Shown: piece after piece, positions 1 to 64,000 of the stretch
Layout: every line of letters begins with the position of its first letter
How positions within the stretch are numbered: position 1 is the first letter of the stretch
NCBI GenBank assembly: GCA_022768375.1
Contig: JALEMG010000010.1
Coordinates: 1-64,000 of the forward strand
Direction of reading: 5' to 3'
DNA: 64,000 nucleotides
DNA from: Lentisphaeria bacterium
GTDB lineage: Bacteria > Verrucomicrobiota > Lentisphaeria > Victivallales > Victivallaceae
Program-made: the position numbers and the translations under genes
Notes under the pieces: model-generated
Told to the model about the DNA's origin: nothing
Seen by the model: only the letters and a program-made list of their open reading frames with translations
Database searches by the model: none

Positions 1-481
1 TGAACAGGAAAATAAATCTGACTATCAGAAAATCGTTCGGATTTCGGACGCTCAAAATTGCAAAAGTGTGCTTATATCACCAGCTTGGCGAACTCCCAGA
101 ACCGGAGTTCGCCCACAAATTCTGGTGAAGATGCGAAAAAAAAAACGTTATATTATCCCGAAATTGGGCAAGAAAAAAGCGACCCGCGGCGGCGCGGAAG
201 GTGTGGAACGGATCATTCGACATGGAGGATCGCCCGGCGTCGCGTACAACACGGACCGGTCCCGCTTTGGGATGAGGCGGACCGCGTAAAAGGAGGGAAT
301 CAGCGAAAAATCAAGCAAAATGTCGGATTTGTCAGGCGCGAAGTTCTGAAAAATGAATCGAAACGCATGGTAGCAACATTGAAAATCTCACTCGAAGATT
401 GAAAAACGGCAACATTCGGGATTTCCGTCAAAAACGGTTATTGACAAAAATTCCCGCGTTGAATGAAGGAAAAGAAGAAAA
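1..481. other. AT-richer region without a convincing gene
   Basis: This stretch is clearly richer in A and T than the genes that follow, with long A runs near 136-145. Open frames exist on the + strand (58-402 and 68-289), but their translations are basic and low in complexity, lack a good ribosome binding site and resemble no family I know. A TATATT motif lies at 149-154 without a matching -35 element. I see no RNA gene, transposase or attachment site. It may be the upstream regulatory region of the lipoprotein gene at 482, or the remnant of an element to the left of the window. Confidence 0.4.
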
Positions 482-862
482 ATGTTGAAAAGAATCGCTG
501 TCTCCGTTCTGAATGTGGTGTTGGTTCTGGTGGTGACCGGATGTTCGCTCTTCGCTCCCAAAGATCAGATGATCTCCATCAACGGCGAACCCGCCGGCGC
601 CAGAGTTATGGTCAATGGCAACGTGGTGACCGTGCCCGGAACCATCTCCGTGAAGCGCAACAAAAATGTGCACATCATGGTCACGAAGCCGGGGTATCAT
701 CCTTACTCCATCACCACCGGGTATACGCTGAGCCAGTTCGGTATTCTCGACCTCATCGGGACGTTTGTTTTCCTCGTGCCGGTCGTCGGTCTGATCACCC
801 CGGGCGCGTACGAACTTGATCAGGATACGTTCTACTACGCGCTGACCCCGGAAGGCAAGTAA
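482..862 (+). CDS. PEGA-domain lipoprotein
   Basis: The 126-residue product begins with a lipoprotein signal peptide whose lipobox VVTGC puts the acylated cysteine at residue 21. It continues with a PEGA-like stretch (INGEPAGARVMVNGNVV, then VPGTISVKRNKN and KPGYHPY), a surface beta-domain found in envelope proteins of many bacteria. A hydrophobic segment around residues 83-100 could be a membrane helix or a buried core. The purine-rich ribosome binding site GAAGGAAAAGAAG lies just before the ATG. It is a single gene followed by a hairpin. An envelope location is well supported, but the specific role is unknown. Confidence 0.75.
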   Translation: MLKRIAVSVLNVVLVLVVTGCSLFAPKDQMISINGEPAGARVMVNGNVVTVPGTISVKRNKNVHIMVTKPGYHPYSITTGYTLSQFGILDLIGTFVFLVPVVGLITPGAYELDQDTFYYALTPEGK

Positions 863-887
863 GCGCATTCCGTCCGTCGCAAATCCG

Positions 888-920
888 ACGCCATGCGGGG
901 CATGAGGCTTCGCATGGCGT
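888..920 (+). terminator. Hairpin terminator after the PEGA lipoprotein
   Basis: A perfect 10-bp stem, ACGCCATGCG (888-897) and CGCATGGCGT (911-920), encloses a 13-nt loop 25 bases after the stop codon. Only a weak T-rich tail (TGTGCTGTCTTT) follows, so termination may be partial or Rho-assisted. Confidence 0.6.
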
Positions 921-956
921 TGTGCTGTCTTTGCGGGGGAGGACTCCGCCCAGGAT

Positions 957-985
957 TTGCAACCGGTCCGCTTCGATGCTATATT
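957..985 (+). promoter_or_regulatory. Predicted promoter of the LacI-type regulator
   Basis: TTGCAA at 957-962 and TATATT at 980-985 are separated by exactly 17 bp. The predicted transcription start near 992 leaves a leader of about 50 nt before the ATG at 1044. Confidence 0.6.
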
Positions 986-1043
986 AGTCCGGTGTCCGCG
1001 CAAAAATCCGGAACGCGGACCTGAATCCGGGAATGCAGACAGA

Positions 1044-2063
1044 ATGATCACAGTCAAAGAGATCGCCCGCATGGCGGGAGTTTCCGCCAAGACCGCGGAA
1101 CGGGCGCTGTCCGGCGTCACCAAAGACAAGCGGCGGGACGCCCGGGAACGGGCCGAGCGGGTGCGTCGGATCGCCGCCGCCAACGGGTATCGTCCCAGCG
1201 AACTGGCGTTGTCGCTGCGGCGGGGCAGTATCCGGACTGTGGGATTTCTGGTGGACGTGCTGACCGACCAGTTTTTGGCGGCGGCGGTGGAGACCGCCAT
1301 GGACGAGGCGGCCAAGTCCGACTTCCGGGTGGCGCTGCGGGTCGCCCGCTTCTCCCCGGAGCAGACGGAGGAAGCGCTGCAGGCGTTTCTGGCTTCCGGC
1401 GTGGATGGCATCATCACTTCATGCTCTTCCGCGCAACTGCCGGCGCAACTGATGGCGTCTCTGGTTCAGCGGAAATTTCCCGTTTTCTCGCTGTGCGGCC
1501 GCAGTGAATACGAAATTTCCTCCGCCGGCGCGGATTACGGTTCGGCCCTGCCGGATGCGGTGCGCTGTCTGGCGGCGAGGGGCCATCGGCGGGTGAGTTG
1601 CTGCATGTTCACCGGCAAAACGGCGGACAACGCGGCCGCCCGGCGGATTTTTCTGGCCGGATGCGAAGCGTGCGGCGTGACCCCGGATTTCCGGGTCCAC
1701 ACCCGTCGGGAGCAGGCGGCGGAACTGGCGGAGGAAGCGACGGAGGCGCTGATCCTTTACGGCAAATATTCCATGCGCATCTATCTCGACCGATGCGCGG
1801 AGTTGCACCGGAAGCCGGATGTCATCGGCATTTACAACGAGTGGACGCTGGCGGCGGCCCAGCCTTTCGAGTTGTGCGGGATCATTCTGGAGAATGCCGA
1901 GGCCGCGGTGCGCGGCGCGGTGCGGCAGGTTTTGGACGAAGTGTCCGGCGCACCGGTGCGGCATCTGACCTTTCCGGCGCGGTTCGTGCCGGAGGAGGAG
2001 TTCCACCGCCTGAAGGTGGTGAATCTGGCCAACCAGCGCCTCGCGGCCCGGGGAGAAGCGTGA
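1044..2063 (+). CDS. LacI-family transcriptional regulator
   Basis: The product is 339 residues. The N-terminal helix-turn-helix VKEIARMAGVSAKTAERALSG (residues 3-23, apart from the usual hinge alanines) is typical of LacI/PurR repressors. It is followed by the hinge region (RVRRIAAANGYRPSELALSL) and a periplasmic-binding-protein-like effector domain starting at TVGFLVD. An ATG 87 bases upstream is in frame but lies across the predicted promoter, so the start at 1044 (MITVKEIARMAG) is preferred. LacI proteins usually sense sugars or nucleobases. No catabolic genes adjoin it, so its targets are unknown; the glycan genes near 23-27 kb are one possibility. Confidence 0.85.
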   Translation: MITVKEIARMAGVSAKTAERALSGVTKDKRRDARERAERVRRIAAANGYRPSELALSLRRGSIRTVGFLVDVLTDQFLAAAVETAMDEAAKSDFRVALRVARFSPEQTEEALQAFLASGVDGIITSCSSAQLPAQLMASLVQRKFPVFSLCGRSEYEISSAGADYGSALPDAVRCLAARGHRRVSCCMFTGKTADNAAARRIFLAGCEACGVTPDFRVHTRREQAAELAEEATEALILYGKYSMRIYLDRCAELHRKPDVIGIYNEWTLAAAQPFELCGIILENAEAAVRGAVRQVLDEVSGAPVRHLTFPARFVPEEEFHRLKVVNLANQRLAARGEA

Positions 2064-2094
2064 CCGGCCGCCCCGGGGTTCCCGCATCCCGGGA

Positions 2095-2634
2095 TTACCG
2101 GCCGCGTTGAAGTTCCGCCACCCGGCGGCGCAGTGCGGTCATGGCGGCGGCGGGATCGTCCAACCCCAGCACGGATTGCTCCAGCGGGCAGAGACCGTCC
2201 ATTTTGCCATTGAGGATGCGGGGGACGATTTTGGTTCCCGAGACGGCGATGCCGTGCCGTTTCAGCAGGGCGATGGCGTCTTCGCTGATGAGTTCGCCGT
2301 GGGCGGCTTTCGCTCCGCCGGAGATGATGATGAATCCGGCGGCCCGGCCGATGACTTTGTCCACCACCGTGGCGTCCCTGAGTGTTTCCGGCCGGGCGGT
2401 ATACAGATTGAGCAGGGGGCTGACGCCGCGGCCGCGTTCGACGGCGGCGATCCGGCCGTCTTTGACGGCGACGCATTCGGCCTGCCCGGAGGTGATGAGT
2501 TTCCGCGCCTCGGCGACGGCGGATTCCTGCGGTGCGGGAGAGACGCAGCCGGCGACGGCGGCCAGCAGCGTCGAGACACATCCGCAAAGTACAGTTTTTG
2601 CCAAAACACTACTGTTTTGCCATGTCACAAACAT
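2095..2634 (-). CDS. DUF1893-domain lipoprotein
   Basis: The 179-residue product has a lipoprotein signal peptide ending in AAVAGC (acylated Cys30), followed by a DUF1893 domain. Hallmarks are VKDGRIAAVERGRGVSPLLNL, VVDKVIGRAAGFIIISGG, ELISEDAIALLKRHGI and VPRILN. The family has a deaminase-like fold but no established reaction that I know of. A strong ribosome binding site (GGGAGGAATT, 7 nt before the ATG at 2634) fixes the start. The first codons overlap the last ten bases of the methyltransferase gene upstream, so it may be co-transcribed with the restriction-modification genes. It faces the LacI gene convergently. Lipid anchoring is unusual for this normally cytoplasmic domain. Confidence 0.75.
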   Translation of the reverse strand: MFVTWQNSSVLAKTVLCGCVSTLLAAVAGCVSPAPQESAVAEARKLITSGQAECVAVKDGRIAAVERGRGVSPLLNLYTARPETLRDATVVDKVIGRAAGFIIISGGAKAAHGELISEDAIALLKRHGIAVSGTKIVPRILNGKMDGLCPLEQSVLGLDDPAAAMTALRRRVAELQRGR

Positions 2635-3353
2635 CGCAATTCCTCCCTGTTATTGGAATGGGGGCGGTTTTTGTTCCCGCCATCGGGAAAAAGGAACAAA
2701 TCGCCAGTCGGTTGAGCATTTCGGGACGAATAACGGTATGTCGCCCAGTCTGGAGCATAATTTTCGTCCGCCTGATTACCCCACATTACCCAGTTGGGAC
2801 GCGCGCCTCGTGCAAACATTTCCAAGTAGGCGCCCTCACTGCACGTTTCTATGATGTCATAGACCTCATCCGGCTTTCTTGAGTGTTCCCTTTTCATGCT
2901 TCTGATGATGTTGACCTGACGGCGCGCGGGTGCGAGCGTCCTGTTACTGTCTCCCCGTATGCCGAATAGAAGAATCTCCGTTACATTTCTGAAGTAGAAA
3001 CCCACTCCGCGCCCATCGGGATAGCCGTCTTTTCGGACTTTTTCCCAAATCAAGTTGGTCTTGTACTCAAAGCCCCATGCCCTCATGACTTCAAGTCCTT
3101 CCGGAAGAAGTGCATTAGGAACCCAAAGATACAAGTGGCACCGTTCCTCGGCAACCGTTTGAACGGGAATTTTCTTTATGTCATCCAAACACAGCGTTGG
3201 ATATCTGTTAAGTCTTTTATGTTCGGGAGCGACCTTTCCCGTTCGGTTGTTGAATTGCCAAGGAGGATCTGCCAAAATCGTCCTGAATTTCCTTTGGGCG
3301 CAAACCTGACAGAAACTGGCGATGGTCTCCTCAATGGAAATCTTACTTTTCAT
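2625..3353 (-). CDS. MT-A70 family adenine-specific DNA methyltransferase
   Basis: The 242-residue protein carries the catalytic DPPW motif (residues 29-32) and the MT-A70 sequence run: FRTILADPPWQF, LYLWVPNALL, EYKTNLIWEK, GVGFYFRNVTEILLFG, REHSRKPDEVYDIIE and EMFARGARPNWVMWGNQ. Such enzymes transfer a methyl group from S-adenosylmethionine to the N6 of adenine. The ATG at 3353 has a GGAGG six bases upstream; a TTG at 3368 is a less likely start. The gene overlaps the preceding BglII-type endonuclease by 11 nt, which argues for a co-translated type II restriction-modification pair in which this is the protecting enzyme. Both genes are AT-richer than their neighbours, which suggests horizontal transfer. 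Confidence 0.88.
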   Translation of the reverse strand: MKSKISIEETIASFCQVCAQRKFRTILADPPWQFNNRTGKVAPEHKRLNRYPTLCLDDIKKIPVQTVAEERCHLYLWVPNALLPEGLEVMRAWGFEYKTNLIWEKVRKDGYPDGRGVGFYFRNVTEILLFGIRGDSNRTLAPARRQVNIIRSMKREHSRKPDEVYDIIETCSEGAYLEMFARGARPNWVMWGNQADENYAPDWATYRYSSRNAQPTGDLFLFPDGGNKNRPHSNNREELRCL

Positions 3354-4026
3354 GGTCTGCCTCCACAATGCATCTTGGGGTGATTCCGATCGCTAAAATG
3401 GGACAACCGCCATGTCGTCTGGAGTCAAGACGGGGCAGCAGTTTTCCCATCCATGTTGTACTTGCGCCATATTTCGGCATGATGCCGAGTTTCCTGAACA
3501 CCCGATTGAGCGATTCGGAACGGGTGACAATGATTCCGACGCTGATAATGTCGCATTCATAGTAGGTGCGCATTGCGAACAAGTCCCTATCGAAAGTCTG
3601 GTCTTTGCTGTTCCACTCAACGTCCATGGCAATTCTGCCCTTGACGAAGTCAATGTTGTGTCCGTCGATATAGTTGGGGATCGTTTTTCTGTCGGATGGA
3701 GTTTCCGAAAAAACACCCTTTCGCCCCTGACGCGGAAAAAACTTTATCAGCAGATCTCCCGAAATGCGGATTTCTTTCCAACCTTTTGGATCAAGAATTC
3801 TGGAAAACTTTGGAGGAATGGGAGACTCGTTGCCGCCGGCTTTAAGAATGTCGTCTTCGGAAATCGTCAGCCCGTCTAGCGTATCGACAATTTCCGCCAA
3901 CTCATTGGCGAAAGATTGGGATAAAATCTCTGCCGCGTGGTTGTAATTGAAGACTTCAAATTTTTCCAATATTTCTGCCGGGATCCACTTGCTTAAATCT
4001 TTGTTGTCGGTCTGTTCCGCATTCAT
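3343..4026 (-). CDS. BglII/BstYI-family type II restriction endonuclease
   Basis: The 227-residue product matches the BglII-type endonuclease family. The conserved core runs from NIDFVKGRIAMDVEWNSKDQ (residues 124-143) through FDRDLFAMRTYYE, ISVGIIVTRS, KYGASTTWMGKLLPRLDS and GGCPILAIGITPRCIVE. The D126-x8-D135-V-E137 arrangement corresponds to the metal-binding active site of BglII-like enzymes. Family members cut GATC-centred hexamers such as AGATCT or RGATCY; the exact site here is not predictable. GAGGT precedes the ATG at 4026. The gene starts 23 bases after ruvB ends, on the same strand, so it may ride on ruvB transcription. Confidence 0.88.
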   Translation of the reverse strand: MNAEQTDNKDLSKWIPAEILEKFEVFNYNHAAEILSQSFANELAEIVDTLDGLTISEDDILKAGGNESPIPPKFSRILDPKGWKEIRISGDLLIKFFPRQGRKGVFSETPSDRKTIPNYIDGHNIDFVKGRIAMDVEWNSKDQTFDRDLFAMRTYYECDIISVGIIVTRSESLNRVFRKLGIMPKYGASTTWMGKLLPRLDSRRHGGCPILAIGITPRCIVEADHEK

Positions 4027-4049
4027 TCTTTCTACCTCAGAAGTAGTTT

Positions 4050-5069
4050 TTAAAAAAGTTCATTGTCGCCGCGCACCGTTTCGTCCAGACCGAGTTTGCG
4101 CCATGCTTTGGGCGTGGCCACCCGGCCCCGGCTGGTACGGACGATGTATCCGTGCTGGATGAGAAAAGGTTCGTAGACGTCCTCCAGCGAGGATTCGTCC
4201 TCGCCGGTGGAGACGGCGATGTTCTTCAGTCCCACCGGGCCGCCCCGGAAGTTGTTGATGATGACCTCCAGAATGCGAATGTCCATCTCGTCCAGACCGT
4301 CCCGGTCGATCTGCAGCATTTCCAGCGCGTCGGCGGCCACCGGTCCGGTGATGACCGAATCGGCCTTGATCTGCGCGTAGTCCCGGGCGCGCCGGAGCAG
4401 GTTGTTGGCGATCCGGGGCGTGCCCCGACAGCGGGACGCGATCTGCATGGCGCCGTCGTCGTCGATCGGGACATCGAGGATATCCGCCGAGCGGCGGATG
4501 ATCTGCACCAGACTGTCGCGGTCGTAGTAGTCCAGACGCATGTTCAGTCCGAAGCGCGCCCGCAGGGGCGCGGAGATCATGCCCAGCCGGGTGGTGGCGC
4601 CGATCAGGGTGAATTTCGGAATGTTGAGCCGTACCGAACGGGCTCCGGCGCCCTGTTCCAGCATGATGTCGATGAAAAAATCCTCCATGGCGCTGTAGAG
4701 ATACTCCTCCACCGTGGCGCTGAGGCGGTGGATTTCGTCGATAAAGAGCACGTCGCCCGGTTCCAGCGAAGTGAGCAGACCGGCCAGATCGCCGGGTTTC
4801 TCGATGGCGGGGCCGCTGGAACTTTTCAGTTTCGTGCCCCGTTCGTTGGCGATGATGTAGGCCAGCGTGGTCTTGCCCAGCCCGGGCGGTCCGCAGAGCA
4901 GGATGTGGTCGAGGGCTTCGTCCCGCTCTTTGGCGGCGCGGACGAAAAGTTCCAACTGCTCCTTGACCCGGTTCTGACCGGGGAATTCCGCGAAGGTCGG
5001 GGGCCGCAGACAGGATTCCCTGGCCGGGTCCCGGCGGTTCAAGGTCGAGGTGATGAAGCGTTCCGGCAT
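4050..5069 (-). CDS. ruvB: Holliday junction branch migration helicase RuvB
   Basis: The 339-residue AAA+ ATPase has the usual RuvB length. Walker A is GPPGLGKTT (residues 60-68), Walker B FIDEIHRL (DEIH at 111-114), sensor 1 [12 protein letters not shown], and the arginine-finger/lid region [14 protein letters not shown] with [18 protein letters not shown]. The C-terminal winged helix ends [14 protein letters not shown]. RuvB drives branch migration of Holliday junctions together with RuvA and RuvC, neither of which is in this window. The chosen ATG gives the standard N-terminus ([15 protein letters not shown]); an upstream ATG at 5114 would add 15 residues. No clear Shine-Dalgarno is seen. 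Confidence 0.96.
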
Positions 5070-5098
5070 AATTTGATTTGAAAAAATGATAAAAAAAC

Positions 5099-5153
5099 TT
5101 GTTTTTGACCCCATGTCGTGTTACTTTAATAAAGATAACGCGATTTGTGGCAA
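5099..5153. promoter_or_regulatory. Divergent promoter region between ruvB and transketolase
   Basis: For the + strand, TTGTTT (5099-5104) is followed after 17 bp by TACTTT (5122-5127). For the - strand, TTGCCA (complement of 5148-5153) is followed after 16 bp by TATTAA (complement of 5126-5131). The two candidates overlap at their -10 elements, so they could interfere with each other. Both match only moderately. Confidence 0.4.
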
Positions 5154-5239
5154 ATTACCAGTTGCGAACCCGGAAAAGCCGGAACTTTTTTCGGAAAAAC
5201 GGTTCCCGGGGGAGCAGGGACAAAGGAAGGAGAAGTTTC

Positions 5240-7309
5240 ATGTTCGACTGCAAACTGGCCAAAAAGACCGCGGATACCATCCGGGTCCTCTCCGCGGAAG
5301 CGATTCAGAAAGCCAAATCCGGGCACCCCGGCATGCCGCTGGGCTGTGCCGACTACGCCGCCGTGCTCTGGAGCAAGTACCTCCGGCACAATCCGGCCAA
5401 ACCCGGCTGGATCGGGCGGGACCGCTTCATCCTCTCCGCCGGCCACGGTTCCATGCTGATCTACAGTCTGCTGCATCTTTTCGACTACGGTCTGGAGATG
5501 GAGGAACTGAAAAACTTCCGTCAGTGGGGCAGTCTGACCCCGGGCCACCCGGAATTCGGTCACACCGACGGGGTGGACATCACCACCGGTCCGCTGGGCA
5601 GCGGGTTCGCTTCGGCGGTGGGCATGTCCATCGCCAACCGGTACTTCGCCGCCCGCACGGGGCTGGACAAGACCGATTTCTTCGCCAATAAAATTTTCGT
5701 CATCTCCGGCGACGGGTGCATGATGGAGGGCGCCACCAGTGAAGCCGCTTCGCTGGCCGGGACGCTGAAACTGGACGATCTGGTGGTCTTCTACGACGAC
5801 AACGAGATATCCATCGAGGGCAGCACCGATCTGGCGTTCACCGAGGATGTGGCCGCCCGGTTCGCCGCCTACAACTGGCGGGTCATTCATCTGGACAACG
5901 CCAACGACATCGCCAAGTGCGACGCGGCGCTGGCCGAGGCGGTCAAGTCCGACGGGCGGCCGACCATCATCGTGGGCAAGACCCAGATCGGATTCGGCGC
6001 GCCCAACAAGCAGGGCAAGGCGTCCGCGCACGGCGAGCCGCTGGGCGACGAGGAGATCGCGGCGCTGCGGGCCAATCTGAACTACACCGCCGCGCCCTTT
6101 ACCGTGGCGGACGACGTGAAAGCCTACTGTGCCGCCTGCGTCGCGGACAGCAAGGCCAAAGCCGCCGCGTGGGACAAGGCGTATGAGGCGTTCCGCGCCG
6201 CCGATCCCGCCGCCGCGGAACTCATCGACCGCTATCTCAACCACACCGTGCCGGAGAACATCCTCGAGGAACTGCTCAAGGTCGCGCCGGTGGACAAGCC
6301 CGTCGCTTCCCGCGCCAGCAGCGGCACGATCCTTCAGAAGGCGGCGGAACTGGTTCCGGCTCTTTTCGGCGGCGCCGCCGACCTCGCTCCCTCCACCAAG
6401 AGCGACATCAAGGGCGAGACCGGATTCGCTCCGGGCAACTGGGGCGGCCGCAATCTGCACTTCGGCGTGCGGGAACTGGCCATGGGCATGGCCGCCAACG
6501 GCATGGCGCTGAACGGAACGGCGATCCCGTACAGTTCCACGTTCTTCGTATTCTCCGATTACATGAAACCGGCGATCCGGCTGGCGGCGATCCAGCATCT
6601 GCACGAGATCTATATTTTCACGCACGACTCCTTCTACGTCGGCGAGGACGGGCCCACCCACGAGCCGATCGAGCAGATCGCCATGCTGCGGAGCATCCCC
6701 GGCGTGACCGTGATCCGTCCGGCGGAAGCCCACGAAGTGGCGGGCGCGTGGGCCGCCGCGCTGCAGGCCGACGGCCCGGTGGCGCTGCTGCTCACCCGGC
6801 AGAACCTCAACCCCTACGACGCGGAGACCGCGAAAAAAGTGGACGTCGCCAAAGGCGCGTTCGTGGTGGACGACGAACCGGACTTCGATCTGATTCTGCT
6901 GGCCACCGGTTCGGAGGTCAATCTGGCGCTGGACGCGGCCAAACTGCTGCGTGCCGAGGGGGTCAAGGTCCGGGTGGTCTCCATGCCGTCCCAGGAACTT
7001 TTCCTCCAGCAGGATTTCGACTATCAGGAGGAGGTTCTGCCCAGTTACTGCGGCGCGGTGGTCTCCATCGAGGCCGCCAGCACCTTCGGCTGGGAGCGGT
7101 TCGTCGGGCTGGAGGGGCTGACCATCGGTCTGGATCATTTCGGTTCCTCCGCGCCGTACAAGGTGCTGGCCGAGAAGTTCGGCTTCACCCCGCAGGGCAT
7201 CGTGGAGCAGATCAAGGATTACTTCAGTTGCGACGACGAGGGCTGCGACTGCGGCGAGCACGGCTGTGACTGCGACTGCGGCGAACACGGCTGCGACTGC
7301 GGCAAGTGA
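5240..7309 (+). CDS. tkt: Transketolase with a Cys/His-rich C-terminal tail
   Basis: The 689-residue thiamine-diphosphate enzyme transfers two-carbon units between sugar phosphates in the pentose phosphate pathway. The thiamine-binding GDGCMMEGATSEA and NDG-like helix, the pyrimidine-domain GVRELAMG and IFTHDSFYVGEDGPTHEP, and the C-terminal LLATGSEVNLALDAA are all canonical. The ATG at 5240 follows GGAAGGAG by 7 nt. The final 26 residues are not part of the family: they hold eight cysteines and two histidines in CDC and GEHG units, encoded by 7229-7306. The tail looks like a metal-binding or metallothionein-like extension. The gene is followed by a hairpin, then by the phosphohexomutase. Confidence 0.95.
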   Translation: MFDCKLAKKTADTIRVLSAEAIQKAKSGHPGMPLGCADYAAVLWSKYLRHNPAKPGWIGRDRFILSAGHGSMLIYSLLHLFDYGLEMEELKNFRQWGSLTPGHPEFGHTDGVDITTGPLGSGFASAVGMSIANRYFAARTGLDKTDFFANKIFVISGDGCMMEGATSEAASLAGTLKLDDLVVFYDDNEISIEGSTDLAFTEDVAARFAAYNWRVIHLDNANDIAKCDAALAEAVKSDGRPTIIVGKTQIGFGAPNKQGKASAHGEPLGDEEIAALRANLNYTAAPFTVADDVKAYCAACVADSKAKAAAWDKAYEAFRAADPAAAELIDRYLNHTVPENILEELLKVAPVDKPVASRASSGTILQKAAELVPALFGGAADLAPSTKSDIKGETGFAPGNWGGRNLHFGVRELAMGMAANGMALNGTAIPYSSTFFVFSDYMKPAIRLAAIQHLHEIYIFTHDSFYVGEDGPTHEPIEQIAMLRSIPGVTVIRPAEAHEVAGAWAAALQADGPVALLLTRQNLNPYDAETAKKVDVAKGAFVVDDEPDFDLILLATGSEVNLALDAAKLLRAEGVKVRVVSMPSQELFLQQDFDYQEEVLPSYCGAVVSIEAASTFGWERFVGLEGLTIGLDHFGSSAPYKVLAEKFGFTPQGIVEQIKDYFSCDDEGCDCGEHGCDCDCGEHGCDCGK

Positions 7310-7329
7310 CCGCCATCCGGCGGAAATTC

Positions 7330-7364
7330 GGGCGCAGGGGGCGGCAAGCGGTCCTTCTGCGCCC
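7330..7364 (+). terminator. Hairpin after transketolase
   Basis: An 8-bp perfect stem, GGGCGCAG (7330-7337) and CTGCGCCC (7357-7364), lies 20 bases after the stop. The tail (GCTGTCTTG) is only weakly T-rich, so it may instead stabilise the 3' end or attenuate transcription into the next gene. Confidence 0.4.
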
Positions 7365-7400
7365 GCTGTCTTGAGAATTTGAAGCATCGGGAGGTTGCAA

Positions 7401-8717
7401 GTGTCAGGGATTTTCAAAGCATACGATATCCGGGGGATCTACCCCGCCGAGATCAACGCCGACGTCGCTTATGCGATCGGGCGGGCGTTCATCGCGTTCA
7501 CCGGAGCGAAAAAAGTGGTGGTCGCCCGGGATATGCGGCCCCATTCGGAGCCGCTGTTTTCCGGACTGAGCCGGGGGATCACCGACCAGGGAGCGGATGT
7601 GATCGACCTCGGACTGGCGTCCACGCCCCAGAGTTATTTCGCCAACGGGCGGCTCAAGGCGGACGGCAGCGTGATGATCACCGCCAGTCACAACCCCGGA
7701 GAATGGAACGGCATGAAACTCTGCCGCGCCGACGCGGTGCCCATCAGCGGCGTCACCGGGATCATGGACATCCAGAAAATCGCGGAAGCGCGGAGTTGGC
7801 CGGAATCTCCGGTCAAGGGCCGGATTTCCGGGTATGACATCCGGGACGAATACGGGGCGTTTCTCCGGAGTTTCGCCAAACTGGACCGGAAACTCAAGGT
7901 GGTGGTGGATTACGCCAACGCGATGGGGTTGTACGAGATCGCGGGCATCCGGGAACTTTTCGACATTGTGCCGCTGTACGATACGCTGGACGGCACGTTC
8001 CCCAATCACGAAGCCAATCCCCTGCACACCGATACCCTGAATGCGATACGCGCGAAGGTCCGGGAGGTCAAGGCGGATTTCGGCGCGGCATTCGACGGCG
8101 ACGCGGACCGGTGCGGCTTCATCGACGATTTGGGAGAGATCATTCCCATGGACCTCTTTACCGCGCTGATCGCGCAGGACATTCTTTCCCGGGGACCGGC
8201 GACGATCCTCTACGACCTGCGGAGCAGCCGGGCGGTGAAAGAGTGCATCGAGGCCAACGGCGGAAAGGCGATTCAGTGCCGGGTGGGACACGCCTTCATC
8301 AAGAACCAGATGCGGGAGAACGACGCGGTGTTCGCCGGGGAGTTGTCGGGACATTATTACTTCAAGCAGAACTGCACCGCCGAGTCCCAGGGGCTGGCGA
8401 TGATCATGCTGGCGAACCTGATCTGCGCGAAAAAGCGCCCGGTGCACGAGTTGGTCGCTCCGTTGCGGAAGTATTTCTCCAGCGGGGAAATCAATTCCAA
8501 AGTCGCGGACGTGGCGCCGATCCTCGACGCGCTGCGCAGGAAGTACGCCGACGGTCACATGTTCGAACTGGACGGTATTTCCAGCGAATACGACCGCTGG
8601 TGGTTCAACGTCCGCGCTTCCAACACCGAGCCGCTGCTGCGGCTGATCGTGGAGGCGGATACTCCGGAACTGATGGCCGCCAAACGGGATGAACTGCTGA
8701 AGATCATCCGCAACTGA
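7401..8717 (+). CDS. manB: Phosphomannomutase/phosphoglucomutase
   Basis: The 438-residue alpha-D-phosphohexomutase interconverts hexose 6-phosphates and 1-phosphates for nucleotide-sugar synthesis. It has the phosphoserine loop ITASHNPGEWNG (catalytic Ser at residue 96), the metal-binding AFDGDADRCG, the sugar-specificity loop GELSGHYYFK and the phosphate-binding end RASNTEPLLRLIVEA. The GTG at 7401 sits 6 nt after CGGGAGG; a TTG at 7395 is in frame but touches the ribosome binding site. The ManB-type GELSGH loop favours a dual mannose/glucose enzyme. The Nudix gene begins one base after the stop, so the two are probably co-transcribed. Confidence 0.9.
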   Translation: MSGIFKAYDIRGIYPAEINADVAYAIGRAFIAFTGAKKVVVARDMRPHSEPLFSGLSRGITDQGADVIDLGLASTPQSYFANGRLKADGSVMITASHNPGEWNGMKLCRADAVPISGVTGIMDIQKIAEARSWPESPVKGRISGYDIRDEYGAFLRSFAKLDRKLKVVVDYANAMGLYEIAGIRELFDIVPLYDTLDGTFPNHEANPLHTDTLNAIRAKVREVKADFGAAFDGDADRCGFIDDLGEIIPMDLFTALIAQDILSRGPATILYDLRSSRAVKECIEANGGKAIQCRVGHAFIKNQMRENDAVFAGELSGHYYFKQNCTAESQGLAMIMLANLICAKKRPVHELVAPLRKYFSSGEINSKVADVAPILDALRRKYADGHMFELDGISSEYDRWWFNVRASNTEPLLRLIVEADTPELMAAKRDELLKIIRN

Positions 8718-8718
8718 C

Positions 8719-9231
8719 ATGGCGGAATATCTGGACATCTACGACGCGTCCGGTCGGTGTGTCGGCCGGGCGCCGCGGTCGGAGTGCCACGGCAACCCGG
8801 CGCTGCTGCACCGTACCGCCCATGTGGTGGTCGTCCACCCGGAAACCGGGGCGATACTGCTTCAGAAGCGGTCGCAAAGCAAGGATATCCAGCCGGGCAG
8901 GTGGGACACCGCCGTGGGCGGACATCTGGATTGCGGCGAGAGTTACGAGCAGGCGGCGGCGCGGGAACTGCGCGAGGAGTTGGGGATTTCCGGAAAACTG
9001 GAATACCTTTTCGACAGTGTGATCCGCAACGCGATCGAGTCCGAGGACACGAGGGTGTTCGGGCTGAAAAGCGCCGGGCCGTTCGCTTTCGACCCGGCGG
9101 AGATCGACGCGGTGCGTTTCTGGAGCCGGGAGGAACTGGCGGACCCGGCGGCGCGGCGGGAGTTCACGCCGAATCTGATTGAGGAACTGGATCAACTGCG
9201 GCGGATGCCCGGCTGGTATCCGAAAGAGTAG
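8719..9231 (+). CDS. Nudix hydrolase
   Basis: The 170-residue protein carries a complete Nudix box, GHLDCGESYEQAAARELREE plus LGI, matching GX5EX7REUXEEXGU (U is a bulky aliphatic residue). These enzymes hydrolyse nucleoside diphosphates linked to another moiety. The opening (YLDIYDASGRCVGRAPRSECH...LLHRTAHVVV) resembles the YfcD/isopentenyl-diphosphate-isomerase-like branch, so an IDI-related or housecleaning activity is possible; the sequence alone does not give the substrate. It follows the phosphohexomutase by one base and precedes purE by 10 bases, in one apparent operon. Confidence 0.85.
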   Translation: MAEYLDIYDASGRCVGRAPRSECHGNPALLHRTAHVVVVHPETGAILLQKRSQSKDIQPGRWDTAVGGHLDCGESYEQAAARELREELGISGKLEYLFDSVIRNAIESEDTRVFGLKSAGPFAFDPAEIDAVRFWSREELADPAARREFTPNLIEELDQLRRMPGWYPKE

Positions 9232-9241
9232 GGAGGAAACG

Positions 9242-9754
9242 ATGAAGCAAGTTGCGATTCTGATGGGCAGCAAGAGCGATCTGGAGATCGTGCGGGCGGC
9301 GTTTGACGTGCTGGACGAGTTCGGCGTGGGGTTCGAGGCTCGGATATTGTCGGCGCACCGGACGCCGGAGGAGGCGGCGGCGTTCGCGGCTTCCGCGGCG
9401 GATCGCGGATACAAGGTGGTGATCTGCGCGGCGGGCATGGCGGCGCATCTGGGCGGCGTGGTGGCCGGGCACACGACCTTGCCGGTGGTGGGGGTCCCGA
9501 TGGTCTCCGAACCGTTCAAGGCGCAGGATTCGCTGCTGTCCATCGTGCAGATGCCGCCGGGAGTGCCGGTGGCGGCGGTGACGGCGGGCAAGGCCGGGGC
9601 GAAAAACGCCGCGCTGTTCGCGGTGGAGATCCTGGCGACGGCGGACGCCGCGCTGGCGGAGAAACTGCGGGCGTTCCGCGCCCGGCAGAAGGAACAGGTG
9701 CTGGCCGCCGACGCCGAACTGCAACGGGAACTGGCGGAGCGGAAATCCCGGTAG
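9242..9754 (+). CDS. purE: N5-carboxyaminoimidazole ribonucleotide mutase PurE
   Basis: The 170-residue product has the PurE signatures VAILMGSKSDLE (residues 4-15), SAHRTPEE, AAGMAAHLGGVVAGHTTLPVVGVP and SLLSIVQMPPGVPVAAV. In purine biosynthesis it converts N5-CAIR, made by PurK, to CAIR. GGGAGGAAACG before the ATG at 9242 fixes the start. It is the last gene of the phosphohexomutase-Nudix-purE cluster; no other purine genes lie nearby. Confidence 0.95.
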   Translation: MKQVAILMGSKSDLEIVRAAFDVLDEFGVGFEARILSAHRTPEEAAAFAASAADRGYKVVICAAGMAAHLGGVVAGHTTLPVVGVPMVSEPFKAQDSLLSIVQMPPGVPVAAVTAGKAGAKNAALFAVEILATADAALAEKLRAFRARQKEQVLAADAELQRELAERKSR

Positions 9755-9790
9755 CGCGGGAAAAAAAAGGAAAATATTTCCACAGTCCGC

Positions 9791-9819
9791 TTGTAAAATT
9801 CCGGTAACACCGCTATATT
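9791..9819 (+). promoter_or_regulatory. Predicted promoter of tRNA-Lys and rpmB
   Basis: TTGTAA (9791-9796) and TATATT (9814-9819) are spaced by 17 bp. The predicted start near 9826 precedes the mature tRNA by about 28 nt. The same TTGTAAAAT motif recurs at 13001 before grpE. Confidence 0.65.
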
Positions 9820-9853
9820 AAGGAATCGTTATCCGTGAAAAGCGGTTTCCGGT

Positions 9854-9929
9854 GGGTCGGTAGCTCAGTCGGTAGAGCATCGCCCTTTTAAGGCGGTGGT
9901 CCCGGGTTCGAATCCCGGCCGACTCACCA
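9854..9929 (+). tRNA. tRNA-Lys (anticodon TTT)
   Basis: The 76-nt gene folds as a complete cloverleaf. The acceptor stem is GGGTCGG/CCGACTC (one G-T pair), the D arm GCTC...GAGC, the anticodon stem TCGCC/GGCGG with loop CTTTTAA (anticodon TTT at positions 34-36), and the T arm CCGGG TTCGAAT CCCGG. The 3' CCA is encoded. It lies between purE and rpmB, and probably shares a transcript with rpmB. Confidence 0.97.
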
Positions 9930-9978
9930 TATTTACGGGAAAATTCGATTTGTTTAACGATAGAGCGAGGTCGAGGAA

Positions 9979-10206
9979 ATGAGCAAAGTCTGTGCCATCT
10001 GCGGCAAAACCAAGGGCAACGGCGGCTGCATCACCCGCAAGGGTCTGGCCAAGAAAGCCGGCGGGATCGGTATGCATGTCGTGAAAAACGTCAAGCGCAA
10101 GTTCGAAGTCAATCTGCAGAACGTCAAGATCAACGAGGACGGTACCGTCAAGACCGTCAAGATGTGCGCCGCGTGCATCCGCACCGGCAACTTCACCAAG
10201 GCTTGA
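9979..10206 (+). CDS. rpmB: 50S ribosomal protein L28
   Basis: The 75-residue basic protein starts with the L28 signature MSKVCAICGK and contains the conserved KRKFEVNLQNVKI core. Cysteine pairs C5/C8 and C63/C66 make this a zinc-binding (C+) version. It ends in IRTGNFTKA. The gene follows tRNA-Lys and is closed by an intrinsic terminator. L28 is a large-subunit protein. Confidence 0.95.
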   Translation: MSKVCAICGKTKGNGGCITRKGLAKKAGGIGMHVVKNVKRKFEVNLQNVKINEDGTVKTVKMCAACIRTGNFTKA

Positions 10207-10227
10207 CCGTTTCAAGAGAGTGACGTG

Positions 10228-10265
10228 CGAGGGCAGAATCAGTGGATTTTGTCCTCGTTTGTTTT
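10228..10265 (+). terminator. Intrinsic terminator after rpmB
   Basis: An 8-bp stem with one G-T pair, CGAGGGCA (10228-10235) and TGTCCTCG (10250-10257), is followed directly by TTTGTTTT. Confidence 0.7.
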
Positions 10266-10338
10266 AGGCTGGAACGAATATCCGCGGTCTGAGAGGATTT
10301 GATTCGATCCGCAGGGCCGATTCAGAAAGGACGGGACG

Positions 10339-10455
10339 ATGATGCTGGGGTTGGGGGACGGTTGGATCGTGGCGGCGGTGCTGGGCTGCGTCGCCGCGGC
10401 GGTTTTCGGCGTGGTCTACGGCGCGGTGCTCTGGAATCGCGGGGGTGACCGATGA
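10339..10455 (+). CDS. Small accessory membrane protein of the adjoining symporter
   Basis: This 38-residue open frame reads MMLGLGDGWIVAAVLGCV followed by about 13 more hydrophobic residues and a short polar end (NRGGDR). It is one predicted membrane helix with a G-L-G-D-x-W amphipathic start. AAAGGACGG supplies the ribosome binding site. Its stop overlaps the start of the sodium:solute symporter (ATGA), so translation is coupled. The GLGD-W start and the position match the small accessory proteins often encoded just ahead of SSS-family symporters. It is easily missed by gene callers because of its size. Confidence 0.75.
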   Translation: MMLGLGDGWIVAAVLGCVAAAVFGVVYGAVLWNRGGDR

Positions 10456-12074
10456 TCCCTTTCGCTGCGATGGAGAATCTGCTCAACACCACCGCCATGG
10501 GCGCGCTGCTGCTGCTCTATGTGCTGATGATTTCCTATCTGGGATTCCGCGGGTACCGCAAGACCCGGAACAGCAGTGATTATCTGGTGGCCGGACGTTC
10601 GGCCAATCCCTTTGCCATGGCCATGAGTTACGGGGCGGCATTCATCAGCACGTCGGCGCTGGTGGGATTCGGCGGGATCGCCGGGCAGTTCGGCATGGGG
10701 CTGATGTGGCTGGTTTTCATGAACATCGCGTTCGGCGTGATCGTCGCATTCATCTGGTTCGGCAAGCGGACGCGGCGGATCGGTGTGGCGCTGGATGCCC
10801 GGACGTTTCCGGAATTCATCGGCCGCCGGTTTCAGAGTTCCCGGATGCAGTATTTCATTGCGGCGGTGATTTTCTGTTTCATTCCGCTGTATTCGAGCGT
10901 GGTGCTGATCAGCGGGGCGAGGTTTCTGCAGGAAGTGATGTCTCTGCCGTACACCTGGGTGCTGGGGATTTTCGCGGTGGTGGTGGCGGTGTATGTGATC
11001 TTCGGCGGTCTGCGGGGGGTGATGTACGTCGATGCGCTGATCGGGAGCATCATGGTCGGCGGCATGCTGCTGCTGCTGGTGCTGTGTTACGTCAAACTGG
11101 GCGGGGTCGTCTCCGCGCATCAGGCTCTGACCGACATGGCGAAACTGGCGGCGGAACGGCTGCCGCGGGAGTTCGCGCTGGGACACCGGGGCTGGACGGT
11201 CATGCCGGAATTCAATTCGGTGTGGTGGTGGACGCTGGTTTCCAGTCTGATGTTGGGCGTGGGGATCGGCGCGCTGGCCCAGCCGCAGTTGGCGGTGCGG
11301 TTCATGACGGTGAAAAGCGACCGGGAACTGCACCGGGCGGTGATGGTGGGGTCGTTCTTCATCCTCTGCACCGCGGGGGCGGCGTACATGATCGGCGCTC
11401 TCTCCAACGTGTTCTTTTTCCGCGACCACGGGAAACTGGCCATCGAAGTCGCCAAAGGCAACCCCGATCTCATCATCCCGATCTACATTCATGAAGCCCT
11501 GCCGCCGCTGGTACTGTATGTTTTTGCGCTGACGATGCTGTCGGCGGCGATGTCCACGCTGTCCAGCCTGTTTCATGTGACCGGCAGTTCCATCGGATAC
11601 GATATCTGCGGCAAACTGCGGCGGGACGGCGAAAGCACCGCCATCACCCGGGCGGGGGTGGGATTCGGGATCGTGCTGAGTGTGATTTTCGCGCTGATTC
11701 TGCCGCCGGGGATCGTGGCCCGGGGCACGGCGATCTTTTTCGGGGTCTGCGCGGCGGCGTTTCTGCCGGCTTACGCGGCGGCGATCTACTGGAAGCGGGC
11801 GACCCGCGCCGGGGTATGGTGTTCCATCGTGGTGGGGGCGGGCGTCTCCATATTCGGACTGCTGTTCCTGCACCGCAAGGAAGCGGTCATGCTGGGGATC
11901 TGCAAGTACCTCTGCGGCAAGACGGAATTGATCCAGGCGCATCCGTGGCCCTTCGTGGACCCTTTCGTCTACGCGTTGCCGCTGTCGCTGATCACGCTGG
12001 TGGCGGTGAGTCTGTTCAGCGCGCCGCCCGACGAAACGCATCTGCGCCGGTGCTTTGAGGCACGGGACCTCTGA
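10452..12074 (+). CDS. Sodium:solute symporter (SSS family)
   Basis: The 540-residue protein has about 13 hydrophobic helices. SSS features include an N-terminal GFRGYRKTRNSSDYLVAGRS loop, the stretch YGAAFISTSALVGFGG with its small-residue sodium-site helix, FVGRRFQ-like FIGRRFQSSRMQ, and AMSTLSSLFHVTGSSIGYDI, the conserved serine-rich helix that binds sodium in this family. It imports an unidentified solute with Na+. It is translationally coupled to the 38-residue protein upstream and is followed after 15 bases by an EamA transporter. Candidate substrates (sugars, amino acids, monocarboxylates) cannot be separated from sequence alone. Confidence 0.88.
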   Translation: MIPFAAMENLLNTTAMGALLLLYVLMISYLGFRGYRKTRNSSDYLVAGRSANPFAMAMSYGAAFISTSALVGFGGIAGQFGMGLMWLVFMNIAFGVIVAFIWFGKRTRRIGVALDARTFPEFIGRRFQSSRMQYFIAAVIFCFIPLYSSVVLISGARFLQEVMSLPYTWVLGIFAVVVAVYVIFGGLRGVMYVDALIGSIMVGGMLLLLVLCYVKLGGVVSAHQALTDMAKLAAERLPREFALGHRGWTVMPEFNSVWWWTLVSSLMLGVGIGALAQPQLAVRFMTVKSDRELHRAVMVGSFFILCTAGAAYMIGALSNVFFFRDHGKLAIEVAKGNPDLIIPIYIHEALPPLVLYVFALTMLSAAMSTLSSLFHVTGSSIGYDICGKLRRDGESTAITRAGVGFGIVLSVIFALILPPGIVARGTAIFFGVCAAAFLPAYAAAIYWKRATRAGVWCSIVVGAGVSIFGLLFLHRKEAVMLGICKYLCGKTELIQAHPWPFVDPFVYALPLSLITLVAVSLFSAPPDETHLRRCFEARDL

Positions 12075-12089
12075 CGGGGGGGGGGAGCG

Positions 12090-12983
12090 ATGAGTTTCGG
12101 TGCGTTTTTCCTCATTCTGCTGTCGGTATTTCTCCATGCGGGGTGGAATTTCCTCAGCAAAGCCCATCGTCCTTCGGCCGCGTTCTATCTGCTGGTCAAC
12201 GCGGTCCCGGCGGTGCTGCTGCTGCCGTTCGCGGGATTCGCGGAGATCGAATGGACGGCGCTGGGGTGGAAGTTCTGGCTCGCGTTTGCCGGCAGTTGGT
12301 TCGGCGAGGTGCTGTACGCGATCGGGTTGTTCCGGGCCTACCGGAAGCAGGATATTTCCGTGGCGTATCCGCTGGTCCGGGCGCTGCCGGTGCTGATGGT
12401 GGCCGCCGTTACGATGATCTTCCGACTGGGCGAAATGCCCGGGATGACAGCGTGGATCGGTTTCGTGGTGGTCGTCGTCGGCTGTGTGATCCTGCCGCAG
12501 CAAAGTTGGGGCAAAGTGGATTGGCGGGGACTGCTGTCCGCGATTTGCGGGCCGATCCTGCTGGCGGCGGCGGGCACCACCGCCTACACGGTGATGGACA
12601 GTACGGCGACGGGCATTCTGCGGGAGCACTCGCTGTCCGGGCGGGTGGTGACGCTGTGCGCGTTTTTCGGCGTGATGGAAGTCGCGATCTCGGCGGCGCT
12701 GGCGGGGATCGTCCTGACTTCGCGGCGGGAACGGCTGGAGTTGTCCCGCAATCTCCTCACGCCGTGGGCGTACTTGAGCGGAGTGTTTTCCGCGCTGGCG
12801 TATCTGCTGGTGCTGGCGGCGATGGGAATGGTGAGCAATGTGAGTTTTCTGCAGGCGTTCCGGCAGATGAGTTTGCCGCTGGGGGTGGCTGCCGGGGTGG
12901 TCTTTCTGCACGAAAAACTTTCCGCGACCAAAGTGTTCGGCACGGTCATGATCGTCGCCGGACTGATCCTCTCCGTCCTGTAA
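12090..12983 (+). CDS. EamA/DMT-superfamily transporter
   Basis: The 297-residue protein has about ten transmembrane helices arranged as two EamA repeats. The first repeat holds HAGWNFLSKAH and YRKQDISVAYPLVRALPVL. The second ends LGVAAGVVFLHEKLSATKVFGTVMIVAGLI, a typical DMT C-terminus. Members export or import metabolites such as amino acids and nucleosides. A G-rich ribosome binding site (GGGGGGGGGAGCG) precedes the ATG. It is probably co-transcribed with the symporter; the substrate is unknown. Confidence 0.85.
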   Translation: MSFGAFFLILLSVFLHAGWNFLSKAHRPSAAFYLLVNAVPAVLLLPFAGFAEIEWTALGWKFWLAFAGSWFGEVLYAIGLFRAYRKQDISVAYPLVRALPVLMVAAVTMIFRLGEMPGMTAWIGFVVVVVGCVILPQQSWGKVDWRGLLSAICGPILLAAAGTTAYTVMDSTATGILREHSLSGRVVTLCAFFGVMEVAISAALAGIVLTSRRERLELSRNLLTPWAYLSGVFSALAYLLVLAAMGMVSNVSFLQAFRQMSLPLGVAAGVVFLHEKLSATKVFGTVMIVAGLILSVL

Positions 12984-13000
12984 ATGCTCGTCCGGGCAGG

Positions 13001-13028
13001 TTGTAAAATCCCGGAAGCATGGTATATT
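13001..13028 (+). promoter_or_regulatory. Predicted promoter of grpE-dnaJ-smpB
   Basis: TTGTAA (13001-13006) and TATATT (13023-13028) are 16 bp apart. The element resembles the tRNA-Lys promoter. No CIRCE inverted repeat or sigma-32-like motif is visible, so heat control of this chaperone operon, if any, is not evident here. Confidence 0.6.
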
Positions 13029-13120
13029 ATCTCTCTGACAGGACTGTGTGAATGAATTCCGCCTTTTCGGAAAGATTTCGCGGATTCGGGAGAGTTGTTA
13101 TCCAATGAGGTAAAACGGAT

Positions 13121-13702
13121 ATGAGCAAAAAATCAGTGGACCCGGCGGCGGAAGCGGCGGCGGCCGTCGGAGGGGAGCCGGATATCCCGGCGGCCTCGGA
13201 ACCGCCGGTCGGGGCTGAAGTGGAGCAACTGAAAGCGGAACTGGCGGAACAGCAGGCGAAGTTTCTCTATCTTCAGGCGGAGTACCAGAATTTCCGGAAA
13301 CGGACGGCCCGGGATCTCGGCGACGTTCGCAGTCAGACGGTGGCCGGGACGCTGATGCCGTTCCTGAGCGTGGCCGATTATTTGGCCATGGCGGGCGCGG
13401 CGGCGGCGCAGTCCGACAATCTGGAGGCGCTGAAGCAGGGGCTGACCATGATCGTGGCCGAATTTGACAAGGCTTTGGACGAGATGGGGGTGCGCAGATT
13501 TTCCGCCGTGGGCGAGAAGTTCGACCCCTCCCTTCACGATGCGGTGGGGCGGGAAGCCTCCGAAACCGTGCCGGAGGGGGTCGTCATCAGCGAGTGGAAC
13601 TGCGGTTACCGGCTCGGGGATAAACTTTTGCGTCCGGCCCGGGTGATGGTGTCGTCCGGGCGTCCGGTTCCGGCGGCGGAGACTCCGGGAAGCGAGGCGT
13701 GA
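13121..13702 (+). CDS. grpE: Nucleotide exchange factor GrpE
   Basis: The 193-residue protein shows the GrpE layout: an acidic, low-complexity N-terminus, a long coiled coil ([33 protein letters not shown], residues about 32-64) and a C-terminal beta domain ending with [19 protein letters not shown]. It releases ADP from DnaK. An ATG follows AGGTAAAACGGAT. dnaJ begins two bases after the stop. dnaK is not in this window, so the operon is grpE-dnaJ only. Confidence 0.95.
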
Positions 13703-13704
13703 TC

Positions 13705-14844
13705 ATGGCGGATTTTTATGAAACACTCGGGGTGGGCAAGAACGCCACCGCCGAGGAGATCAAGAAGGCGTACCGCAAACTGGCGATCAAGTACCACCCG
13801 GACAAGAATCCGGGCAACAAGGAAGCGGAGGAGAAGTTCAAGGAAGTTTCCGCCGCATACGAGACGCTGAGCAACCCCGAGAAACGGCAGCAGTACGACC
13901 AGTTTGGGCACGAAGCCTACACTCGGAGCGGCGGCGGCGGCGGTGCCGGCGGTTTCAATTACCAGCAGGCGCAGGATATTTTCAACCAGTTCTTCGGGGG
14001 AGGGGGCGGTTTCGGTTTCGAAGATCTTTTCGGCGGCGGGCGGCGGGTCAATCCCAACGGGCCCCGGCGGGGGGAGGACCTGCGCTACGATCTGGACATC
14101 GACTTTGAAGATGCCATGTACGGTGTCGATCAGAAGATCAATCTTACCCGTCTTGAGGTGTGCGACAAGTGCGCCGGGAGCGGGTGCGAGGCCGGCAGCG
14201 GCAAAAAGACGTGTCCCCGGTGCAAGGGGAGCGGTACGCTCAACATGTCGCAGGGATTTTTCAGTGTCCGGCAGAGTTGCCCCAACTGCGGCGGCACCGG
14301 GCAGGTGATCGAGAAACCGTGTGCCAAGTGCCGGGGGCGGGGGCGGGTGCAGGTGTCGTCGCCGCTGCAGATCCACATTCCGGCGGGGGTGGACACCGGT
14401 TCCCAACTGCGGGTCCCCGGCAAAGGCGGCGCGGGTCTGCGCGGCGGCGCGGCGGGCGATCTGTACGTGGTGATCCGGGTGCGGGAGAGCGATGTCTTCA
14501 TGCGGGAGGGCGGCGATCTGCTCTGCGAGGTGCCGGTCTCCTTCGCTACGGCGGCGGTCGGCGGCGAAGTGGATGTGCCGACGATCTCCGGCCGGACCAA
14601 GATCCGGGTCCCCGCGGGGACCCAGAGCGACACGATCCTGCGGCTCAAAGGCAAGGGTGCGCCGTCGCTGCGCGGCAGCGGCCGGGGGGACCTGCACATC
14701 CGCATTCTGGTGGAGACGCCGTCCGGGTTGTCCGCGGAACAGCAGGAACTGCTGAAAAAATTCGACGCTTCGCTTACGGACAGGAACCGTCGGAAGCAGA
14801 CGGAATTCGCGTCGCGGGCCAAGCGCTTTCTGAAAGGCGAATGA
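13705..14844 (+). CDS. dnaJ: Chaperone protein DnaJ
   Basis: The 379-residue type I DnaJ has the J domain (residues 4-70, HPD at 31-33), a Gly/Phe-rich linker, four zinc-binding CxxCxGxG repeats ([32 protein letters not shown]) and the C-terminal substrate-binding beta domains. It delivers unfolded proteins to DnaK and stimulates its ATPase. A GTG six bases earlier is in frame, but the ATG gives the standard [10 protein letters not shown] start. smpB follows after four bases. Confidence 0.97.
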
Positions 14845-14848
14845 CCTC

Positions 14849-15313
14849 ATGCCGCGTCAGGACCCCAAAGATCCCACGCTGGCGACCAACCGCAAGGCGT
14901 TTCACGACTACAATGTGCTGGAGCGGATCGAAGCGGGCATTCAGTTGGTGGGGACCGAGGTGAAAAGTTGCCGGGCCCGGGCGATCCAACTGCAGGAGGG
15001 GTTCGTCAAGATCGAGAACGGGCAGGCGCTGCTCTACAATGTGCACATCGCCGGGTACGATTTCGGCAACCGCTTCAACCACAGTGCGAAACAGGTGCGG
15101 CGGTTGCTGCTGCACAAGCGGGAGATCCTCAAACTTGCCCAGTGGCTCGGCACGAAAGGCGGCACCATCGTGCCGTTGCGGTTTTTTCTGCGCAAGGGAC
15201 TGGTGAAAGTGGAGATCGCCTACTGCCAGGGCAAGACCCACGCCGACCAGCGGGAGACGCTCCGGCGGCGGGAGACGGAGAAGGAGATGCGCCGCGCGGT
15301 TCGGAAGGGATGA
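14849..15313 (+). CDS. smpB: SsrA-binding protein SmpB
   Basis: The 154-residue basic protein has the SmpB signatures NRKAFHDYNVLERIEAGIQL, GTEVKSCRARAIQLQEGFV, HIAGYDFGNRFNHS and LRFFLRKGLVKVEIAYCQGK, and a basic C-terminal tail. It binds tmRNA and brings it to stalled ribosomes. The ssrA gene itself is not seen here. The stop overlaps the start of the next membrane-protein gene. Confidence 0.96.
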   Translation: MPRQDPKDPTLATNRKAFHDYNVLERIEAGIQLVGTEVKSCRARAIQLQEGFVKIENGQALLYNVHIAGYDFGNRFNHSAKQVRRLLLHKREILKLAQWLGTKGGTIVPLRFFLRKGLVKVEIAYCQGKTHADQRETLRRRETEKEMRRAVRKG

Positions 15314-17055
15314 TGAAAGCAACGGCGGAGACAGGGTTGTCATGGACGCGGAGTCTGGCGGCGGCATGCTGGCTGGGCGCCGCGTTTTTGGCTTTGCCGC
15401 TGGCGTTCGCCCGGCTGGGCGGAGGCCGGATGCCGCTGTTCGGCACGGCGGAATTCGTCACGGTTCCGGTCATGGGGATCATGGCGCTGGCGGCGGTCTG
15501 GGCTTTTGCCGACCGGACGATCTACCGGCGGGACCCTCGCTGGCGGCTGCTGGCGGTCATGCAGGCGGCGATCACGCTGTTGACGTTGTGGCACTGGTCT
15601 CGCGGGATGATCACCTGGCGCGGCGCGGCGGGGGCGGGATTTCTGATTCTGGCGCCGGTGGCGGGCGCGGCGCTGAAACCGGAGTTGGAACGCATCCTGC
15701 CCGTCGCGGCGGCGCTTGGCGCCGGATTGATGCTGTGGAGCGGGCTGACCAGTGAGAACTTCACCGGGCTGACCGGCAACTGGAACTGGACTCAGGCTTT
15801 GCTGGCCGCCTTGATCCCGGGCGCGTTTTTCCGGGCCGGGAAGTGGCGTCTGCCGCTCGGAATCGCGGCGGAGGTCCTGATTTTCGGCTGGATCGGGTGG
15901 AAATACCCGGGACAACTCTCCCGGACGGTGGTGATCGCCATGCCGCTGGCGGCGCTGCTGTTGTGGGGGCGGCGGAAACTTCGTCCCCACAACCCGACCG
16001 CGTGGCTGACGGCGGCATTCCTGTTTCTGGCGGCGGTGTTTCTGGCGGTGGTTTTTGCCGCGGACTGGGCCGACAGCCGGTTTCAACTCTGGAAGGGGGC
16101 GGAGAATTTGATGACATCGGTCGGCTGGGCGACCGGATACGGGATGGGGCAGTTCGGCAACCGTGTTGCGCCGTTGATCCCGGAACTGTATTTTTTTACC
16201 CCGTTCGCGGCATCGTGGCATCCGCACCCGCACAACGAATTATTGCATCTGCTGACCGCATACGGGGCGGCCGGGGGTGGATTTCTGCTGGCGCTGATCT
16301 ATGCCGCGCTGGGTCGCCGGGCAAGGAGCGACCGGGAACTGCTGGCACAGTGGGTGTTTCTGCTGCTGCTGCTCTGCGGACAGACCGATGTCGTCTGCGC
16401 CACGGTCTGCGGCGGGGGATGGGCGCTGACCTGCGCCGGGATCGCCGCCGGACCGCGCCGCCCGCGCTCCTCCGCCGCGCCGGGACCGGGGCGGACCATC
16501 CCGGCGGTTCTGCTGGTGCTGGCGGGTGCGTTTCTGGCGGTGAATCACTTCGCCGCCCGGCTGGATTATCGGCGGGCGCAACTGGCGCTGATCGGCGGCG
16601 ACGATATCCGTGCCGCGCGTTTGCACCTGCGCGCCGCCGCCGTGAGGGAGGACGACCCGGAGGTGCTGTACGATCTGGCGGAACTGGAACTGATCCGGTT
16701 CAACGCCCCGGAGTCGGCGGAAAACCTCCTGCGCCGACTGGCGGCGGGGGGACGGGAAAACTACCGGCACGCCCAGCGTCTGCTGGCATTGGCGTCGGCG
16801 CGGCGGGGAGATTACCCGGCGGCGCTGGCGGCGTTGCGCCGGGAGCGGAAAAACTTCCCTTTCAGCGCCATCAACGCCCGACTGCATCTTGCCCTGCTGA
16901 CCGCCGCGGGCGCCCCGGAAGCGGAGATCAGGTACGCCCGGGCGGAACTGACGGCGTTGTGCGTTGTACGCGGCATGAGTTTGGAACAGGCGGCGCTGCT
17001 GACCCCGGCGGCGGACGACCGGCCGTTATCGCCGCAATTTGCGGGGCGCGACTGA
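15310..17055 (+). CDS. O-antigen ligase/polymerase-like membrane protein with TPR-like C-terminus
   Basis: The 581-residue protein has about ten to twelve hydrophobic segments in the first 420 residues. The motif HPHPHNELLHLLTAYGAAG sits in a large loop near the end of that part, as in the Wzy/WaaL O-antigen ligase family, where HxHN-type loops are usual. The remaining residues form helical repeats (YDLAELELIRFNAPESAENL, ALASARRGDYPAALAALRRE) like TPRs. A role in joining glycans to lipid carriers is inferred. ATGATG at 15310/15313 overlaps the smpB stop; either ATG is possible. The 3' end overlaps the convergent dus gene by 30 bases. Confidence 0.7.
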   Translation: MMKATAETGLSWTRSLAAACWLGAAFLALPLAFARLGGGRMPLFGTAEFVTVPVMGIMALAAVWAFADRTIYRRDPRWRLLAVMQAAITLLTLWHWSRGMITWRGAAGAGFLILAPVAGAALKPELERILPVAAALGAGLMLWSGLTSENFTGLTGNWNWTQALLAALIPGAFFRAGKWRLPLGIAAEVLIFGWIGWKYPGQLSRTVVIAMPLAALLLWGRRKLRPHNPTAWLTAAFLFLAAVFLAVVFAADWADSRFQLWKGAENLMTSVGWATGYGMGQFGNRVAPLIPELYFFTPFAASWHPHPHNELLHLLTAYGAAGGGFLLALIYAALGRRARSDRELLAQWVFLLLLLCGQTDVVCATVCGGGWALTCAGIAAGPRRPRSSAAPGPGRTIPAVLLVLAGAFLAVNHFAARLDYRRAQLALIGGDDIRAARLHLRAAAVREDDPEVLYDLAELELIRFNAPESAENLLRRLAAGGRENYRHAQRLLALASARRGDYPAALAALRRERKNFPFSAINARLHLALLTAAGAPEAEIRYARAELTALCVVRGMSLEQAALLTPAADDRPLSPQFAGRD

Positions 17056-18006
17056 GTTGTCCGCGGGGCGGGCCCGCGTCAGCAGGTCCTCCAGATCGGC
17101 GGCGGTACCCAGTGCGGACGCGGCGGCCCGGAGCGAAGCGGGGAATCCCCGGCCCTTCAGGTAGTCGTGGACGATCTTCCGGGCCTGCTTCATCGCGGAA
17201 ACTTCGCCGTAGAGCGCGATCATCTCTCCGACGTGAAACCGTACCATCTCCCGCCACTCCGCCAGCGTCGGCGGTTCGACATGTTCGCCGGACAACTCGC
17301 CGAACAGCCACGGATTGCCCATCGCGCCCTGCGCCAGCATCACCTGCGAACAGCCGGTCTCCCGCCGCATGAGACGGTATGTTTCCGCGGAATTGACCCC
17401 GCCGTTGGCGATGACCTGCACCTGCGGAAAGGCTTCCCGGACCGCCCGGATGACGGCGAAACTCACCGCCCCGGTGTAGAAGTGTTCCCATGTCCGGCCG
17501 TGGACGGTCAGCGCCGTGGCGCCCAGTTCCACCAGTCCGGCGCAAAGGTCCAGCGTCGGCGCCGGATCGACGGCATCCAGAATTCGGAGTTTGGCGGTGA
17601 GTTGGAAACGGCTTTCGGCGGCGAGAACGGCAAAACAGCGGTGGGCATGGGCGATTCGCCGGCCCAATGCCGCGCCCGCGCCTTTTTTGACCACTTTGGG
17701 TACCGGACAGCCGAGGTTGAAGTCCAGCAACGTCAGGTCGAAGTCATTGAGTTTGGCACAGGCCCGCCGGAGCAGTTCCTCCTCCGCGCCCACCAATTGC
17801 GCGGCGAAGAAATCCTCCTCCTCTCCCCGCCGGAGCAGAAGTTCCCCGCGGCCGTTGGCGTAGGCCAGACTGGCGGCGTCCACCATTTCGGTGAAGGCGT
17901 AACGGCACCCGCCCCTCCGGGCGGCCCGCCGGTAGGCCAGATCGGTGAAGCCGGACAGCGGCGCCAGAATCAGGGCTTCATCCGGATAGCGGAAGATTTC
18001 GGTCAT
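17026..18006 (-). CDS. dus: tRNA-dihydrouridine synthase
   Basis: The 326-residue FMN enzyme has the Dus signatures LAPLSGFTDLAYRRAAR, TEMVDAASL, the active-site stretch LDFNLGCPVPKVVKKGAGAAL, TAKLRI, ALTVHGRTWEHFYTG, VIANGGVNSAETYRLM and QVMLAQGAMGNPWLF. It reduces uridines in the tRNA D-loop. The start codon overlaps the stop of the upstream unknown gene by one base. It is the last gene of the asd operon. It resembles DusB-type proteins more than DusA, but the target position cannot be fixed from sequence alone. Confidence 0.93.
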   Translation of the reverse strand: MTEIFRYPDEALILAPLSGFTDLAYRRAARRGGCRYAFTEMVDAASLAYANGRGELLLRRGEEEDFFAAQLVGAEEELLRRACAKLNDFDLTLLDFNLGCPVPKVVKKGAGAALGRRIAHAHRCFAVLAAESRFQLTAKLRILDAVDPAPTLDLCAGLVELGATALTVHGRTWEHFYTGAVSFAVIRAVREAFPQVQVIANGGVNSAETYRLMRRETGCSQVMLAQGAMGNPWLFGELSGEHVEPPTLAEWREMVRFHVGEMIALYGEVSAMKQARKIVHDYLKGRGFPASLRAAASALGTAADLEDLLTRARPADNSVAPRKLRR

Positions 18007-18551
18007 CAGAAAAGTTCTTTGCGCTGACGGCGGACTTCCTCCGTGGCCTGCGCGGTCAATTCCGACAGCATCTCGTCCTGTTTCTCCGGCGTCAGGGCCA
18101 GAAAACAGCCCATGAGTTCGTTTTCCTGCCGGGAAAGACTGGTGAAGGCCGTGGGGGGCGCCGGAGCGCCCGGCACCGCCGACTGAAACCGGGTGACGAT
18201 CCGTTTTTTCTCCGCGTCGCCGAAAATCGCGAACTCGTCGAGCAGGACTTTCTGTTCGCTTTTCATTTCCACCAATTCCGCATGGCGGCGGTACGGCGCG
18301 CCGATGCGCGGCGGAGGGACTTTCAGCGGTTCCGGGCCCTCAAGGAACGGTTTGAGCAGAGGATAGATTTTGTCCCACGACTCCTTGCGGATATTTTTGG
18401 CCTGCCGGTCAATATAACGGCGAAGCAGTTCCAGCCGGATGCCGTTGAGACGGGAGATATCCTCGAAGGACAACGGGTCGGTACAGCGGTCGATCGCGTC
18501 CTGCAACTCCTGATTGAAATTGATCTCGGGTTTGTTTTTCTGCTCTGACAT
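18006..18551 (-). CDS. Conserved-looking protein of unknown function
   Basis: The 181-residue, charged, mostly helical protein (MSEQKNKPEINFNQELQD...) has no membrane segment and no motif I recognise. The central part contains a basic segment (LLRRYIDRQAKNIRKESW) and the end is acidic then basic (EKQDEMLSELTAQATEEV). The ATG at 18551 has GGAG nine bases upstream; an upstream in-frame ATG at 18566 overlaps the stop of the lipoprotein gene. It sits in the asd-lipoprotein-dus operon. Confidence 0.6.
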   Translation of the reverse strand: MSEQKNKPEINFNQELQDAIDRCTDPLSFEDISRLNGIRLELLRRYIDRQAKNIRKESWDKIYPLLKPFLEGPEPLKVPPPRIGAPYRRHAELVEMKSEQKVLLDEFAIFGDAEKKRIVTRFQSAVPGAPAPPTAFTSLSRQENELMGCFLALTPEKQDEMLSELTAQATEEVRRQRKELF

Positions 18552-18565
18552 GGGTCGATTCTCCA

Positions 18566-20116
18566 TTATTGTTCCGCTCCGGAATCCAGAGTTTCCGCCA
18601 GGCGCATCAGGCGCCGCCACACGGTTTCCTCCCAGTGTTTCTCCGTGTGCAGAAAACTGACGATCCGTCGGCAGGAATCCGGCCGGTCCAGCATGAACGT
18701 CCGGATCCGACCGTCGTTAAAGAGTACGTGAAACCGGTCCGGATGCCGGGACGGGTGGGAAACGGCCAGCGGCAGGTCCGCCTGCGCGGCATGTCCGAAG
18801 TAGACGATCTTGCAGTTGGCCGCATCCGGCTTCCCGGCGGGGTCCCGACGCAGCGCGGCGGGGATTTCGCCGTTGAAACACTCCCGCAGTCCCGGCATCC
18901 CGGGTTTGGCGGAGGGCTGTTTGACTTTGCCGAGCAGTTCCAGCGCCTCCACGCAGTCGCACGGAGGCTCCGATTGGGTCTGCGCCGGAGCGGGGGCGCG
19001 GTCCGGCGTGCCGTCCTCCTCCCGGGGGGCGTTGAGCAGTTTGGCCGCGCCCCGGAACAGGAGTTCCAGCACCCCGCAGTCGCCGTTGCCGGCGATCAGC
19101 ATGCCGTCCTCGGCGCGGGAGACCGTGACGAGGGCCGGAAGCGCTCCGGCGGCGCCGGGGCCGACCCCGGTCAGTTCGTCGGTCAGCGAGAATCCGCGAT
19201 CCTGATAGGCGGCGAAGCACACCCGCTCCGGCAGCGCCCGCAGCAACGTGGCGAAGTCCGACCGGTCACGCATTTTCGGCCGGTCCGCCGAAGTGAAAAA
19301 CTTTTCCGCCTGCGGCGAACTAAAAATCGTCACCCCGTGATCCCGGATCGCCTGTCGGGACCCGGGAAACAGGGCCAGCCGTTCCGGTTCCGGCAGACGG
19401 CGCAGCACTCCGCCGTTGTCGGGCAGTTCCAGCATGAAATCGCTCTCCCCCCGGCCGGGGAGCGTGACCTGAACGAATTTCCAGGTGCCGCGCAGGTCTT
19501 TGAAAATCTCCCGCAGCGGAAAATTCTCCGCCAGTTCCAGCGCGAGGTTTTCGCCCCAGTTGCCGGCTTGCTTCAGCGCTTCCAGTACCGCGTCCGGATC
19601 GAGCGCGGCGGCGGCGGCGAAGTCCGTTTCCCGCGGCAGCGCGCCCAGAAATTCCGGCAGATCCAGCGGGTTGTCCGGGAGGAAGAACCCGTTCAGCGCG
19701 CCCGGTTCCTCCCCGGGCAGGGCCAGAAACGCCCGGGAGTGGATGTAATCCTGACCGTACCGGTTGCCGGTCAGCGTCTTGGTGCTCCAGCCCGCGCCCC
19801 GGAGCCGGTCGAGCCCCGCCAGTTGGATCAGCAGTTTCGCCGTGACGAACCGCCGCTGGAGCGCCAGTTTCCGGGGATGGGAGATGTCTTCGCGTTCCCA
19901 GAGGTCGCGCTCCCAGTTTTCCAGCGTCCGGGCGCAGGCGGCCCGGGCTTCCGCCCCGGAGAAAACGGCGTATTCCCGGCCGTCCCGGTGCAGATGGGCG
20001 CTGACGGCGCGGAACGAATCCCGCTCCGCCGCCGTGCCGCACGGACCGCCTCCGCCGCAGCCGGCCAGCACAAGCGCGGTCAGCAGCGGGAAAAGGCCGG
20101 TACGGAGCGCTTTCAT
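18566..20116 (-). CDS. Large predicted lipoprotein of unknown function
   Basis: The 516-residue product begins MKALRTGLFPLLTALVLAGC, a lipoprotein signal peptide with the acylated cysteine at residue 20 followed by glycines. The rest is soluble, with no family I recognise; repeated hydrophobic-charged stretches such as WGENLALELAENFPLREIF and a CDCVEALELLGKVKQ segment are visible. The open frame extends far upstream, antisense through asd, but the signal peptide at 20116 marks the true start. It starts 8 bases after asd ends, so it is co-transcribed. Confidence 0.7.
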   Translation of the reverse strand: MKALRTGLFPLLTALVLAGCGGGGPCGTAAERDSFRAVSAHLHRDGREYAVFSGAEARAACARTLENWERDLWEREDISHPRKLALQRRFVTAKLLIQLAGLDRLRGAGWSTKTLTGNRYGQDYIHSRAFLALPGEEPGALNGFFLPDNPLDLPEFLGALPRETDFAAAAALDPDAVLEALKQAGNWGENLALELAENFPLREIFKDLRGTWKFVQVTLPGRGESDFMLELPDNGGVLRRLPEPERLALFPGSRQAIRDHGVTIFSSPQAEKFFTSADRPKMRDRSDFATLLRALPERVCFAAYQDRGFSLTDELTGVGPGAAGALPALVTVSRAEDGMLIAGNGDCGVLELLFRGAAKLLNAPREEDGTPDRAPAPAQTQSEPPCDCVEALELLGKVKQPSAKPGMPGLRECFNGEIPAALRRDPAGKPDAANCKIVYFGHAAQADLPLAVSHPSRHPDRFHVLFNDGRIRTFMLDRPDSCRRIVSFLHTEKHWEETVWRRLMRLAETLDSGAEQ

Positions 20117-20124
20117 ATTCCGCT

Positions 20125-21129
20125 TCAGAGCAGTTCCGCGATCTGCACCGCGTTGAGCGCGGCGCCTTTGAGCAGTTGGTCGCCGGAGACGAACATCTCC
20201 AGCCCGCGCCGGTCGCTCCGGGAGATGTCCTGCCGGATGCGGCCGACGAGCACGTCGTACTTCTCCGTGGCGTCCACCGGCATGGGATAGCGTTTCGCCG
20301 CCGGATCGTCCACCACCTGAACTCCGGGCGAAGCGCTCAGGATAGCCCGGGCCTCGTCGGGGGTGATGTCCTCGGCGAACTCCAGATTCAGCGATTCGCT
20401 GTGGGCGCGCAGCGCCGGGATGCGGACGCTGGTGCAACTGATCGGCAGGTCCGGGCAGTGCAGCATTTTGCGCGACTCGTTGACCATCTTGAGTTCCTCT
20501 TTCGTATAACCGTTGTCCATGAAAGAGTCGATGTGGGGAATGAGGTTGAAGGCGATCCGGTGGGCGAAAGCCTTCGGCGCGATCGGTTCGCCGTTGAGCA
20601 CCTGCCGGGTCTGTTCGATCAGTTCGGCCATGCCCTTCGCCCCCGCGCCGGAAGCGGCCTGATAGGTGGAGGCGATGAGGCGGCGAAGTTTTTTCGCCCG
20701 GTGCAGCGGAGCGACGGCCACCAGCATGATGGCGGTGGTGCAGTTGGGGTTGGCAATGACGCCGTGATGACGGGCGACATCCTCCGGGTTGACTTCCGGC
20801 ACCACCAGCGGCACGTCGTCGTCCATGCGGAACGCGCTGGAGTTGTCGATCATCACCGCACCGGCGTCGACGACGAATTTGCGGTACTCGCGGGAGATGT
20901 CGCTTCCGGCACTGAACAGCGCGATATCCACGCCCTTGAACGAATCCGGCGTCATCTCCTCGATGACCACGGTCTCTCCGCGGAAGGTCGCGGTCTTGCC
21001 GGCGGAGCGGGCGGACGCGAGCAGTTTGAGATTTTTCACCGGGAAATGACGCTTCTCCAGCGTTTTGAGCATTTCCACACCCACCGCGCCGGTGGCGCCG
21101 GCGATTGCGACATTGAATTCCTTGGACAT
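20125..21129 (-). CDS. asd: Aspartate-semialdehyde dehydrogenase
   Basis: The 334-residue NADP-dependent enzyme makes aspartate semialdehyde, a precursor of lysine/diaminopimelate, threonine and methionine. It has the nucleotide loop GATGAVG (residues 11-17), the catalytic ANPNCTT with Cys130, TYQAASGAGAKGM, HRIAFNLIPHID and SVRIPALRAHSE. The ATG at 21129 follows AAGGAAAGTGCAAGTC; an ATG three codons earlier is less well placed. It heads a minus-strand operon with its own promoter, divergent from ligA. Confidence 0.95.
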   Translation of the reverse strand: MSKEFNVAIAGATGAVGVEMLKTLEKRHFPVKNLKLLASARSAGKTATFRGETVVIEEMTPDSFKGVDIALFSAGSDISREYRKFVVDAGAVMIDNSSAFRMDDDVPLVVPEVNPEDVARHHGVIANPNCTTAIMLVAVAPLHRAKKLRRLIASTYQAASGAGAKGMAELIEQTRQVLNGEPIAPKAFAHRIAFNLIPHIDSFMDNGYTKEELKMVNESRKMLHCPDLPISCTSVRIPALRAHSESLNLEFAEDITPDEARAILSASPGVQVVDDPAAKRYPMPVDATEKYDVLVGRIRQDISRSDRRGLEMFVSGDQLLKGAALNAVQIAELL

Positions 21130-21190
21130 GACTTGCACTTTCCTTCAATTTTGGCTCCGTGTCGCGGAGCGGATTGACAACTCGCACGAT

Positions 21191-21235
21191 AATATACATT
21201 TTGTGTTTGCAAAATGCAATGAAAAGGATTATATT
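21191..21235. promoter_or_regulatory. Divergent, overlapping promoters of asd and ligA
   Basis: On the + strand, TTGCAA (21207-21212), 17 bp, TATATT (21230-21235) points to ligA. On the - strand, TTGCAT (complement of 21214-21219), 17 bp, TATATT (complement of 21191-21196) points to asd. The -35 elements form the inverted repeat TTGCA-AAA-TGCAA (21207-21219), so polymerase can hold only one direction at a time. Confidence 0.65.
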
Positions 21236-21261
21236 TTACCGTATTTTTCCGAAGTTGCAGA

Positions 21262-23160
21262 ATGGATAACGCGATGGATTACATCAATTTCGACCTTCAG
21301 GTCATGGACGCCTCCGCCGTGGCGGAACTGCTGGCGTATCACGACCGGCGCTACTGGGAACTCAACGCGCCGCTGATCTCCGACGCCCGTTACGACGAGA
21401 TCACCCGGCGGCTGAGGGAATTGGCGCCGGATCACCCGCTGCTGCGGCGGCTGAACACCCCCCGTGTCGCGGGCGACGGCAAGGTCCGCCATGCCGAGCC
21501 CATGCTTTCGCTGGACAAGGCCTATTCGCTGGAGGAACTGCTGGAATGGGCGCGCAAATACGCCCGTTCCGGGGAGGAGGAACTGCTGGTGGAGCCGAAG
21601 TACGACGGCATTTCCGCCAGTTTCGACGGCCGTGTCCTCGCCACCCGGGGCGACGGGGAGACCGGCGAAGACATCTCCGGGAAACTGCCGCTGATCGAAC
21701 TGGAGGCCCCCGGCTACACCGGTCCGGCGGACCGCCCCGCCCGGGGCGAGATCGTGATTCGGGACGACGATTTCCGCACCCTCTACGCCCATATCCGCAA
21801 AAAGGACGGCGGCGTCTACAAAAATTCCCGCAACGCCGTCGCCGGGATCATGACCCTCAAAGATATCTCCGAGATGATCGCGCAAAAGGCGAAACTTACG
21901 CTCGTGGACTACAATCTTGTCTCCATCCCGGTGACGGTGGACGCACTCGCCGGCCGCTGGGAGGAGTTGAAGACCCGATTGGCCGGACTGCCTTACCCCA
22001 TGGACGGCATCGTGCTGAAGTTCGCGGACACGGCTTTCCGGCGGTCGCTGGGCAATACCGCCCACCACCCCCGGGGAGAGATCGCCTACAAATTCACCAA
22101 CCGCAGCGCCGCGACGAAACTGCTGGGCGTGGAGTGGAGTTTCGGCAAGAACTGCCTCACCCCGGTGGCCCTGCTGGAACCGGTGGAACTCTCCGGTATC
22201 ACCATCAAGCGGGCGTCACTGCACAACGCCCAGAACCTCGTGGACATGGACCTGATGATCGGAGACGGCGTGACGGTGGAGCGGGCCGGGGACGTGATCC
22301 CTTTCATCGCCTCCCGGACGCCCGGCGCCGAGCGGCGGACGCCTTTCATTGCCGACTGTCCCGCCTGCGGCTCATCCCTGGTGCGCCGGGGACCGGAACT
22401 CTGCTGTCCCAATTCGGACTGCCCCGGTTCCGGTCTGCAACTGCTGGCGGCGGCCGTCCGCAATCTGGGCATTGAGCGGCTGGGGGAACCCACGGTGGCC
22501 AAACTGATGCGTCACTGCGGGGTCCGGCATCTGCGGGATATTTTCAACCTGACGGCGGGGGAATTGCTGCGTTTGGAGGGATTCGGGCCGAAAAGCGCGG
22601 CCAATCTGCTGGCGGAGATCCGGAAAGCGCGGACGGTGGACGATTTTCAACTGCTGGCCGCGCTCAACATCCCCAACGTGGGGGCGAACATCGCCAAATT
22701 ACTGCTGGCCGCGCATCCCTTTGCGGAATTGCGGCGCTGTGACGCCGCGCAACTGGCGGAGATCCCCGGCATCGGACCGGAACGGGCCGCCGCCGTCGCC
22801 GCCGCCATGCGGGACCGGGCGGAGGAACTGGACGAACTGCTCTCCGCCGTCCAACTGCGTCACGACGGGAGCGCGTCGGACCGACCGACCGTCTGTTTCA
22901 CCGGCAAGATGCCGGAGAAGCGTTCCTTTTACGAGAAATTGGCTTCGGAACGGGGGTATCAGCCGGTGGACGCGGTCAGTTCCTCGCTGACACTGCTGGT
23001 GGCGGCGGATGTCGCCGAGGAGAGTTCCAAACTGCGCAACGCCCGCAAATTCGGCGTGAAGATCGTCCCGCTGGCGGAATTTCTCGCGGAAACGGAAACC
23101 GCCGGAGCGTCCGGGGACGCTTCCGGCGGCGCGTTCGCGGACCTGCCGCTGTTTTCGTGA
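21262..23160 (+). CDS. ligA: NAD-dependent DNA ligase LigA
   Basis: The 632-residue ligase seals nicks in replication and repair using NAD+. It has the N-terminal Ia domain (YDEITRRLRELAPDHP), the adenylation motif EPKYDGIS (Lys113), ARGEIVIRDDDF, KNSRNAVAGIM, and the OB-fold RAGDVIPFI. Then come a four-cysteine zinc finger (CPACGSSL...CCPNSDCPG), helix-hairpin-helix repeats (EGFGPKSAANLLAEI, EIPGIGPERAAAVA) and a C-terminal BRCT domain (VCFTGKMPEKRSFYEKLA). It is slightly shorter than the usual 660-680 residues, and the adenylation loop departs from the common ELKIDG form. Confidence 0.94.
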   Translation: MDNAMDYINFDLQVMDASAVAELLAYHDRRYWELNAPLISDARYDEITRRLRELAPDHPLLRRLNTPRVAGDGKVRHAEPMLSLDKAYSLEELLEWARKYARSGEEELLVEPKYDGISASFDGRVLATRGDGETGEDISGKLPLIELEAPGYTGPADRPARGEIVIRDDDFRTLYAHIRKKDGGVYKNSRNAVAGIMTLKDISEMIAQKAKLTLVDYNLVSIPVTVDALAGRWEELKTRLAGLPYPMDGIVLKFADTAFRRSLGNTAHHPRGEIAYKFTNRSAATKLLGVEWSFGKNCLTPVALLEPVELSGITIKRASLHNAQNLVDMDLMIGDGVTVERAGDVIPFIASRTPGAERRTPFIADCPACGSSLVRRGPELCCPNSDCPGSGLQLLAAAVRNLGIERLGEPTVAKLMRHCGVRHLRDIFNLTAGELLRLEGFGPKSAANLLAEIRKARTVDDFQLLAALNIPNVGANIAKLLLAAHPFAELRRCDAAQLAEIPGIGPERAAAVAAAMRDRAEELDELLSAVQLRHDGSASDRPTVCFTGKMPEKRSFYEKLASERGYQPVDAVSSSLTLLVAADVAEESSKLRNARKFGVKIVPLAEFLAETETAGASGDASGGAFADLPLFS

Positions 23161-23163
23161 CGC

Positions 23164-24180
23164 CTACTTGACTTCGGTCAGCGTTATCTCGTCCACCAGC
23201 ACCGTGTCGCCGTCTCCCAGCGAAGTGCTGCGGACGTACAACTGGAATTTATCCGCTTCGATGCGGGGGATGAAGGTCGTCTGATACTCCTTCCACTCCG
23301 GGTTGTCCAGCGCGACGGCAAAACCGTCGTAGACGATGGTCACATTGTCCATGTCGCTCTCGCGCACCTGAATGACGACCTGCTTGCCCGCGGTCTCCTT
23401 CAGTCCGGCTTTGACGCGGGCGGAAAGCCGATACTTCTTGCCGGCGGTCAGCGGCGGAAGTTCCTGCGTCAGCGTGAGGAATTTGGCGTAGCGGTTGGCC
23501 GGATCGCCGTTGACGCTCAGACTCCGGTTTGCGGTCGCCGCGTCATCGACGATGGCGAACGGCGCGGTCTGGGCCCGGCCGACGGCGGTTTTCCACGGTT
23601 TCAGATTCGGCGCTTCAAAATCGCCGTTCTGAACCAGATTTTCCGCCGCGCCGGGACGAACCGGCAGTTCGGTCAGACTGAGGTCGTCCACCGCGGCGCG
23701 GTCTTCCTCGGTGAAATTGGCGGAGATGACGTAGAGCATGAACTTCGCCGCGTTGGGCGCCGGGCGGAATTTCGCCGCGTACCGGCGGACGCCGCTCTGG
23801 TTCAGATCGACGGTGATCCCGGAATAAAGGATCGTCTTGCCGGTGTCGTCGGCCTGCCGGACCCTGATCTGCAGATACTTTTTCGTCGGGTCCTTCACCT
23901 CGGTTTCCGCCGCGGCGGTGAGCAGGTATTCCCGTCCCGGGGTCAGCGTGGGCAGCGCCTGGACCAGCGAGACGAAACTGTTGTACCTGGCCTCCGGGTT
24001 GCCGGAGATCAGCAGTTTGCCGTCGCGGAAAGTGTGAAACTTTCTGCCGCCGGTGTACTGCGGCGAACGCCACTCGACCCCCTCGCGGGAGAAGTCGCCG
24101 TTTTTGATCAGATTTTCCGCTCCGGAGACCGCGCCGAGCACTCCGGCAACCAGCAGAATCCACGCTTGTTTTTTCATCAT
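23164..24180 (-). CDS. Secreted protein with two CBM4/9-like carbohydrate-binding modules
   Basis: The 338-residue product starts with a signal peptide (MMKKQAWILLVAGVLGAVSGA) and contains two homologous beta-sandwich modules. Each opens with ENLIKNGDF or ENLVQNGDF, carries LSVNGDPANRYAKFLTLTQ-type strands and ends in VDDLSLTEL or VDEITLTEV. This is the layout of CBM4/9-type carbohydrate-binding domains. No catalytic domain is attached, so it may bind a polysaccharide outside the cell. It lies directly downstream of the DUF4434 gene on the same strand. Confidence 0.75.
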   Translation of the reverse strand: MMKKQAWILLVAGVLGAVSGAENLIKNGDFSREGVEWRSPQYTGGRKFHTFRDGKLLISGNPEARYNSFVSLVQALPTLTPGREYLLTAAAETEVKDPTKKYLQIRVRQADDTGKTILYSGITVDLNQSGVRRYAAKFRPAPNAAKFMLYVISANFTEEDRAAVDDLSLTELPVRPGAAENLVQNGDFEAPNLKPWKTAVGRAQTAPFAIVDDAATANRSLSVNGDPANRYAKFLTLTQELPPLTAGKKYRLSARVKAGLKETAGKQVVIQVRESDMDNVTIVYDGFAVALDNPEWKEYQTTFIPRIEADKFQLYVRSTSLGDGDTVLVDEITLTEVK

Positions 24181-24192
24181 GACCTCGCTTTC

Positions 24193-25098
24193 CTATTGTT
24201 CCGGTTTGCCGATGTATTCCATGTAGCGGCGGTACAGATTGCGCGCCGACAGGTACGGGGAGTTGGGACTGAGAAAGTGCGGCGCCTCAAAGGTGATGAG
24301 TTTCTCCACATAAGGCTGCACCACCTCCATTTTGTAGCGCATTTTCATCCATTCGATCGGGGGGAACTTCCACGGCATGTCCCGGTCGAATGTCTCCACG
24401 TTGGACCAGTAGGCCACCCCGTGCTTCTGAAACACCTCCGCCGTGGCCTTCACGTAATCCGGCAGTTCCCGGAAGTCGGTGTGCCCGTCCATGAAGGCGT
24501 AGGCCCCGATCAGTCCTTCCATGTAGTCCAACTGATAGTCGAAGTGCTTGGCGTGCACCTCCGGCGGCACCGGATAGTCCGGGATGTATTTGCGGCCGCA
24601 GTAGCGGGGCGAAGCGAGGATCGGGCGTGCTTTTTTGTCCGCTTCGCGGATGTGCAGACAGAGCGGCTTCCAGATCTTGTGAGGGTGAAATCTCAGACTG
24701 CCCTCGAAACTCATGTACCAGCCGTGGAAGGCCGGGTGGTCTCCGTAGCGGGCCAGCAGTTCGTCGATGAAGTCGATATTCACCGCCGCTTCGCTCTCCC
24801 AGTCGTTGACGGCGGAGTGTCTGACCGATTCGTACAGTCCCATGTAGAGTTTCAGACCGGTCCGCTGCGCGTGACGGAGCATGATCTCGATGAGGTCCGG
24901 CGATTCGTAGAGGGTCGGTTTGATCACCTCGCTGTCGAACATGGCGTGGTCCTTGAATCCCGCCCGGATGATGATGACCGAATCCATCCCCATATGTCGG
25001 AACGTGTCGAACTCCCGCGCCCAGTCGGACTCGGTGAAGTTGCTGCTGGGAATATCCCATGCGATGCCGTCGACGAAGGTTCCGGAAATGATTTTCAT
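24193..25098 (-). CDS. DUF4434-like (TIM-barrel glycosidase-like) protein
   Basis: The 301-residue protein opens MKIISGTFVDGIAWDIPSS and continues WAREFDTFRHMGMDSVIIIR, GLKLYMGLYES, HPAFHGWYMSFE and YWSNVETF. These match the DUF4434 family of glycoside-hydrolase-like barrels. Conserved acids such as the Glu of YMSFE and of NVETF are candidate catalytic residues. No signal peptide is seen. GGAAGGAGCGAAAC before the ATG at 25098 sets the start. With the CBM-like gene downstream it probably forms a two-gene unit for a carbohydrate, controlled by the palindrome at 25133. Confidence 0.65.
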   Translation of the reverse strand: MKIISGTFVDGIAWDIPSSNFTESDWAREFDTFRHMGMDSVIIIRAGFKDHAMFDSEVIKPTLYESPDLIEIMLRHAQRTGLKLYMGLYESVRHSAVNDWESEAAVNIDFIDELLARYGDHPAFHGWYMSFEGSLRFHPHKIWKPLCLHIREADKKARPILASPRYCGRKYIPDYPVPPEVHAKHFDYQLDYMEGLIGAYAFMDGHTDFRELPDYVKATAEVFQKHGVAYWSNVETFDRDMPWKFPPIEWMKMRYKMEVVQPYVEKLITFEAPHFLSPNSPYLSARNLYRRYMEYIGKPEQ

Positions 25099-25132
25099 GT
25101 TTCGCTCCTTCCCATATCCCGAATTTCTCCCG

Positions 25133-25153
25133 CCGCGATTAATATAATCGCGG
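25133..25153 (-). promoter_or_regulatory. Palindromic operator-like site over a -10 element
   Basis: Perfect 8-bp arms CCGCGATT (25133-25140) and AATCGCGG (25146-25153) surround AATAT. On the minus strand the centre supplies TATATT (complement of 25141-25146), a -10 element for the DUF4434 gene; the -35 region is poor. A repressor or activator bound here would control that gene directly. The symmetry would suit a LacI or GntR-type protein. Confidence 0.5.
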
Positions 25154-25222
25154 AACGCCGGTTCGGGAATGGATGATTTCGTCAAAACATGTCTGTATAC
25201 GCCGGAAACGCCGCTTGCCGCG

Positions 25223-25915
25223 TCACTTCTCTCCGGCGGGCCGGTGCGCGTAATCGAAATCCAGCGCTTCCAGCAGGACCCGGGCCAGCACCGTCGCCCC
25301 GATGAGGTTGGGATGGACCCGGTCCCACGCGATCATGCCGCTGTACCGGTGGGCCAGTATCCGGTCAAAGGCAACTTGCGTGTCCGCCAGCAGCGTTCCG
25401 TATTCCCGGGCCGTGCGCCGGACGATCTCCCCGTACTCGTCCACCCGGCGGCGCATCGGGTCGTTACGGTTCGGTTCGAGGAAGAACGGGGTCATGAGAA
25501 CCATGCCGCCGGACAGTTGCGGCAGGGTGCGGGCGACCAGTTCCCGGAGCGTGCTTTCGTACTCCTCCGGCGGAACGTGGTTGAACGGCTTGTGCGGCGA
25601 ATCGAACTGCCTCCAGACATCGTTGATGCCGATCATCAGTCCGACCCAGTCCGGGCGATGGGCGAGCACGTCGCGTTCCCAGCGTTCCTTGAGCGCCCGG
25701 ATGTTGTTGCCGCTGTCGCCCGTATTGGTCACCCGGATCAGCCTCTCCGGGTAGCAGGCGTTGAGCAGGCCGCAGACCGCCCGCGGATAGCCGTGGCCCA
25801 GTTGCTCCGCGAATCCCTCCGACGGCGTGCCCTGCGGGGAACGGATGCGTCCCATGTCCGTGACGGAATCTCCGACCAGCATCAGATGTTGTCCCGATTT
25901 GATTTTCATTGTCAT
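25223..25915 (-). CDS. SGNH/GDSL-family hydrolase
   Basis: The 230-residue protein has all four SGNH blocks: GDSVTD (nucleophile Ser17), the GDSGNN stretch, GINDVW (Asn) and DRVHPN (Asp/His). These esterases often remove acetyl or other acyl groups from polysaccharides. The ATG at 25915 follows CGGGAGAATTC. No signal peptide is seen, so it probably acts in the cytoplasm. It is expressed from its own promoter and lies back to back with another SGNH gene at 26152. Confidence 0.85.
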   Translation of the reverse strand: MTMKIKSGQHLMLVGDSVTDMGRIRSPQGTPSEGFAEQLGHGYPRAVCGLLNACYPERLIRVTNTGDSGNNIRALKERWERDVLAHRPDWVGLMIGINDVWRQFDSPHKPFNHVPPEEYESTLRELVARTLPQLSGGMVLMTPFFLEPNRNDPMRRRVDEYGEIVRRTAREYGTLLADTQVAFDRILAHRYSGMIAWDRVHPNLIGATVLARVLLEALDFDYAHRPAGEK

Positions 25916-25945
25916 GAATTCTCCCGTTGTGATGGTTCGGGGCAT

Positions 25946-25974
25946 AATGTATCGCGCCCGGCCGCGTTTGGCAA
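25946..25974 (-). promoter_or_regulatory. Predicted promoter of the SGNH hydrolase gene
   Basis: Read on the minus strand, TTGCCA (complement of 25969-25974) is followed after 17 bp by TACATT (complement of 25946-25951), about 30 bases before the start codon at 25915. Confidence 0.5.
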
Positions 25975-26056
25975 GCCGGAAATGGAATTTTTCCGCGTCC
26001 GCCGCCCGCCCGCCGGAGCGGAAATCACCATGAATATCGAAATCTCACCGCTCCGG

Positions 26057-26084
26057 TTGCTTTTTTCACCCGGTCATGTATATT
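26057..26084 (+). promoter_or_regulatory. Predicted promoter of the second SGNH hydrolase gene
   Basis: TTGCTT (26057-26062) and TATATT (26079-26084) are separated by 16 bp, leaving a leader of about 60 nt. Confidence 0.5.
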
Positions 26085-26151
26085 ATGCGGGGCGGGGAGC
26101 CCGCCGTTCCGCCGCGGGGGGGGACGGGAAACGCAAAGGAGGATGCCGATT

Positions 26152-27195
26152 TTGAAAAATCTGCTGGGATTTTCCGCCGCCGGTGAAGTCACCGGGGAAT
26201 CCATTCTGTTCCGGCGCGGCGAACCGGGAATGCTGTTGTGCGCTCCGGAGCGCATTCTCCGGGTCTATTCGCCGCTGACCGGGGAGGTTTTCACCCCCGG
26301 TTGCGATTACGAGTGGGAACCGGGGCGGCGGACGGTGTTCCGGCCCGCCGGGTCCCGGATGCCGGAGGCGGAGTGGGTGATGACCCCGCCCGGCACGCCC
26401 GGGGTGGTCGTCTATCCCGGGAAAAACTGCACGGTCATGCCCCGCGGCCGCAACGGGATGCTGATCCGGCTCGGCCCGCCGAACTGGTACGCGTCGCACC
26501 GGGTGGAGGTGGATTACCTCACCCGGGAGGCGCTGCCGTCCCTGCCGGAACCGGCCCGCCGTCCGGAGCGGTTCATCGCCAAACTCCGCCGTCGGGAAAA
26601 GGTCGTCGTTTCCGTGGTGGGCGACAGCATCACCGTCGGCTGGAATTCCACCGCCGTGGTTCAGTGTCCGCCTTTCGCTCCGCCGTACATCGAGCGGACG
26701 GTCGCGGACCTGCGGGAGAGTTTCGGCGGCGAAATCGTTCTGCACAACCACGCGATCAGCGGGACCGGGACCGCCAAGGCGATGGAACTGCGCGACCGGT
26801 GGGGCGCGGACCACGCCGATCTGCTGGTCATCGCCTACGGAATGAACGATCTGTCCAGTCGCCAACCGGCGGAGTACGCCCGGATGATCACGGAGATCAT
26901 TCAGGCGAAAAAGGCGCTGGACCCGGAGTCGGAGATATTGCTGGTAGCCTCCATGCCCCGCAATCCGGACTGGGAACCGGAACTTTACATTCCCCACGGG
27001 GAATACGCCGGAGTCCTGCACGGCATCGCCGCGGCGCGGGAGGATACTTCCGTGGCCGATGTGCATGCCCTGTGGTGCGCGATCCAGGCGCGCAAGAGTT
27101 ACTACGACCTGACCGGCAACGGGGTCAACCACGCCAACGACTACGGGCACCGCATCTACGCCGCCGCAGTGCGCAACTGCTTCCCGGAGAAGTGA
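26152..27195 (+). CDS. SGNH hydrolase with N-terminal beta domain
   Basis: The 347-residue protein has an N-terminal domain of about 140 residues (SILFRRGEPGMLLCAPERIL...YEWEPGRRTVFRP) followed by an SGNH domain: VVGDSITVGWN (Ser159), HNHAISGTG, YGMNDLS and NHANDYGH. The two-domain layout resembles SGNH acetyl-esterases acting on plant or host glycans. Start choice: AAAGGAGG (26135-26142) abuts an ATG at 26143 with no spacing but sits nine bases before an in-frame TTG at 26152, so the TTG is preferred. No signal peptide is visible. Confidence 0.8.
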   Translation: MKNLLGFSAAGEVTGESILFRRGEPGMLLCAPERILRVYSPLTGEVFTPGCDYEWEPGRRTVFRPAGSRMPEAEWVMTPPGTPGVVVYPGKNCTVMPRGRNGMLIRLGPPNWYASHRVEVDYLTREALPSLPEPARRPERFIAKLRRREKVVVSVVGDSITVGWNSTAVVQCPPFAPPYIERTVADLRESFGGEIVLHNHAISGTGTAKAMELRDRWGADHADLLVIAYGMNDLSSRQPAEYARMITEIIQAKKALDPESEILLVASMPRNPDWEPELYIPHGEYAGVLHGIAAAREDTSVADVHALWCAIQARKSYYDLTGNGVNHANDYGHRIYAAAVRNCFPEK

Positions 27196-27202
27196 CGGAA
27201 GG

Positions 27203-28273
27203 TCAGGCGGCGCAGAGTTTGAGCGTCAACTGCTCCAGCAGGATGCGGGGGTCTCCGCCGCCGGAGACGAGGGCGCGCCCGGTGTCGCGGATCAGCGTCA
27301 GTTTGGCCGCGATGGACGCCCCGGAGAACCGGCAGGCGCTTTCGCACATTTTATAGGCCCGGAAGGGGTGGACTTTCAGCAGCGGATTGTCCGGGTACCG
27401 GGCCCGCGTACTTTCGTCCAGATGGTCGAACGTGGCGGGGCGGGCGTTGCGCACCCCCAACTCCTGCATGGCCATGCGGACGCTCAGGTGCCGCTGGTAA
27501 CTGTTGGCCAGCAGGGAAAGCAGTTTGATCTCCAGTCCCGGCTCGCTCCGGGAGGTAAGTTGGGACAACCCGGCCAGCGCCGCCGCCCGGTCGCCGTTCT
27601 GGACCGCTTCCGTGTACTCCCAGATCACCGCCTCGGCGGTGCGGCTGACGATGGCGCGGCAGTCCGCGAGGGTGATTTCCGGGGCGTTCCCGACGTAGCA
27701 GAGCAGTTTTTCCAGTTCGCTTGCCAGCGTGCCGGAATCGCCGCCGATGACCTCGGTCAGATACTGCGCGGCGTCGCCGGCGAGGCGTTTGCCGCCGGTG
27801 CGGGCGAATTCCGCCAGCACCCCCCGGCGGCTTTCCGCGAAGTTCCGGTCGGAACTGCGGGCCGCGGCGAGAATTTCCGCGTGCGCGCCGTTTTTGATCC
27901 AGTTTTTGAACACGGTCTTGCGCTTGTCCAGCCCGGGACCGTCGATGAGGACGGAAACCTCCTCCGGCAGCGGCGCGGCCAGCAGTTCCGCGATCTCCAC
28001 GGCTCCGCGTTTGCTCCCGCTGAAGTAATCCAGGTCCGGGTGGTGGCGCAGCCATACCACCTTGCACGGACTTAAGAAGGGCGGCGTGCGCACCGCGTCG
28101 ATGAAGCGGGCGGCCATGTCGTCGGGTTTCAGTTCCGGCTGGTCGCAGGGGATCACCTCGGCGCATTCGGCGTTTTCCGGTTCGTCCTCCCCGGTCAGCA
28201 TGGCGGCGGTCTCCCGCGCCCGCTGTTTCCGGGCGAAATCGTCGTCGCCGGAGATCAGGTAGATCGCGCCCAT
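27203..28273 (-). CDS. holA: DNA polymerase III subunit delta
   Basis: The 356-residue protein matches the clamp-loader delta family. It opens with IYLISGDDDFARKQRARE, contains VVWLRH, VSVLIDGPGLDKRK, AQYLTEVIGGDSGTLASELEKL and AVIWEYTEAVQNGDRAAAL, and ends with a helical collar domain. Delta opens the sliding clamp. It begins three bases after the stop of the upstream citramalate/isopropylmalate synthase gene, probably in the same operon, and converges on the SGNH gene. Confidence 0.9.
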   Translation of the reverse strand: MGAIYLISGDDDFARKQRARETAAMLTGEDEPENAECAEVIPCDQPELKPDDMAARFIDAVRTPPFLSPCKVVWLRHHPDLDYFSGSKRGAVEIAELLAAPLPEEVSVLIDGPGLDKRKTVFKNWIKNGAHAEILAAARSSDRNFAESRRGVLAEFARTGGKRLAGDAAQYLTEVIGGDSGTLASELEKLLCYVGNAPEITLADCRAIVSRTAEAVIWEYTEAVQNGDRAAALAGLSQLTSRSEPGLEIKLLSLLANSYQRHLSVRMAMQELGVRNARPATFDHLDESTRARYPDNPLLKVHPFRAYKMCESACRFSGASIAAKLTLIRDTGRALVSGGGDPRILLEQLTLKLCAA

Positions 28274-28276
28274 GGG

Positions 28277-29806
28277 TCATTGCACCATCAGATTGAGCAT
28301 TTTCTCCGTGGCGGCCACGGCGGCCAGCAACTGGTCGGAATCCACCCCGGCGGTCACATACTCCTTGCCGTTGCAACTCCACGAGATCGTGGTTTCCACC
28401 AGCGCGTCGGTCCGGCCCCCGGGGGGAATGCGTTCCTGATAGTCCACAAGTTTCGGCATGGTCAGCCCGAACTCCCGGAGGCATTTTTTCAGCGCCTTGA
28501 CGAAGGCGTCGTATCCACCGTCGCCCCGGGCTTTGGCTTCGGTCCGGCGGCCGTTGAATTCGATCTCCACCCGGGATTTCGCCACGCCGTGCAGTTTGGT
28601 GTCGAAGTCGGCCGCGGTGATCCGCAGGACCTTGTTGAGCGGAGTTTTCTTCACCCCGGACACGATGTAGGGCAGATCGGCGGCGGAGACGGCTTTTTTC
28701 TTGTCGCCGAGACGGACGATCTCCGCCAGCAGGTGCTGTTTCTGTTCCCCGGTCAGTCCGGCGTCCAGTCCCATCTCCTCCAGATTGCGTTCGATGGAGG
28801 CCAGACCCGCCAGTTTGCCCAGCGCGTAATCCCGGCGGCGGCCGAACCGCTCCGGGCGGAGTTGATTCATGTAAAGTTCGCCCTTGCGGTCGCCGTCGGC
28901 GTGGACGCCGCAGGTCTGGGTGTAGACGTCGCTGCCCACCACGGGCATATTCCACGGACAGCGTTTGCCGGAAATCGCCTGAATGAACATGGAAGCGTGC
29001 TGCAGTTCCTTCTCCGCCACTTTGGTCCGGCGGTCGGTGAAGTCATGCACCGCCACCACCAGTTGCGCCAGCGGCTGGTTCCCGGCGCGTTCGCCGAGGC
29101 CGTTGATGGTGGTGTGGACCCCCGCCGCGCCGGCGCGCACCGCGGCCAGGCTGTTGGCCGTCACCATGCCGTAATCGTTGTGTCCGTGAAAGTCGAAGTG
29201 CGTCTCCGGGAACGCCGCCAGCATCCACTCCATGTACCGCGCGGTGTCCGCCGGCTGGAGGATGCCGAGCGTGTCCGCCAGCATCACCCGGCGGACCGGA
29301 TGCTGCAGAACGCTTTTCAACAGTTCGCAGAGGTAGGGGAAATCGTGCTTCACTCCGGAGGACCACGCCTCCAGATAGAGGTTGACGGTCATGCCGGATT
29401 CGACGGCGGCGGCCACCTCCCGGGTCACGTCGTCGATGTGTTTCCGGGGGGATTTGTGCAGTTGGAGTTGACAGTGCTCCGGCGAACCTTTGGCCAGAAA
29501 GTTGATGACCCGTCCGCCGCACTCCCGCACCCACTGCGCGGACTTGCCGCCGTCGATGAAACCGAGGACCTCCAGCCGGTCGGCGAAACCGTGCGGCTCC
29601 GCCCAGTTGACGATCTCCCGCACCGCGCCGGCTTCTCCGGCGGAGACTCCGGCGCTGGCGATCTCCAGCCGGTCGACGTGAAGCCGGGAGAGCAGCATCC
29701 GGACGACGTCCAGTTTTTCCTGCGGGGAAAAACTCACGCCCGGCGTCTGCTCCCCGTCCCGCAGTGTGGTATCGAGGATCTCTACATGGGAATTGTTTTT
29801 CATCAT
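28277..29806 (-). CDS. Citramalate/2-isopropylmalate synthase family protein
   Basis: The 509-residue protein has the DRE-TIM metallolyase signature ILDTTLRDGEQTPGVSF, the second motif FHGHNDYGMVTANSLAA, GLGERAGNQPLAQL and a LeuA-type C-terminal regulatory domain (VEIEFNGRRTEAKARGDGGYD). It condenses acetyl-CoA with a 2-keto acid, giving citramalate or 2-isopropylmalate in branched-chain amino acid synthesis. Sequence does not decide between the two. The start is an ATGATG with no Shine-Dalgarno; the -10 element ends only six bases upstream, so the mRNA is predicted to be leaderless. holA follows. Confidence 0.85.
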   Translation of the reverse strand: MMKNNSHVEILDTTLRDGEQTPGVSFSPQEKLDVVRMLLSRLHVDRLEIASAGVSAGEAGAVREIVNWAEPHGFADRLEVLGFIDGGKSAQWVRECGGRVINFLAKGSPEHCQLQLHKSPRKHIDDVTREVAAAVESGMTVNLYLEAWSSGVKHDFPYLCELLKSVLQHPVRRVMLADTLGILQPADTARYMEWMLAAFPETHFDFHGHNDYGMVTANSLAAVRAGAAGVHTTINGLGERAGNQPLAQLVVAVHDFTDRRTKVAEKELQHASMFIQAISGKRCPWNMPVVGSDVYTQTCGVHADGDRKGELYMNQLRPERFGRRRDYALGKLAGLASIERNLEEMGLDAGLTGEQKQHLLAEIVRLGDKKKAVSAADLPYIVSGVKKTPLNKVLRITAADFDTKLHGVAKSRVEIEFNGRRTEAKARGDGGYDAFVKALKKCLREFGLTMPKLVDYQERIPPGGRTDALVETTISWSCNGKEYVTAGVDSDQLLAAVAATEKMLNLMVQ

Positions 29807-29812
29807 GAAGAT

Positions 29813-29841
29813 AATATACGGTCACCCCGGGGATTTTTCAA
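29813..29841 (-). promoter_or_regulatory. Promoter of the citramalate/isopropylmalate synthase, predicted leaderless
   Basis: On the minus strand TTGAAA (complement of 29836-29841) is followed after 17 bp by TATATT (complement of 29813-29818), then ATCTTC and ATGATG. A start 7 nt after the -10 coincides with the A of the first ATG. The spacer includes CCCCGGGG. Confidence 0.6.
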
Positions 29842-29931
29842 TCGCCGGGGACGGACTGCGGCGCATTTTCCGGAAAATTCCCTTCCCGCGGGCGCGGACC
29901 GTCCTCGGGATGAAGCGGTTCGCCCCGGGGC

Positions 29932-30537
29932 CTACTGATTTGCGAGGGATTTCTTTTTGGCGATCTTGCTCCGGGCCACGGCACTGGTCTCCATGTCTCC
30001 CAACTGGATGCGGATGCGGCGGATGTTTTCCCGGCACTCCGGGATCTTGACCTTTTCAAAGAGGTTGACCCGCTGGCTGGTGGTGGTCAGTTCCGCCAGC
30101 AGCAACTGGTACTGCCGCTCCAGAATCTTGCCCTCCGCCCGGAGCGAGAGCGACTCCTTGAGCGCCGCCACGCAGTCGTCGGTGTGCCACGGAGTGGTCA
30201 GCAGATCCCACCGGACGGGGGCGAACTTCACCCCCTCGAAGACGGGAATGGTGATTCCCGCGATATTGGTGACGGAAGTGACGATGGATTCCACCCGGAC
30301 CAGCGCGGTGAACCGCTCCGCCTCCTCCGGGACGCTGAAAAAAATCAGTACCCCGGCCAGATTCTCCAGCGCGGCCCGCCGCGCCTGTCGGTTCGCGGTG
30401 AGTTTTTCCAGACTTTGCCGCACCTCCTGCTGAAGTTGCTGTTTTTTCAACTGAAGCGTCGGCAGGAACCGCAGAAACTGCTTCAGCGCGTCCTGCTGGT
30501 GCTTCTGTTCGGTTTTGGTATACTTGATCTTGGCCAT
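29932..30537 (-). CDS. atpD: V-type ATP synthase subunit D
   Basis: The 201-residue protein forms the central rotor stalk of V1. It opens KIKYTKTEQKHQQDALKQFLRFLPTLQLKKQQLQQEV, a long coiled coil, and has a matching C-terminal helix (RVNLFEKVKIPECRENIRRIRIQLGDMETSAVARSKIAKKK). It overlaps subunit B by one base and is the last gene of the operon; subunits I and K, which commonly follow it, are absent here. Confidence 0.93.
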   Translation of the reverse strand: MAKIKYTKTEQKHQQDALKQFLRFLPTLQLKKQQLQQEVRQSLEKLTANRQARRAALENLAGVLIFFSVPEEAERFTALVRVESIVTSVTNIAGITIPVFEGVKFAPVRWDLLTTPWHTDDCVAALKESLSLRAEGKILERQYQLLLAELTTTSQRVNLFEKVKIPECRENIRRIRIQLGDMETSAVARSKIAKKKSLANQ

Positions 30538-31829
30538 TATTTTTTCCAGTACTGGTCGATGAGGTCGGTTTTGATGCCGACTTCATTGCGGTCGAAGCAG
30601 TCGGAGAGGATTTCCCAGCCCAGGTCCAGCGCGTCCTCCAGCGGGATGTTGACCGAAAGGTCCATCATCTCCGTCTCGAACCGCTTGCCGTACTTGAGCA
30701 GTTTTTCGTCCCACGCCGACATGCGGAAGCCCATGGACTGCTTCTCCAGCGTGCCGCGGTAGTCGGAAAAGAGCCGGATCATGGCGTCCATGATGGCCCG
30801 GTGATCGGAACGGGTGCGGCCGTTGACCTGCTGCTTGAGCCGGGAGAGGGAGCCGAACGGCTCGATGCGGCCGTTTTTCAGATAGAACTGTCCTTCGGTG
30901 ATGTAGCCGGTGTTGTCCGGCACCGGGTGGGTCACGTCGTCTCCGGGCATGGTGGTCACCGCCAGAATGGTGATGCTGCCCGCGCCGTCGAAGTCCACCG
31001 CCTTTTCATACCGTCCGGCCAACTGGCTGTAGAGGTCGCCCGGGTAGCCCCGGGTGGCGGGGATCTGTTCCATCGTGACGGCGATCTCCTTGAGCGCGTC
31101 GGCGAAGTTGGTCATGTCGGTGAGCAGGACCAGCACCCGTTTGCCCTTGAGCGCGTAGGATTCGGCCACGGCCAGCGACATGTCCGGCACCAGCAGACAC
31201 TCCACCACCGGGTCGGCGGCGGTGTGAATGAACATCACGGTGCGGCCCAGCGCTCCGTGCTCGTCCAGCGTCCGCTTGAAAATGAGGTAATCGTCGTATT
31301 TCAGCCCCATGCCGCCGAGGACGATCACGTCCACCTCGGCCTGCAGCGCGATGCGGGCGAGCAGTTCGTTGTAGGGCTCGCCCGCCACGGAGAAGATCGG
31401 CAGTTTCTGGGATTCCACCAGCGTGTTGAATACGTCGATCATCGGGATGTTGGTCCGGATCATATTCCGGGGAATGATCCGCTTGGCGGGGTTGACCGAC
31501 GGCGTTCCGATGGGGGTGGGATCGTCGTCCACCGCGGGCTTGCCGTCCCGGGGCAGGCCCCGGCCGTTGAACACCCTGCCCAGCAGGGCGTCGGAGCCGG
31601 ACACGGTCATCTCCCGGCCCAGAAAGCGGATCTGGTCGCCGGTGCTGATGCCCCGGCTGCCGGCGAACACCTGCAGAGAGACCTCCTTGCCGTCCAGCCG
31701 GATGACCTGCGCCAGGGAGGTGCCGCGGGCGGAGGTGACTTCCGCCAGTTCGTTGTAACCGGCGCCTTCGGCCTCGACGGTGATGACGTTGCCGGAGATC
31801 CGGATGATCTTGTGGTATACCTTACGCAT
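30537..31829 (-). CDS. atpB: V-type ATP synthase subunit B
   Basis: The 430-residue non-catalytic subunit shows [63 protein letters not shown] and the [18 protein letters not shown] stretch. Its phosphate-loop position holds [15 protein letters not shown], the degenerate form of V-type B subunits. [17 protein letters not shown] and [16 protein letters not shown] follow. It is in the ATPase head and shares 8 bases with subunit A. Confidence 0.95.
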
Positions 31830-33564
31830 GGTGTTTGCTCTCCTCGGCGATTTTATCGTTGATCTTCCGGCTCAGCGCGGTGTATTCCGCCGTGTCCAGC
31901 GCCAGATAGTTGCGGTCGGTGAAAAGTTGGCGGAGTTCCAGAAAGAACCGGCGCGCCGTCTCCTTGTCCGGAAACTCGAATTCGTGTTTCAGCACGCCGC
32001 TCACATCGGCGAACATCCGCTTCTGCCGCGCGGCGTCGGTGGCGCCGTCCACGGCGTCGAAGGTGTTCTGCTGCAGATAAGTGTAGTCCAGAAACTCGCT
32101 TTTGAGGTAGACGATGAAGTCCTCGATGGCGGTGCCCTCCTCGCCGATGACCTTCATCATCTGGCTGACCTCCGCGCCGCGCCGGAGGATGGACCGGGCG
32201 AAATCCAGATCGTCCTGATCGACCACGCTGGCGTATTTGCTCCAACTGTCCAGCGGGTGAATGGCCGGATAGCGGCGGGCGTCGGAGCGTTCCCGGGAAA
32301 GACCGAGAAAGGCTCCGACCACTTTCAGCGTCGCCTGCGTCACCGGTTCCTCGAAGTTGCCTCCGGCGGGGGAAACCGAACCGCCGATGGTCACCGAACC
32401 GGTTTCGCCGGTGCGGAGCCGGACCAGTCCGGCCCGTTCGTAGAACCCGGCGATCCGCGACTCCAGATAGGCCGGGAACGCCTCCTCCCCGGGGATCTCC
32501 TCCAGACGCCCGGACATCTCCCGCAGCGCCTGCGCCCAGCGGCTGGTGGAGTCGGCCAGCAACAGCGTGTTCAGTCCCATCTGCCGGTAGTATTCCGCCA
32601 GCGTGACGGCGGTGTAGACGCTGGCTTCCCGGGCGGAGACCGGCATGCTGCTGGTGTTGCAGATGATGATGGAACGGTCCATCAGCGACCGGCCGGTGCG
32701 CGGATCGTTGAGTTCGGGGTATTCCCGCAGGATCTCCACCACTTCCCCGGCCCGCTCGCCGCAGGCGGCGATGACCACAACGTCGGCTTCCGCGTTCTGG
32801 CTGATGGCGTGCTGGAGCACGGTTTTGCCCGCGCCGAAAGGCCCGGGCGTGCAGAACGTCCCGCCGGTGGCCACCGGAAAGAAGGTGTCGATGGTCCGCT
32901 GGCAGGTGATGAGCGTCTTCTCCGGCAGCAGTTTCTCCGCGTAGTCGGTGATGGGAATTTTCACCGGCCAGAACTGGGTCATGGTGATCTTATGGGTGTC
33001 GCCGGTGTCGTCGGCGACGACGGCCATGGTGTCATCGATGGAGTATTCCCCCGCGGCGGCGACTTCCCGAACGATATATTCGCCCTGCCAGCGCAGCGGC
33101 ACCATGATGTAATGCCGGACGGCGCCCTCCATGACGAATCCGATCCGGTCGCCGGGGCGGACCGTCGCCCCCGGTTCGGCCAGCGGCGTGAACCGCCACT
33201 TCGCCTCCCGGTCCAGCGCCCGCAGATAGACGCCGCGCTGGAGAAAGAACCCGGACTGCTCCGCCAGAAGCGGCAGGGGGTTCTGCAGTCCGTCGTAGAC
33301 CTGGGTCAGGAGGCCCGGGCCCAGTTCGATGCTGAGCAGATCGCCGGTGAACTCCACCAGGTCTCCGACCTTGAGGCCGCTGGTGCTCTCGAACACCTGC
33401 AGATCGGCGCGGTTGCCCCGGACCCGGATGACTTCGCACTTGATCCGTGCCGTGCCGACGGCGGCGTAGGCGACCTCGTTCTGCATGACCTGATGGGAAT
33501 ATTCAACGGTGATCATATTGCCGTTGACGCCGACGATCGGCTCGACGATCTTTTCCTGCTCCAT
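31822..33564 (-). CDS. atpA: V-type ATP synthase catalytic subunit A
   Basis: The 580-residue protein has the catalytic Walker A GPFGAGKT (residues 241-248) and the A-subunit non-homologous insert around residues 110-190. It also has [74 protein letters not shown] and ALHPLDSW-like [13 protein letters not shown]. It hydrolyses or makes ATP, coupled to ion flow. Start [23 protein letters not shown] is typical. Whether Na+ or H+ is moved depends on subunit K, not in the window. Confidence 0.96.
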
Positions 33565-33595
33565 ATTGCTGATTTCTCCTGCGGGGAATGTTGGG

Positions 33596-34099
33596 TTACG
33601 CCAGATAATCGGCGCTGAGTTTTTCCAGCGCCCGTTCGAAGTTTTCCCGGGCCCGCGTCTCGTCGCGTCCGGTGTATTTCTGCAGCATCTTCAGCCGCAT
33701 CCGATAGATGCCGAGGTGTTCCAAGTCCATTTCGTGGCCGGTTTCCAAGTCGTCCAGTTTGCGCCATAACAGCGCGTCGGTGAGCGTTTCCCTCTCCGCG
33801 GGAGCGGCGGCGGCCAGCGAACTCAAGGCGAAGTCGATCTCGCCGGCGAACTCCTCCGGCTCGGGAAACGCGCAGGCGAGATCCAGCCGTTCCGCCCGGA
33901 TCCGGGCCGAACGGAAGGCCAGATAATCGGTGAAGCGGCGCATGGCCCTCTGCCCGGGAAGTTCTCCCGCGCTCAGTCGGGCGAACGCCGTTTCGCTCAT
34001 GTTGTCCCGGGCCAGTTCGTCGAACTCCTCCGGGGTCATTCCCGGGGCGTGTCCCGGCGTCAGCGTCGGCAGTACGGCGGTGAGGTACGGATAGATCAT
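33596..34099 (-). CDS. DUF2764 V-ATPase-associated protein
   Basis: The 167-residue protein (MIYPYLTAVLPTLTPGHAPG...MTPEEFDELARDN, then ALLWRKLDDLETGHEMDLEHLGIYRMRLKML) belongs to the DUF2764 family. This family is found between subunits E and A of V-type ATPase operons in Chlamydiae, Spirochaetes and Bacteroidetes, and probably substitutes for subunit C. The ATG at 34099 overlaps the stop of subunit E (ATGA). A longer upstream extension exists but lies antisense-like inside subunit E. Confidence 0.75.
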   Translation of the reverse strand: MIYPYLTAVLPTLTPGHAPGMTPEEFDELARDNMSETAFARLSAGELPGQRAMRRFTDYLAFRSARIRAERLDLACAFPEPEEFAGEIDFALSSLAAAAPAERETLTDALLWRKLDDLETGHEMDLEHLGIYRMRLKMLQKYTGRDETRARENFERALEKLSADYLA

Positions 34100-34701
34100 C
34101 GGTCCGCCCTGAAGATCGCGGCGAGGGTTTCGCCGAGGTAGGAATCCAGAATGCCGGAGAGCGCTTCGTCGGTGAAGTCGAAGTAGCATTTGCCGCCGTC
34201 GAAGGAGACTTCCACTCCGGACGCGATGGATTTTGCCCCGAGGATCTCCGGGGCCGTTTTCAGCGAATCGGCCAGCGCCTGACGCAGTGCGGCGTCGAGG
34301 GCGGGAACGTCCCGGACCGCGGTGCGGACGGAGACCTCATTGTCCGGTCCGGCGGCAAAAGCGGCGCAGAGTTCCCGGATGATCCCGGCGGTGAATTCCG
34401 GGCTCAGCGCCCGGGCCGTGCTGTCGCCGACGGCGGCCTCCAGACGGGAACGCAGTTCGCTGCGCAACTGCAGCAGGATGTCCCGCCGGGCCTGCCGAAG
34501 GGAGGAGAGGGTTTTCTCATGGAGCGCGGCATTGGCTTTTTCGGCTTCGGCGCGGATGGCGGCGGCGGCTTTTTCGGCTTCGGCGCGGATGGCTTCGGCC
34601 TCGGCGCGGGCGGCGGCGAGGATTTTCTCCCGTTCCGCCTCGGCCTTCTGAATGCCGTCGTGGTTGATTTTTTCCAAAAGACTCTGCAGTTCCTCGGCCA
34701 T
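34096..34701 (-). CDS. atpE: V-type ATP synthase subunit E
   Basis: The 201-residue peripheral-stalk subunit has a long alanine/glutamate-rich coiled coil (AEREKILAAARAEAEAIRAE, residues about 18-60) and a C-terminal globular domain (ILGAKSIASGVEVSFDGGKC ... DFTDEALSGILDSYL). It links V1 to the membrane sector. It is the first gene of the operon and follows AGGGAAGGAAAGAGGGCC. Confidence 0.88.
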   Translation of the reverse strand: MAEELQSLLEKINHDGIQKAEAEREKILAAARAEAEAIRAEAEKAAAAIRAEAEKANAALHEKTLSSLRQARRDILLQLRSELRSRLEAAVGDSTARALSPEFTAGIIRELCAAFAAGPDNEVSVRTAVRDVPALDAALRQALADSLKTAPEILGAKSIASGVEVSFDGGKCYFDFTDEALSGILDSYLGETLAAIFRADR

Positions 34702-34770
34702 GGCCCTCTTTCCTTCCCTGATATGGCGGGTGTTCCCGGCATGTTTGATCGCAACGGACTATTGCCGTAT

Positions 34771-34799
34771 AAAATAACCCCGTTTGCCGTTTTTTTCAA
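34771..34799 (-). promoter_or_regulatory. Predicted promoter of the V-ATPase operon
   Basis: On the minus strand TTGAAA (complement of 34794-34799) is followed after 17 bp by TATTTT (complement of 34771-34776), about 70 nt before subunit E. Confidence 0.5.
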
Positions 34800-34825
34800 G
34801 TTTTCGAAAAAATTGGAACGCAAAC

Positions 34826-34854
34826 TTGTTTTCCGCCGTTCCTTCGGTTATATT
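34826..34854 (+). promoter_or_regulatory. Predicted promoter of the Nfu-like gene
   Basis: TTGTTT (34826-34831), 17 bp and TATATT (34849-34854) precede the gene at 34894 by about 35 nt of leader. It is divergent from the V-ATPase promoter. Confidence 0.6.
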
Positions 34855-34893
34855 ATCTCCTGTGAACCGGCTAACCGAAGGAGGTGACTTGTC

Positions 34894-35124
34894 ATGGATG
34901 AACTTACGCAGAAAATCACGGCCCGGCTGGAGGAACTTCGCAGTTGTCTGCAGGCGGACGGCGGCGATCTGGAGATCGTCGGCATTTCGGGCAAGCAGGT
35001 GAGTTTGCGGCTGCGCGGCGCCTGCGGCTGCTGTCCCCACGCCACCATGACCATCAAAGATGGTCTGGAACGGATTCTCCGGGAGGAGATCGATCCGGAG
35101 ATCACGCTGGAACGGGTGATGTAA
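34894..35124 (+). CDS. NifU-like (Nfu) Fe-S scaffold domain protein
   Basis: This 76-residue protein is a stand-alone NifU C-terminal domain: LRSCLQADGGDLEIVGISG, VSLRLRGACGCCPHATMTI and DGLERILREEIDPEI. The CxxC pair (C44 and C47) binds a transient Fe-S cluster that is handed to target proteins. AAGGAGGTGACTTGTC before the ATG is a strong ribosome binding site. Confidence 0.9.
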   Translation: MDELTQKITARLEELRSCLQADGGDLEIVGISGKQVSLRLRGACGCCPHATMTIKDGLERILREEIDPEITLERVM

Positions 35125-35135
35125 GTCTCGGCCCG

Positions 35136-35810
35136 GTGAAAAGGTTCGTCACCGTCGCGTTGCATCACGAGGTCCTGCCGGTCTGGGCGGAGTACCGCCG
35201 GAGCCGGAGTTCTGCACCGGAAGTCCTGACCCTGGATTTTCACACCGATGTGCTGAGTTGTCTCCGGCGGGGCGTCCCCGCGCCGGACGGCGCGGGGTGG
35301 CGCGACCCGGCGGCGGTGGAAGCGGCGGTGCGGGTCCTGCATCACGACGAACACCTCGACTGGGCGCTGCGCGGCGGATTGATCCGCCGCGCGGTCGTGG
35401 CCGCATTCGCGCCCTGTACGGTGCCGCCGGAGCATCCGGGATTGACGGTGCGCCGGTTTCCCGGAGTGCCGGAGTTGACGGAATTGCTCAACGATCCGGA
35501 ACTTTTTCGGGAGTGCGCGGCACGGGTGCTGACGGACCGGGTGCTGACGGCGGTACTGCCGGAGGGACTGCCGGAACCGGGGTTCATTCTGGACATCGAC
35601 TGCGATGTCGCGCCGTGTCGTCGGGCGCTGGAATTTGAAACGCACGAGGTTTTGGACGCGCTGATCCGCCGGGCCGGGCTGGTCACGTTGTCCCGGGAGG
35701 ACGATTGGGTCCGGGTGCTGAGGCCGCCCGGGGAGGAGTTGACCGGAGCGGAGATCGCCCGGATTTTGGAGAAATATGGAACTCATGCTGTTTCTGCGTC
35801 GGATCGCTAA
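35136..35810 (+). CDS. Possible UPF0489-family protein
   Basis: The 224-residue protein (MKRFVTVALHHEVLPVWAEYR) has TLDFHTDVLSCLRR, AVRVLHHDEHLDWALRGGLI and FILDIDCDVAPCRRAL, a set of D/H-rich strands. This resembles the UPF0489 family, which may be related to metal-dependent arginase-like hydrolases. The best start is the GTG at 35136, 11 bases after the Nfu stop, with a weak ribosome binding site. It overlaps plsC by 35 bases. The family call is tentative. Confidence 0.45.
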   Translation: MKRFVTVALHHEVLPVWAEYRRSRSSAPEVLTLDFHTDVLSCLRRGVPAPDGAGWRDPAAVEAAVRVLHHDEHLDWALRGGLIRRAVVAAFAPCTVPPEHPGLTVRRFPGVPELTELLNDPELFRECAARVLTDRVLTAVLPEGLPEPGFILDIDCDVAPCRRALEFETHEVLDALIRRAGLVTLSREDDWVRVLRPPGEELTGAEIARILEKYGTHAVSASDR

Positions 35811-36546
35811 AATCGTTCTGCTGCTGCTCTGGAGTCTGTTGCTGATGCTGCCGGCGGCGCTGTCGCTTTGCTTCCTGCACTACTGGCCGCGGGTGCGGCG
35901 GGGGGCGGAATGGGCGCGCGTCTGGACCCGCGGCGCGGCTTGGATCACGGGAGTCAACGTGGTCCGGCACGGCGAACTGCCCGCCGCATCCGGGTGTCTG
36001 CTCGTTTCCAATCATCTGGGATACCTGGATGTGCTGGCGCACGGTTCGCTGTTCCCGATCCGGTTCGCACCGAAAGCGGAGATCCGGCACTGGTTCTTTT
36101 TCGGGCCGCTGGTCGCGCTGGGCATGCCGGTGTGGATCGACCGGAAATCGCCCCGCAAGGCGGAGCGGTACGCCGCGGAGTTTCGGGAGACGCTGGCCCA
36201 CGGCGTTCCGCTGCTGGTCTATCCCGAGGGGACCAGCAGTGACGGCAAACACGGTCTGTTGCCGTTCAAATCCACTCCGTTCGCGGCGCTGCCGGAAGAC
36301 GGCAGGATTTTGCCGATGGTGGGGTTTTACCGGGAAACTCCGGCGGATTCCGCCCCGGGAGCGTGGTTCGGGGACGTGCCGTTCCCGGCGCACGTCTGGG
36401 GGGTGCTGGGTCTGCGGGAGATTCGGATCGATGTGTTTGTCCTGCCGGAAATGCGGCCGCTGCCCGGCGAAGGACGCAAGGAGTTGGCACAGCGGGTGCG
36501 CACGGCCATGATGGAGGAGTATGATCGACATGAAGGACTGGTGTGA
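35776..36546 (+). CDS. Lysophospholipid acyltransferase (PlsC family)
   Basis: The 256-residue membrane protein starts with a hydrophobic helix (IAKIVLLLLWSLLLMLPAAL). It carries the acyltransferase HX4D motif NHLGYLD (H80, D85), FAPKAEIRHW, the PEGTSS block VYPEGTSSDGK and VPMVGFYRE-type strands (LPMVGFYRE). It transfers an acyl chain to a lysophospholipid or similar acceptor. TTTTGGAGAAAT precedes the ATG at 35776 inside the end of the previous gene. The downstream gene overlaps it by 26 bases. Confidence 0.88.
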   Translation: MELMLFLRRIAKIVLLLLWSLLLMLPAALSLCFLHYWPRVRRGAEWARVWTRGAAWITGVNVVRHGELPAASGCLLVSNHLGYLDVLAHGSLFPIRFAPKAEIRHWFFFGPLVALGMPVWIDRKSPRKAERYAAEFRETLAHGVPLLVYPEGTSSDGKHGLLPFKSTPFAALPEDGRILPMVGFYRETPADSAPGAWFGDVPFPAHVWGVLGLREIRIDVFVLPEMRPLPGEGRKELAQRVRTAMMEEYDRHEGLV

Positions 36547-37246
36547 AGCATGGTTGGCCGCGTTGACGCGGGCTTGGACGAAGCAGATGGATATTCCCCT
36601 GCCGGAACGCTGGAGCGCGGCCGGACGGCGCGGAGATGTCCGGGAAGCCGCTGCTTTTCCCGTGCTGGGCTGGCTGTGCGGCGCGGCGGCGGTGATTCCG
36701 GCGATTCTGACGGCGATGGTGTTCAACCGTTTTGCCGGGGCGTTCGTTTACGCGCTGACGGCCTGGATATTGCTCACCCTCCGGGATTCCGGGCGGAGCG
36801 ACGGTATGATCGCTGCGTTGAGCGCGGAATTCATGCCCGGAGAATCCCTGCCGTGGAACGTGATCGTGCCCGTGGCGCTGATGATCGGTCGGTTTGCCCT
36901 GCTGATGCTGATGTTTCAGAGCGGCAACGCCTGGCATCTGCCGCTCGTTTGCGCCGGAATTTTCACCATGGAGGCGCTGCTGACGCTGGACGGCGGCTTC
37001 GATCCGCCGCTGTTGAATGATTCGCGGGAAGCCCGGGCGCGGCTGGGGATCGCCGTCGCGGTGCTGACGTTGATCTCCTTTCTGCTCTGCAGGGTCCCGA
37101 CGGCGCTGGGAGCCGCGGCGTTCGCGGTGCTGTGGCTGAGTTTTCAGCGGCGCGGCGAACGGGACGGCATCACGCTCGCGCAGGTGAGTTTGGCCGGCGG
37201 CGTCGCCGGATGGGTCCTGTTGCTGGCGGGACTGCTGGCCCTTTGA
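36521..37246 (+). CDS. Multi-pass membrane protein, weak CobS-like features
   Basis: The 241-residue protein has six or so hydrophobic helices. The loop TLRDSGRSDGMIAALSAEF resembles the D-rich active-site loop of cobalamin-5'-phosphate synthase (CobS), which has GGLHLDGLAD-type sequence. Other CobS hallmarks are not clear and no cobalamin genes are present, so this is only a hint. The start is a near-overlap in plsC. The stop is immediately followed by the first repeat of the cluster at 37248. Confidence 0.4.
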   Translation: MIDMKDWCEAWLAALTRAWTKQMDIPLPERWSAAGRRGDVREAAAFPVLGWLCGAAAVIPAILTAMVFNRFAGAFVYALTAWILLTLRDSGRSDGMIAALSAEFMPGESLPWNVIVPVALMIGRFALLMLMFQSGNAWHLPLVCAGIFTMEALLTLDGGFDPPLLNDSREARARLGIAVAVLTLISFLLCRVPTALGAAAFAVLWLSFQRRGERDGITLAQVSLAGGVAGWVLLLAGLLAL

Positions 37247-37247
37247 C

Positions 37248-37492
37248 TTACTTCTTTTCTCGCGGGAAAAGAAGTAAGACAAGAAAAGGCGACTGCGTTA
37301 CTTTCTTTTGCCGACAAAAGAAAGTAACCAAAGAAAACGTGTGACTGCAAATGAGCCGGGGGACAACGGGGGCGGTCCATGATTTCGCGGCGGCACGTTT
37401 GCCGCTCTTTTCCCGCGGGAAAAGAAGTAAGACAAGAAAAGGCGATTGCGTTACTTTCTTTTGCCGATCAAAAGAAAGTAACCAAAGAAAAC
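37248..37492. repeat. Double-palindrome repeat cluster A (two copies)
   Basis: Copy 1 runs 37248-37338 and copy 2 about 37407-37492. Each copy has a first hairpin (arms TTACTTCTTTTC and GAAAAGAAGTAA in copy 1), a conserved spacer AGACAAGAAAAGGCGA, and a second hairpin with arms GTTACTTTCTTTTG and CAAAAGAAAGTAAC (37297-37328). A tail CCAAAGAAAAC follows. In copy 2 the loops are slightly altered and the left arm is shortened. The two hairpins are related to each other. Small open frames inside encode a recurrent KKVTKEN-like string and are not taken as genes. No transposase is near. The 373-base interval 37247-37619 holds only this cluster and a promoter. Confidence 0.85.
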
Positions 37493-37547
37493 CTGGGACG
37501 GCTGACCGCTTCGGCGGGAAAATCGGACAATGTTTCGCACGGACCCT

Positions 37548-37576
37548 TTGAAAAATCCGCTTCGGCAAAGTATATT
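37548..37576 (+). promoter_or_regulatory. Predicted promoter of the DUF1015 gene
   Basis: TTGAAA (37548-37553) and TATATT (37571-37576) are 17 bp apart, upstream of the ATG at 37620. Confidence 0.55.
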
Positions 37577-37619
37577 AACCGAAATCACAGCACCAAATCA
37601 AAAATCAGAGGTTCAGACA

Positions 37620-38852
37620 ATGGCGACGTTACTGCCTTTTCACGGCCTGCTGCCGACCCCCGAACGGGCGGCGGAGGTCTCCGCGGTCCCCTATGATGTG
37701 GTCAACAGCGCCGAGGCGGCGGAATTGGCCGCGGGCAAGCCTTATTCCTTTCTCCATGTCTCCCGCCCGGAGATCGATCTGGAGCCGGGTATCGACCTGC
37801 ACGACGACCGCGTCTACGCTCAGGCCAAAGCCGCCTTTGACCGGATCTGCGCCGAGGCGCCCCTGACCGAGGACCCCGGCAAACACCTCTACGTCTACCG
37901 GCTCATCATGAAAGGCCGCAGTCAGACCGGCGTCATCGGCGCCGCCAGCGCCGCCGAGTACAACGCCGGGATCATCAAGAAGCACGAGAAGACCCGGCAG
38001 GACAAGGAGGACGACCGCACCCGGCATGTGATGACCCTGCGTTCCCACACCGGCCCGGCGTTTTTTACCTACCGCGCCGTTCCCCGCATCAACGAACTGG
38101 TCCGGGCCGAATGCGGCAAGCCGGCGCTGTTTGATTTCACTTCGCCCGACGGCATTCGGCACACGGTCTGGCGGATGGACGAGGCGGCCAGTCGGCGCCT
38201 CGCGGAGTATTTTGCTTCCGACGTGCCGGTCTTTTACATCGCCGATGGCCACCACCGCAGCGCGGCGGCGGCCCGGACCGCCGCGGAATGCGCTCCCCAC
38301 AATCCCCGTCACAACGGGACGGAGGAGTACAACTTCTTTCTCACGGTGGCCTTCCCCGACAGCGAACTTGCCATCATGCCCTACAATCGGGCGGTGAAAA
38401 CCCTCAACGGTCTGGATGAAGCGGGGGTTCTCGCCGCGCTGGACCGGGAATTCACCGTCAGCGCCTGCGCCGACGGCGAAGTCGCCCGGCCCGGAGAATT
38501 CAAGTTCTATTTGAACGGTCAATGGCGTCTGGCGGTGCCGAAGTTCGATATCGCCCGATTCGACGAGATCGGCCGACTGGACGCCAGTTGGCTGCAGGAC
38601 CGGGTCCTCGCCCCGATCCTCGGCATCGCCGACCCCCGGACCAGCACCGGGATAGACTTCATCGGCGGCATCCGGGGTACGAAGGAACTGGTGCGTCTGG
38701 TGGATTCCGGCAGTCACGCGATCGCGTTTTCGCTCCACGCCGTAACGCTGGAACAACTGATGGCCATTGCCGACGCCGGCAAGATCATGCCGCCGAAATC
38801 CACCTGGTTCGAGCCGAAATTGCGGGACGGACTGGTCTCCCACAACTTCTGA
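37620..38852 (+). CDS. DUF1015 domain protein
   Basis: The 410-residue protein matches DUF1015: ATLLPFHGLLPTPERAAEVSA, VPYDVVNSAEAAELA, YSFLHVSRPEIDL, GIIKKHEKTRQDKEDDRTRH, FYIADGHHRSAAAARTAAE and MPYNRAVKTLNGLDEAG. The family is widespread but has no agreed reaction. AGAGG eight bases before the ATG supports the start; an upstream in-frame ATG at 37530 precedes the promoter and is rejected. It is a single-gene unit before rpmA. Confidence 0.85.
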   Translation: MATLLPFHGLLPTPERAAEVSAVPYDVVNSAEAAELAAGKPYSFLHVSRPEIDLEPGIDLHDDRVYAQAKAAFDRICAEAPLTEDPGKHLYVYRLIMKGRSQTGVIGAASAAEYNAGIIKKHEKTRQDKEDDRTRHVMTLRSHTGPAFFTYRAVPRINELVRAECGKPALFDFTSPDGIRHTVWRMDEAASRRLAEYFASDVPVFYIADGHHRSAAAARTAAECAPHNPRHNGTEEYNFFLTVAFPDSELAIMPYNRAVKTLNGLDEAGVLAALDREFTVSACADGEVARPGEFKFYLNGQWRLAVPKFDIARFDEIGRLDASWLQDRVLAPILGIADPRTSTGIDFIGGIRGTKELVRLVDSGSHAIAFSLHAVTLEQLMAIADAGKIMPPKSTWFEPKLRDGLVSHNF

Positions 38853-38899
38853 ATTTGGGCCGCGGATCGGAAAAGTTCGTCAAAAATGCCGTCGATTGC

Positions 38900-38927
38900 T
38901 TGCATTTTCGTAAATCGGGTGTATTTT
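38900..38927 (+). promoter_or_regulatory. Predicted promoter of rpmA
   Basis: TTGCAT (38900-38905) and TATTTT (38922-38927) are 16 bp apart, with an approximately 45-nt leader before the ATG at 38979. Confidence 0.5.
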
Positions 38928-38978
38928 AACTGAATGTCGTATGTGATGTTGCAGAATTTTGAATAAGGAGATCGTATC

Positions 38979-39227
38979 ATGGCACATAAAAAAGGACAGT
39001 CCAGCAGCCGCAACGGCCGCGACAGTCAGCCGAAGTTTCTCGGCGTCAAAGCGTACAGCAGTGAATTCGTTACCGCCGGGTCCATCATCGTCCGGCAGCG
39101 CGGCACCCGGTTCCGTCCCGGCAATAACGTCGGCTGCGGACGGGATTTCACTCTCTTTGCCCTGTGCGACGGGACTGTCGAATTCGTCAGTTCCCAGCGC
39201 AAGGTCAATGTGATCCCCGCGCAGTAA
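38979..39227 (+). CDS. rpmA: 50S ribosomal protein L27
   Basis: The 82-residue protein has the classic L27 opening [19 protein letters not shown] and [24 protein letters not shown]27's N-terminal tail reaches the peptidyl-transferase centre. The tail here starts directly at MAHKKG, without the cleaved extension seen in Firmicutes. AAGGAGATCGTATC provides the ribosome binding site. A terminator and obgE follow, the usual neighbour; rplU is not adjacent. Confidence 0.97.
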
Positions 39228-39277
39228 GGTCGGGCGGCGCCCGCGGGCGCGCTCGCGTTTTACGGCAGCAGTTCGAG

Positions 39278-39315
39278 ATTCCCGGTACGCAGTGATGAGT
39301 TCCGGGAATTTTTTT
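39278..39315 (+). terminator. Intrinsic terminator between rpmA and obgE
   Basis: A perfect 8-bp stem ATTCCCGG (39278-39285) and CCGGGAAT (39302-39309) is followed by a run of T residues (39308-39315). It stands 14 bases before the obgE start, so it may act as an attenuator for obgE. Confidence 0.75.
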
Positions 39316-39329
39316 GCGGAGGTGCAGTC

Positions 39330-40334
39330 ATGTTTGTGGATAAAACCGAGATCGTGGTCAAAAGCGGCGACGGCGGCGGCGGATGCTGCAGTTTCCGCCG
39401 GGAAAAATATGTTCCGAAAGGCGGGCCGGACGGCGGCGACGGCGGGAACGGCGGTGACGTGATTCTGGAAAGCACCACCGGCGAACAGAACCTCAACAGT
39501 CTGATCTATCGCCGCCGCTACGTCGCGGCAAGCGGTCCGGCGGGGCAGGGCGCGGATAAGCACGGTCGCAACGCCGATCCCGTGGTGGTCAAAGTGCCGG
39601 TCGGCACTGTGGTCCGCGATGCCGCAACCGGAGAGGTCCTCGCGGATCTGGATGTTCCGGGCGCCCGGGTGATCGTCGCCCGCGGCGGTCGGGGCGGCCG
39701 GGGCAATGCCCGCTTCGCCACCAGCACCAACCGCGCCCCGCGGTACAAGGAACCCGGGACCCCCGGCGAAGAAAAAACTCTGGAACTGGAACTGAAACTG
39801 ATCGCGGACGCCGGACTTGTCGGTTATCCCAACGCCGGGAAATCCACGCTGCTGACCCGTATTTCCGGCGCCCGCCCCAAAGTCGCGGCTTATCCTTTCA
39901 CCACTTTGCATCCGGTGGTCGGCGTGGTTGAATACCCCGACTACCATCGGCTGACCGTGGCGGATATTCCCGGATTGATCGACGGCGCCCATGCCAATGT
40001 CGGTCTCGGGCACGAGTTCCTCCGCCATATCGAAAGAACCAAAGTCCTGATCTACGTTCTGGATATGGCGGGTGTGGACGGCCGCACCCCGTGGGAGGAT
40101 TTCGCCGGTCTGCAAAAGGAACTCGAACTTTACAAGCCCGGCCTCTCCTCCCGCCCCGCTCTCATCGCGGCCAATAAGATGGACCTGTCCGCCGCCGCCG
40201 AAAATCTGCGCAAATTCAAAGCCGAACTCGGCGCCGCCGCTCCTCCCATCCACGAAATCTCCGCCGACACCGGTGACCTCGGCTCCCTCCCCACCTCCCT
40301 CCGTTTACTTCTTTTCTCGCAGGAAAAGAAGTAA
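39330..40334 (+). CDS. obgE: GTPase ObgE (CgtA), C-terminus encoded by a repeat
   Basis: The 334-residue protein has the glycine-rich Obg fold (KSGDGGGGCCSFRREKYVPK and GGPDGGDGGNGGDV). Its G domain carries P-loop GYPNAGKST (residues 165-173), DIPGLIDGA and NKMD. ObgE acts in ribosome maturation and stress response. The last nine residues (LLLFSQEKK) and the stop come from the first hairpin of the repeat cluster at 40305. The ordinary C-terminal extension therefore seems to have been replaced or truncated by the repeat. GGAGGTGCAGTC precedes the ATG. Confidence 0.95.
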   Translation: MFVDKTEIVVKSGDGGGGCCSFRREKYVPKGGPDGGDGGNGGDVILESTTGEQNLNSLIYRRRYVAASGPAGQGADKHGRNADPVVVKVPVGTVVRDAATGEVLADLDVPGARVIVARGGRGGRGNARFATSTNRAPRYKEPGTPGEEKTLELELKLIADAGLVGYPNAGKSTLLTRISGARPKVAAYPFTTLHPVVGVVEYPDYHRLTVADIPGLIDGAHANVGLGHEFLRHIERTKVLIYVLDMAGVDGRTPWEDFAGLQKELELYKPGLSSRPALIAANKMDLSAAAENLRKFKAELGAAAPPIHEISADTGDLGSLPTSLRLLLFSQEKK

Positions 40335-40698
40335 AACAAGAAAAGGCGACCGCGTTACTTTCTTTTGGCCGCAAAAGAAAGTAACCAAAGAAAACGGTAT
40401 GACCGCCACCGGACCGGCGACAACGGAGCCGGGCCTCAGTTTCGCGGCGGCACGTTGCCGCTCTTTTCTCGCAGGAAAAGAAGTGAAACAAGAAAAGGCG
40501 ACTGCGTTACTTTCTTTTGGCCGCAAAAGAAAGTAACCAAAGAAAACGTATGACCGCCACCGGACCGGCGACAACGGAGCCGGGCCTCAGTTTCGCGGCG
40601 GCACGTTGCCGTTCTTTTCTCGCAGGAAAAGAAGTGAAACAAGAAAAGGCGACCGCGTTACTTTCTTTTGCGGTCAAAAGAAAGTAACCAAAGAAAAC
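40305..40698. repeat. Double-palindrome repeat cluster B (three copies)
   Basis: Three copies sit in a direct array with a period of 151-152 bp. The second hairpins lie at 40354-40385, 40506-40537 and 40657-40688. The first hairpin is complete in copy 1 (40305-40334) and shortened to CTTTTC/GAAAAG in copies 2 and 3. The spacer between copies, ATGACCGCCACCGGACCGGC with its continuation to CGGCACGTTGCCG, is itself repeated. Together the copies form a tandem array related to cluster A at 37248. Confidence 0.88.
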
Positions 40699-41063
40699 TC
40701 TGCCCCGCAGTTGGAACTGCAGGGCGTTGCTCTGCGGACTGCGGGAAAAGATGGCAACCGCCTCGCATCTGTTTGCGAACCAAGCGTTGGCGGGCCGCCG
40801 CGCGACCAACGGGAGCGCGAGACGCGCGGAGGCGGAGCCGACGCGCAGGGGGGGCCGGGGGTGTTCTCCCCCGGAGCGGCAAGTGCGGTCAAAGCGTGAA
40901 AACTCTTTTCCGCAGAAAAGCGGGAAAAGTTTTCACAGATTTGGCCGCGGAGTTGTCCGGAGCCGACATCCGCAGATCGCCGAAAGAGACCTCGGGGTGC
41001 AGGGCCTTAAGCCCTGCCGGGGGCGAGGGTGTCGGGGGAGGGGCGAGCAGCCCCGCCCCTGAC
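40699..41063. other. Non-coding stretch with a large hairpin
   Basis: No gene is convincing here; the open frames are GC-shadow frames. A near-perfect inverted repeat (40896-40936) reads GTGAAAACTCTTTTCC...GGGAAAAGTTTTCAC with one bulged C. A G/C-rich palindrome GGGGCGAGCAGCCCC near 41038-41052 follows. The base composition and hairpins suggest a further repeat element or a structured RNA, but I cannot name one. Confidence 0.45.
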
Positions 41064-41086
41064 AAAAAGACGCCTCGCTTTGCGTC
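41064..41086 (-). terminator. Possible terminator of the GH109-like operon
   Basis: On the minus strand GACGC (complement of 41082-41086), an 8-nt loop and GCGTC (complement of 41069-41073) are followed by TTTTT. It lies about 27 bases after the SGNH stop at 41113. The 5-bp stem is short. Confidence 0.45.
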
Positions 41087-41112
41087 CCTCCGCTTCCGCT
41101 TCTTACTGCTTT

Positions 41113-41823
41113 TTACCGCATCAGTTTGCGCAATTCCGCCAGAATGGTATCCGCGACGATCCGGTTGCCCGCGGCGTTGGGGTGGTTGCTGTCGCTCCAC
41201 AAATCCCGGCGGCCTTTGGGGAGGATGCCGCGCTGCATATTCGGGACGTAGCCGCAGTGGTATTTTTCGACCAATTGTTTTTCGATCGCGGCGATGCCGC
41301 GGGCGTACTGTTCCAGCGGCAGTCCGGCGCGGTTCAGGTCGGACCTCTCGTCGGACGGGGAATATTCCTCGCCGAAACAACTGATGAGCAGGATTTGCGC
41401 TCCCGTTGCGCCGCATCGGGCGACGATGGTCTCGTAATCGCGTTTCAACTCGGTCAGTGTGCGTTTGCGCTGCCAGTAGTCATTGGCTCCCAGGCCGATG
41501 ATCACGTATCGGGGGCGCCATTTCAGCACATCGGTGTCCAGTCTGGCGAGGCCGCCGCCGATGGTGTCGCCGCCCTTGCCGCTGTTGATGATCCGGTATT
41601 CCGGCAGGGATTGCCGGAGCATGTCGGAATATCGGCCGCCTTCGCCGCCGCAGGAGGTGAGGCTGTCTCCGAAGCAGACGATCCGGGGCGGTTCTCCCGC
41701 GTCGGCGACACCCAGCATGAGCGCGGCGGCGGCGATGCCGAGGTGTTTTCTCAGGCATCGCCGAACCGATGTTTTCATCGGCTTTGCATCCGAAACGCGG
41801 CGGCTGTCGGCGTTCTCCGGCAT
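41113..41823 (-). CDS. Secreted SGNH/GDSL hydrolase
   Basis: The 236-residue protein has a signal-peptide-like N-terminus (KTSVRRCLRKHLGIAAAALMLGVADA) and the SGNH blocks CFGDSLTSCGG (Ser54), NSGKGGDT, GLGANDYW and DSNHPN. Secreted SGNH enzymes of this type are carbohydrate esterases or lysophospholipases. The ATG at 41823 shares a base with the stop of the GH109-like gene (TGATG), and GAGG stands 7 nt upstream; an ATG 15 codons further in would begin the signal peptide more tightly. Confidence 0.82.
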   Translation of the reverse strand: MPENADSRRVSDAKPMKTSVRRCLRKHLGIAAAALMLGVADAGEPPRIVCFGDSLTSCGGEGGRYSDMLRQSLPEYRIINSGKGGDTIGGGLARLDTDVLKWRPRYVIIGLGANDYWQRKRTLTELKRDYETIVARCGATGAQILLISCFGEEYSPSDERSDLNRAGLPLEQYARGIAAIEKQLVEKYHCGYVPNMQRGILPKGRRDLWSDSNHPNAAGNRIVADTILAELRKLMR

Positions 41824-43070
41824 CACTCGACCTCGTCCAGCGACCATTTGCCTTTGGCGCCCCATCCCTCGTAGATCCACTTGCCGTCGGTGAAGTCCGG
41901 GAATGCCACCGGCATGCCGCCCATGGCGATGGATTGTTCGCTGAGGCAGGTAATGCTCATCCACGCCGCGCAGTCGTAGACGTCGATCGGCGGAGCGGTG
42001 CGCGTCCGCACCGCGTCGAAAAACGCCTGCAGAATCAATCCGTCCATACCGCCGTGTCCGCCGATAAGTTGTTCGCGGTACGTCTGCCAGATGGGGTGGT
42101 CGTACTTTTCGTAAACCTCCTCCACCGGAGTCCAGTCATGGACGGTGTAGGGATTACCCGCCACGTCGATCTCCTCCCGGGTGGTGCTGATGCCTTCGAT
42201 GAAAACGGATTTCGTGTCCTCCAGAAACAGTCCTTTCGTTCCCTGGACCCGAAAATCCCGGCTGTACGGACGGGGCAGGGACACGCTGTGGGTCATCGTA
42301 ACGGTCTCGCCGTTGGCGCACTTGATGACGGTGGTGACCACATCGCCCTCGGCGTAGAATACCTTGCCGCGGCCGGAACGTTCCGCTTCTTTCATGAATC
42401 CGCGGGCTTTGCTGGCCATGGAGGTCAGGGTCATGAATCGGTTGCCCCGGTTGATGCGGAGAATTTTGGCCACCGGCCCGATGCCGTGGGTGGGATAGAG
42501 TTCGCCGCAGCGTTTGAAATTATGTTCCTCCCGCTCCTGGCGATTGCCGTCCTTGCGGGCCATTTCCGACAGGTCGTGCTCGTAGCCGCAAGTGCAATGG
42601 ATCAATTCTCCGAACAACCCTTTGCGGGCGAGGTTGAGGCAAAGCAGTTCGTTGCGGCCGTAGCAGCAGTTTTCCAGCATCATGCAGGAGACCCCGGTGG
42701 ACTCGGCGGCCCGGACCAGATGCCACAACTCGTCCAGCGACGAGGCGCCGCCGACTTCGATCCCGGCGTATTTGCCGTGCTGCATGGCTTCCTCGGCGAT
42801 GCGCAGATGACTGTTCCACGAGGTCGGAATCAGGACCGCGTCGACCTTGTCCGAAGCGATCAGCGCCCGGTAATCGGTGAATGCTTCCGGCCGCGGGTAG
42901 TCATGCGCTTTCATGATCTCCTGAATCCGGGCGATCCGTTCCGGCTTGACGTCGCAGATCGCGGTGACTTGGGCCTCGCCGCGGTCGAAGCAGAACAGCG
43001 TTGCCAGCAGGGTTTCCGCCCGGGCGCCCAGGCCGATGATTCCGACATTGACAGTTTTTTGTTTCATCAT
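41823..43070 (-). CDS. Gfo/Idh/MocA-family protein, GH109-like
   Basis: The 415-residue protein has the NAD-binding loop VGIIGLGARAETLLA and a C-terminal half with YPTHGIGPVAKIL, EKYDHPIWQTYREQLIGGHGGMDGLILQAFF and AMGGMPVAFPDFTDGKWI. These match GH109 enzymes, which use NAD+ to cleave alpha-N-acetylgalactosamine and similar sugars. No signal peptide is seen, so a cytoplasmic substrate such as an imported disaccharide is possible. GAGGAG precedes the ATG at 43070; an upstream ATG at 43109 overlaps trmO. It is co-transcribed with the secreted SGNH hydrolase. Confidence 0.8.
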   Translation of the reverse strand: MMKQKTVNVGIIGLGARAETLLATLFCFDRGEAQVTAICDVKPERIARIQEIMKAHDYPRPEAFTDYRALIASDKVDAVLIPTSWNSHLRIAEEAMQHGKYAGIEVGGASSLDELWHLVRAAESTGVSCMMLENCCYGRNELLCLNLARKGLFGELIHCTCGYEHDLSEMARKDGNRQEREEHNFKRCGELYPTHGIGPVAKILRINRGNRFMTLTSMASKARGFMKEAERSGRGKVFYAEGDVVTTVIKCANGETVTMTHSVSLPRPYSRDFRVQGTKGLFLEDTKSVFIEGISTTREEIDVAGNPYTVHDWTPVEEVYEKYDHPIWQTYREQLIGGHGGMDGLILQAFFDAVRTRTAPPIDVYDCAAWMSITCLSEQSIAMGGMPVAFPDFTDGKWIYEGWGAKGKWSLDEVE

Positions 43071-43101
43071 GATCTCCTCGTTTGTATTGAAGGTTGGAAT
43101 T

Positions 43102-43905
43102 TCACTCATTGCAATCCGACCAGTTTGCGGCGAGAAACCGCCGGTGCAGTTCCTTGTCCTGATACGGGTCGGCCGCGCCGGGGACCAGTTCCGGCGCCGG
43201 GTAGTTGGACCGGACCTCCCGCAACCGGACCTGCCGGTTCTCCGGGGCGCAACGGAATACGACCCGCCACGTCCGACAGCCGATGGTCCATTGCCCGTCC
43301 GGCTCCGGCGTCAGCCGTTTCCGGGCCGGGTCCAGCGGCGACCGGCTCAACTGCACTCGGCAGAAATTCTCCAAATCCAGATCCGACCGCGTCCGGATGA
43401 ATTCCGCCTGTTTTCGGAACCGCGCCGCCGCCGTGACTTCCCACGGTTCGCCGTCCGGCGTCTTCCGCCATCCGACGGCGGCGAAGGGGAACGCGTCCGC
43501 TTCGGGAATATACGGCTTGAGGTCCAGCACCGGGGTGCCATCCAGCATGTCGATGCCGCGCACATGCAGTTTCCGCCGCTCCACCCGGACCAACTGCACA
43601 CAACTTAATCCGATGGGATTGGGACGGTACGGCGACCGGGTGGCGTACACACTGCGGCAGATGCCGTGTTCCGGAATCGGCGGCCGGACTTTCGGTTTCC
43701 ATGGCCGGTCCGCATTCAAATGGAAACAGAAAATCACCCAGATCCGATCGAATCCGGCCAAATCCGCTACCGCGTCTCCGCCGTACTCCGGCAGCAACTC
43801 GATCACGCCGTCCCCGCCGCCGAAGACTCCCTGCCGCGGGGATTCAAACCGGTAGTGACGGGAGGAACGCACCACTGCGATGGGACGAAAGGAAATGGGA
43901 TCCAT
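43102..43905 (-). CDS. trmO: tRNA (adenine37-N6)-methyltransferase TrmO
   Basis: The 267-residue protein matches the TrmO/YaeB family. It begins FRPIAVVRSSRHYRFESPRQ and contains FDRIWVIFCFHLN, RSVYATRSPYRPNPIGLS, LHVRGIDMLDGTPVLDLKPYIPEAD and a C-terminal Vir-like domain. It methylates N6 of t6A37 in threonine tRNAs. It overlaps no neighbour but starts 17 bases after the terminator of the pilus operon, on the same strand. Confidence 0.9.
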   Translation of the reverse strand: MDPISFRPIAVVRSSRHYRFESPRQGVFGGGDGVIELLPEYGGDAVADLAGFDRIWVIFCFHLNADRPWKPKVRPPIPEHGICRSVYATRSPYRPNPIGLSCVQLVRVERRKLHVRGIDMLDGTPVLDLKPYIPEADAFPFAAVGWRKTPDGEPWEVTAAARFRKQAEFIRTRSDLDLENFCRVQLSRSPLDPARKRLTPEPDGQWTIGCRTWRVVFRCAPENRQVRLREVRSNYPAPELVPGAADPYQDKELHRRFLAANWSDCNE

Positions 43906-43921
43906 ATTTCCGCCGATAAGG

Positions 43922-43945
43922 AAAACCCCGGTCTGTCAACCGGGG
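43922..43945 (-). terminator. Intrinsic terminator of the pilus-like operon
   Basis: On the minus strand CCCCGGT (complement of 43939-43945), loop TGACAG and ACCGGGG (complement of 43926-43932) are followed by TTTT (complement of 43922-43925). It lies 16 bases after the second secretin's stop. Confidence 0.75.
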
Positions 43946-43960
43946 CCGAACGCTTCCGAG

Positions 43961-46252
43961 TCACATGTTCCGGGAGAATTCCGGGATCCCGTTGTTCTCC
44001 ACTTTGGGGTTGATCGCCGAACCGTCCGGCTTGATCAGCCGGCAGGTCATGAAGACCAGCAGGTGGTTCTTCTGGGAGTTCACGTACTTGCTCTGGAAAA
44101 ACCGCCCGATGAAGGGGATATCGCCCAGAATCGGCACTTTGTCGTCGATGCTCTTGCTCAGGTCCTGCGTTACGCCGCCGATGAGCACCGTCTCGCCGTC
44201 TTTCACCGTCACGATGGTTTTGATGGTCCGGTCGGTGAAGATCGGCTTCTTGATGTACTCGCCGTCGTCGTCATCACCGCCGCTGCGGGTATCCACCACC
44301 ATCCAGCCCGCGAACTGGATGATCGGAATATTGATCGGAACCTCGATCAGATCGCCTTTCGCTTTGGGCGTGATCTCGAACCAGACGCCGAGTTTCTGCT
44401 CGTCCTCCAGCGACGGCTGGGGGGTCGGCACTTCGATGCGGAAGTTTTCATTCGACTCGCTGTCGATGTTTTCCCAATCCTTCGGGTAGTAGTGAGTCTC
44501 GCTCATGTCGATTTTTGCGGTGGTGCCCGACAGCGTCGTGACCCGGGGCGAGTACAGCACATCGGTGGAATCCGCCCAGTCCAGCGCGTACATGCTCACG
44601 GACAGGAAGTTTTTCCGGTCGTACCACATGAACTGGTAGGTGGCGTCATCCTCCTGCCCCGGAGCGGTGGCCGCGGAAGTCACCGGGCTGGTGAGTTCAT
44701 ACTTCTGACCGCTTTGGGCGTTGCCGTCGAAGCGGTCGCTCTGATCCGGGCTGTAATGCCGCAGCAGTTCGTTGGTGTTCATCACTCCGGTGTAGCCTTT
44801 GCTGTTGAACCGGCTGTAGGCCCAGTTGAAGCCGAGTTCATCCAGATCGTTCTGATTGACTTCGATGAACTTGAACATCACCTGCACCATCGGTTCGCTG
44901 TCCCGCATGCTCTCCAGCACATAGCCGACCTTTTTCAGGTTCTCGGGGGTATTGCACACCACCACGTGGTTGCGGGCGCGGATGATCTGCACGGAGGTCC
45001 CTTCGCCGAAGGGGATGCCCTGACTGACGAAAAGGTTTTTCAGGGACTCGGGCTTGTCCTGAGTTTTCAGCGCATAGGAGAAGTGCCGGACTTCCATTTC
45101 CTCCAGCGGCACTCCGCTGGGCGCGACCAGCACCGCGTTGCTGCCGATTTTGAAGGAGAGGATACCGCCTTTCTGCAGGTCCTCCAGCAGATCATATACC
45201 GAACGGCGTTCGATGGAGAGGCCTTTCAGCGTCGGCTCATCCTGACCGGGGGCGACCGGCACGCTGCGGACCACGAAGTTCACGCCCCGCCGCTCCGGGT
45301 CGTACCGGCGGCAGTCCCGGGAGATGTCCTGCATCAACTGGCTGAACGTGATGTCATTGTCCTCGATCGTCAGCCGGGGAATGATGATCGACTTGAGTTT
45401 TTTCTCCAGCGGCGACTCCGCGACTTTGGCCACCGGCTGGTCAAGTTGATTCTCCGGCTCGCCCACCGGGGCGTCCGGGACGATGGGGATCGTGGAGTCC
45501 CACTCGACCTTGGCGATCATCCGGCGCGCCGTGGCGTTGGACCGGATTTTCGCATCCTTGCGGATCCGGTTGTAGACGCCCTCCAGATTCTTGATCCCCT
45601 CGGCGTTGAAGGGGTCCAGCAGCAGCACCTCCTCGAATTTCCGCTTGGCCTGCGTCAATTCGTCCCGACCGGCCAGCGTCCGGCCCTGTTCCAGCAGCCG
45701 CTGGATGTTGTACTCCTGCACGCTGTTATTCGGAAGCAGTTTGCCCATGGAACTGTTTTCCCGGTTCAGCGCCGCGTTGCGTCTCGTCTCATAGAACGCG
45801 ATCTTTTTCGCCAGTTCGTCCCGCTTTTCCGGGCAGTACTTCTGGGCTTCGCGGCAGGTGTTGACCGCCGCTTCAAAGTCGTTGCTGGTGGCCTGATCGT
45901 CGGCCTTTTTCATCGCATCGTCGGCCTTTTGCAGATAGCACTCCTTGATCCGCTTCCGGCACATTTCGATGCGGTCCTTGAACCTCTCGCCGCTCTGCAC
46001 CGGTTCCAGCAGTTTGATTACCTCGCGGTATCCCTGGATCGCCGCGTCGAAATCGCGGGCGAAGGCTTTCCGGTTGGCTTCCTTCATCTTGACGCCGCTC
46101 TCGAAATACAACTGCTGACGGCCGACATCCACCCGCCGGGTCAGATTGTCCGAGGTCCCCGCCGCCGGCGTCTCCGCCGCCTGCGGTTCCGCAGCCAGCA
46201 TTACCGCACCCAGAATCATGCCGGGTGCCAGAAACATCATTTTCTTATTCAT
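43961..46252 (-). CDS. Secretin-family outer-membrane protein, second paralog (Amuc_1098-like)
   Basis: The 763-residue protein has a signal peptide (MNKKMMFLAPGMILGAVMLA), an N-terminal helical-repeat region (FDAAIQGYREVIKLLEP, AKRKFEEVLLLDPFNAEGI), and a secretin N-domain (LLEDLQKGGILSFKIGSNAVLV). The C-terminal pore domain holds DVLYSPRVTTLSGTTAKI, VKDGETVLIGGVTQD and VPILGDIPFIGRFFQSKYVN. It would form a ring in the outer membrane. Start: GGAGGATG sits 9 nt before the ATG at 46252. It is paralogous to the secretin just upstream, from which it is separated by 23 bases. Confidence 0.85.
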   Translation of the reverse strand: MNKKMMFLAPGMILGAVMLAAEPQAAETPAAGTSDNLTRRVDVGRQQLYFESGVKMKEANRKAFARDFDAAIQGYREVIKLLEPVQSGERFKDRIEMCRKRIKECYLQKADDAMKKADDQATSNDFEAAVNTCREAQKYCPEKRDELAKKIAFYETRRNAALNRENSSMGKLLPNNSVQEYNIQRLLEQGRTLAGRDELTQAKRKFEEVLLLDPFNAEGIKNLEGVYNRIRKDAKIRSNATARRMIAKVEWDSTIPIVPDAPVGEPENQLDQPVAKVAESPLEKKLKSIIIPRLTIEDNDITFSQLMQDISRDCRRYDPERRGVNFVVRSVPVAPGQDEPTLKGLSIERRSVYDLLEDLQKGGILSFKIGSNAVLVAPSGVPLEEMEVRHFSYALKTQDKPESLKNLFVSQGIPFGEGTSVQIIRARNHVVVCNTPENLKKVGYVLESMRDSEPMVQVMFKFIEVNQNDLDELGFNWAYSRFNSKGYTGVMNTNELLRHYSPDQSDRFDGNAQSGQKYELTSPVTSAATAPGQEDDATYQFMWYDRKNFLSVSMYALDWADSTDVLYSPRVTTLSGTTAKIDMSETHYYPKDWENIDSESNENFRIEVPTPQPSLEDEQKLGVWFEITPKAKGDLIEVPINIPIIQFAGWMVVDTRSGGDDDDGEYIKKPIFTDRTIKTIVTVKDGETVLIGGVTQDLSKSIDDKVPILGDIPFIGRFFQSKYVNSQKNHLLVFMTCRLIKPDGSAINPKVENNGIPEFSRNM

Positions 46253-46275
46253 GTTTTTCATCCTCCGGCATCAGG

Positions 46276-48837
46276 TTAACGGCCGATTTCCGGCTTGCCG
46301 AAATTCGACTCCATCCGCCGAATCGGGACCCCGGAACTGTCCATGAGTTTCGCTGTAACGAATACCAGCATATTGCGCCGGTTTGACGTTTCGGAATGCG
46401 ACTGGAAAAGCCGCCCGATGAAGGGGATGTCCGCCAAAATCGGGATTTTGTCCAGCCGGGATTCCGCGAGGCTGTCGGACAAGCCTCCCAGCACCAGCGT
46501 TTCGCCGTGGTAAACGTCCACCTGCACATCCAGCGACCGTGTGGCGATGACCGGACGCCAGATCTTCAGTCCGTAGTAACTCTCGTCCGGGCTGATTCTG
46601 CCCTGACGATAGACCAGCACGTTCATGGTGTACTCGTCCTTGCCGATGTAACTGGTGATCTTCGGGCTGATGTTGAGCCGGATGGTCCGGTTGTCCTCCA
46701 GCACCGTCGGCGTCACGGTGAAAACCGTGCCCATCGTCTGGGATTCCCCGAATGTCGGGGTCGGCAGCGTCAGCGTGTAGGCGTAACCGTTGTCGCCGTC
46801 GCTGTCCTCGATCTCGATCTCCAGATCATCCCAACTCTCCGGGAAATAATACCGCTTGCCCATGGTCACGGTGGCGGTCTGCCCGCTGTTGACCAGCACT
46901 TTCGGCGCAGAGATCATTTCGGTGCGGTCGCTGCGGTCCAGCGCGTTGATGGTCAGCGACAGATTGAGCCGCACCTCCGAACCGAACGGCTTCATGGAGC
47001 CGATGATGTCCGGGAAGATGTTCAGATTCTGGATCAGCCGGGAATCCACTCCGCTCAGAGCGTTGCCCAGCATGGAGAGCATCGCGGCCTGTCCGGCGGA
47101 CTCGCTGTAATTGGTATTGGACCCGGGACCGGCCAGCCAGCCGGTGCGGTTGCCCTTGGAGTCGTAACCGAAGTCGTGGATCGTATTCAGCGACCAGTTG
47201 AAGCCCAACTCCTCCATGTCGCTTTCCTGCAATTCGATGCTCTTGACCTCGACCTGAACCATCGGCTTGTCTTCGTTGAGTTCCTGCAGGATCTCCGCCA
47301 GGCGGCGCTGATTGTCCAGCGTATTGGTCATCAGCACCTTGCCGCCGAAGAAACTGATGCTGCTGCCTTCGGGGAACTTGACCCCGTAGAGCCCGAAGAA
47401 TTTTTTCAGCGCGTCGGGCGAGAGGGAATCCACCTGCGCGTCCCCGCCGCCGGACGGCGCCGCGCCGCCCTCGTCATCCGAACTTGCCGGAGTTGCCGCC
47501 GGGGCCTCGTCCACGCCTTTTTCGTAGTTGTCCACCAGCCGGGTCACCCCGGGAGAGATGTCGTACCGCGCGACCTCCATCCCGCTGACGAAGCCCAGTT
47601 TCACCCGGTCGTCCTGCACGGTATAGGTCAGCCCGGTCAGGTAGCAGATGTAGTTCAGCAGTTCGCGGAGGGAGACGTTGTCCACGCTCAGCGTGACGAG
47701 AATGTCGTTCCCCTGTTGCTGGGCGGCGGTACCCTGCTGTCCGGCGGAAGCAGCGGCACGGGCCGTTCCGCCCGCCGGAGTTGCATCCGGTCCGGCTGCC
47801 GGTTCCTCCGCCGGCATTTCGGCCGCGGCCTTTTTCTCCGCCTCCGTTTCACCCTTTCTCGCGCTGTCGAAGTCGATCACCACTCCTTTCTTGTCCACCG
47901 TGTCGTAGTTCGCGTTGCGGCGGAGGAACTGGATCACCGCGGTGATCTCGGTCTGGTCAAACCGCACCATCGGAAAAATGATCCGATCGAGTTTCGACTG
48001 AATGCCGTGGTCGTCGGCGGATTTGACGATGCTGTCGACTTTGGTGCTGGTCTGGACCTCCCGCGGGAACACCGGTTCCACCCACTGCCACGCCTCTTTC
48101 GCCAGAATCCCGGCGTTGTCGGCCTGACGGCGGCGGTATCCGTAGATGTAGTAGTTTTTATAGATCTCATTGGCCAACTGGGCCGCTTCCGCGTTGTAGG
48201 GATTCAGCACGAAGATTTCTTCGACCTTGGCTCCAGCCTCCTCGAATTTCTTGTTCTGGAGCAGTGTCCGGACCGAGGCCAGCAACACCTTGATGTCCTG
48301 CTCCCGTTTGGCCAACTGGGGGTCGATTTTCTCCGGATCGCCCGCACTGCGGATCTCCGCCGCCCGGCTGCGGCTCTGGGCCGCCGAAATCAGGTCGTTG
48401 GCGCGGGAGGTCAACTCCTCGCACTTCTCCTTGGCCAGCGTCGCGGACCGGATCGCCTCGGTGTAATCGGCGTTGGCATACGCCTCCTCCGCTTCGGACA
48501 GCAGTTTTTTGCCGTACTCCAACTGCATATCGCGGAGGCGATCGGAGAATTCGTTCAGCCGCCGTTTCGCTTTCCAACTGTCCACGCTTTCGGACTGCAG
48601 TTTCAGGATCTCCACCACTTCGCCTTTAAGGATGTTGATGGCCTCGTCGTACTTGCCCGCGGCGGCGAGTTTGTCCGCTTCCGCGGCCCGGGCGTCCTGA
48701 CGGGCGAAGTCCTTTTCCACACTCTGCTCATGCCGTGCGGAAGGTCCCGTCGCCGTCGGAGTTTCCGCCGCCGCAACGCCGAGGACCACCGCCATGCAGA
48801 CGGCCAGCGGGCACACGATCAAGTTTGATTTTTCCAT
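46276..48837 (-). CDS. Secretin-family outer-membrane protein (Amuc_1098-like)
   Basis: The 853-residue protein has a signal peptide (MEKSNLIVCPLAVCMAVVLGVAAA) and TPR-like helices (KKFEEAGAKVEEIFVLNPYN). It has an STN/secretin N-domain (VSLRELLNYICYLTGLTYTV) and a secretin domain with MISAPKVLVNSGQTATVTMG, YHGETLVLGGLSD and IPILADIPFIGRLFQSHSET. Two Ala/Gly/Glu-rich linkers (residues about 335-390 and 455-485) break the conserved parts. It resembles the Amuc_1098 outer-membrane protein of Akkermansia and PilQ/GspD secretins. AAGGA lies 10 nt before the ATG at 48837. Confidence 0.85.
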   Translation of the reverse strand: MEKSNLIVCPLAVCMAVVLGVAAAETPTATGPSARHEQSVEKDFARQDARAAEADKLAAAGKYDEAINILKGEVVEILKLQSESVDSWKAKRRLNEFSDRLRDMQLEYGKKLLSEAEEAYANADYTEAIRSATLAKEKCEELTSRANDLISAAQSRSRAAEIRSAGDPEKIDPQLAKREQDIKVLLASVRTLLQNKKFEEAGAKVEEIFVLNPYNAEAAQLANEIYKNYYIYGYRRRQADNAGILAKEAWQWVEPVFPREVQTSTKVDSIVKSADDHGIQSKLDRIIFPMVRFDQTEITAVIQFLRRNANYDTVDKKGVVIDFDSARKGETEAEKKAAAEMPAEEPAAGPDATPAGGTARAAASAGQQGTAAQQQGNDILVTLSVDNVSLRELLNYICYLTGLTYTVQDDRVKLGFVSGMEVARYDISPGVTRLVDNYEKGVDEAPAATPASSDDEGGAAPSGGGDAQVDSLSPDALKKFFGLYGVKFPEGSSISFFGGKVLMTNTLDNQRRLAEILQELNEDKPMVQVEVKSIELQESDMEELGFNWSLNTIHDFGYDSKGNRTGWLAGPGSNTNYSESAGQAAMLSMLGNALSGVDSRLIQNLNIFPDIIGSMKPFGSEVRLNLSLTINALDRSDRTEMISAPKVLVNSGQTATVTMGKRYYFPESWDDLEIEIEDSDGDNGYAYTLTLPTPTFGESQTMGTVFTVTPTVLEDNRTIRLNISPKITSYIGKDEYTMNVLVYRQGRISPDESYYGLKIWRPVIATRSLDVQVDVYHGETLVLGGLSDSLAESRLDKIPILADIPFIGRLFQSHSETSNRRNMLVFVTAKLMDSSGVPIRRMESNFGKPEIGR

Positions 48838-48896
48838 TCGCCTGATTTCCTTCTGAGATATTGGATTCTCTTGATAAATTTCCCTGTCACCGACCG

Positions 48897-50219
48897 TCAC
48901 CGGAATCCGGCGCCGTCCATTTCATCCCGCCCCCGGTCCTTTCTGGCCACCGCACGGGCGCTGGAGGGGATTTTGCCCTCGGCGGTGATCTCGATTCGCG
49001 GACGTTCGCCGTTCTCATCCGGGCGTACGCCCAGATCGACGATCTTCACAATACGCTTCTCCACATCGACTTCCTTGAGTTGATACCGTCCGGCGGTACG
49101 GTCGCGGCGGAGATTCTCCACCCCGATGCCGCCGACGTAAACGATGTCGTTGATCCGCAGGGCGTACTCCATTCCCTCGGGGTATCCCACATCCTCCAGC
49201 ACCGGACGCTTATCCGAAGAATACGCCGGCTGGGCGATGGTCATGGTCAGTTTGTCCGGCTGGCGGGCGGAACCGCCCTCGTGGATCACTTCCGTCAGAA
49301 AAACTTTCGTCTTGTCCTGCGTTCTCGTTGCTTCGCCGCCGCCGAGGTTGCCCTCGACTTTCACCTGTTCGAACTGGCGCACCACATCGTCGATCCGGTA
49401 TTCCCGGGATTCGATCTCCACGCTCTCCCCGATCCGGCAGAAAAGGCTCACCACCTTGCCCTTGATCCGGCGGTGCGGCGTATTGAACTGCAGATCCCAC
49501 TGCTTCTTGTCCGTCACGCCGTTATCCGTGATCGCCATGAATTTGATCGGCAGTTCGATCTGCTTCACATCCTTCAGACGCAGCCGCCACCAGTACGGCG
49601 GATGGCTCGCGGGATTGGTGGGATCGAACCCGTTGGCGATTTCGATGTAGTTGGAGAACCCGTCATTGTCGTTGTCGTACAGCGCGTCGCTGGGATCATC
49701 GGGATTGAGGGAATATTTCTGTTCCAGATCGTTGGGGATGCCGTCGCCGTCGCGGTCCTGCTCGGACTTGATGCCGACGTACATTTTTTTCCGCTCCTGC
49801 GGGGCGGGCAATTCGTGATGGCAGACCGGACAGGACCGCTTCACGTCCTTGGAGGAGAAGTTGTCCAGCGGGATCAGTTTGATGTTGTCGGATTTCAGCG
49901 GATCATTGCAGTACGGACAGATCGCGATGGGGAACACATGCACCAGATCGCTGAACCCGGCGATATTGCTCTGCGGATCGCGGGACGCGCCGTCGTTCCA
50001 GACCAGTTTCGTGTCCTTCCACATGTATTCCGGGTCGAACATCTTGTCCTTGTCGTTGACCATTTCATGATCCGCCTCGCGCTTGGGCAACTGCAGATCC
50101 TTTTCCGAAATCTCCTGCGTCCGGCCGATGATGCCCTGAACCATGAACATCAGCGCGATGAACAGGACAAACAGACCCAGCAGGATCACTTTTTCATAAT
50201 GCCGCTTCAAAAAATCCAT
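48897..50219 (-). CDS. Amuc_1099-like pilus-system protein with zinc ribbon and Ca-binding repeats
   Basis: The 440-residue protein begins with a membrane anchor (VILLGLFVLFIALMFMVQGI, residues 11-30). A four-cysteine zinc ribbon follows (CPYC at 101-104, CPVC at 130-133), then two calcium-binding loops of the thrombospondin-3/dockerin kind, DRDGDGIPNDLE (155-166) and DNDNDGFSNYIE (182-193). A beta-rich C-terminal part follows. By gene order it corresponds to Amuc_1099 of the Akkermansia locus. The calcium repeats and the zinc ribbon suggest a metal-stabilised periplasmic assembly factor, a role I infer. Confidence 0.75.
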   Translation of the reverse strand: MDFLKRHYEKVILLGLFVLFIALMFMVQGIIGRTQEISEKDLQLPKREADHEMVNDKDKMFDPEYMWKDTKLVWNDGASRDPQSNIAGFSDLVHVFPIAICPYCNDPLKSDNIKLIPLDNFSSKDVKRSCPVCHHELPAPQERKKMYVGIKSEQDRDGDGIPNDLEQKYSLNPDDPSDALYDNDNDGFSNYIEIANGFDPTNPASHPPYWWRLRLKDVKQIELPIKFMAITDNGVTDKKQWDLQFNTPHRRIKGKVVSLFCRIGESVEIESREYRIDDVVRQFEQVKVEGNLGGGEATRTQDKTKVFLTEVIHEGGSARQPDKLTMTIAQPAYSSDKRPVLEDVGYPEGMEYALRINDIVYVGGIGVENLRRDRTAGRYQLKEVDVEKRIVKIVDLGVRPDENGERPRIEITAEGKIPSSARAVARKDRGRDEMDGAGFR

Positions 50220-50243
50220 GATCGTCTCTCTCCGGAAAAGCCG

Positions 50244-51695
50244 TTACTGATTCGGTTGCAGGACCACATAGTCGATATCCAGATACGCCGTGCATTCCGG
50301 TTCTCCGCCGATGCGGATCATCCCGTAATCCGACCGCTGATGCGGCGGCAGCGCGGCCTCCCGCTCCGCGATCTGACGCTGAACCTCATCATCTTTTCTG
50401 ACATCCCGAATTTCCGGTCCCGGTTCGGGACGGCGTCCTCCCCGGCGGCTCCGGCGGCGGACCTGCGGTTCCTCCCGCAACTCCTCGCGTTCCGGATTCT
50501 GAAGCGCGCCGGGAGACCCTTGATCCATAATCGCCGCCGCGCCGTCCTCCCGGGCGTAGAGGCAGAGACACCGCACCACATAGGTCCGGTTGTCCTTGTT
50601 GGCCTGGTCAAAGGCGCGTAACGCGGCCCGAATCGACTCCATCGTGCCGGTGAAAACCACCGTGTAGTGATAGACATGGAAACTGCCGACCTGCTCAAAC
50701 GATCCCTCAAGATTGAGGTTCCCCTCCCGTCCCCGGACGCCCTCCTCCCCGGACGCGGAGGTGCGGAGCACCACCTGCTGCAGCATTTTTGCTTTGGCAT
50801 TGCCGAGTCGGGTGACGATATCCCCGAATACATCCCAATGGAAAAGCGCCATGCCGTAATCCTTCATCGGCAATGCGTTACCGGTGGTCCCGCCGACGAA
50901 TACCAGCGCCTGCGGGCCGAGGTCGATCTTGCGCTCGGAGGCGTTGCGGACGATGGCCGCCACCACGTCATCCACGTACTGCTGCATTGCCCTCAGATCG
51001 TCGCCGGTCCGCCGGGGAAGCCCCAGCGCGATCAGCAGCATCGGGACCCGGGTATAGTTGTTCACCGGCTCGCAGGTGAGCGTTCTCACCGCCCGCGCGA
51101 ATGCCGCCACCGCCTCGTTCCAGTTACCCTCCGGGAAGAGCCGCATGTTGCGGGGCATGAACTCGTTGAGGGTGGCCAGCGACAATTTCGCCTCCTCGCT
51201 CTTGCCGTATTCCTCGCAGTATTTGTCGAACCGGGAGCGGAAGAACTCCACGAACTCGTCCTGCGTGAATTTGCGGATCTTGAGCGGAACCGCCTTCGTA
51301 CCCGCTTCCGGGTCGGCCTCGACGCCGGTGCCCGGCTCTTTGTACCGCTCCTTCTCCTCCTCGCTCAGCGCGGTGATCAGCGGGGGCTGCAGGACCTTGA
51401 AGAATTCGTCCAGCGCCGGCTGCATCGGAGACTTGAACTGCTTGCGCAGCCCCTCGGCGGCTTTTTTGTAGATCTCCACGTCGTGGCGGATGCGCTTTTC
51501 GTTTTCCGCGCCCGGGCTCGGTTTCTGCCGCAGGAGCGTCCGGATGCGTGCCCGGGCCTTGTCGGTCCGATCCCAGTAGGCGTTCCAGTCCAGAATCAGA
51601 ATGACCACATACACCAGCAATCCCAGCGCGATCACTCCGGCCGCGCCGAGGATCATGAACATCGGGAGGTTTCGCTTGATCACTTTCTTATCCAC
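50244..51695 (-). CDS. Amuc_1100-like pilus-system membrane protein
   Basis: The 483-residue protein has one N-terminal membrane helix (MFMILGAAGVIALGLLVYVV), then a periplasmic domain with long helices (TDKARARIRTLLRQ, DVEIYKKAAEGLRKQFK) and a beta domain ending SFHVYHYTVVFTGTMESIR and CTAYLDIDYVVLQPN. A low-complexity Arg/Pro-rich stretch is near residues 410-430. Gene order and layout match Amuc_1100, an Akkermansia envelope protein known to signal through TLR2. Start: GGGAGGT abuts a GTG at 51701, so the in-frame GTG at 51695, six bases farther, is preferred. Confidence 0.72.
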   Translation of the reverse strand: MDKKVIKRNLPMFMILGAAGVIALGLLVYVVILILDWNAYWDRTDKARARIRTLLRQKPSPGAENEKRIRHDVEIYKKAAEGLRKQFKSPMQPALDEFFKVLQPPLITALSEEEKERYKEPGTGVEADPEAGTKAVPLKIRKFTQDEFVEFFRSRFDKYCEEYGKSEEAKLSLATLNEFMPRNMRLFPEGNWNEAVAAFARAVRTLTCEPVNNYTRVPMLLIALGLPRRTGDDLRAMQQYVDDVVAAIVRNASERKIDLGPQALVFVGGTTGNALPMKDYGMALFHWDVFGDIVTRLGNAKAKMLQQVVLRTSASGEEGVRGREGNLNLEGSFEQVGSFHVYHYTVVFTGTMESIRAALRAFDQANKDNRTYVVRCLCLYAREDGAAAIMDQGSPGALQNPEREELREEPQVRRRSRRGGRRPEPGPEIRDVRKDDEVQRQIAEREAALPPHQRSDYGMIRIGGEPECTAYLDIDYVVLQPNQ

Positions 51696-51709
51696 AGTCA
51701 CACCTCCCG

Positions 51710-53491
51710 TTATTTCTTGAGCGCTTCTTTGAGCGTCAGAATGACTTCAAAACAAGTCAAATTGCTGTTGCGGGCGATTTCCAGCCGGGGGACCTGCAGA
51801 TTCGGCTCGAACAGGCTGGATTTCCGCACCCGGCTGATGAATTCATCGAAAAGATTGCGGTTGTCGTCAAGGTTCAGCGTGTATCCGGTCAGAGCGATAT
51901 TCTTCACTTCGCGCAGGGCGTTGACCGACTCCGGTGTCTGGTGCTTCCCCTTTGTCTCGCCGCGCCGACCGGGATCGGGCTCGTCACCGCCGTTGTTCTC
52001 GCCGCTCTGGACCGCCGGTTCCAGGGAAACCAGCCACATCCGGTCCGGCATCATCTCCTGGATCGCGTTGAGCACATCGGTGAATTTGCCGCGGTCCCGC
52101 AGGAACTGCGCGGATTCATCGTACTGACCGCGCCAGGAATTCAGTTCCCCGGCCACGGAGTTGATCTTCTTCACCTCGCCGTCTGCCCGGCGCACATCCT
52201 CCTCTACACGGGCGACCCGCTCCTTCTCGAAATTCAACTCCTTGCTGACGCCGACGGCGCTGATGATGAGACAGCAGATCAACGCGGCGGCGGAAGCGTA
52301 GAAATACGGCTTCCTGGCGTTGAGTTCCAACTGTTTGCGGATCGACCGCGGCAGCAGGGAAATATCCACCGGCAGCGTACCGATGTTGCGCAGCGCCGCG
52401 CCGATCAGACTTTGAGACATGGAAGCCACATTCTGCAGCGCGCCCAGATCGACGCTCGGATTGATCCCGATCAGGCCGAATGTGTTGAGATACTCCACGG
52501 GGAGCCGCAGTTTTTCCTGAAAGAAATCTGTGGTGTACTGCATGGTGCTGCCGCCGCCGGCCAGCAGCACCCGCGTCGGAGCGTTACCTCCGTGCTGGGC
52601 GCGCCACACGCTGACGGAACGGCTGATCTCTCCGTGCAGCCGGGTCATGGTGTTGCGGGCCAGTTTGGAGATCGTCGCCGCCAGTTCGGAATCCGGTTCG
52701 TCGTACGCCCCGCCGAGGGCGACGAAACCGACCCGACGCTTCAAATCCTCCGCTTCGGATTCGGGGACCCCGAACTCCCGGGCGACCTGGGCGGTCACGG
52801 AGTCGCCGCCCATCGGGATGTTGCGCATGAAGATCCGCCGCCGGTCCGCGATCATCAAACTGCTGGTCCGGGAACCGATGTCCAGCACCAGCACACATTC
52901 GTCATCCCGAATCTGGGAGACCACCGCGGCGTTGAACAGCGCCAGCGGCGCCAGTTCCACCGAGAGCAGTTTCTGTCCCGCATTCTCAATGACGTCGGTG
53001 TAGCACACCACGTCCTCGCTTTTCATCGCGACGAACAGGGCTTCGTACTCCTCGTTGGTGACAGCGACGTTTTCCACGGTGCCGTCTTCCTGTTCGACGG
53101 CGCGGGTCTCCTCCCAGCGATGGTGGAGCAACTGATAGCCCCACTCCACTTCGTCCATGGAGTAGGGGACCGCCTGCGAAGCCTCGAATTCGATCAGTCG
53201 GGAAACCGTGGCGCTGCTGCCCAGCATCGGCGGCAGTTTGCTCAGACGCTGAAACGAGTTTCCGGCGGAAAGCAGCAGCCGCACCTCCGTGGCGGTGAAT
53301 CCGCCTTCGCCGAGCATTTCGAGGTAGTTGCGTTCGAAACAGGCGCCGTCGCTCTCCCCGTCAAGTTTTTCCACTCTCCGGAACCGGAAGCCGGTCAACT
53401 GGATACCGCCGGAAGCCGGAAAGATGAACTCCGCCATCTTCAGACTGCTGCCGCCGACATCAACCGCCAGGATCTTTCTCTCTTTCGCCAT
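51710..53491 (-). CDS. PilM-like actin-fold protein fused to a PilN-like part (Amuc_1101-like)
   Basis: The 593-residue protein starts with a PilM/FtsA-type ATPase fold: LAVDVGGSSLKMAEF, EFEASQAVPYSMDEVEWGYQ, VLVLDIGSRTSSLMI and VLLAGGGSTMQYTTDFFQ. Near residue 396 a membrane helix (YFYASAAALICCLIISAVG) leads to a coiled coil (EKERVARVEEDVRRADGEVK) and a PilN-like periplasmic domain. In classical type IV pili PilM and PilN are separate. It probably anchors the secretin machine to the inner membrane. GGAAACAACGT precedes the ATG. Confidence 0.8.
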   Translation of the reverse strand: MAKERKILAVDVGGSSLKMAEFIFPASGGIQLTGFRFRRVEKLDGESDGACFERNYLEMLGEGGFTATEVRLLLSAGNSFQRLSKLPPMLGSSATVSRLIEFEASQAVPYSMDEVEWGYQLLHHRWEETRAVEQEDGTVENVAVTNEEYEALFVAMKSEDVVCYTDVIENAGQKLLSVELAPLALFNAAVVSQIRDDECVLVLDIGSRTSSLMIADRRRIFMRNIPMGGDSVTAQVAREFGVPESEAEDLKRRVGFVALGGAYDEPDSELAATISKLARNTMTRLHGEISRSVSVWRAQHGGNAPTRVLLAGGGSTMQYTTDFFQEKLRLPVEYLNTFGLIGINPSVDLGALQNVASMSQSLIGAALRNIGTLPVDISLLPRSIRKQLELNARKPYFYASAAALICCLIISAVGVSKELNFEKERVARVEEDVRRADGEVKKINSVAGELNSWRGQYDESAQFLRDRGKFTDVLNAIQEMMPDRMWLVSLEPAVQSGENNGGDEPDPGRRGETKGKHQTPESVNALREVKNIALTGYTLNLDDNRNLFDEFISRVRKSSLFEPNLQVPRLEIARNSNLTCFEVILTLKEALKK

Positions 53492-53554
53492 ACGTTGTTT
53501 CCAAAAGTTATCGCGGTCTCACCCAATATCATCTGCGGGAGCGAGCCTCCGGCC

Positions 53555-54286
53555 TCACTCCTTTTCGCCACCCTCTTTTTTCCGGTCGTCCTCCCAGTCG
53601 AAGTTGTCCGGAGCCAGCAGCGCCCACGGCGAACGGGCCCGGGACAGCACCGCGTCCCGGATATCCAACTGCTTGGGCACCCCCTTGAGCATCTGGTCGA
53701 AACTCTGTTTCTTCTCGGCGGGCGTCGTGCCGGGGACATTGCAGTAAGCGGTGGCCAGTACCTTGCCTTTTGCCGACATCACCAACTCCACATGGAAGAA
53801 ATTCTTGTTGACGCTCCGCCCGCCGGGAGCGCAGTACCGGTCCAGCAGCCGGGCGGGAACGAACATCAGCGCGAGGTGTTTCGACCCGTCCCGCTTGACC
53901 GACTGGAACACCGTGTCTCCGGTGAAAACTCCCAGCACCGGCTTGCCTCCTTTGGAGACGATCCCGGTCTCGAACAGCACCCGGGTCTGCAGTTTCACAT
54001 CGTCCAGCCAGCCGGGGAACGTCACCGAGGGGCCGCCCTTGCGCAGCCGATACTCCGGCACGAAGGTTTTGCTCAGTTCCGGGGTGTACTCGATTCTAAG
54101 CATCAGCCACTTGCTGACGGAGGGGTTCTTGGGGGAGAATGCGGAGTGGTTGCGGTACGAAACGTCGGGAGCCGCCGTCATTTCCGCGTCGACCGTCATC
54201 TTGCGGATGATCGGCTCCTCCGCGGCGGAAAGCGCGATCCCCCCCGCCAACGCCGTCACTGCCAGCAACATCAACTTCCCCGTCAT
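53555..54286 (-). CDS. Amuc_1102-like pilus-system protein
   Basis: The 243-residue product has a signal peptide (MTGKLMLLAVTALAGGIALSA). Its mature part contains KWLMLRIEYTPE, FPGWLDDVKLQTRVLFETGI, VKRDGSKHLALMFVPARLLDRYC and VNKNFFHVELVMSAKGKVLATAY. It resembles the Amuc_1102 family found beside PilM-like and secretin genes in PVC bacteria. AAAGGTGGAACG supports the ATG at 54286; an in-frame ATG at 54310 overlaps secG. Being secreted and between secG and pilM, it is a plausible periplasmic partner of the pilus-like system. Confidence 0.7.
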   Translation of the reverse strand: MTGKLMLLAVTALAGGIALSAAEEPIIRKMTVDAEMTAAPDVSYRNHSAFSPKNPSVSKWLMLRIEYTPELSKTFVPEYRLRKGGPSVTFPGWLDDVKLQTRVLFETGIVSKGGKPVLGVFTGDTVFQSVKRDGSKHLALMFVPARLLDRYCAPGGRSVNKNFFHVELVMSAKGKVLATAYCNVPGTTPAEKKQSFDQMLKGVPKQLDIRDAVLSRARSPWALLAPDNFDWEDDRKKEGGEKE

Positions 54287-54306
54287 CGTTCCACCTTTCG
54301 GAAAAT

Positions 54307-54684
54307 TCACTTCTGCGCCGGCGGAACCGCCGGGACCGGCGCCGGAGCCGCCCCCGCTTCCGGAGCCGCCGCCGCCTTTGCCGCCGGAAGCGCCTCCTGA
54401 GCCGCCTGTTTGTCGAGTTCCTCGCGGACCCCGTCCCCGCCGCTGTTCATCCCGTGGCCGATGAAAGCCGCCAGCGCCAGCGCGATGATGAAAAAAATCG
54501 TCGTCATGATGACGGTGGTCTTGGTCAGGTGGCTCCCGGCCTTGCCGCCGAAAACCGATTCGCCGATGCCGCCGAACGCCGCTCCCATGCCGCCGGATTT
54601 GGACGGCTGAATGAGAATCAGCGCGATCAGCAGCAGCGAGACCACGAAGATCATCACGTAGAGAAAAACCGTTGTAATTGCCAT
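54307..54684 (-). CDS. secG: Preprotein translocase subunit SecG
   Basis: The 125-residue protein has two membrane helices (TVFLYVMIFVVSLLLIALIL and TVIMTTIFFIIALALAAFI) around the conserved IQPSKSGGMGAAFGG and ESVFGGKAGSHLTKTTVIM loops, as in SecG. A low-complexity Ala/Pro-rich cytoplasmic tail follows (residues about 80-125). SecG helps SecYE and SecA translocate proteins. It lies between tpiA and the pilus-like genes. Confidence 0.93.
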   Translation of the reverse strand: MAITTVFLYVMIFVVSLLLIALILIQPSKSGGMGAAFGGIGESVFGGKAGSHLTKTTVIMTTIFFIIALALAAFIGHGMNSGGDGVREELDKQAAQEALPAAKAAAAPEAGAAPAPVPAVPPAQK

Positions 54685-54736
54685 TGTCGACCTCGATCTT
54701 TCCGGAACGGCCCTCCGCCGCGCCGGACCGGTTGAG

Positions 54737-55516
<780 letters not shown>

Positions 55517-55593
55517 CTTCTCACACTCTCTCCACTTGCCAAAACCTAAAACAGTCCCATTGTTTCGCAGTCGAATGCACATGCGAACAAGAG

Positions 55594-55621
55594 AATATAG
55601 CATAACAACAGCATTTGTCAA
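55594..55621 (-). promoter_or_regulatory. Strong predicted promoter of the tpiA-secG-pilus operon
   Basis: On the minus strand a consensus TTGACA (complement of 55616-55621), 16 bp and TATATT (complement of 55594-55599) lie about 70 bases before tpiA. It is the best -35 match in the window. Confidence 0.75.
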
Positions 55622-55673
55622 GCCTTGAACGCGCCGGAGATTTCAGTTTTTTTGACCGTCGCTCCGTCGCCGC

Positions 55674-56075
55674 TTATTTTGCCGCTTTGACCGCCACGCC
55701 CGTCGCCCGCATGGAACGTTTCCAGATGATCCACAATCCCAATGCGCCGCTGGAACTCTCGGTGAATTCCACATCCTCCACCCGATCCGCCTTCAACTCC
55801 TGCAGATGGCAGTCCAGCATCCGGCGCATCTCCGGCTCCGTCAGCAGGTGTTTGCCCAGTTCGTAGTCGTGGCGGTTGGGCCGGGTGTTGTACCCGCACC
55901 ACACCGGGATGAAGTAGAACAGATACATGCCGTTGTTGACGGCGGTCAGATTCCACAGCACCGGCGCCCCGGATCTGCTTTGCTGGCCCGGGACCGGCGC
56001 GGTCCATTGCAGTGTGGAGGTCTGGGCGCATCCGGCCAACAGCAGCGCGACGGCCGCCAGGTACGATTTTTTCAT
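55674..56075 (-). CDS. Small predicted lipoprotein
   Basis: The 133-residue product begins MKKSYLAAVALLLAGC (acylated Cys16) and continues with a beta-rich domain: LWNLTAVNNGMYLFYFIPVW, RRMLDCHLQELKADRVEDVE and LGLWIIWKRSMRATGVAV. No family recognised. It overlaps the upstream RsmE-lipoprotein frame by the ATGA junction and is the last gene of that operon. Confidence 0.65.
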   Translation of the reverse strand: MKKSYLAAVALLLAGCAQTSTLQWTAPVPGQQSRSGAPVLWNLTAVNNGMYLFYFIPVWCGYNTRPNRHDYELGKHLLTEPEMRRMLDCHLQELKADRVEDVEFTESSSGALGLWIIWKRSMRATGVAVKAAK

Positions 56076-57253
56076 CTTTTTCTCTCCGAATTATTCCGCT
56101 TGACCGCGGTGAGTTCCGCATTCATACGGTTCAGAAGCAACTGTTGGCGGATCATCATTTTCTCCACCTTCCGATTCCGTTCCGTCAACTGTTCCAACTG
56201 CTGCTTCAGTTCTCCGTTTTCCCGGCGCAGACGGTCCATGCCGGAGAGTTTCTCTGCGACCCGGCCTTCCAGATGGGCGATGATCCTGTCCACCGCCTCC
56301 CGGCGGGGATCGTCCCCGCCGGTCAACTGCCGGTAATTCCGGTAGCAGTAGAGCGCCTCAAGGGGATCATCCAGAGATTCGTCGCACAACTGGGCCAGCG
56401 CCAGATGGACCGTCGGTTCGTCGGGATGGAGCGCCACCGCCCGCCGGAAGTATCGCCGGGCCGCTTCCAACTCCCCGCTGTCCCGCAGTTTCGCCCCCTT
56501 GATCAGCAAGGGGTTGTTCTCCACCGGACTTTTGCCGCATCCGGCGGTCAGCAGTCCCGCCGCGATCAGCGCCGCGCCCAGCATCCGCAGCGCGGCAAGT
56601 CCGCAGACGGCGGCTGTTTCCAACCGCAGGATGTAGGGAGCGAAGTGAAACGGCTTTGCCCCCTGCGTTTCCAGCAGCGCCAGTTCCTCCGGGGCGAAGC
56701 CGCCCTCCGGTCCGATCAGCAGCGCCCGGTCGCGTCCGCGTCCCGGCGGGGGCGGCGGCGCTGCCGTCACCGCGCCGTAGTACAACTCCGCGCCTTCCTC
56801 CCGGAGCCGGACCAGCGCCTGCGGCAATTTCTCCTCCGGGTACAACCGGGGCAGAAAGGGATTGCCGGACTGCTTGCATGCTTCGCGCAGCAGGAGTTCC
56901 CACCGTTCCCGGGGGTCGCCCTCGGCCACGGAGCGGATACAGCGCAGGGGCCGGATGCTCCACGCCCCCAGTTCCGCGGCCTGTTTCAGCAGTTGGTCCA
57001 GTTTCTGCCGCCGCGGGAGCGCGCAGACCAGGTGGAGTTTTACCGCCGGTTCCGGGACGGTCCGGACGGTTTCGATTTGCACTTCGCGTCCGGGCAGGAC
57101 CACTCCGTCGGCGATTTTGCCCGCGCCGTCCAGCAACTCCACCGCGTCGCCGGGAGCGGCCCGGAACACCCGGAACAGATGCTCTTTCTCCCGCTCCTCC
57201 AGCGCGGCGATCGTGCCGACGGCGGAAATCGCGGCGCAGAAAACCCGGTGCAT
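56072..57253 (-). CDS. rsmE: RsmE (16S rRNA m3U1498 methyltransferase) read in frame into a TPR lipoprotein
   Basis: The first ~223 residues are an RsmE-family rRNA methyltransferase (LHLVCALPRRQKLDQLLKQA, RSVAEGDPRERW, SGNPFLPRL, ALLIGPEGGFAPEELALLE, FAPYILRLETAAVCGLA). The frame then continues without a stop into MLGAALIAAGLLTAGCGKS (Met at residue 224, codon 56582-56584). That is a lipoprotein signal with Cys239, followed by a TPR-like repeat and coiled coil. It is either a fusion or two overlapping products with an internal start. GGGGAGG precedes the first ATG at 57253. No strong ribosome binding site precedes the internal ATG. Confidence 0.85.
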   Translation of the reverse strand: MHRVFCAAISAVGTIAALEEREKEHLFRVFRAAPGDAVELLDGAGKIADGVVLPGREVQIETVRTVPEPAVKLHLVCALPRRQKLDQLLKQAAELGAWSIRPLRCIRSVAEGDPRERWELLLREACKQSGNPFLPRLYPEEKLPQALVRLREEGAELYYGAVTAAPPPPPGRGRDRALLIGPEGGFAPEELALLETQGAKPFHFAPYILRLETAAVCGLAALRMLGAALIAAGLLTAGCGKSPVENNPLLIKGAKLRDSGELEAARRYFRRAVALHPDEPTVHLALAQLCDESLDDPLEALYCYRNYRQLTGGDDPRREAVDRIIAHLEGRVAEKLSGMDRLRRENGELKQQLEQLTERNRKVEKMMIRQQLLLNRMNAELTAVKRNNSERKR

Positions 57254-57322
57254 GGCAGAACCTCCCCTGATGACGTTTTCCGTAATTTACATTCCCGACC
57301 GCGTTTTTTCAAGCGCCGTCGA

Positions 57323-58999
57323 CTAAAACTTGAAGATCGCGCCGATCCTGCGCCCCAGCAGTGCGCCCGCCGCGCCCAGCGTCAGCGCGAGGAACGCCAT
57401 CGCCCACACGCCGAATGCGCAGGCCGCCGCCGGACCGCAGCCGAGGATCTGGGACAGGTCCAGCAGCGCTTTGGTGATGGGGTAGAACGCGCTTTTCTGC
57501 GCCAGCACCAGCGAATCCGAGACCTCCAGCATGGAGAAACTGAATGCGAACAGCCCGCCCACCAGCAGATTCGCCGTTACCAGCGGCAGCGTGACTTTGA
57601 AAAGCGTCCGCACCGGTCCGGCGCCGAAGTTGCGGGCGGCGTTTTCCAGTTCCTCCGGCGACTGTTCCAATCCGGCGCCCACGGCGCGGACCACATACGG
57701 GATCCGACGCACCGCATAGGCGATGCCCAGCAGCCACAGCGGATTCTCCACGGGATTGAAGACCGCCCGCGCCCACGCGTAGCGCCCCGTCATGCCCAGA
57801 TACCCGAATGCGACCACCAGTCCCGGGATCGCCAGCGGCAGCATGGTCAGGACATCCAGCGCCCATGCGCCTTTCAGACGCCACCGGACGCAGATCAGGG
57901 CCGCCAGCACCCCCAGGCACACCGCGAGCACCATCGCCAGCACCGAATACCGCAGACTGTTGAGAATGGAAGGCAGGACCAGCGGATTGGATAGGGCGTT
58001 GTCGAAGTGTTCCAGCGTCAACTGTTCCGGCAGGATCGTGCCGTACCACCGCAGGGAAAACGCTCCGCCCAGCAACGCCAGATGCGGCAGGGCCGAGGCC
58101 AGCGCCACCGCGGCGAAGACCATGGTGGGCATCCATCGTTTCCAGCCCCGCAGTTTTTTGCTTCGGGATACCATGCTGCCCTTGACCGCGCCGGAGTTTT
58201 CCGTTCGCCCCAGAACACACTTCATCGCCCCGTACAGCAGTGCCGAGACCGCCAGCATCACCACCACCAGCGTGTAGGGAAGGGGATTGCTTTCCAATTC
58301 GTTCAGTCCGTTGAACACCTGCACCGGCGTCACCCGGTTGTAGCCGAACATGAGCGGCGTGCCCAGTTCGGTGAAACTCCACACCAGCACGATGCTGCCG
58401 CCGGCCAGAAATCCGCCCCGCAGCAGCGGCAGACGCACCCGGAAGAACCGCTGGCGCGCCGTCGCACCCAGATTGGCCGCCGCCTCCTCCAGCGCCGGGT
58501 CGATATTGCCCAGCGCCGTGACCAGATTCAGATAGAAGATCGGATAGAGATGGAGCGCTTCGATCAGGCAGACCGAATAGAACTTCCCTTCGCCGCCGAG
58601 AAAATCGACGCGCGGCAGACCCACGCCGGTCAGTATCGTATTCACCACGCCGTAATGACCGAGAATCTGCTGAAATCCCAGCGCGCCCACGAAGGGCGGC
58701 AGGATCATCGGCAGCAGCATCAGCAAGGAACAGTATTCCTTGCCGGCGAAGTCGAACCGGTCGTAGAGCAGCGCCAGCGTCAGCGAAATTGCCGCGACCA
58801 TGGCGGTGGTGCAGAGGGCGATTCTGAGACTGTTGAAAAGACCCTCCCGGCAGACCGGCGAGAGGAACACTTCCCGGAACAGCGCCGGTTCGCACCCGGT
58901 CCGCACCACGGTGAAAACCGGCAGCAGCAGAAACGCTCCCAGAAACAGCGCCAGCAATGCCATCATCAGGTACTGCAATGTGCGGCGGAACGGATTCAT
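57323..58999 (-). CDS. ABC transporter permease (Fe3+/spermidine type)
   Basis: The 558-residue protein carries about twelve membrane helices and two EAA-type cytoplasmic loops (NLVTALGNIDPALEEAAANLGA and RAVGAGLEQSPEELENAARNFG), as in FbpB-type permeases where two halves are fused. It is the membrane part of an importer with the solute-binding protein upstream and the ATPase two genes ahead. Start ATG immediately follows the SBP stop. A likely substrate class is iron or other small cation complexes. Confidence 0.9.
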   Translation of the reverse strand: MNPFRRTLQYLMMALLALFLGAFLLLPVFTVVRTGCEPALFREVFLSPVCREGLFNSLRIALCTTAMVAAISLTLALLYDRFDFAGKEYCSLLMLLPMILPPFVGALGFQQILGHYGVVNTILTGVGLPRVDFLGGEGKFYSVCLIEALHLYPIFYLNLVTALGNIDPALEEAAANLGATARQRFFRVRLPLLRGGFLAGGSIVLVWSFTELGTPLMFGYNRVTPVQVFNGLNELESNPLPYTLVVVMLAVSALLYGAMKCVLGRTENSGAVKGSMVSRSKKLRGWKRWMPTMVFAAVALASALPHLALLGGAFSLRWYGTILPEQLTLEHFDNALSNPLVLPSILNSLRYSVLAMVLAVCLGVLAALICVRWRLKGAWALDVLTMLPLAIPGLVVAFGYLGMTGRYAWARAVFNPVENPLWLLGIAYAVRRIPYVVRAVGAGLEQSPEELENAARNFGAGPVRTLFKVTLPLVTANLLVGGLFAFSFSMLEVSDSLVLAQKSAFYPITKALLDLSQILGCGPAAACAFGVWAMAFLALTLGAAGALLGRRIGAIFKF

Positions 59000-60550
59000 C
59001 TATCGGCCCTCCGCCGCCAGTTTCGCGGCCGTATTGTAGTTGGCGGCGGCTTCGGTGGTCCACCGCCGCAGCAGCGCCGCCGCCTCCGCCGGGGAGGAAC
59101 GGGTCAGCGCGGCGGAAACCTTATCCGCCTCCCGGTAGGAAAAGGGCAGACGATCGAAGTACGCCATCGCCTCCGGCACCCGTTCCGGTCCCCCGGCGGC
59201 GATCACCGCGCCCCACGCGTTCCGCAGTTCCTCCCTCGGGTCGAGCATGATGCTTTTGATGACCCGACTGAGGAGACTGTAGTAGCGGCCCGTCCACTTC
59301 GGCTGATAGTTGAAGTCCGCGCCGGAGGCGTAGGGGTCGTAGTCCGGGCGGAACATATACCGCCGGTACTCCGGCGCGTACAACTCCCGGCGCACCGGCG
59401 GCCGGTTGAGCGTGTTTTTTTCCGGCCCGCCCGGGGAACCGGCCTTGAAACAATGCATTTTCTGACCCTCCGGAGAGAGCAGGAAATCCACGAACGCCTC
59501 CGCGGTTTCCCGGTGCGGCGCCCCGCGCAGGATCTGGACCGGATCGGCGCCCACCGCCGTGCCCCCTTTCGGCGTGATGTAGGCGACTTTGGCCCGGCCG
59601 AACTTGTGGACGCTCCACTCCTCCTCGGAAAAACCGTAGGTGTCGATGGCGGTCCCGGCGGCCGCTTCTCCGGCGGCGATTTCGCTGACCACCCGGGATG
59701 CCGAATCGCTCACGTTCCGGGCGTTGGCGAAAATCCGCTTGAGCAGGTTGAGTCCGTCCCGCCAGCCGTCGTCCGGGCTGCCGGACTGCGCCATGCACTG
59801 CTGGACCATGATTTCAAAACATTTGTTCGCCGAACCGGACTTGGTGGGGTCGGCCAGCACGAGGTTGCGGAAGAACCTCGGTTCGCCCAGATCGGCCCAG
59901 CGCTCCGGCGTCCGGGAGTCCTCCAACTCCCCGAGCCGGTCGAAATTGCAGAAGATGCCGAATGTGGAGAGCACCACCCCGTAAAACCGGCCGCTCCGGT
60001 CGTAGATGCTGTCGCCGCCGAATTGTTCCGGGATCGCCGCCAGATACTCCGGGTGCCGTCGTTTCACCCCGCCGTCCACCGCGTAGCCCCGGTCTGCCAT
60101 CCGGCGGTGTTCAAACACCCCGCCGCCGGCGAAAACGTCGATGCCGATGCCGATGTCCGAGGCCAGAAACATCCGCCGCGTCGGATGATCCGGCCGGCGG
60201 GGATCGTTGAAAATGTTTCCGTATTCCTCCCGCCACGGCCCCCGGGCGGGATCGGCTTCGAACGCCAGACGGAATTCGTTCCGGAACCGGTCGTTGATGT
60301 AGCGCACGATGTCCGAGGTCCCGCCGGGGGAGCGGAAGTCGATCCGCACATCCCGGTTGAATTTCCGCCGATAGTATTTGCGGAACCCCCGCTCGTATTC
60401 GTCCCGGACGCTTTTGTTGTGCGCGGAGATCACCACCACCACGTCGCCGCCGTCCGCGGTCGGCGGGGTCGATTCCTCCAGTCGAAAGAGGAACGGCAGC
60501 GCCAGCAGCGCTCCCAGCGGCAGAAGACAGATCAGAAACCGGCGCGGCAT
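59000..60550 (-). CDS. ABC transporter substrate-binding protein (family 1-like)
   Basis: The 516-residue protein begins with an N-terminal signal or anchor (FLICLLPLGALLALPFLF). It contains VVVVISAHNKSVRDEYERGFRKYYRRKF, FLASDIGIGIDVFAGGGVFEH, VVLSTFGIFCNFDRL and ADPTKSGSANKCFE. The ADPTKSGS loop and IDTYGFSEEEW strand are typical of iron- or thiamine-type binding proteins. No lipobox is clear. It supplies solute to the permease, whose start codon follows its stop without a gap, and it begins 4 bases after the ATPase gene. Confidence 0.82.
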   Translation of the reverse strand: MPRRFLICLLPLGALLALPFLFRLEESTPPTADGGDVVVVISAHNKSVRDEYERGFRKYYRRKFNRDVRIDFRSPGGTSDIVRYINDRFRNEFRLAFEADPARGPWREEYGNIFNDPRRPDHPTRRMFLASDIGIGIDVFAGGGVFEHRRMADRGYAVDGGVKRRHPEYLAAIPEQFGGDSIYDRSGRFYGVVLSTFGIFCNFDRLGELEDSRTPERWADLGEPRFFRNLVLADPTKSGSANKCFEIMVQQCMAQSGSPDDGWRDGLNLLKRIFANARNVSDSASRVVSEIAAGEAAAGTAIDTYGFSEEEWSVHKFGRAKVAYITPKGGTAVGADPVQILRGAPHRETAEAFVDFLLSPEGQKMHCFKAGSPGGPEKNTLNRPPVRRELYAPEYRRYMFRPDYDPYASGADFNYQPKWTGRYYSLLSRVIKSIMLDPREELRNAWGAVIAAGGPERVPEAMAYFDRLPFSYREADKVSAALTRSSPAEAAALLRRWTTEAAANYNTAAKLAAEGR

Positions 60551-60554
60551 AAGT

Positions 60555-61580
60555 TCACTCCATCGCCAGCAGAGAACCGGGGTCGAACTTCAGCGCGACC
60601 GTCTCCCCGGTCCGGCGTTCCGGCGAGGCCGCTTCGCAGACCTGAAACTCCACGCCCCCGGCTTCGCACCGCCACTGGGTGCGGTCGCCGCCGAAACTGC
60701 CGCCGCGAATGACGGCGGAGAAGGCTCCCGCCGTACCGGGCGGGACGATCCGAATCCTCTCCGGGCGGATGGCGGCGCATCCCGCGCCGCGCCACTCGCC
60801 CGTCAGCGGGAAGCGGCCGAACGGCGTGGCGATCTCGCCCGCGGCGATCTCGCCGGAGAAGAAGTTGATGTCGCCCAGAAACGAACCGCAGAACCGGTCG
60901 GCCGGGCGGTCGTACAACTCCCGGGGCGTGCCCAGTTGACTGATCCTGCCGTCCCGCAGGACCGCCATCCGGTCGGCCATGCTCAGCGCCTCCTGCCGGT
61001 CGTGCGTGACGTAGACCGCCGTCTGACGCCGTTCCCGGCAGATCCGGCTGATCTCGGAACGCATGGCGTCCCGCAGCCGGGCGTCAAGGTTGGAGAGCGG
61101 TTCGTCCAGCAGCAGCACCGCCGGTTTTACCGCCAGCGCCCGGGCGAGCGCCACGCGCTGTTGCTGGCCGCCGGAGAGTGACGGGACCCGTCGCTCCACC
61201 AGATCCGCCAGATGGACCGCGTCCAGCGCGTCCAGCACCTCGCGGCGGAGTTCCGAACCTTTTACGCCGCGAATCCGCGGCCCGAACGCCACATTCTCGA
61301 AGACGTTGAGGTGCGGCCACAGCGCGTAGTTCTGGAAGACCATCGCCGCCTGCCGCTTCTCCGGCGGCAGATCCGTGATATCCGTTCCGTCGAAGCGGAT
61401 CGTCCCCGAATCCGCCTCCTCCAGTCCCGCCAGGATTCGCAGCAGCGTCGATTTGCCGCACCCGGACGGTCCCAGCAGAAAGAACAACTCTCCGGAGGCG
61501 ACCTCCAGAGACAGCGAATCCAGCACCGGCTTGCCGGGAATGAAACTTTTACAGATGTTGTCCAGATGTACCGCGGCCAT
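60555..61580 (-). CDS. ABC transporter ATP-binding protein
   Basis: The 341-residue ATPase has Walker A GPSGCGKST (residues 37-45), the Q loop VFQNYALWPHLNV, the signature LSGGQQQRVALARAL, Walker B LLLDEPLSNLD and switch His in THDRQEALS. A TOBE-like C-terminal domain follows (PFGRFPLTGEWRGAGCAAIRPERI). It is the motor of the importer whose other parts lie downstream. Start MAAVHLDNICKSF at 61580 is preferred; an in-frame ATG at 61610 overlaps the sigma-factor gene. Confidence 0.93.
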   Translation of the reverse strand: MAAVHLDNICKSFIPGKPVLDSLSLEVASGELFFLLGPSGCGKSTLLRILAGLEEADSGTIRFDGTDITDLPPEKRQAAMVFQNYALWPHLNVFENVAFGPRIRGVKGSELRREVLDALDAVHLADLVERRVPSLSGGQQQRVALARALAVKPAVLLLDEPLSNLDARLRDAMRSEISRICRERRQTAVYVTHDRQEALSMADRMAVLRDGRISQLGTPRELYDRPADRFCGSFLGDINFFSGEIAAGEIATPFGRFPLTGEWRGAGCAAIRPERIRIVPPGTAGAFSAVIRGGSFGGDRTQWRCEAGGVEFQVCEAASPERRTGETVALKFDPGSLLAME

Positions 61581-61585
61581 ATCGT

Positions 61586-62944
61586 TCAAAAACCTCCGGG
61601 GTGGATGCATCCGTCGATGTACTTGAGTTTCTCCGGCGAACGCAAGGTGGCGAGAATCTTGATCTCCAACTGCCGTACCCGTTCCCGCGTCAGGTGCAGT
61701 TGTTCGCTGATGACGCCCAGCGGCATGGGTTTGCTGCCGAACAGTCCGAACCGCATAATGATGATCTGCTGTTCCCGCTCGGGCAGGGTGCGGAGCATCT
61801 CGTGGAAGCGGTCGTACAGGATCTTGCGGGCCAGTTCGCCCGCCGGTTCGTACGCGCCGCCGTCGGCCACCAGTTCCTCCAGCACGCCGCCGTCGTCCTC
61901 GTCGCCGATGGGGGTTTGCAGACTGATGGTCTGGAGCGCCATTTTTCGCACGGCGCTGATCCGGGGCTCCGGCAGTTCCATGAATTTGGCCAGTTCGCCG
62001 GTTTCCGGTTCCCGCCCGTGCATCTGGATGAACCGCTGTTCCGCCCGGCGGATCTCCTGGATCAGTCGGATCATGTGCATCGGCAGCCGAATCACCCGGG
62101 ACTGGGAAGCGATGATCCGGAATATCTTATGCCGGATCCACCATCCCGCGTAGGTGCCGAACCTGTATCCCAGTTTGAAGTCGAACCGTTCCAGCGCCTT
62201 GATCAGCCCGAGATTGCCCTCCTGGATCAGATCGCTGAGGGGGACGCCCCGGTTGCGGAATTTCCGGGCAATGCTGACCACCAGACGCAGATTCGCCTCC
62301 ACCATGCGGTCCCGCAGCCGTCGCGCGATCCGGCACGCGGCGGCCAGACGGCGCACTTCGCCGGTCAGTTCCTCCTCGGTCAGCGTCAGTTTTTCCTCCG
62401 CCAGCGGCCAGCGGTCCCGGTCGACGATGCGGAATTCCCTGTTCTCCGGGAACTCCCACAGGGAAAATCCCGGGGCCAGCATTCGCAGATAACCGTTGAT
62501 GATGTTGAGATACTCCTCCACCATGAAGGTCTGGATCCCGTATCGGTCGGTGGTCGCCGCCAGCGTTTCGCGCCGGGCTTCCCGTTCCGGGGTGTTCGGC
62601 GGGGCGGCGGCAAACTTTTCCAGCGCGGCGTTGATGTCGTCCCGCCAATGCTCCATGGCGGCGAGATCGGGTATCTTCTTCTCCCCGAACGCGGAGGGCA
62701 GGATGACTTCCGTCAGATCACATTCTCCGGCCAGCGCCTCGGTGATCAGCACCGTCCGTTCCCGGGCCACCAGTACGAAGCGGGAGACCAGACGGCGAAC
62801 CTGCGCGGAGGCGGTCTCAAATTCTCCGCTCAGTTCGTTCAGCGCCTCCGGGGAGAGTTGCTCGGCGGAAAAAATTTGACGCAGATAACTCTGAAGTGCG
62901 CCGGCATCTCCGTCGCCCTGATAATGAGTTCGCGTCCCGCTCAT
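61586..62944 (-). CDS. Sigma-70 family RNA polymerase sigma factor with altered -10 contact residues
   Basis: The 452-residue protein has regions 2 to 4: [20 protein letters not shown] and [20 protein letters not shown] (region 2.1-2.2), [20 protein letters not shown] (region 2.3-2.4), the region 3 helix and region 4.2 [18 protein letters not shown]. Group 1 factors have WWIRQAITR at the -10 recognition helix; here it is WWIRHKIFR (H272, F275), while region 4.2 keeps RERVRQLE. This suggests a group 2 factor with changed -10 preference. The long N-terminal part is unlike RpoD. It sits between ispD and the ABC importer, separated by 4 and 5 bases. Confidence 0.9.
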
Positions 62945-62948
62945 GGTC

Positions 62949-63629
62949 TTATCCCCCGCAGATTCGGCGCAGTTTTGCCAGGTCCTCCGGGGAGGTCAAC
63001 TTGAAATTCCACTGCTCCGAAAGCACCAGTTCCACCTGAAATCCGGCCCGCCGCATGATCTCGGCGTCGTCGGAGGGCGCGGCGTCGCCCAACTGCCGGT
63101 ACGCCGCCCGGAAATTCGCCAGATCGAAAACCTGCGGCGTCTCCGCCTGAAACATCCGTTCCCGCTCCACCGGACGCTCGATGAAGCGTCCCGCGGCGTC
63201 GGCCAGTTTCAGACTGTCCACCACGGGTGAAGCGGCGATCGCACCCCCGCTCCCCCGCGCCCGCGCGACGAGACGCGCCAGGAGTTCCGCCGTCGCCAGC
63301 GGCCGGGCGGCGTCGTGGACCGCCACGATCCCGGTCGTCAGCGACAGCGCCGCCAGCGCGTTGCGCACGGAGGCCGCGCGGCTGCCGCCGCCCGGAACGA
63401 ACGTCACGTCCGCTTCGGGCAGAAACTTCTCCGTCAGCGCGGCGTATTCCGCCAGCGCCGACGGCCGCACGGCCATGATCAGACAGCCGGGGGCGACCAG
63501 CGGGGCAAAATGGCGTACACAGTGGAGAAACACCGGCAAATCCCCGAGTTTCTCGGTCAATTTGTCCCGTGTTCCGTATCGCTGCGAACTGCCGCCCGCC
63601 GCGACGATCACCCCCAGGTCCGGAATCAT
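62949..63629 (-). CDS. ispD: 2-C-methyl-D-erythritol 4-phosphate cytidylyltransferase
   Basis: The 226-residue enzyme of the MEP isoprenoid pathway joins CTP to 2-C-methyl-D-erythritol 4-phosphate. It has the nucleotidyltransferase loop [66 protein letters not shown] and [14 protein letters not shown]. The sequence after the glycine loop ([14 protein letters not shown]) departs from the usual PKQ form. It begins 18 bases after the deacetylase gene ends. Confidence 0.9.
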
Positions 63630-63647
63630 CGCGTCATCCGCGGCGAT

Positions 63648-64000
63648 TTACTTTTTCGCCGCCGGACGGGAAATGATGCTCAACGGATCGAAGTCGTCAG
63701 GACAGAATCCGTTGGGATTGTGGCGGATCCAGCCTTCCGCGAATTCGCAGAAGCCGCAGAGGTCGCCCATGACTTTGGACCGGTTGACCATGTCGTCCAG
63801 ATACGCGTCCATGCCCTGGCTCTCGTCCAGCCACTGCTTCTGGGTCTGATGGCAGTTGAGCATTTCCCGTTTGGTCGGGATCACGGAAGTCACGTCCACG
63901 AACATGTCCGGGATCACCGGGCGGTTCAACTGATCGCGCAGTGACAGCGGCAGCGAATGGTAGACGCAGACATCGGTCATTACCGGCTTGAGGTCTTCCA
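63648..64000 (-). CDS. PIG-L (LmbE-like) deacetylase, 3' part
   Basis: This is the C-terminal part of a gene that starts beyond the window; the frame is open to the edge (EDLKPVMTDVCVYHSLP). It contains DMFVDVTSVIPTKREMLNCH and FDPLSIISRP. The VDVT...TK..ML..H element is the family's C-terminal motif, and the preceding VYHS is typical of PIG-L/LmbE zinc-dependent N-acetylglucosamine deacetylases. It would deacetylate an amino-sugar conjugate. It heads the ispD-sigma-ABC operon as seen here. Confidence 0.75.
   Translation of the reverse strand, partial: EDLKPVMTDVCVYHSLPLSLRDQLNRPVIPDMFVDVTSVIPTKREMLNCHQTQKQWLDESQGMDAYLDDMVNRSKVMGDLCGFCEFAEGWIRHNPNGFCPDDFDPLSIISRPAAKK

Follow-up and report, generated by a model that had tools for sequence, protein, structure and literature searches.

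Paired secretins in a Lentisphaeria locus of the Akkermansia MUL2 type

A secretin ring is generally assumed to consist of copies of a single protein, and the question raised by this locus is what two different secretin genes are doing side by side in it. The window (the whole stretch of 64,000 nucleotides that was analysed) is located on contig C44 of the 2.25 Mb genome, in 64 contigs, of a gut bacterium whose closest named relatives are Lentisphaeria from the colon of sheep and from the guts of other animals. The two genes are called SecA and SecB here, being the first and the second secretin gene of the locus in transcription order. With somewhat better than even confidence, the locus is read as the Lentisphaeria form of MUL2, a T4P-like glycan machine, in which SecA and SecB would be specialised, non-redundant subunits of one machine, either in a mixed ring or as two pore types on one platform. 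A pair conserved across an order, together with parallel duplications, allows the idea that ring pores specialise through duplication to be tested in nature, and it also has direct implications for the capture and uptake of mucin and other glycans by bacteria of the Akkermansia type.

The genes form a minus-strand run, tpiA-secG-1102-1101(PilM/N)-1100(PilO-like)-1099-SecA-SecB, and the features are listed in Table 1. The sequence-only reading had described six minus-strand genes in the order Amuc_1102 to Amuc_1098 with the secretin present twice; all six open reading frames were confirmed on that strand and in that order, and the order 1102-1101-1100-1099-secretin is that of a locus of the MUL2 (Amuc_1098-1102) type. 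A transcript start before tpiA is probable, and since there is a promoter-like site ahead of tpiA and a terminator-like hairpin behind SecB, a single transcript from tpiA through SecB is plausible. SecA probably starts at an ATG near 48837, inside the listed open reading frame. For SecB, the second ATG (46252) stands 9 nt after GGAGG and gives a gap of 23 nt to SecA; with the first ATG (46261), which stands directly on GGAGG, the gap would be 14 nt. The start at 46252 is the probable one, with which the 23-base junction described earlier holds; it does not hold with the start at 46261.

Table 1. Features of the paired-secretin locus and its surroundings (positions in the window)
Feature	Position	Strand	Basis
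tpiA, triose-phosphate isomerase	54737..55621	-	ORF; same neighbour in most related loci
Promoter-like TTGACA-16-TATATT	55621-55594		before tpiA; 11/12 matches
secG	54307..54684	-	PF03840 and TIGR00810, above cut-off
Amuc_1102 (MUL2A)-like exported protein	53555..54310	-	position; NF042424 Amuc_1102_rel via family members
Amuc_1101 (MUL2B)-like PilM	51710..53491	-	NF045709 5.4e-110; PF11104 1.8e-21
Amuc_1100-like, PilO position	50244..51701	-	NF038287 6e-8 alone
Amuc_1099-like, PilP position	48897..50219	-	NF042425, PF18884, alignment
SecA, first secretin	46276..48900	-	PF00263 8.7e-30; NF042912 268.6 bits over residues 39-861
SecB, second secretin	43961..46261	-	PF00263 3.6e-30; NF042912 233.2 bits
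Terminator-like hairpin	43924..43947	-	after SecB; 10-pair stem, then T-rich tail

The model NF042424 (Amuc_1102_rel) was matched by 6 of 19 family members of the 1102 homologue, and the window copy searched alone gave no match of its own to it. The 1101 protein reached 369 bits against Amuc_1101_fam (equivalog cut-off 650), and its C-terminus may be a membrane and coiled part like PilN. The 1100 protein scored weakly against NF038287 when searched alone (32 bits, cut-off 180), and 14 of 17 family members match this model. The 1099 protein, at 50.5 bits against NF042425 (Amuc_1099_fam, cut-off 50), carries an N-terminal membrane anchor followed by a Cys-pair (zinc-ribbon-like) region and a TSP3 calcium-type repeat, the acidic positions of which are nearly invariant among relatives in the alignment. 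Sequence searches of the 1100-like, 1102-like and 1099-like profiles against PDB returned nothing meaningful.

Compared with MUL2 of Akkermansia muciniphila (Amuc_1098-1102, the PilQ/Amuc_1100 operon), the window locus has the same gene order and homologues of 1101 (PilM/N-type), 1100, 1099 and 1102, and both have a TPR-bearing secretin and no motor genes in the locus. The window locus, however, has two tandem secretins with tpiA-secG directly upstream, whereas Akkermansia MUL2 has one secretin and an extra copy that is unlinked. With type IVa PilMNOPQ it shares the order of functions and, in the genome, ATPases of the PilB/PilC/PilT type; unlike that system, it combines PilM and PilN parts in a single protein, lacks a recognisable PilP domain, and has two PilQ-like secretins and unlinked pilins. 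Compared with GspD of the T2SS, the secretins have the same C-terminal secretin fold and N-domains, with scores of 102-105 bits against the TIGR02517 cut-off of 351, and a separate T2SS is present in the genome.

Pfam, NCBIfam and the fold search all identify both copies as secretins, and the profile search placed neither outside the family. The PF00263 secretin domain was matched at 105 and 104 bits (cut-off 27.5), and the best NCBIfam match of both was Amuc_1098_fam (NF042912; SecB 5e-69, SecA 1e-79), with the model spanning SecA end to end. The scores of 233 bits for SecB and 269 bits for SecA are far under the equivalog cut-off of 750, and the two are therefore remote homologues outside the Amuc_1098 equivalog. 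The models for PilQ (TIGR02515; 113.8 and 102.7 bits, cut-off 284) and GspD (TIGR02517; 101.9 and 105.4 bits, cut-off 351) were also matched under cut-off. The earlier assignment to an Akkermansia-type locus is thus right by families and gene order, with the limits that the family match is remote (233-369 bits for the proteins of the locus versus equivalog cut-offs of 650-750) and that the pair is general to the whole order.

SecA and SecB both carry a signal peptide, as judged from the sequence, as well as a TPR-like region of helices, N-domains and a full secretin domain. In the predicted structure of SecA these are found at residues 54-270 (TPR), 298-460 and 495-565 (N-domains) and about 640-860 (secretin), and the domain order is the same in SecB; the models are of moderate confidence, with a pLDDT of 63-65 that suffices for domain order and is too low for interfaces. 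In the fold search both models matched structures of PilQ and GspD over the barrel, and BfpB as well, and the alignments place the gate/lip motif and the N-domains in both copies, in agreement with the shared TPR-like region, N-domain and pore segment noticed earlier. SecA and SecB would form an oligomeric ring in the outer membrane.

It had also been suggested that one copy could be a chaperone-like partner. That one copy is a chaperone, pilotin-like protein or assembly partner and not a pore would agree with the TPR regions borne by both copies, since this is the fold of many pilotins. However, TPR regions are also present in the single-copy relatives, both proteins match the PilQ and GspD structures over the barrel, and both keep complete, conserved secretin domains with the gate/lip motif, because of which such a role is considered improbable. 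Within one genome, SecA and SecB are about 22-35% identical, with the lowest identity in the periplasmic TPR region (0.20) and the highest in the gate/lip region (0.45), and no fixed type-II differences between the two were found at the 85% level.

The pair is order-wide: 66 of the 67 genomes of the window's order, probably Victivallales, are consistent with it. A SecB orthologue is present in all 67, and SecA is directly upstream of it in 60 by profile and in five more by direct reading; in the remaining two genomes, one pair is split over two contigs and one locus contains a gap. In all 18 loci from public genome contigs, either the pair is present or the locus is fragmented or ended by a contig edge. 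The gaps between SecA and SecB are 2-72 nt in most loci. A redundant recent copy or an assembly artefact is practically negligible as an explanation, as the low identity of the copies within one genome, their separation into sister clades as deep as the order and the occurrence of the pair in dozens of independent assemblies, including the single-contig genomes G150 and G117, all stand against it. Since both copies are adjacent in essentially every genome of the order examined, the machine apparently needs two different pore proteins. No paper describing a two-secretin Lentisphaeria version was found in the literature searched, which lay mostly outside subscription journals, and the apparent need for two secretins is the new element of this version.

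In other Lentisphaeria families, a single secretin of about 935 aa is found in 17 of the 21 loci with a complete secretin; a search for a second distant copy in 17 genomes of this kind found none, and returned only shorter secretins scoring like those of T2SS. The exception is a second Lentisphaeria family, in which two or three copies stand in tandem (L070, L072, L093, L094); three members of one genus (L070, L093 and L094, in G192, G209 and G294) carry three tandem secretins through independent duplications. Outside the class, a tandem pair is found in one genome (L086). In Akkermansia, a second Amuc_1098-family secretin is encoded at an unlinked locus beside folD, without PilMNO genes (L089:7147-9669, L090:6140-9235, L092:7148-9706), and it lies above the NCBI equivalog cut-off in several species; work on Amuc_1098 may be overlooking this second member of the family.

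The history of the pair was read from a main tree of 59 rows under a mixture model. The SecA clade (support 99) and the SecB clade (99) group as sisters (97) within Lentisphaeria, and a larger fast tree agrees on the sister clades. Phylogeny had been set beforehand as the refuting test (are the two sister or in-group copies?), and the copies are sister clades within the Amuc_1098-type family, as expected for the old duplication that had been suspected. The trees point to a single duplication at the base of the order. The alternative of an earlier duplication with later loss was rejected, with p-AU of 0.010 and 0.011 for the single-copy Lentisphaeria secretins grouping with SecB or with SecA. 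On the same tree, the other Lentisphaeria family, L086 and Akkermansia each gained their extra copies separately, and the secretin of this locus type has therefore been duplicated at least four times.

To our knowledge, known secretins are homo-oligomers, and a mixed ring would be unusual. Three indirect tests bear on whether SecA and SecB work together, and they favour one shared machine. Across 36 genomes, with the divergence of 1101 removed, the rate co-variation between SecA and SecB was the highest of all pairs (r=0.67, Mantel p 0.0005), while each co-varied with 1100 at about 0.3 and neither with 1099. In addition, SecA and SecB of the same genome were more alike than those of different genomes by 0.06 log units (p 0.0002) after removal of row and column rate effects, and this excess persisted when only composition-neutral residues were used and when the lineages were thinned. 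In a control comparison of nine to eleven genomes, the SecA-SecB excess was 0.047-0.050 (p 0.0004), compared with -0.007 to 0.013 for the pairs PilB1-PilB2, PilB1-GspE and PilB2-GspE. The same-genome effect is small, corresponding to about 1.4 percentage points of identity, or about ten residues per protein. Gene conversion was not supported as its source: the shared residues are scattered and not in tracts, which speaks against it, and identical stretches reach no greater length within a genome than they do between genomes.

Co-assembly of SecA and SecB in one mixed ring, of whatever ratio, is a serious possibility that falls short of an even chance. It would agree with the adjacent genes and their short gaps, with the co-variation in rate and in residues in the absence of conversion tracts, and with the gate/lip region being the most alike. 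Against it, there is no precedent among the solved secretin structures matched or in the literature searched, and a common partner would yield the same signal; the same-genome likeness fits a shared ring and a shared partner equally and does not separate them, and the co-variation could reflect shared selection on homologous sites and not contact. Two separate homo-oligomeric pores, made from one operon on one platform for different cargo (e.g., a filament versus secretion or polymer uptake), are a tentative alternative to be taken nearly as seriously. Each copy has every domain for its own ring, the lowest identity falls in the periplasmic TPR region, as expected if the partners differ, and the second family member of Akkermansia stands apart from any PilMNO genes. 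However, the SecA-SecB signals of rate and same-genome similarity are the strongest of all pairs tested, the locus has just one PilM/N-PilO-1099 set, and the two genes stay directly adjacent throughout the order. The mixed ring is slightly preferred over two pore types on the same platform. Its strongest form, an obligately mixed ring of two diverged paralogues that is fixed across the order and was reached more than once in the phylum, is rather unlikely.

The other parts of the machine would come from elsewhere in the genome. As had been observed earlier, no pilin, ATPase or prepilin peptidase gene is found within the locus; all of these are encoded elsewhere, and the type IVa pilus parts PilB, PilC, PilT, PilD and pilins are present and unlinked to the locus. 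Contig C60 carries PilB1 (656 bits, cut-off 676) and PilB2 as tandem PilB-type ATPases with PilC (L041:4264-9043), and two further PilT-like stretches; the genome also has two prepilin peptidases and 32 prepilin signals over cut-off. A T2SS locus is present on C24 (L042) and a Tad-type cluster on C44. Both systems might draw on part of this unlinked set, which weighs against the one-machine reading.

In the proposed machine, 1101 (PilM/N), 1100 (PilO-like) and 1099 (PilP position) would form the inner-membrane platform, on which PilB and PilC would assemble a pilin filament. The filament would pass the outer membrane through the secretin channel, and its retraction would pull the polymer in the direction of the periplasm, in line with the proposal for MUL2 in Akkermansia. 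By homology, the locus most likely makes a T4P-like machine that catches glycans and probably takes them in. In A. muciniphila, the MUL genes (described as encoding pili and periplasmic complexes) are needed for mucin products to build up in internal compartments (PMC12418764). Amuc_1098, placed in the outer membrane by immunogold, is the most abundant protein there, and a Lentisphaera homologue of it has already been mentioned (PMC4960237). The MUL2 locus is conserved in aquatic and marine Akkermansiaceae, where uptake of labelled fucoidan was demonstrated (PMC13174399). No experiments on the locus in Lentisphaeria were found in the literature.

The tandem PilB1/PilB2 was considered as a counterpart of the secretin pair and rejected: a double PilB is present in the majority of the Verrucomicrobiota genomes checked, Akkermansia and Lentisphaeria with a single secretin among them, and therefore does not explain the paired secretins.

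Several further duplications were observed among these genes. In one relative, a 222-aa secretin-like frame is located between SecA and SecB (L021:12586-13251; 45 bits with the SecB query) and is perhaps a decayed third copy; in another, the 1099-type gene is tandemly duplicated (L010:7210-9998). A second PilM-type (1101-like) gene is located away from any Amuc_1098-type secretin in a third genome (L106:5094-6827, on G233:C108). The genome of the window itself contains two more tandem pairs of divergent secretin-like proteins of 493-674 aa, on C26 and C55 (L043:5790-8937 and L044:1900-5505), with no pilus genes recognised beside them. It also encodes a tandem PilT-PilT fusion of 752 aa with both Walker A motifs intact (L046:4362-6617; C41:64361-66616). 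Full-length fusions of this kind were present in 11 of 24 other genomes checked, all of them Lentisphaeria, and in none of the six genomes of other classes checked; with such a fusion, a PilT ring would have to consist of paired, unlike subunits.

Follow-up and report, generated by a model that had tools for sequence, protein, structure and literature searches.

In-frame fusion of an RsmE-type RNA methyltransferase to a TPR lipoprotein in an uncultured genus of Victivallaceae

Introduction

How can an RNA methyltransferase that belongs to the cytoplasm and a lipoprotein that is exported from it be encoded by one and the same uninterrupted reading frame? This question is raised by a gene lying in a stretch of 64,000 nucleotides (hereinafter the window) from a Lentisphaeria bacterium of the family Victivallaceae. 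A first-pass annotation of this DNA regarded the combination of the two proteins as contradictory and offered two ways out of it: either an internal start at position 56584 generates a separate lipoprotein, or the fusion is real and the lipoprotein signal is buried within it. In order to discriminate between these possibilities, the locus was compared across the 34 genomes of the genus, which are uncultured relatives of the gut bacterium Victivallis, and across a family search embedding 78 genomes, 44 of which are outside the genus.

Results

Organization of the fused gene

The frame runs on the minus strand, a point left unstated in the first-pass annotation, from 57253 to 56072, with its ATG at 57253-57251 and its stop at 56074-56072; it encodes 393 amino acids and, as had been noticed in the first-pass annotation, it remains open past the point where rsmE normally ends. 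The gene encodes a complete RsmE protein (PUA and SPOUT domains) followed, in the same frame, by a lipoprotein signal, a TPR and a coiled coil (Table 1). Residues 223-239 read R-MLGAALIAAGLLTAG-C and represent the lipoprotein signal, MLGAALIAAGLLTAGC corresponding to residues 224-239, while residues 240-393 contain the TPR match and the long coiled coil; the succession of signal, lipobox, TPR and coiled coil that had been recognised from the letters of the sequence is therefore borne out, the coiled coil by modelling.

The small lipoprotein gene located 3' of the fused gene, whose start overlaps the stop of the latter, illustrates locally how a coupled start is arranged. A Pfam scan of this gene gave no match, and 28 of the 32 loci described below have a small lipoprotein gene close to the fused one.

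Table 1. Position of the fused gene, its parts and its neighbouring features in the window.
Feature	Position	Strand	Basis
Fused gene, 393 codons	56072..57253	-	Open frame; shared by 32 loci from 31 genus genomes
Shine-Dalgarno GGGGAGG of the rsmE start	57261..57267	-	Sequence; anti-SD energy -11.9
Promoter-like site 5' of the fused gene	57284..57312	-	Consensus scan only
PUA_4 RNA-binding domain, residues 18-53	57095..57202	-	Pfam; 32/32 fused chains
SPOUT methyltransferase domain PF04452, residues 69-222	56588..57049	-	Pfam; 32/32; fold matches RsmE structures
Predicted uninterrupted helix, residues 211-237, from the final RsmE helix into the signal helix	56543..56623	-	AlphaFold2, low confidence at 233-242
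Internal ATG, Met 224	56582..56584	-	Met in 6/32
Internal signal segment: Arg 223, hydrophobic stretch, to Gly 238	56540..56587	-	Sequence, alignment of 32 loci
Lipobox TAGC, residues 236-239	56537..56548	-	Cys 239 invariant, 32/32
Predicted mature lipoprotein, residues 239-393	56075..56539	-	LspA site inferred; free homologue adjoins rsmE outside the genus
TPR_14, residues 256-289	56387..56488	-	Pfam, 27.6 bits, cut-off 23.5
C-terminal coiled coil (long helix, residues 318-392) ending in a basic tail	56078..56302	-	Model; tails from alignment
Small lipoprotein gene 3' of the fused gene	55674..56075	-	SD GGAGAG; ATGA overlap with the stop of the fused gene

Distribution within the genus

The fused frame was retrieved from 31 of the 34 genomes of the genus, for a total of 32 loci, since one genome (G024, listed as 8% contaminated) carries two of them. 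The genomes without the fused gene (G005, G018 and G019) have a completeness of 71-83%. The other fused proteins share 35-64% identity with the window protein, and a stop codon at the junction occurs in none of the 32 loci. An uninterrupted junction in all of them, even where protein identity falls to 35-40%, is far more than chance would produce; the fusion is real and conserved in the genus.

The RsmE half

The N-terminal half of the protein matches PF04452 with 106.6 bits (cut-off 23.9; residues 69-222) and TIGR00046 with 100.8 bits (cut-off 41), the narrower RsmE equivalog models staying under their cut-off (the best one at 120.4 versus 196). Both RsmE domains were matched in each of the 32 fused chains, and the alignments to the 12 matching solved sequences stop at residues 219-227. 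The best Foldseek matches of the structural model are also RsmE structures, with TM-scores (normalised by target) of 0.85 to 5vm8_B and 0.84 to 4j3c_A. Regarding the active site, two residues have been proposed in PMC1829167, together with a third one introduced there as "perhaps also E101". R210 and Q128, to which the two proposed residues align here, are invariant in the 32 chains; E94, equivalent to the tentative E101 according to our own alignment, is Glu in 26 chains and Gly in six. In the sub-clade L027-L032, the motif around Glu 94 is altered to LPQLPGLG, with Gly in place of the Glu, and Met replaces Leu 209; the fused RsmE of these organisms possibly has an altered activity.

Overall, the protein resembles RsmE (the 16S rRNA m3U1498 methyltransferase; TIGR00046, PF04452, COG1385) in its PUA plus SPOUT architecture, its fold, its motif and, as aligned here, the two proposed active-site residues, but differs from it in carrying about 170 extra C-terminal residues that open with a lipoprotein signal, with no stop at the normal end. 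The fused enzyme is predicted to methylate U1498. Furthermore, a second RsmE-family gene exists in the same genome (L051:1509-2264, contig C15), whose best NCBIfam match is PRK11713.5-4 with 243 bits (cut-off 252), and such a gene is also present in many relatives, with or without the fusion. Therefore, the fused copy need not be the sole RsmE.

The internal signal and the exported half

The lipobox Cys 239 is present in 32 of 32 fused chains, preceded by Gly 238 (position -1) in 31; only small residues (A, S, C, T or G) occur at -2, and an Arg or a Lys stands ahead of the hydrophobic stretch in every chain. The stretch is 13-19 residues long (mean 15.5 in the fused chains versus 15.9 in the signals of free lipoproteins, p 0.72), and its hydrophobicity is slightly higher in the fused chains (2.34 versus 2.16, p 0.045); 32 of the 35 free lipoproteins entered this comparison, G066, G067 and G068 being left out. 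The mean pairwise identity is 53% in RsmE, 31% in the mature lipoprotein and 27% in the hydrophobic stretch; therefore, a cysteine that is kept in all the chains within so variable a surrounding stands out. A free lipoprotein (L207, in G067) has lost the lipobox Cys and retains a hydrophobic anchor only, so the lipobox Cys can be lost.

Thus, the positive residue, the hydrophobic stretch and the lipobox Cys that define a lipoprotein are found together in 32 of 32 chains, the signal lying inside the translation product, at residues 223-239, and not at its N-terminus. With an invariant lipobox, a positive residue ahead of it and a normal length, the internal signal looks functional, and the idea of a buried signal is probably wrong. 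LspA and Lgt are both encoded in the genome, as is an M50 protease. Ten of the 32 fused chains contain a peptidoglycan-binding LysM domain, which fits the export of the lipoprotein half. As for the C-terminus, 29 chains end in Lys or Arg, many of them with a short basic tail (56075-56090 in the window), and those that do not (L017, L028 and L029) are all LysM chains; in chains that have lost LysM, a charged tail may have taken the place of this wall-binding domain.

The AlphaFold2 model (mean pLDDT 89.2, pTM 0.60) was obtained from an alignment (A3) of 23 rows including RsmE homologues only, the C-terminal half being modelled almost without relatives. In this model, a single helix comprises the last helix of RsmE together with the signal, with low confidence towards its end; the TPR helices and then the coiled coil follow.

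The free gene pair outside the genus and the origin of the fusion

Outside the genus, 39 rsmE loci were read, and in 35 of them a lipoprotein gene lies directly 3' of rsmE; it was not found next to rsmE in the other four (G073, G076, G086 and G087). The overlap between the two genes amounts to exactly four bases in 23 of these pairs and to a different number of bases in four; in the other eight a short gap separates them. The Shine-Dalgarno energy at the free lipoprotein starts has a mean of -7.29 over the 35 loci, and 32 of these starts reach the median strength of the real rsmE starts. Victivallis vadensis DSM 14823, whose junction reads GGAGGCGGGCCGATGA, is one of the organisms with the free pair. 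The fused lipoprotein shares with the free TPR-LysM lipoprotein of Victivallaceae (e.g., that of V. vadensis, L069:5687-6370) the signal, the TPR, the coiled coil and, in the ten chains mentioned above, LysM; unlike it, the fused one has neither a conserved start codon nor a Shine-Dalgarno of its own, and its signal is placed about 223 residues into a longer chain.

Among the matches listed in the family and order searches, none from outside the genus showed a fused frame. The long frames of G086, G125 and G128 and the moderately long one of G130, retrieved in the order search, were discarded because they have normal ends, 47-49 residues past the start of GPEGG; likewise, the matches spanning RsmE into TPR in G041 and G081 have stops between the parts. 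A single-protein scan of named genomes gave no match, and an alignment-based scan recovered V. vadensis along with RsmE homologues of many different phyla (best 80 of 549); the RsmE end was read in eight of these best 80, V. vadensis and seven others, and a stop at the normal end is present in all. The first-pass annotation had asked whether relatives have a stop separating the two parts: this is not so in any of the 31 genus genomes carrying the gene, whereas it holds for the other genera of Victivallaceae, where the genes are separate.

In the RsmE-half tree built with 58 of the 79 rows (21 long or distant ones left out), the 32 fused rows form one clade (support 87/95, not starred). In the fuller tree of 79 rows, L017 and L019 group with Victivallis, so that two changes are needed; the two independent fusions suggested by this topology are disfavoured by the tree from which the long and distant rows were removed. 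A single origin of the fusion in the genus is most likely, being favoured but not proven. It is also most likely that what the genus inherited was the fusion of two neighbouring and translationally coupled genes, namely rsmE and the gene of a lipoprotein with a TPR and often a LysM. The short Shine-Dalgarno-bearing RsmE tail of V. vadensis is absent from most fused genes, which points to a deletion or a frameshift at the coupled pair as the likely originating event. In one locus (L196, in G081), the lipoprotein gene is in frame with rsmE, from which it is separated by a 12-base gap, and rsmE ends in two TAA stops; this arrangement might be a halfway state to the fusion.

Discussion

Alternative readings of the junction

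The simplest objection to the fusion is that an assembly or sequencing error erased a stop codon or that the gene is decayed. Even though the window genome is a draft in 64 contigs, this is extremely improbable: the open junction is common to 32 loci from 31 genomes, and both the RsmE motifs and the lipobox are under constraint. The sequencing error at the junction that the first-pass annotation had envisaged is thus ruled out by the relatives. A subtler possibility is that the fusion is made, and that a second start near the junction nevertheless yields most of the free lipoprotein. Indeed, the internal ATG of the window (56584-56582) would give a perfect-looking signal peptide; however, the sequence 5' of it reads CTTGCCGCGCTGCGG and has no Shine-Dalgarno, with an anti-SD energy of -3.2 versus -11.9 at the rsmE start of the same gene, in agreement with the earlier remark that it lacks a clear ribosome binding site. 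Met 224 is absent from 26 of the 32 chains, its column being mostly Arg or Lys. In G035, which has separate genes, the rsmE product ends in ALRMLIR, and Met 224 of the window may likewise belong to the RsmE part. If the junction interval is taken as the segment from the last motif of RsmE to 12 residues before the Cys, all 32 intervals hold some ATG, GTG or TTG, and in 13 loci a start-like codon equals or exceeds the median real start in Shine-Dalgarno strength, which would be in favour of internal initiation. Nevertheless, no start position is conserved: ATG is missing from the interval in 14 loci and, in seven others, the sole ATG sits inside the RsmE motif. Moreover, Shine-Dalgarno strength at the junction is below background: the 106 junction candidates have a mean of -2.82, compared with -3.39 for start-like codons in the remainder of these genes (775 codons) and -5.26 for the real starts of the 32 loci. 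The best junction candidate of each locus averages -4.20 versus -5.77 (sd 0.41) for equal numbers of background start-like codons, and the 13 loci reaching the real-start median compare with 20.3 expected (5-95% range 16-24); 25 of the 35 free starts entered this second comparison, the mean given above for free starts being based on all 35. In addition, the fused genes lack the strong Shine-Dalgarno in the rsmE tail that precedes the free lipoprotein start, ribosomes translating rsmE cannot terminate and re-initiate at a junction devoid of a stop, and a consensus scan found no minus-strand promoter-like site within the gene. A conserved internal start is not supported by these data, although initiation could occur in single species; a separate lipoprotein starting at 56584, as proposed initially, is poorly supported in view of the missing methionine, the weak junction signals and the strong ones of the free lipoproteins, and we regard internal initiation as the main source of lipoprotein as unlikely.

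The chain might otherwise remain uncleaved, as a single-pass membrane protein that tethers RsmE to the inner membrane, possibly along with ribosomes, while its TPR and LysM parts extend to the cell wall. A single chain in all 32 loci would be expected in such a case, the slightly higher hydrophobicity of the fused stretch is what an anchor might show, and the model depicts a continuous helix from RsmE into the membrane segment. However, an anchor needs neither Cys 239 nor Gly 238, and these are retained in 32 and 31 of the 32 chains, respectively; the loss of the lipobox Cys from the free member of G067 indicates that such a retention is not automatic, and LspA is present in the genome. A permanent tether of this kind is, in our opinion, improbable.

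A proposed fate for the fused chain

It appears very probable that one translation product contains both halves. Somewhat less firmly, but still as the reading that we favour, we propose that this product is inserted N-in through its internal signal, lipidated and cleaved by LspA, each of these steps and the fate of the tail being inferred. Ribosomes entering at the rsmE start would translate both halves as a single chain; the RsmE half would fold in the cytoplasm, and the internal signal would engage the Sec translocon in a type II (N-in, C-out) orientation. The lipobox Cys would then be lipidated by Lgt, and LspA would cut before it. Two products should result: an RsmE bearing the signal helix as a C-terminal tail, held at the membrane unless an intramembrane protease (the M50 protease being a candidate) trims it, and a normal TPR lipoprotein. 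The supposed contradiction between an RNA methyltransferase and an exported lipoprotein would be resolved by a type II topology, in which a membrane-inserted precursor keeps its N-terminal half in the cytoplasm and is cut at the lipobox.

One frame, two complete proteins and an internal signal with a conserved cut site, i.e., the marks of a polyprotein, are all found in this gene. SPOUT enzymes, including COG1385, possess a C-terminal trefoil knot (PMC1829167). YibK and YbeA thread their C-terminus through a loop; their folding is not regarded as co-translational, and it is strongly slowed by a stable or bulky C-terminal domain (PMC4556803); in a lattice simulation, tethering at the knot-proximal end was very unfavourable (PMC3527535). 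The fusion attaches an exported chain of about 155 residues to the very end that threads in these related SPOUT knots, and by this analogy it would be costly to fold. The chances seem to us evenly balanced that this is a natural polyprotein split by LspA, whose N-terminal product is a predicted-knotted RNA methyltransferase with its threading C-terminus directed to the translocon. If this were true, then the knot would have to form before export, or by a route other than C-terminal threading.

Precedents and significance

Both halves belong to known kinds of proteins; their joining, with a conserved cut site between the RNA methyltransferase and the exported lipoprotein, did not come up in searches of the open-access literature, which leaves out most subscription journals. 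Searches on Victivallis, on bacterial polyproteins and on internal lipoprotein signals likewise listed nothing pertinent. The nearest precedent known to us is FbcH of Bradyrhizobium, a cytochrome b/c1 precursor split by signal peptidase. As in FbcH, two proteins are encoded here by one bacterial frame, and an internal signal peptide is the expected cut site. The two cases differ in that FbcH contains two subunits of one complex and is processed by signal peptidase I, whereas the gene described here combines a soluble RNA enzyme and a lipoprotein without a known link, with LspA as the expected peptidase. Extra terminal domains are common in other SPOUT enzymes; those named in PMC1829167 are mostly nucleic-acid-binding domains and hydrolases, with no exported domain seen among them.

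Gene fusions are usually read as pointing to one function. In this genus, the chain joins proteins meant for opposite sides of the membrane, with a predicted cut site that has been preserved by selection. A gene of this type could easily pass for plain RsmE in an annotation, the lipoprotein being overlooked. The case is also relevant to the tying of deep knots in the cell: SPOUT knots are held to form by C-terminal threading and not during translation (PMC4556803), and the exported chain sits on that end. If LspA does split the chain, then lipoprotein maturation would also make a cytoplasmic enzyme, and the output of this RsmE would be locked one to one to that of the lipoprotein and to the membrane.
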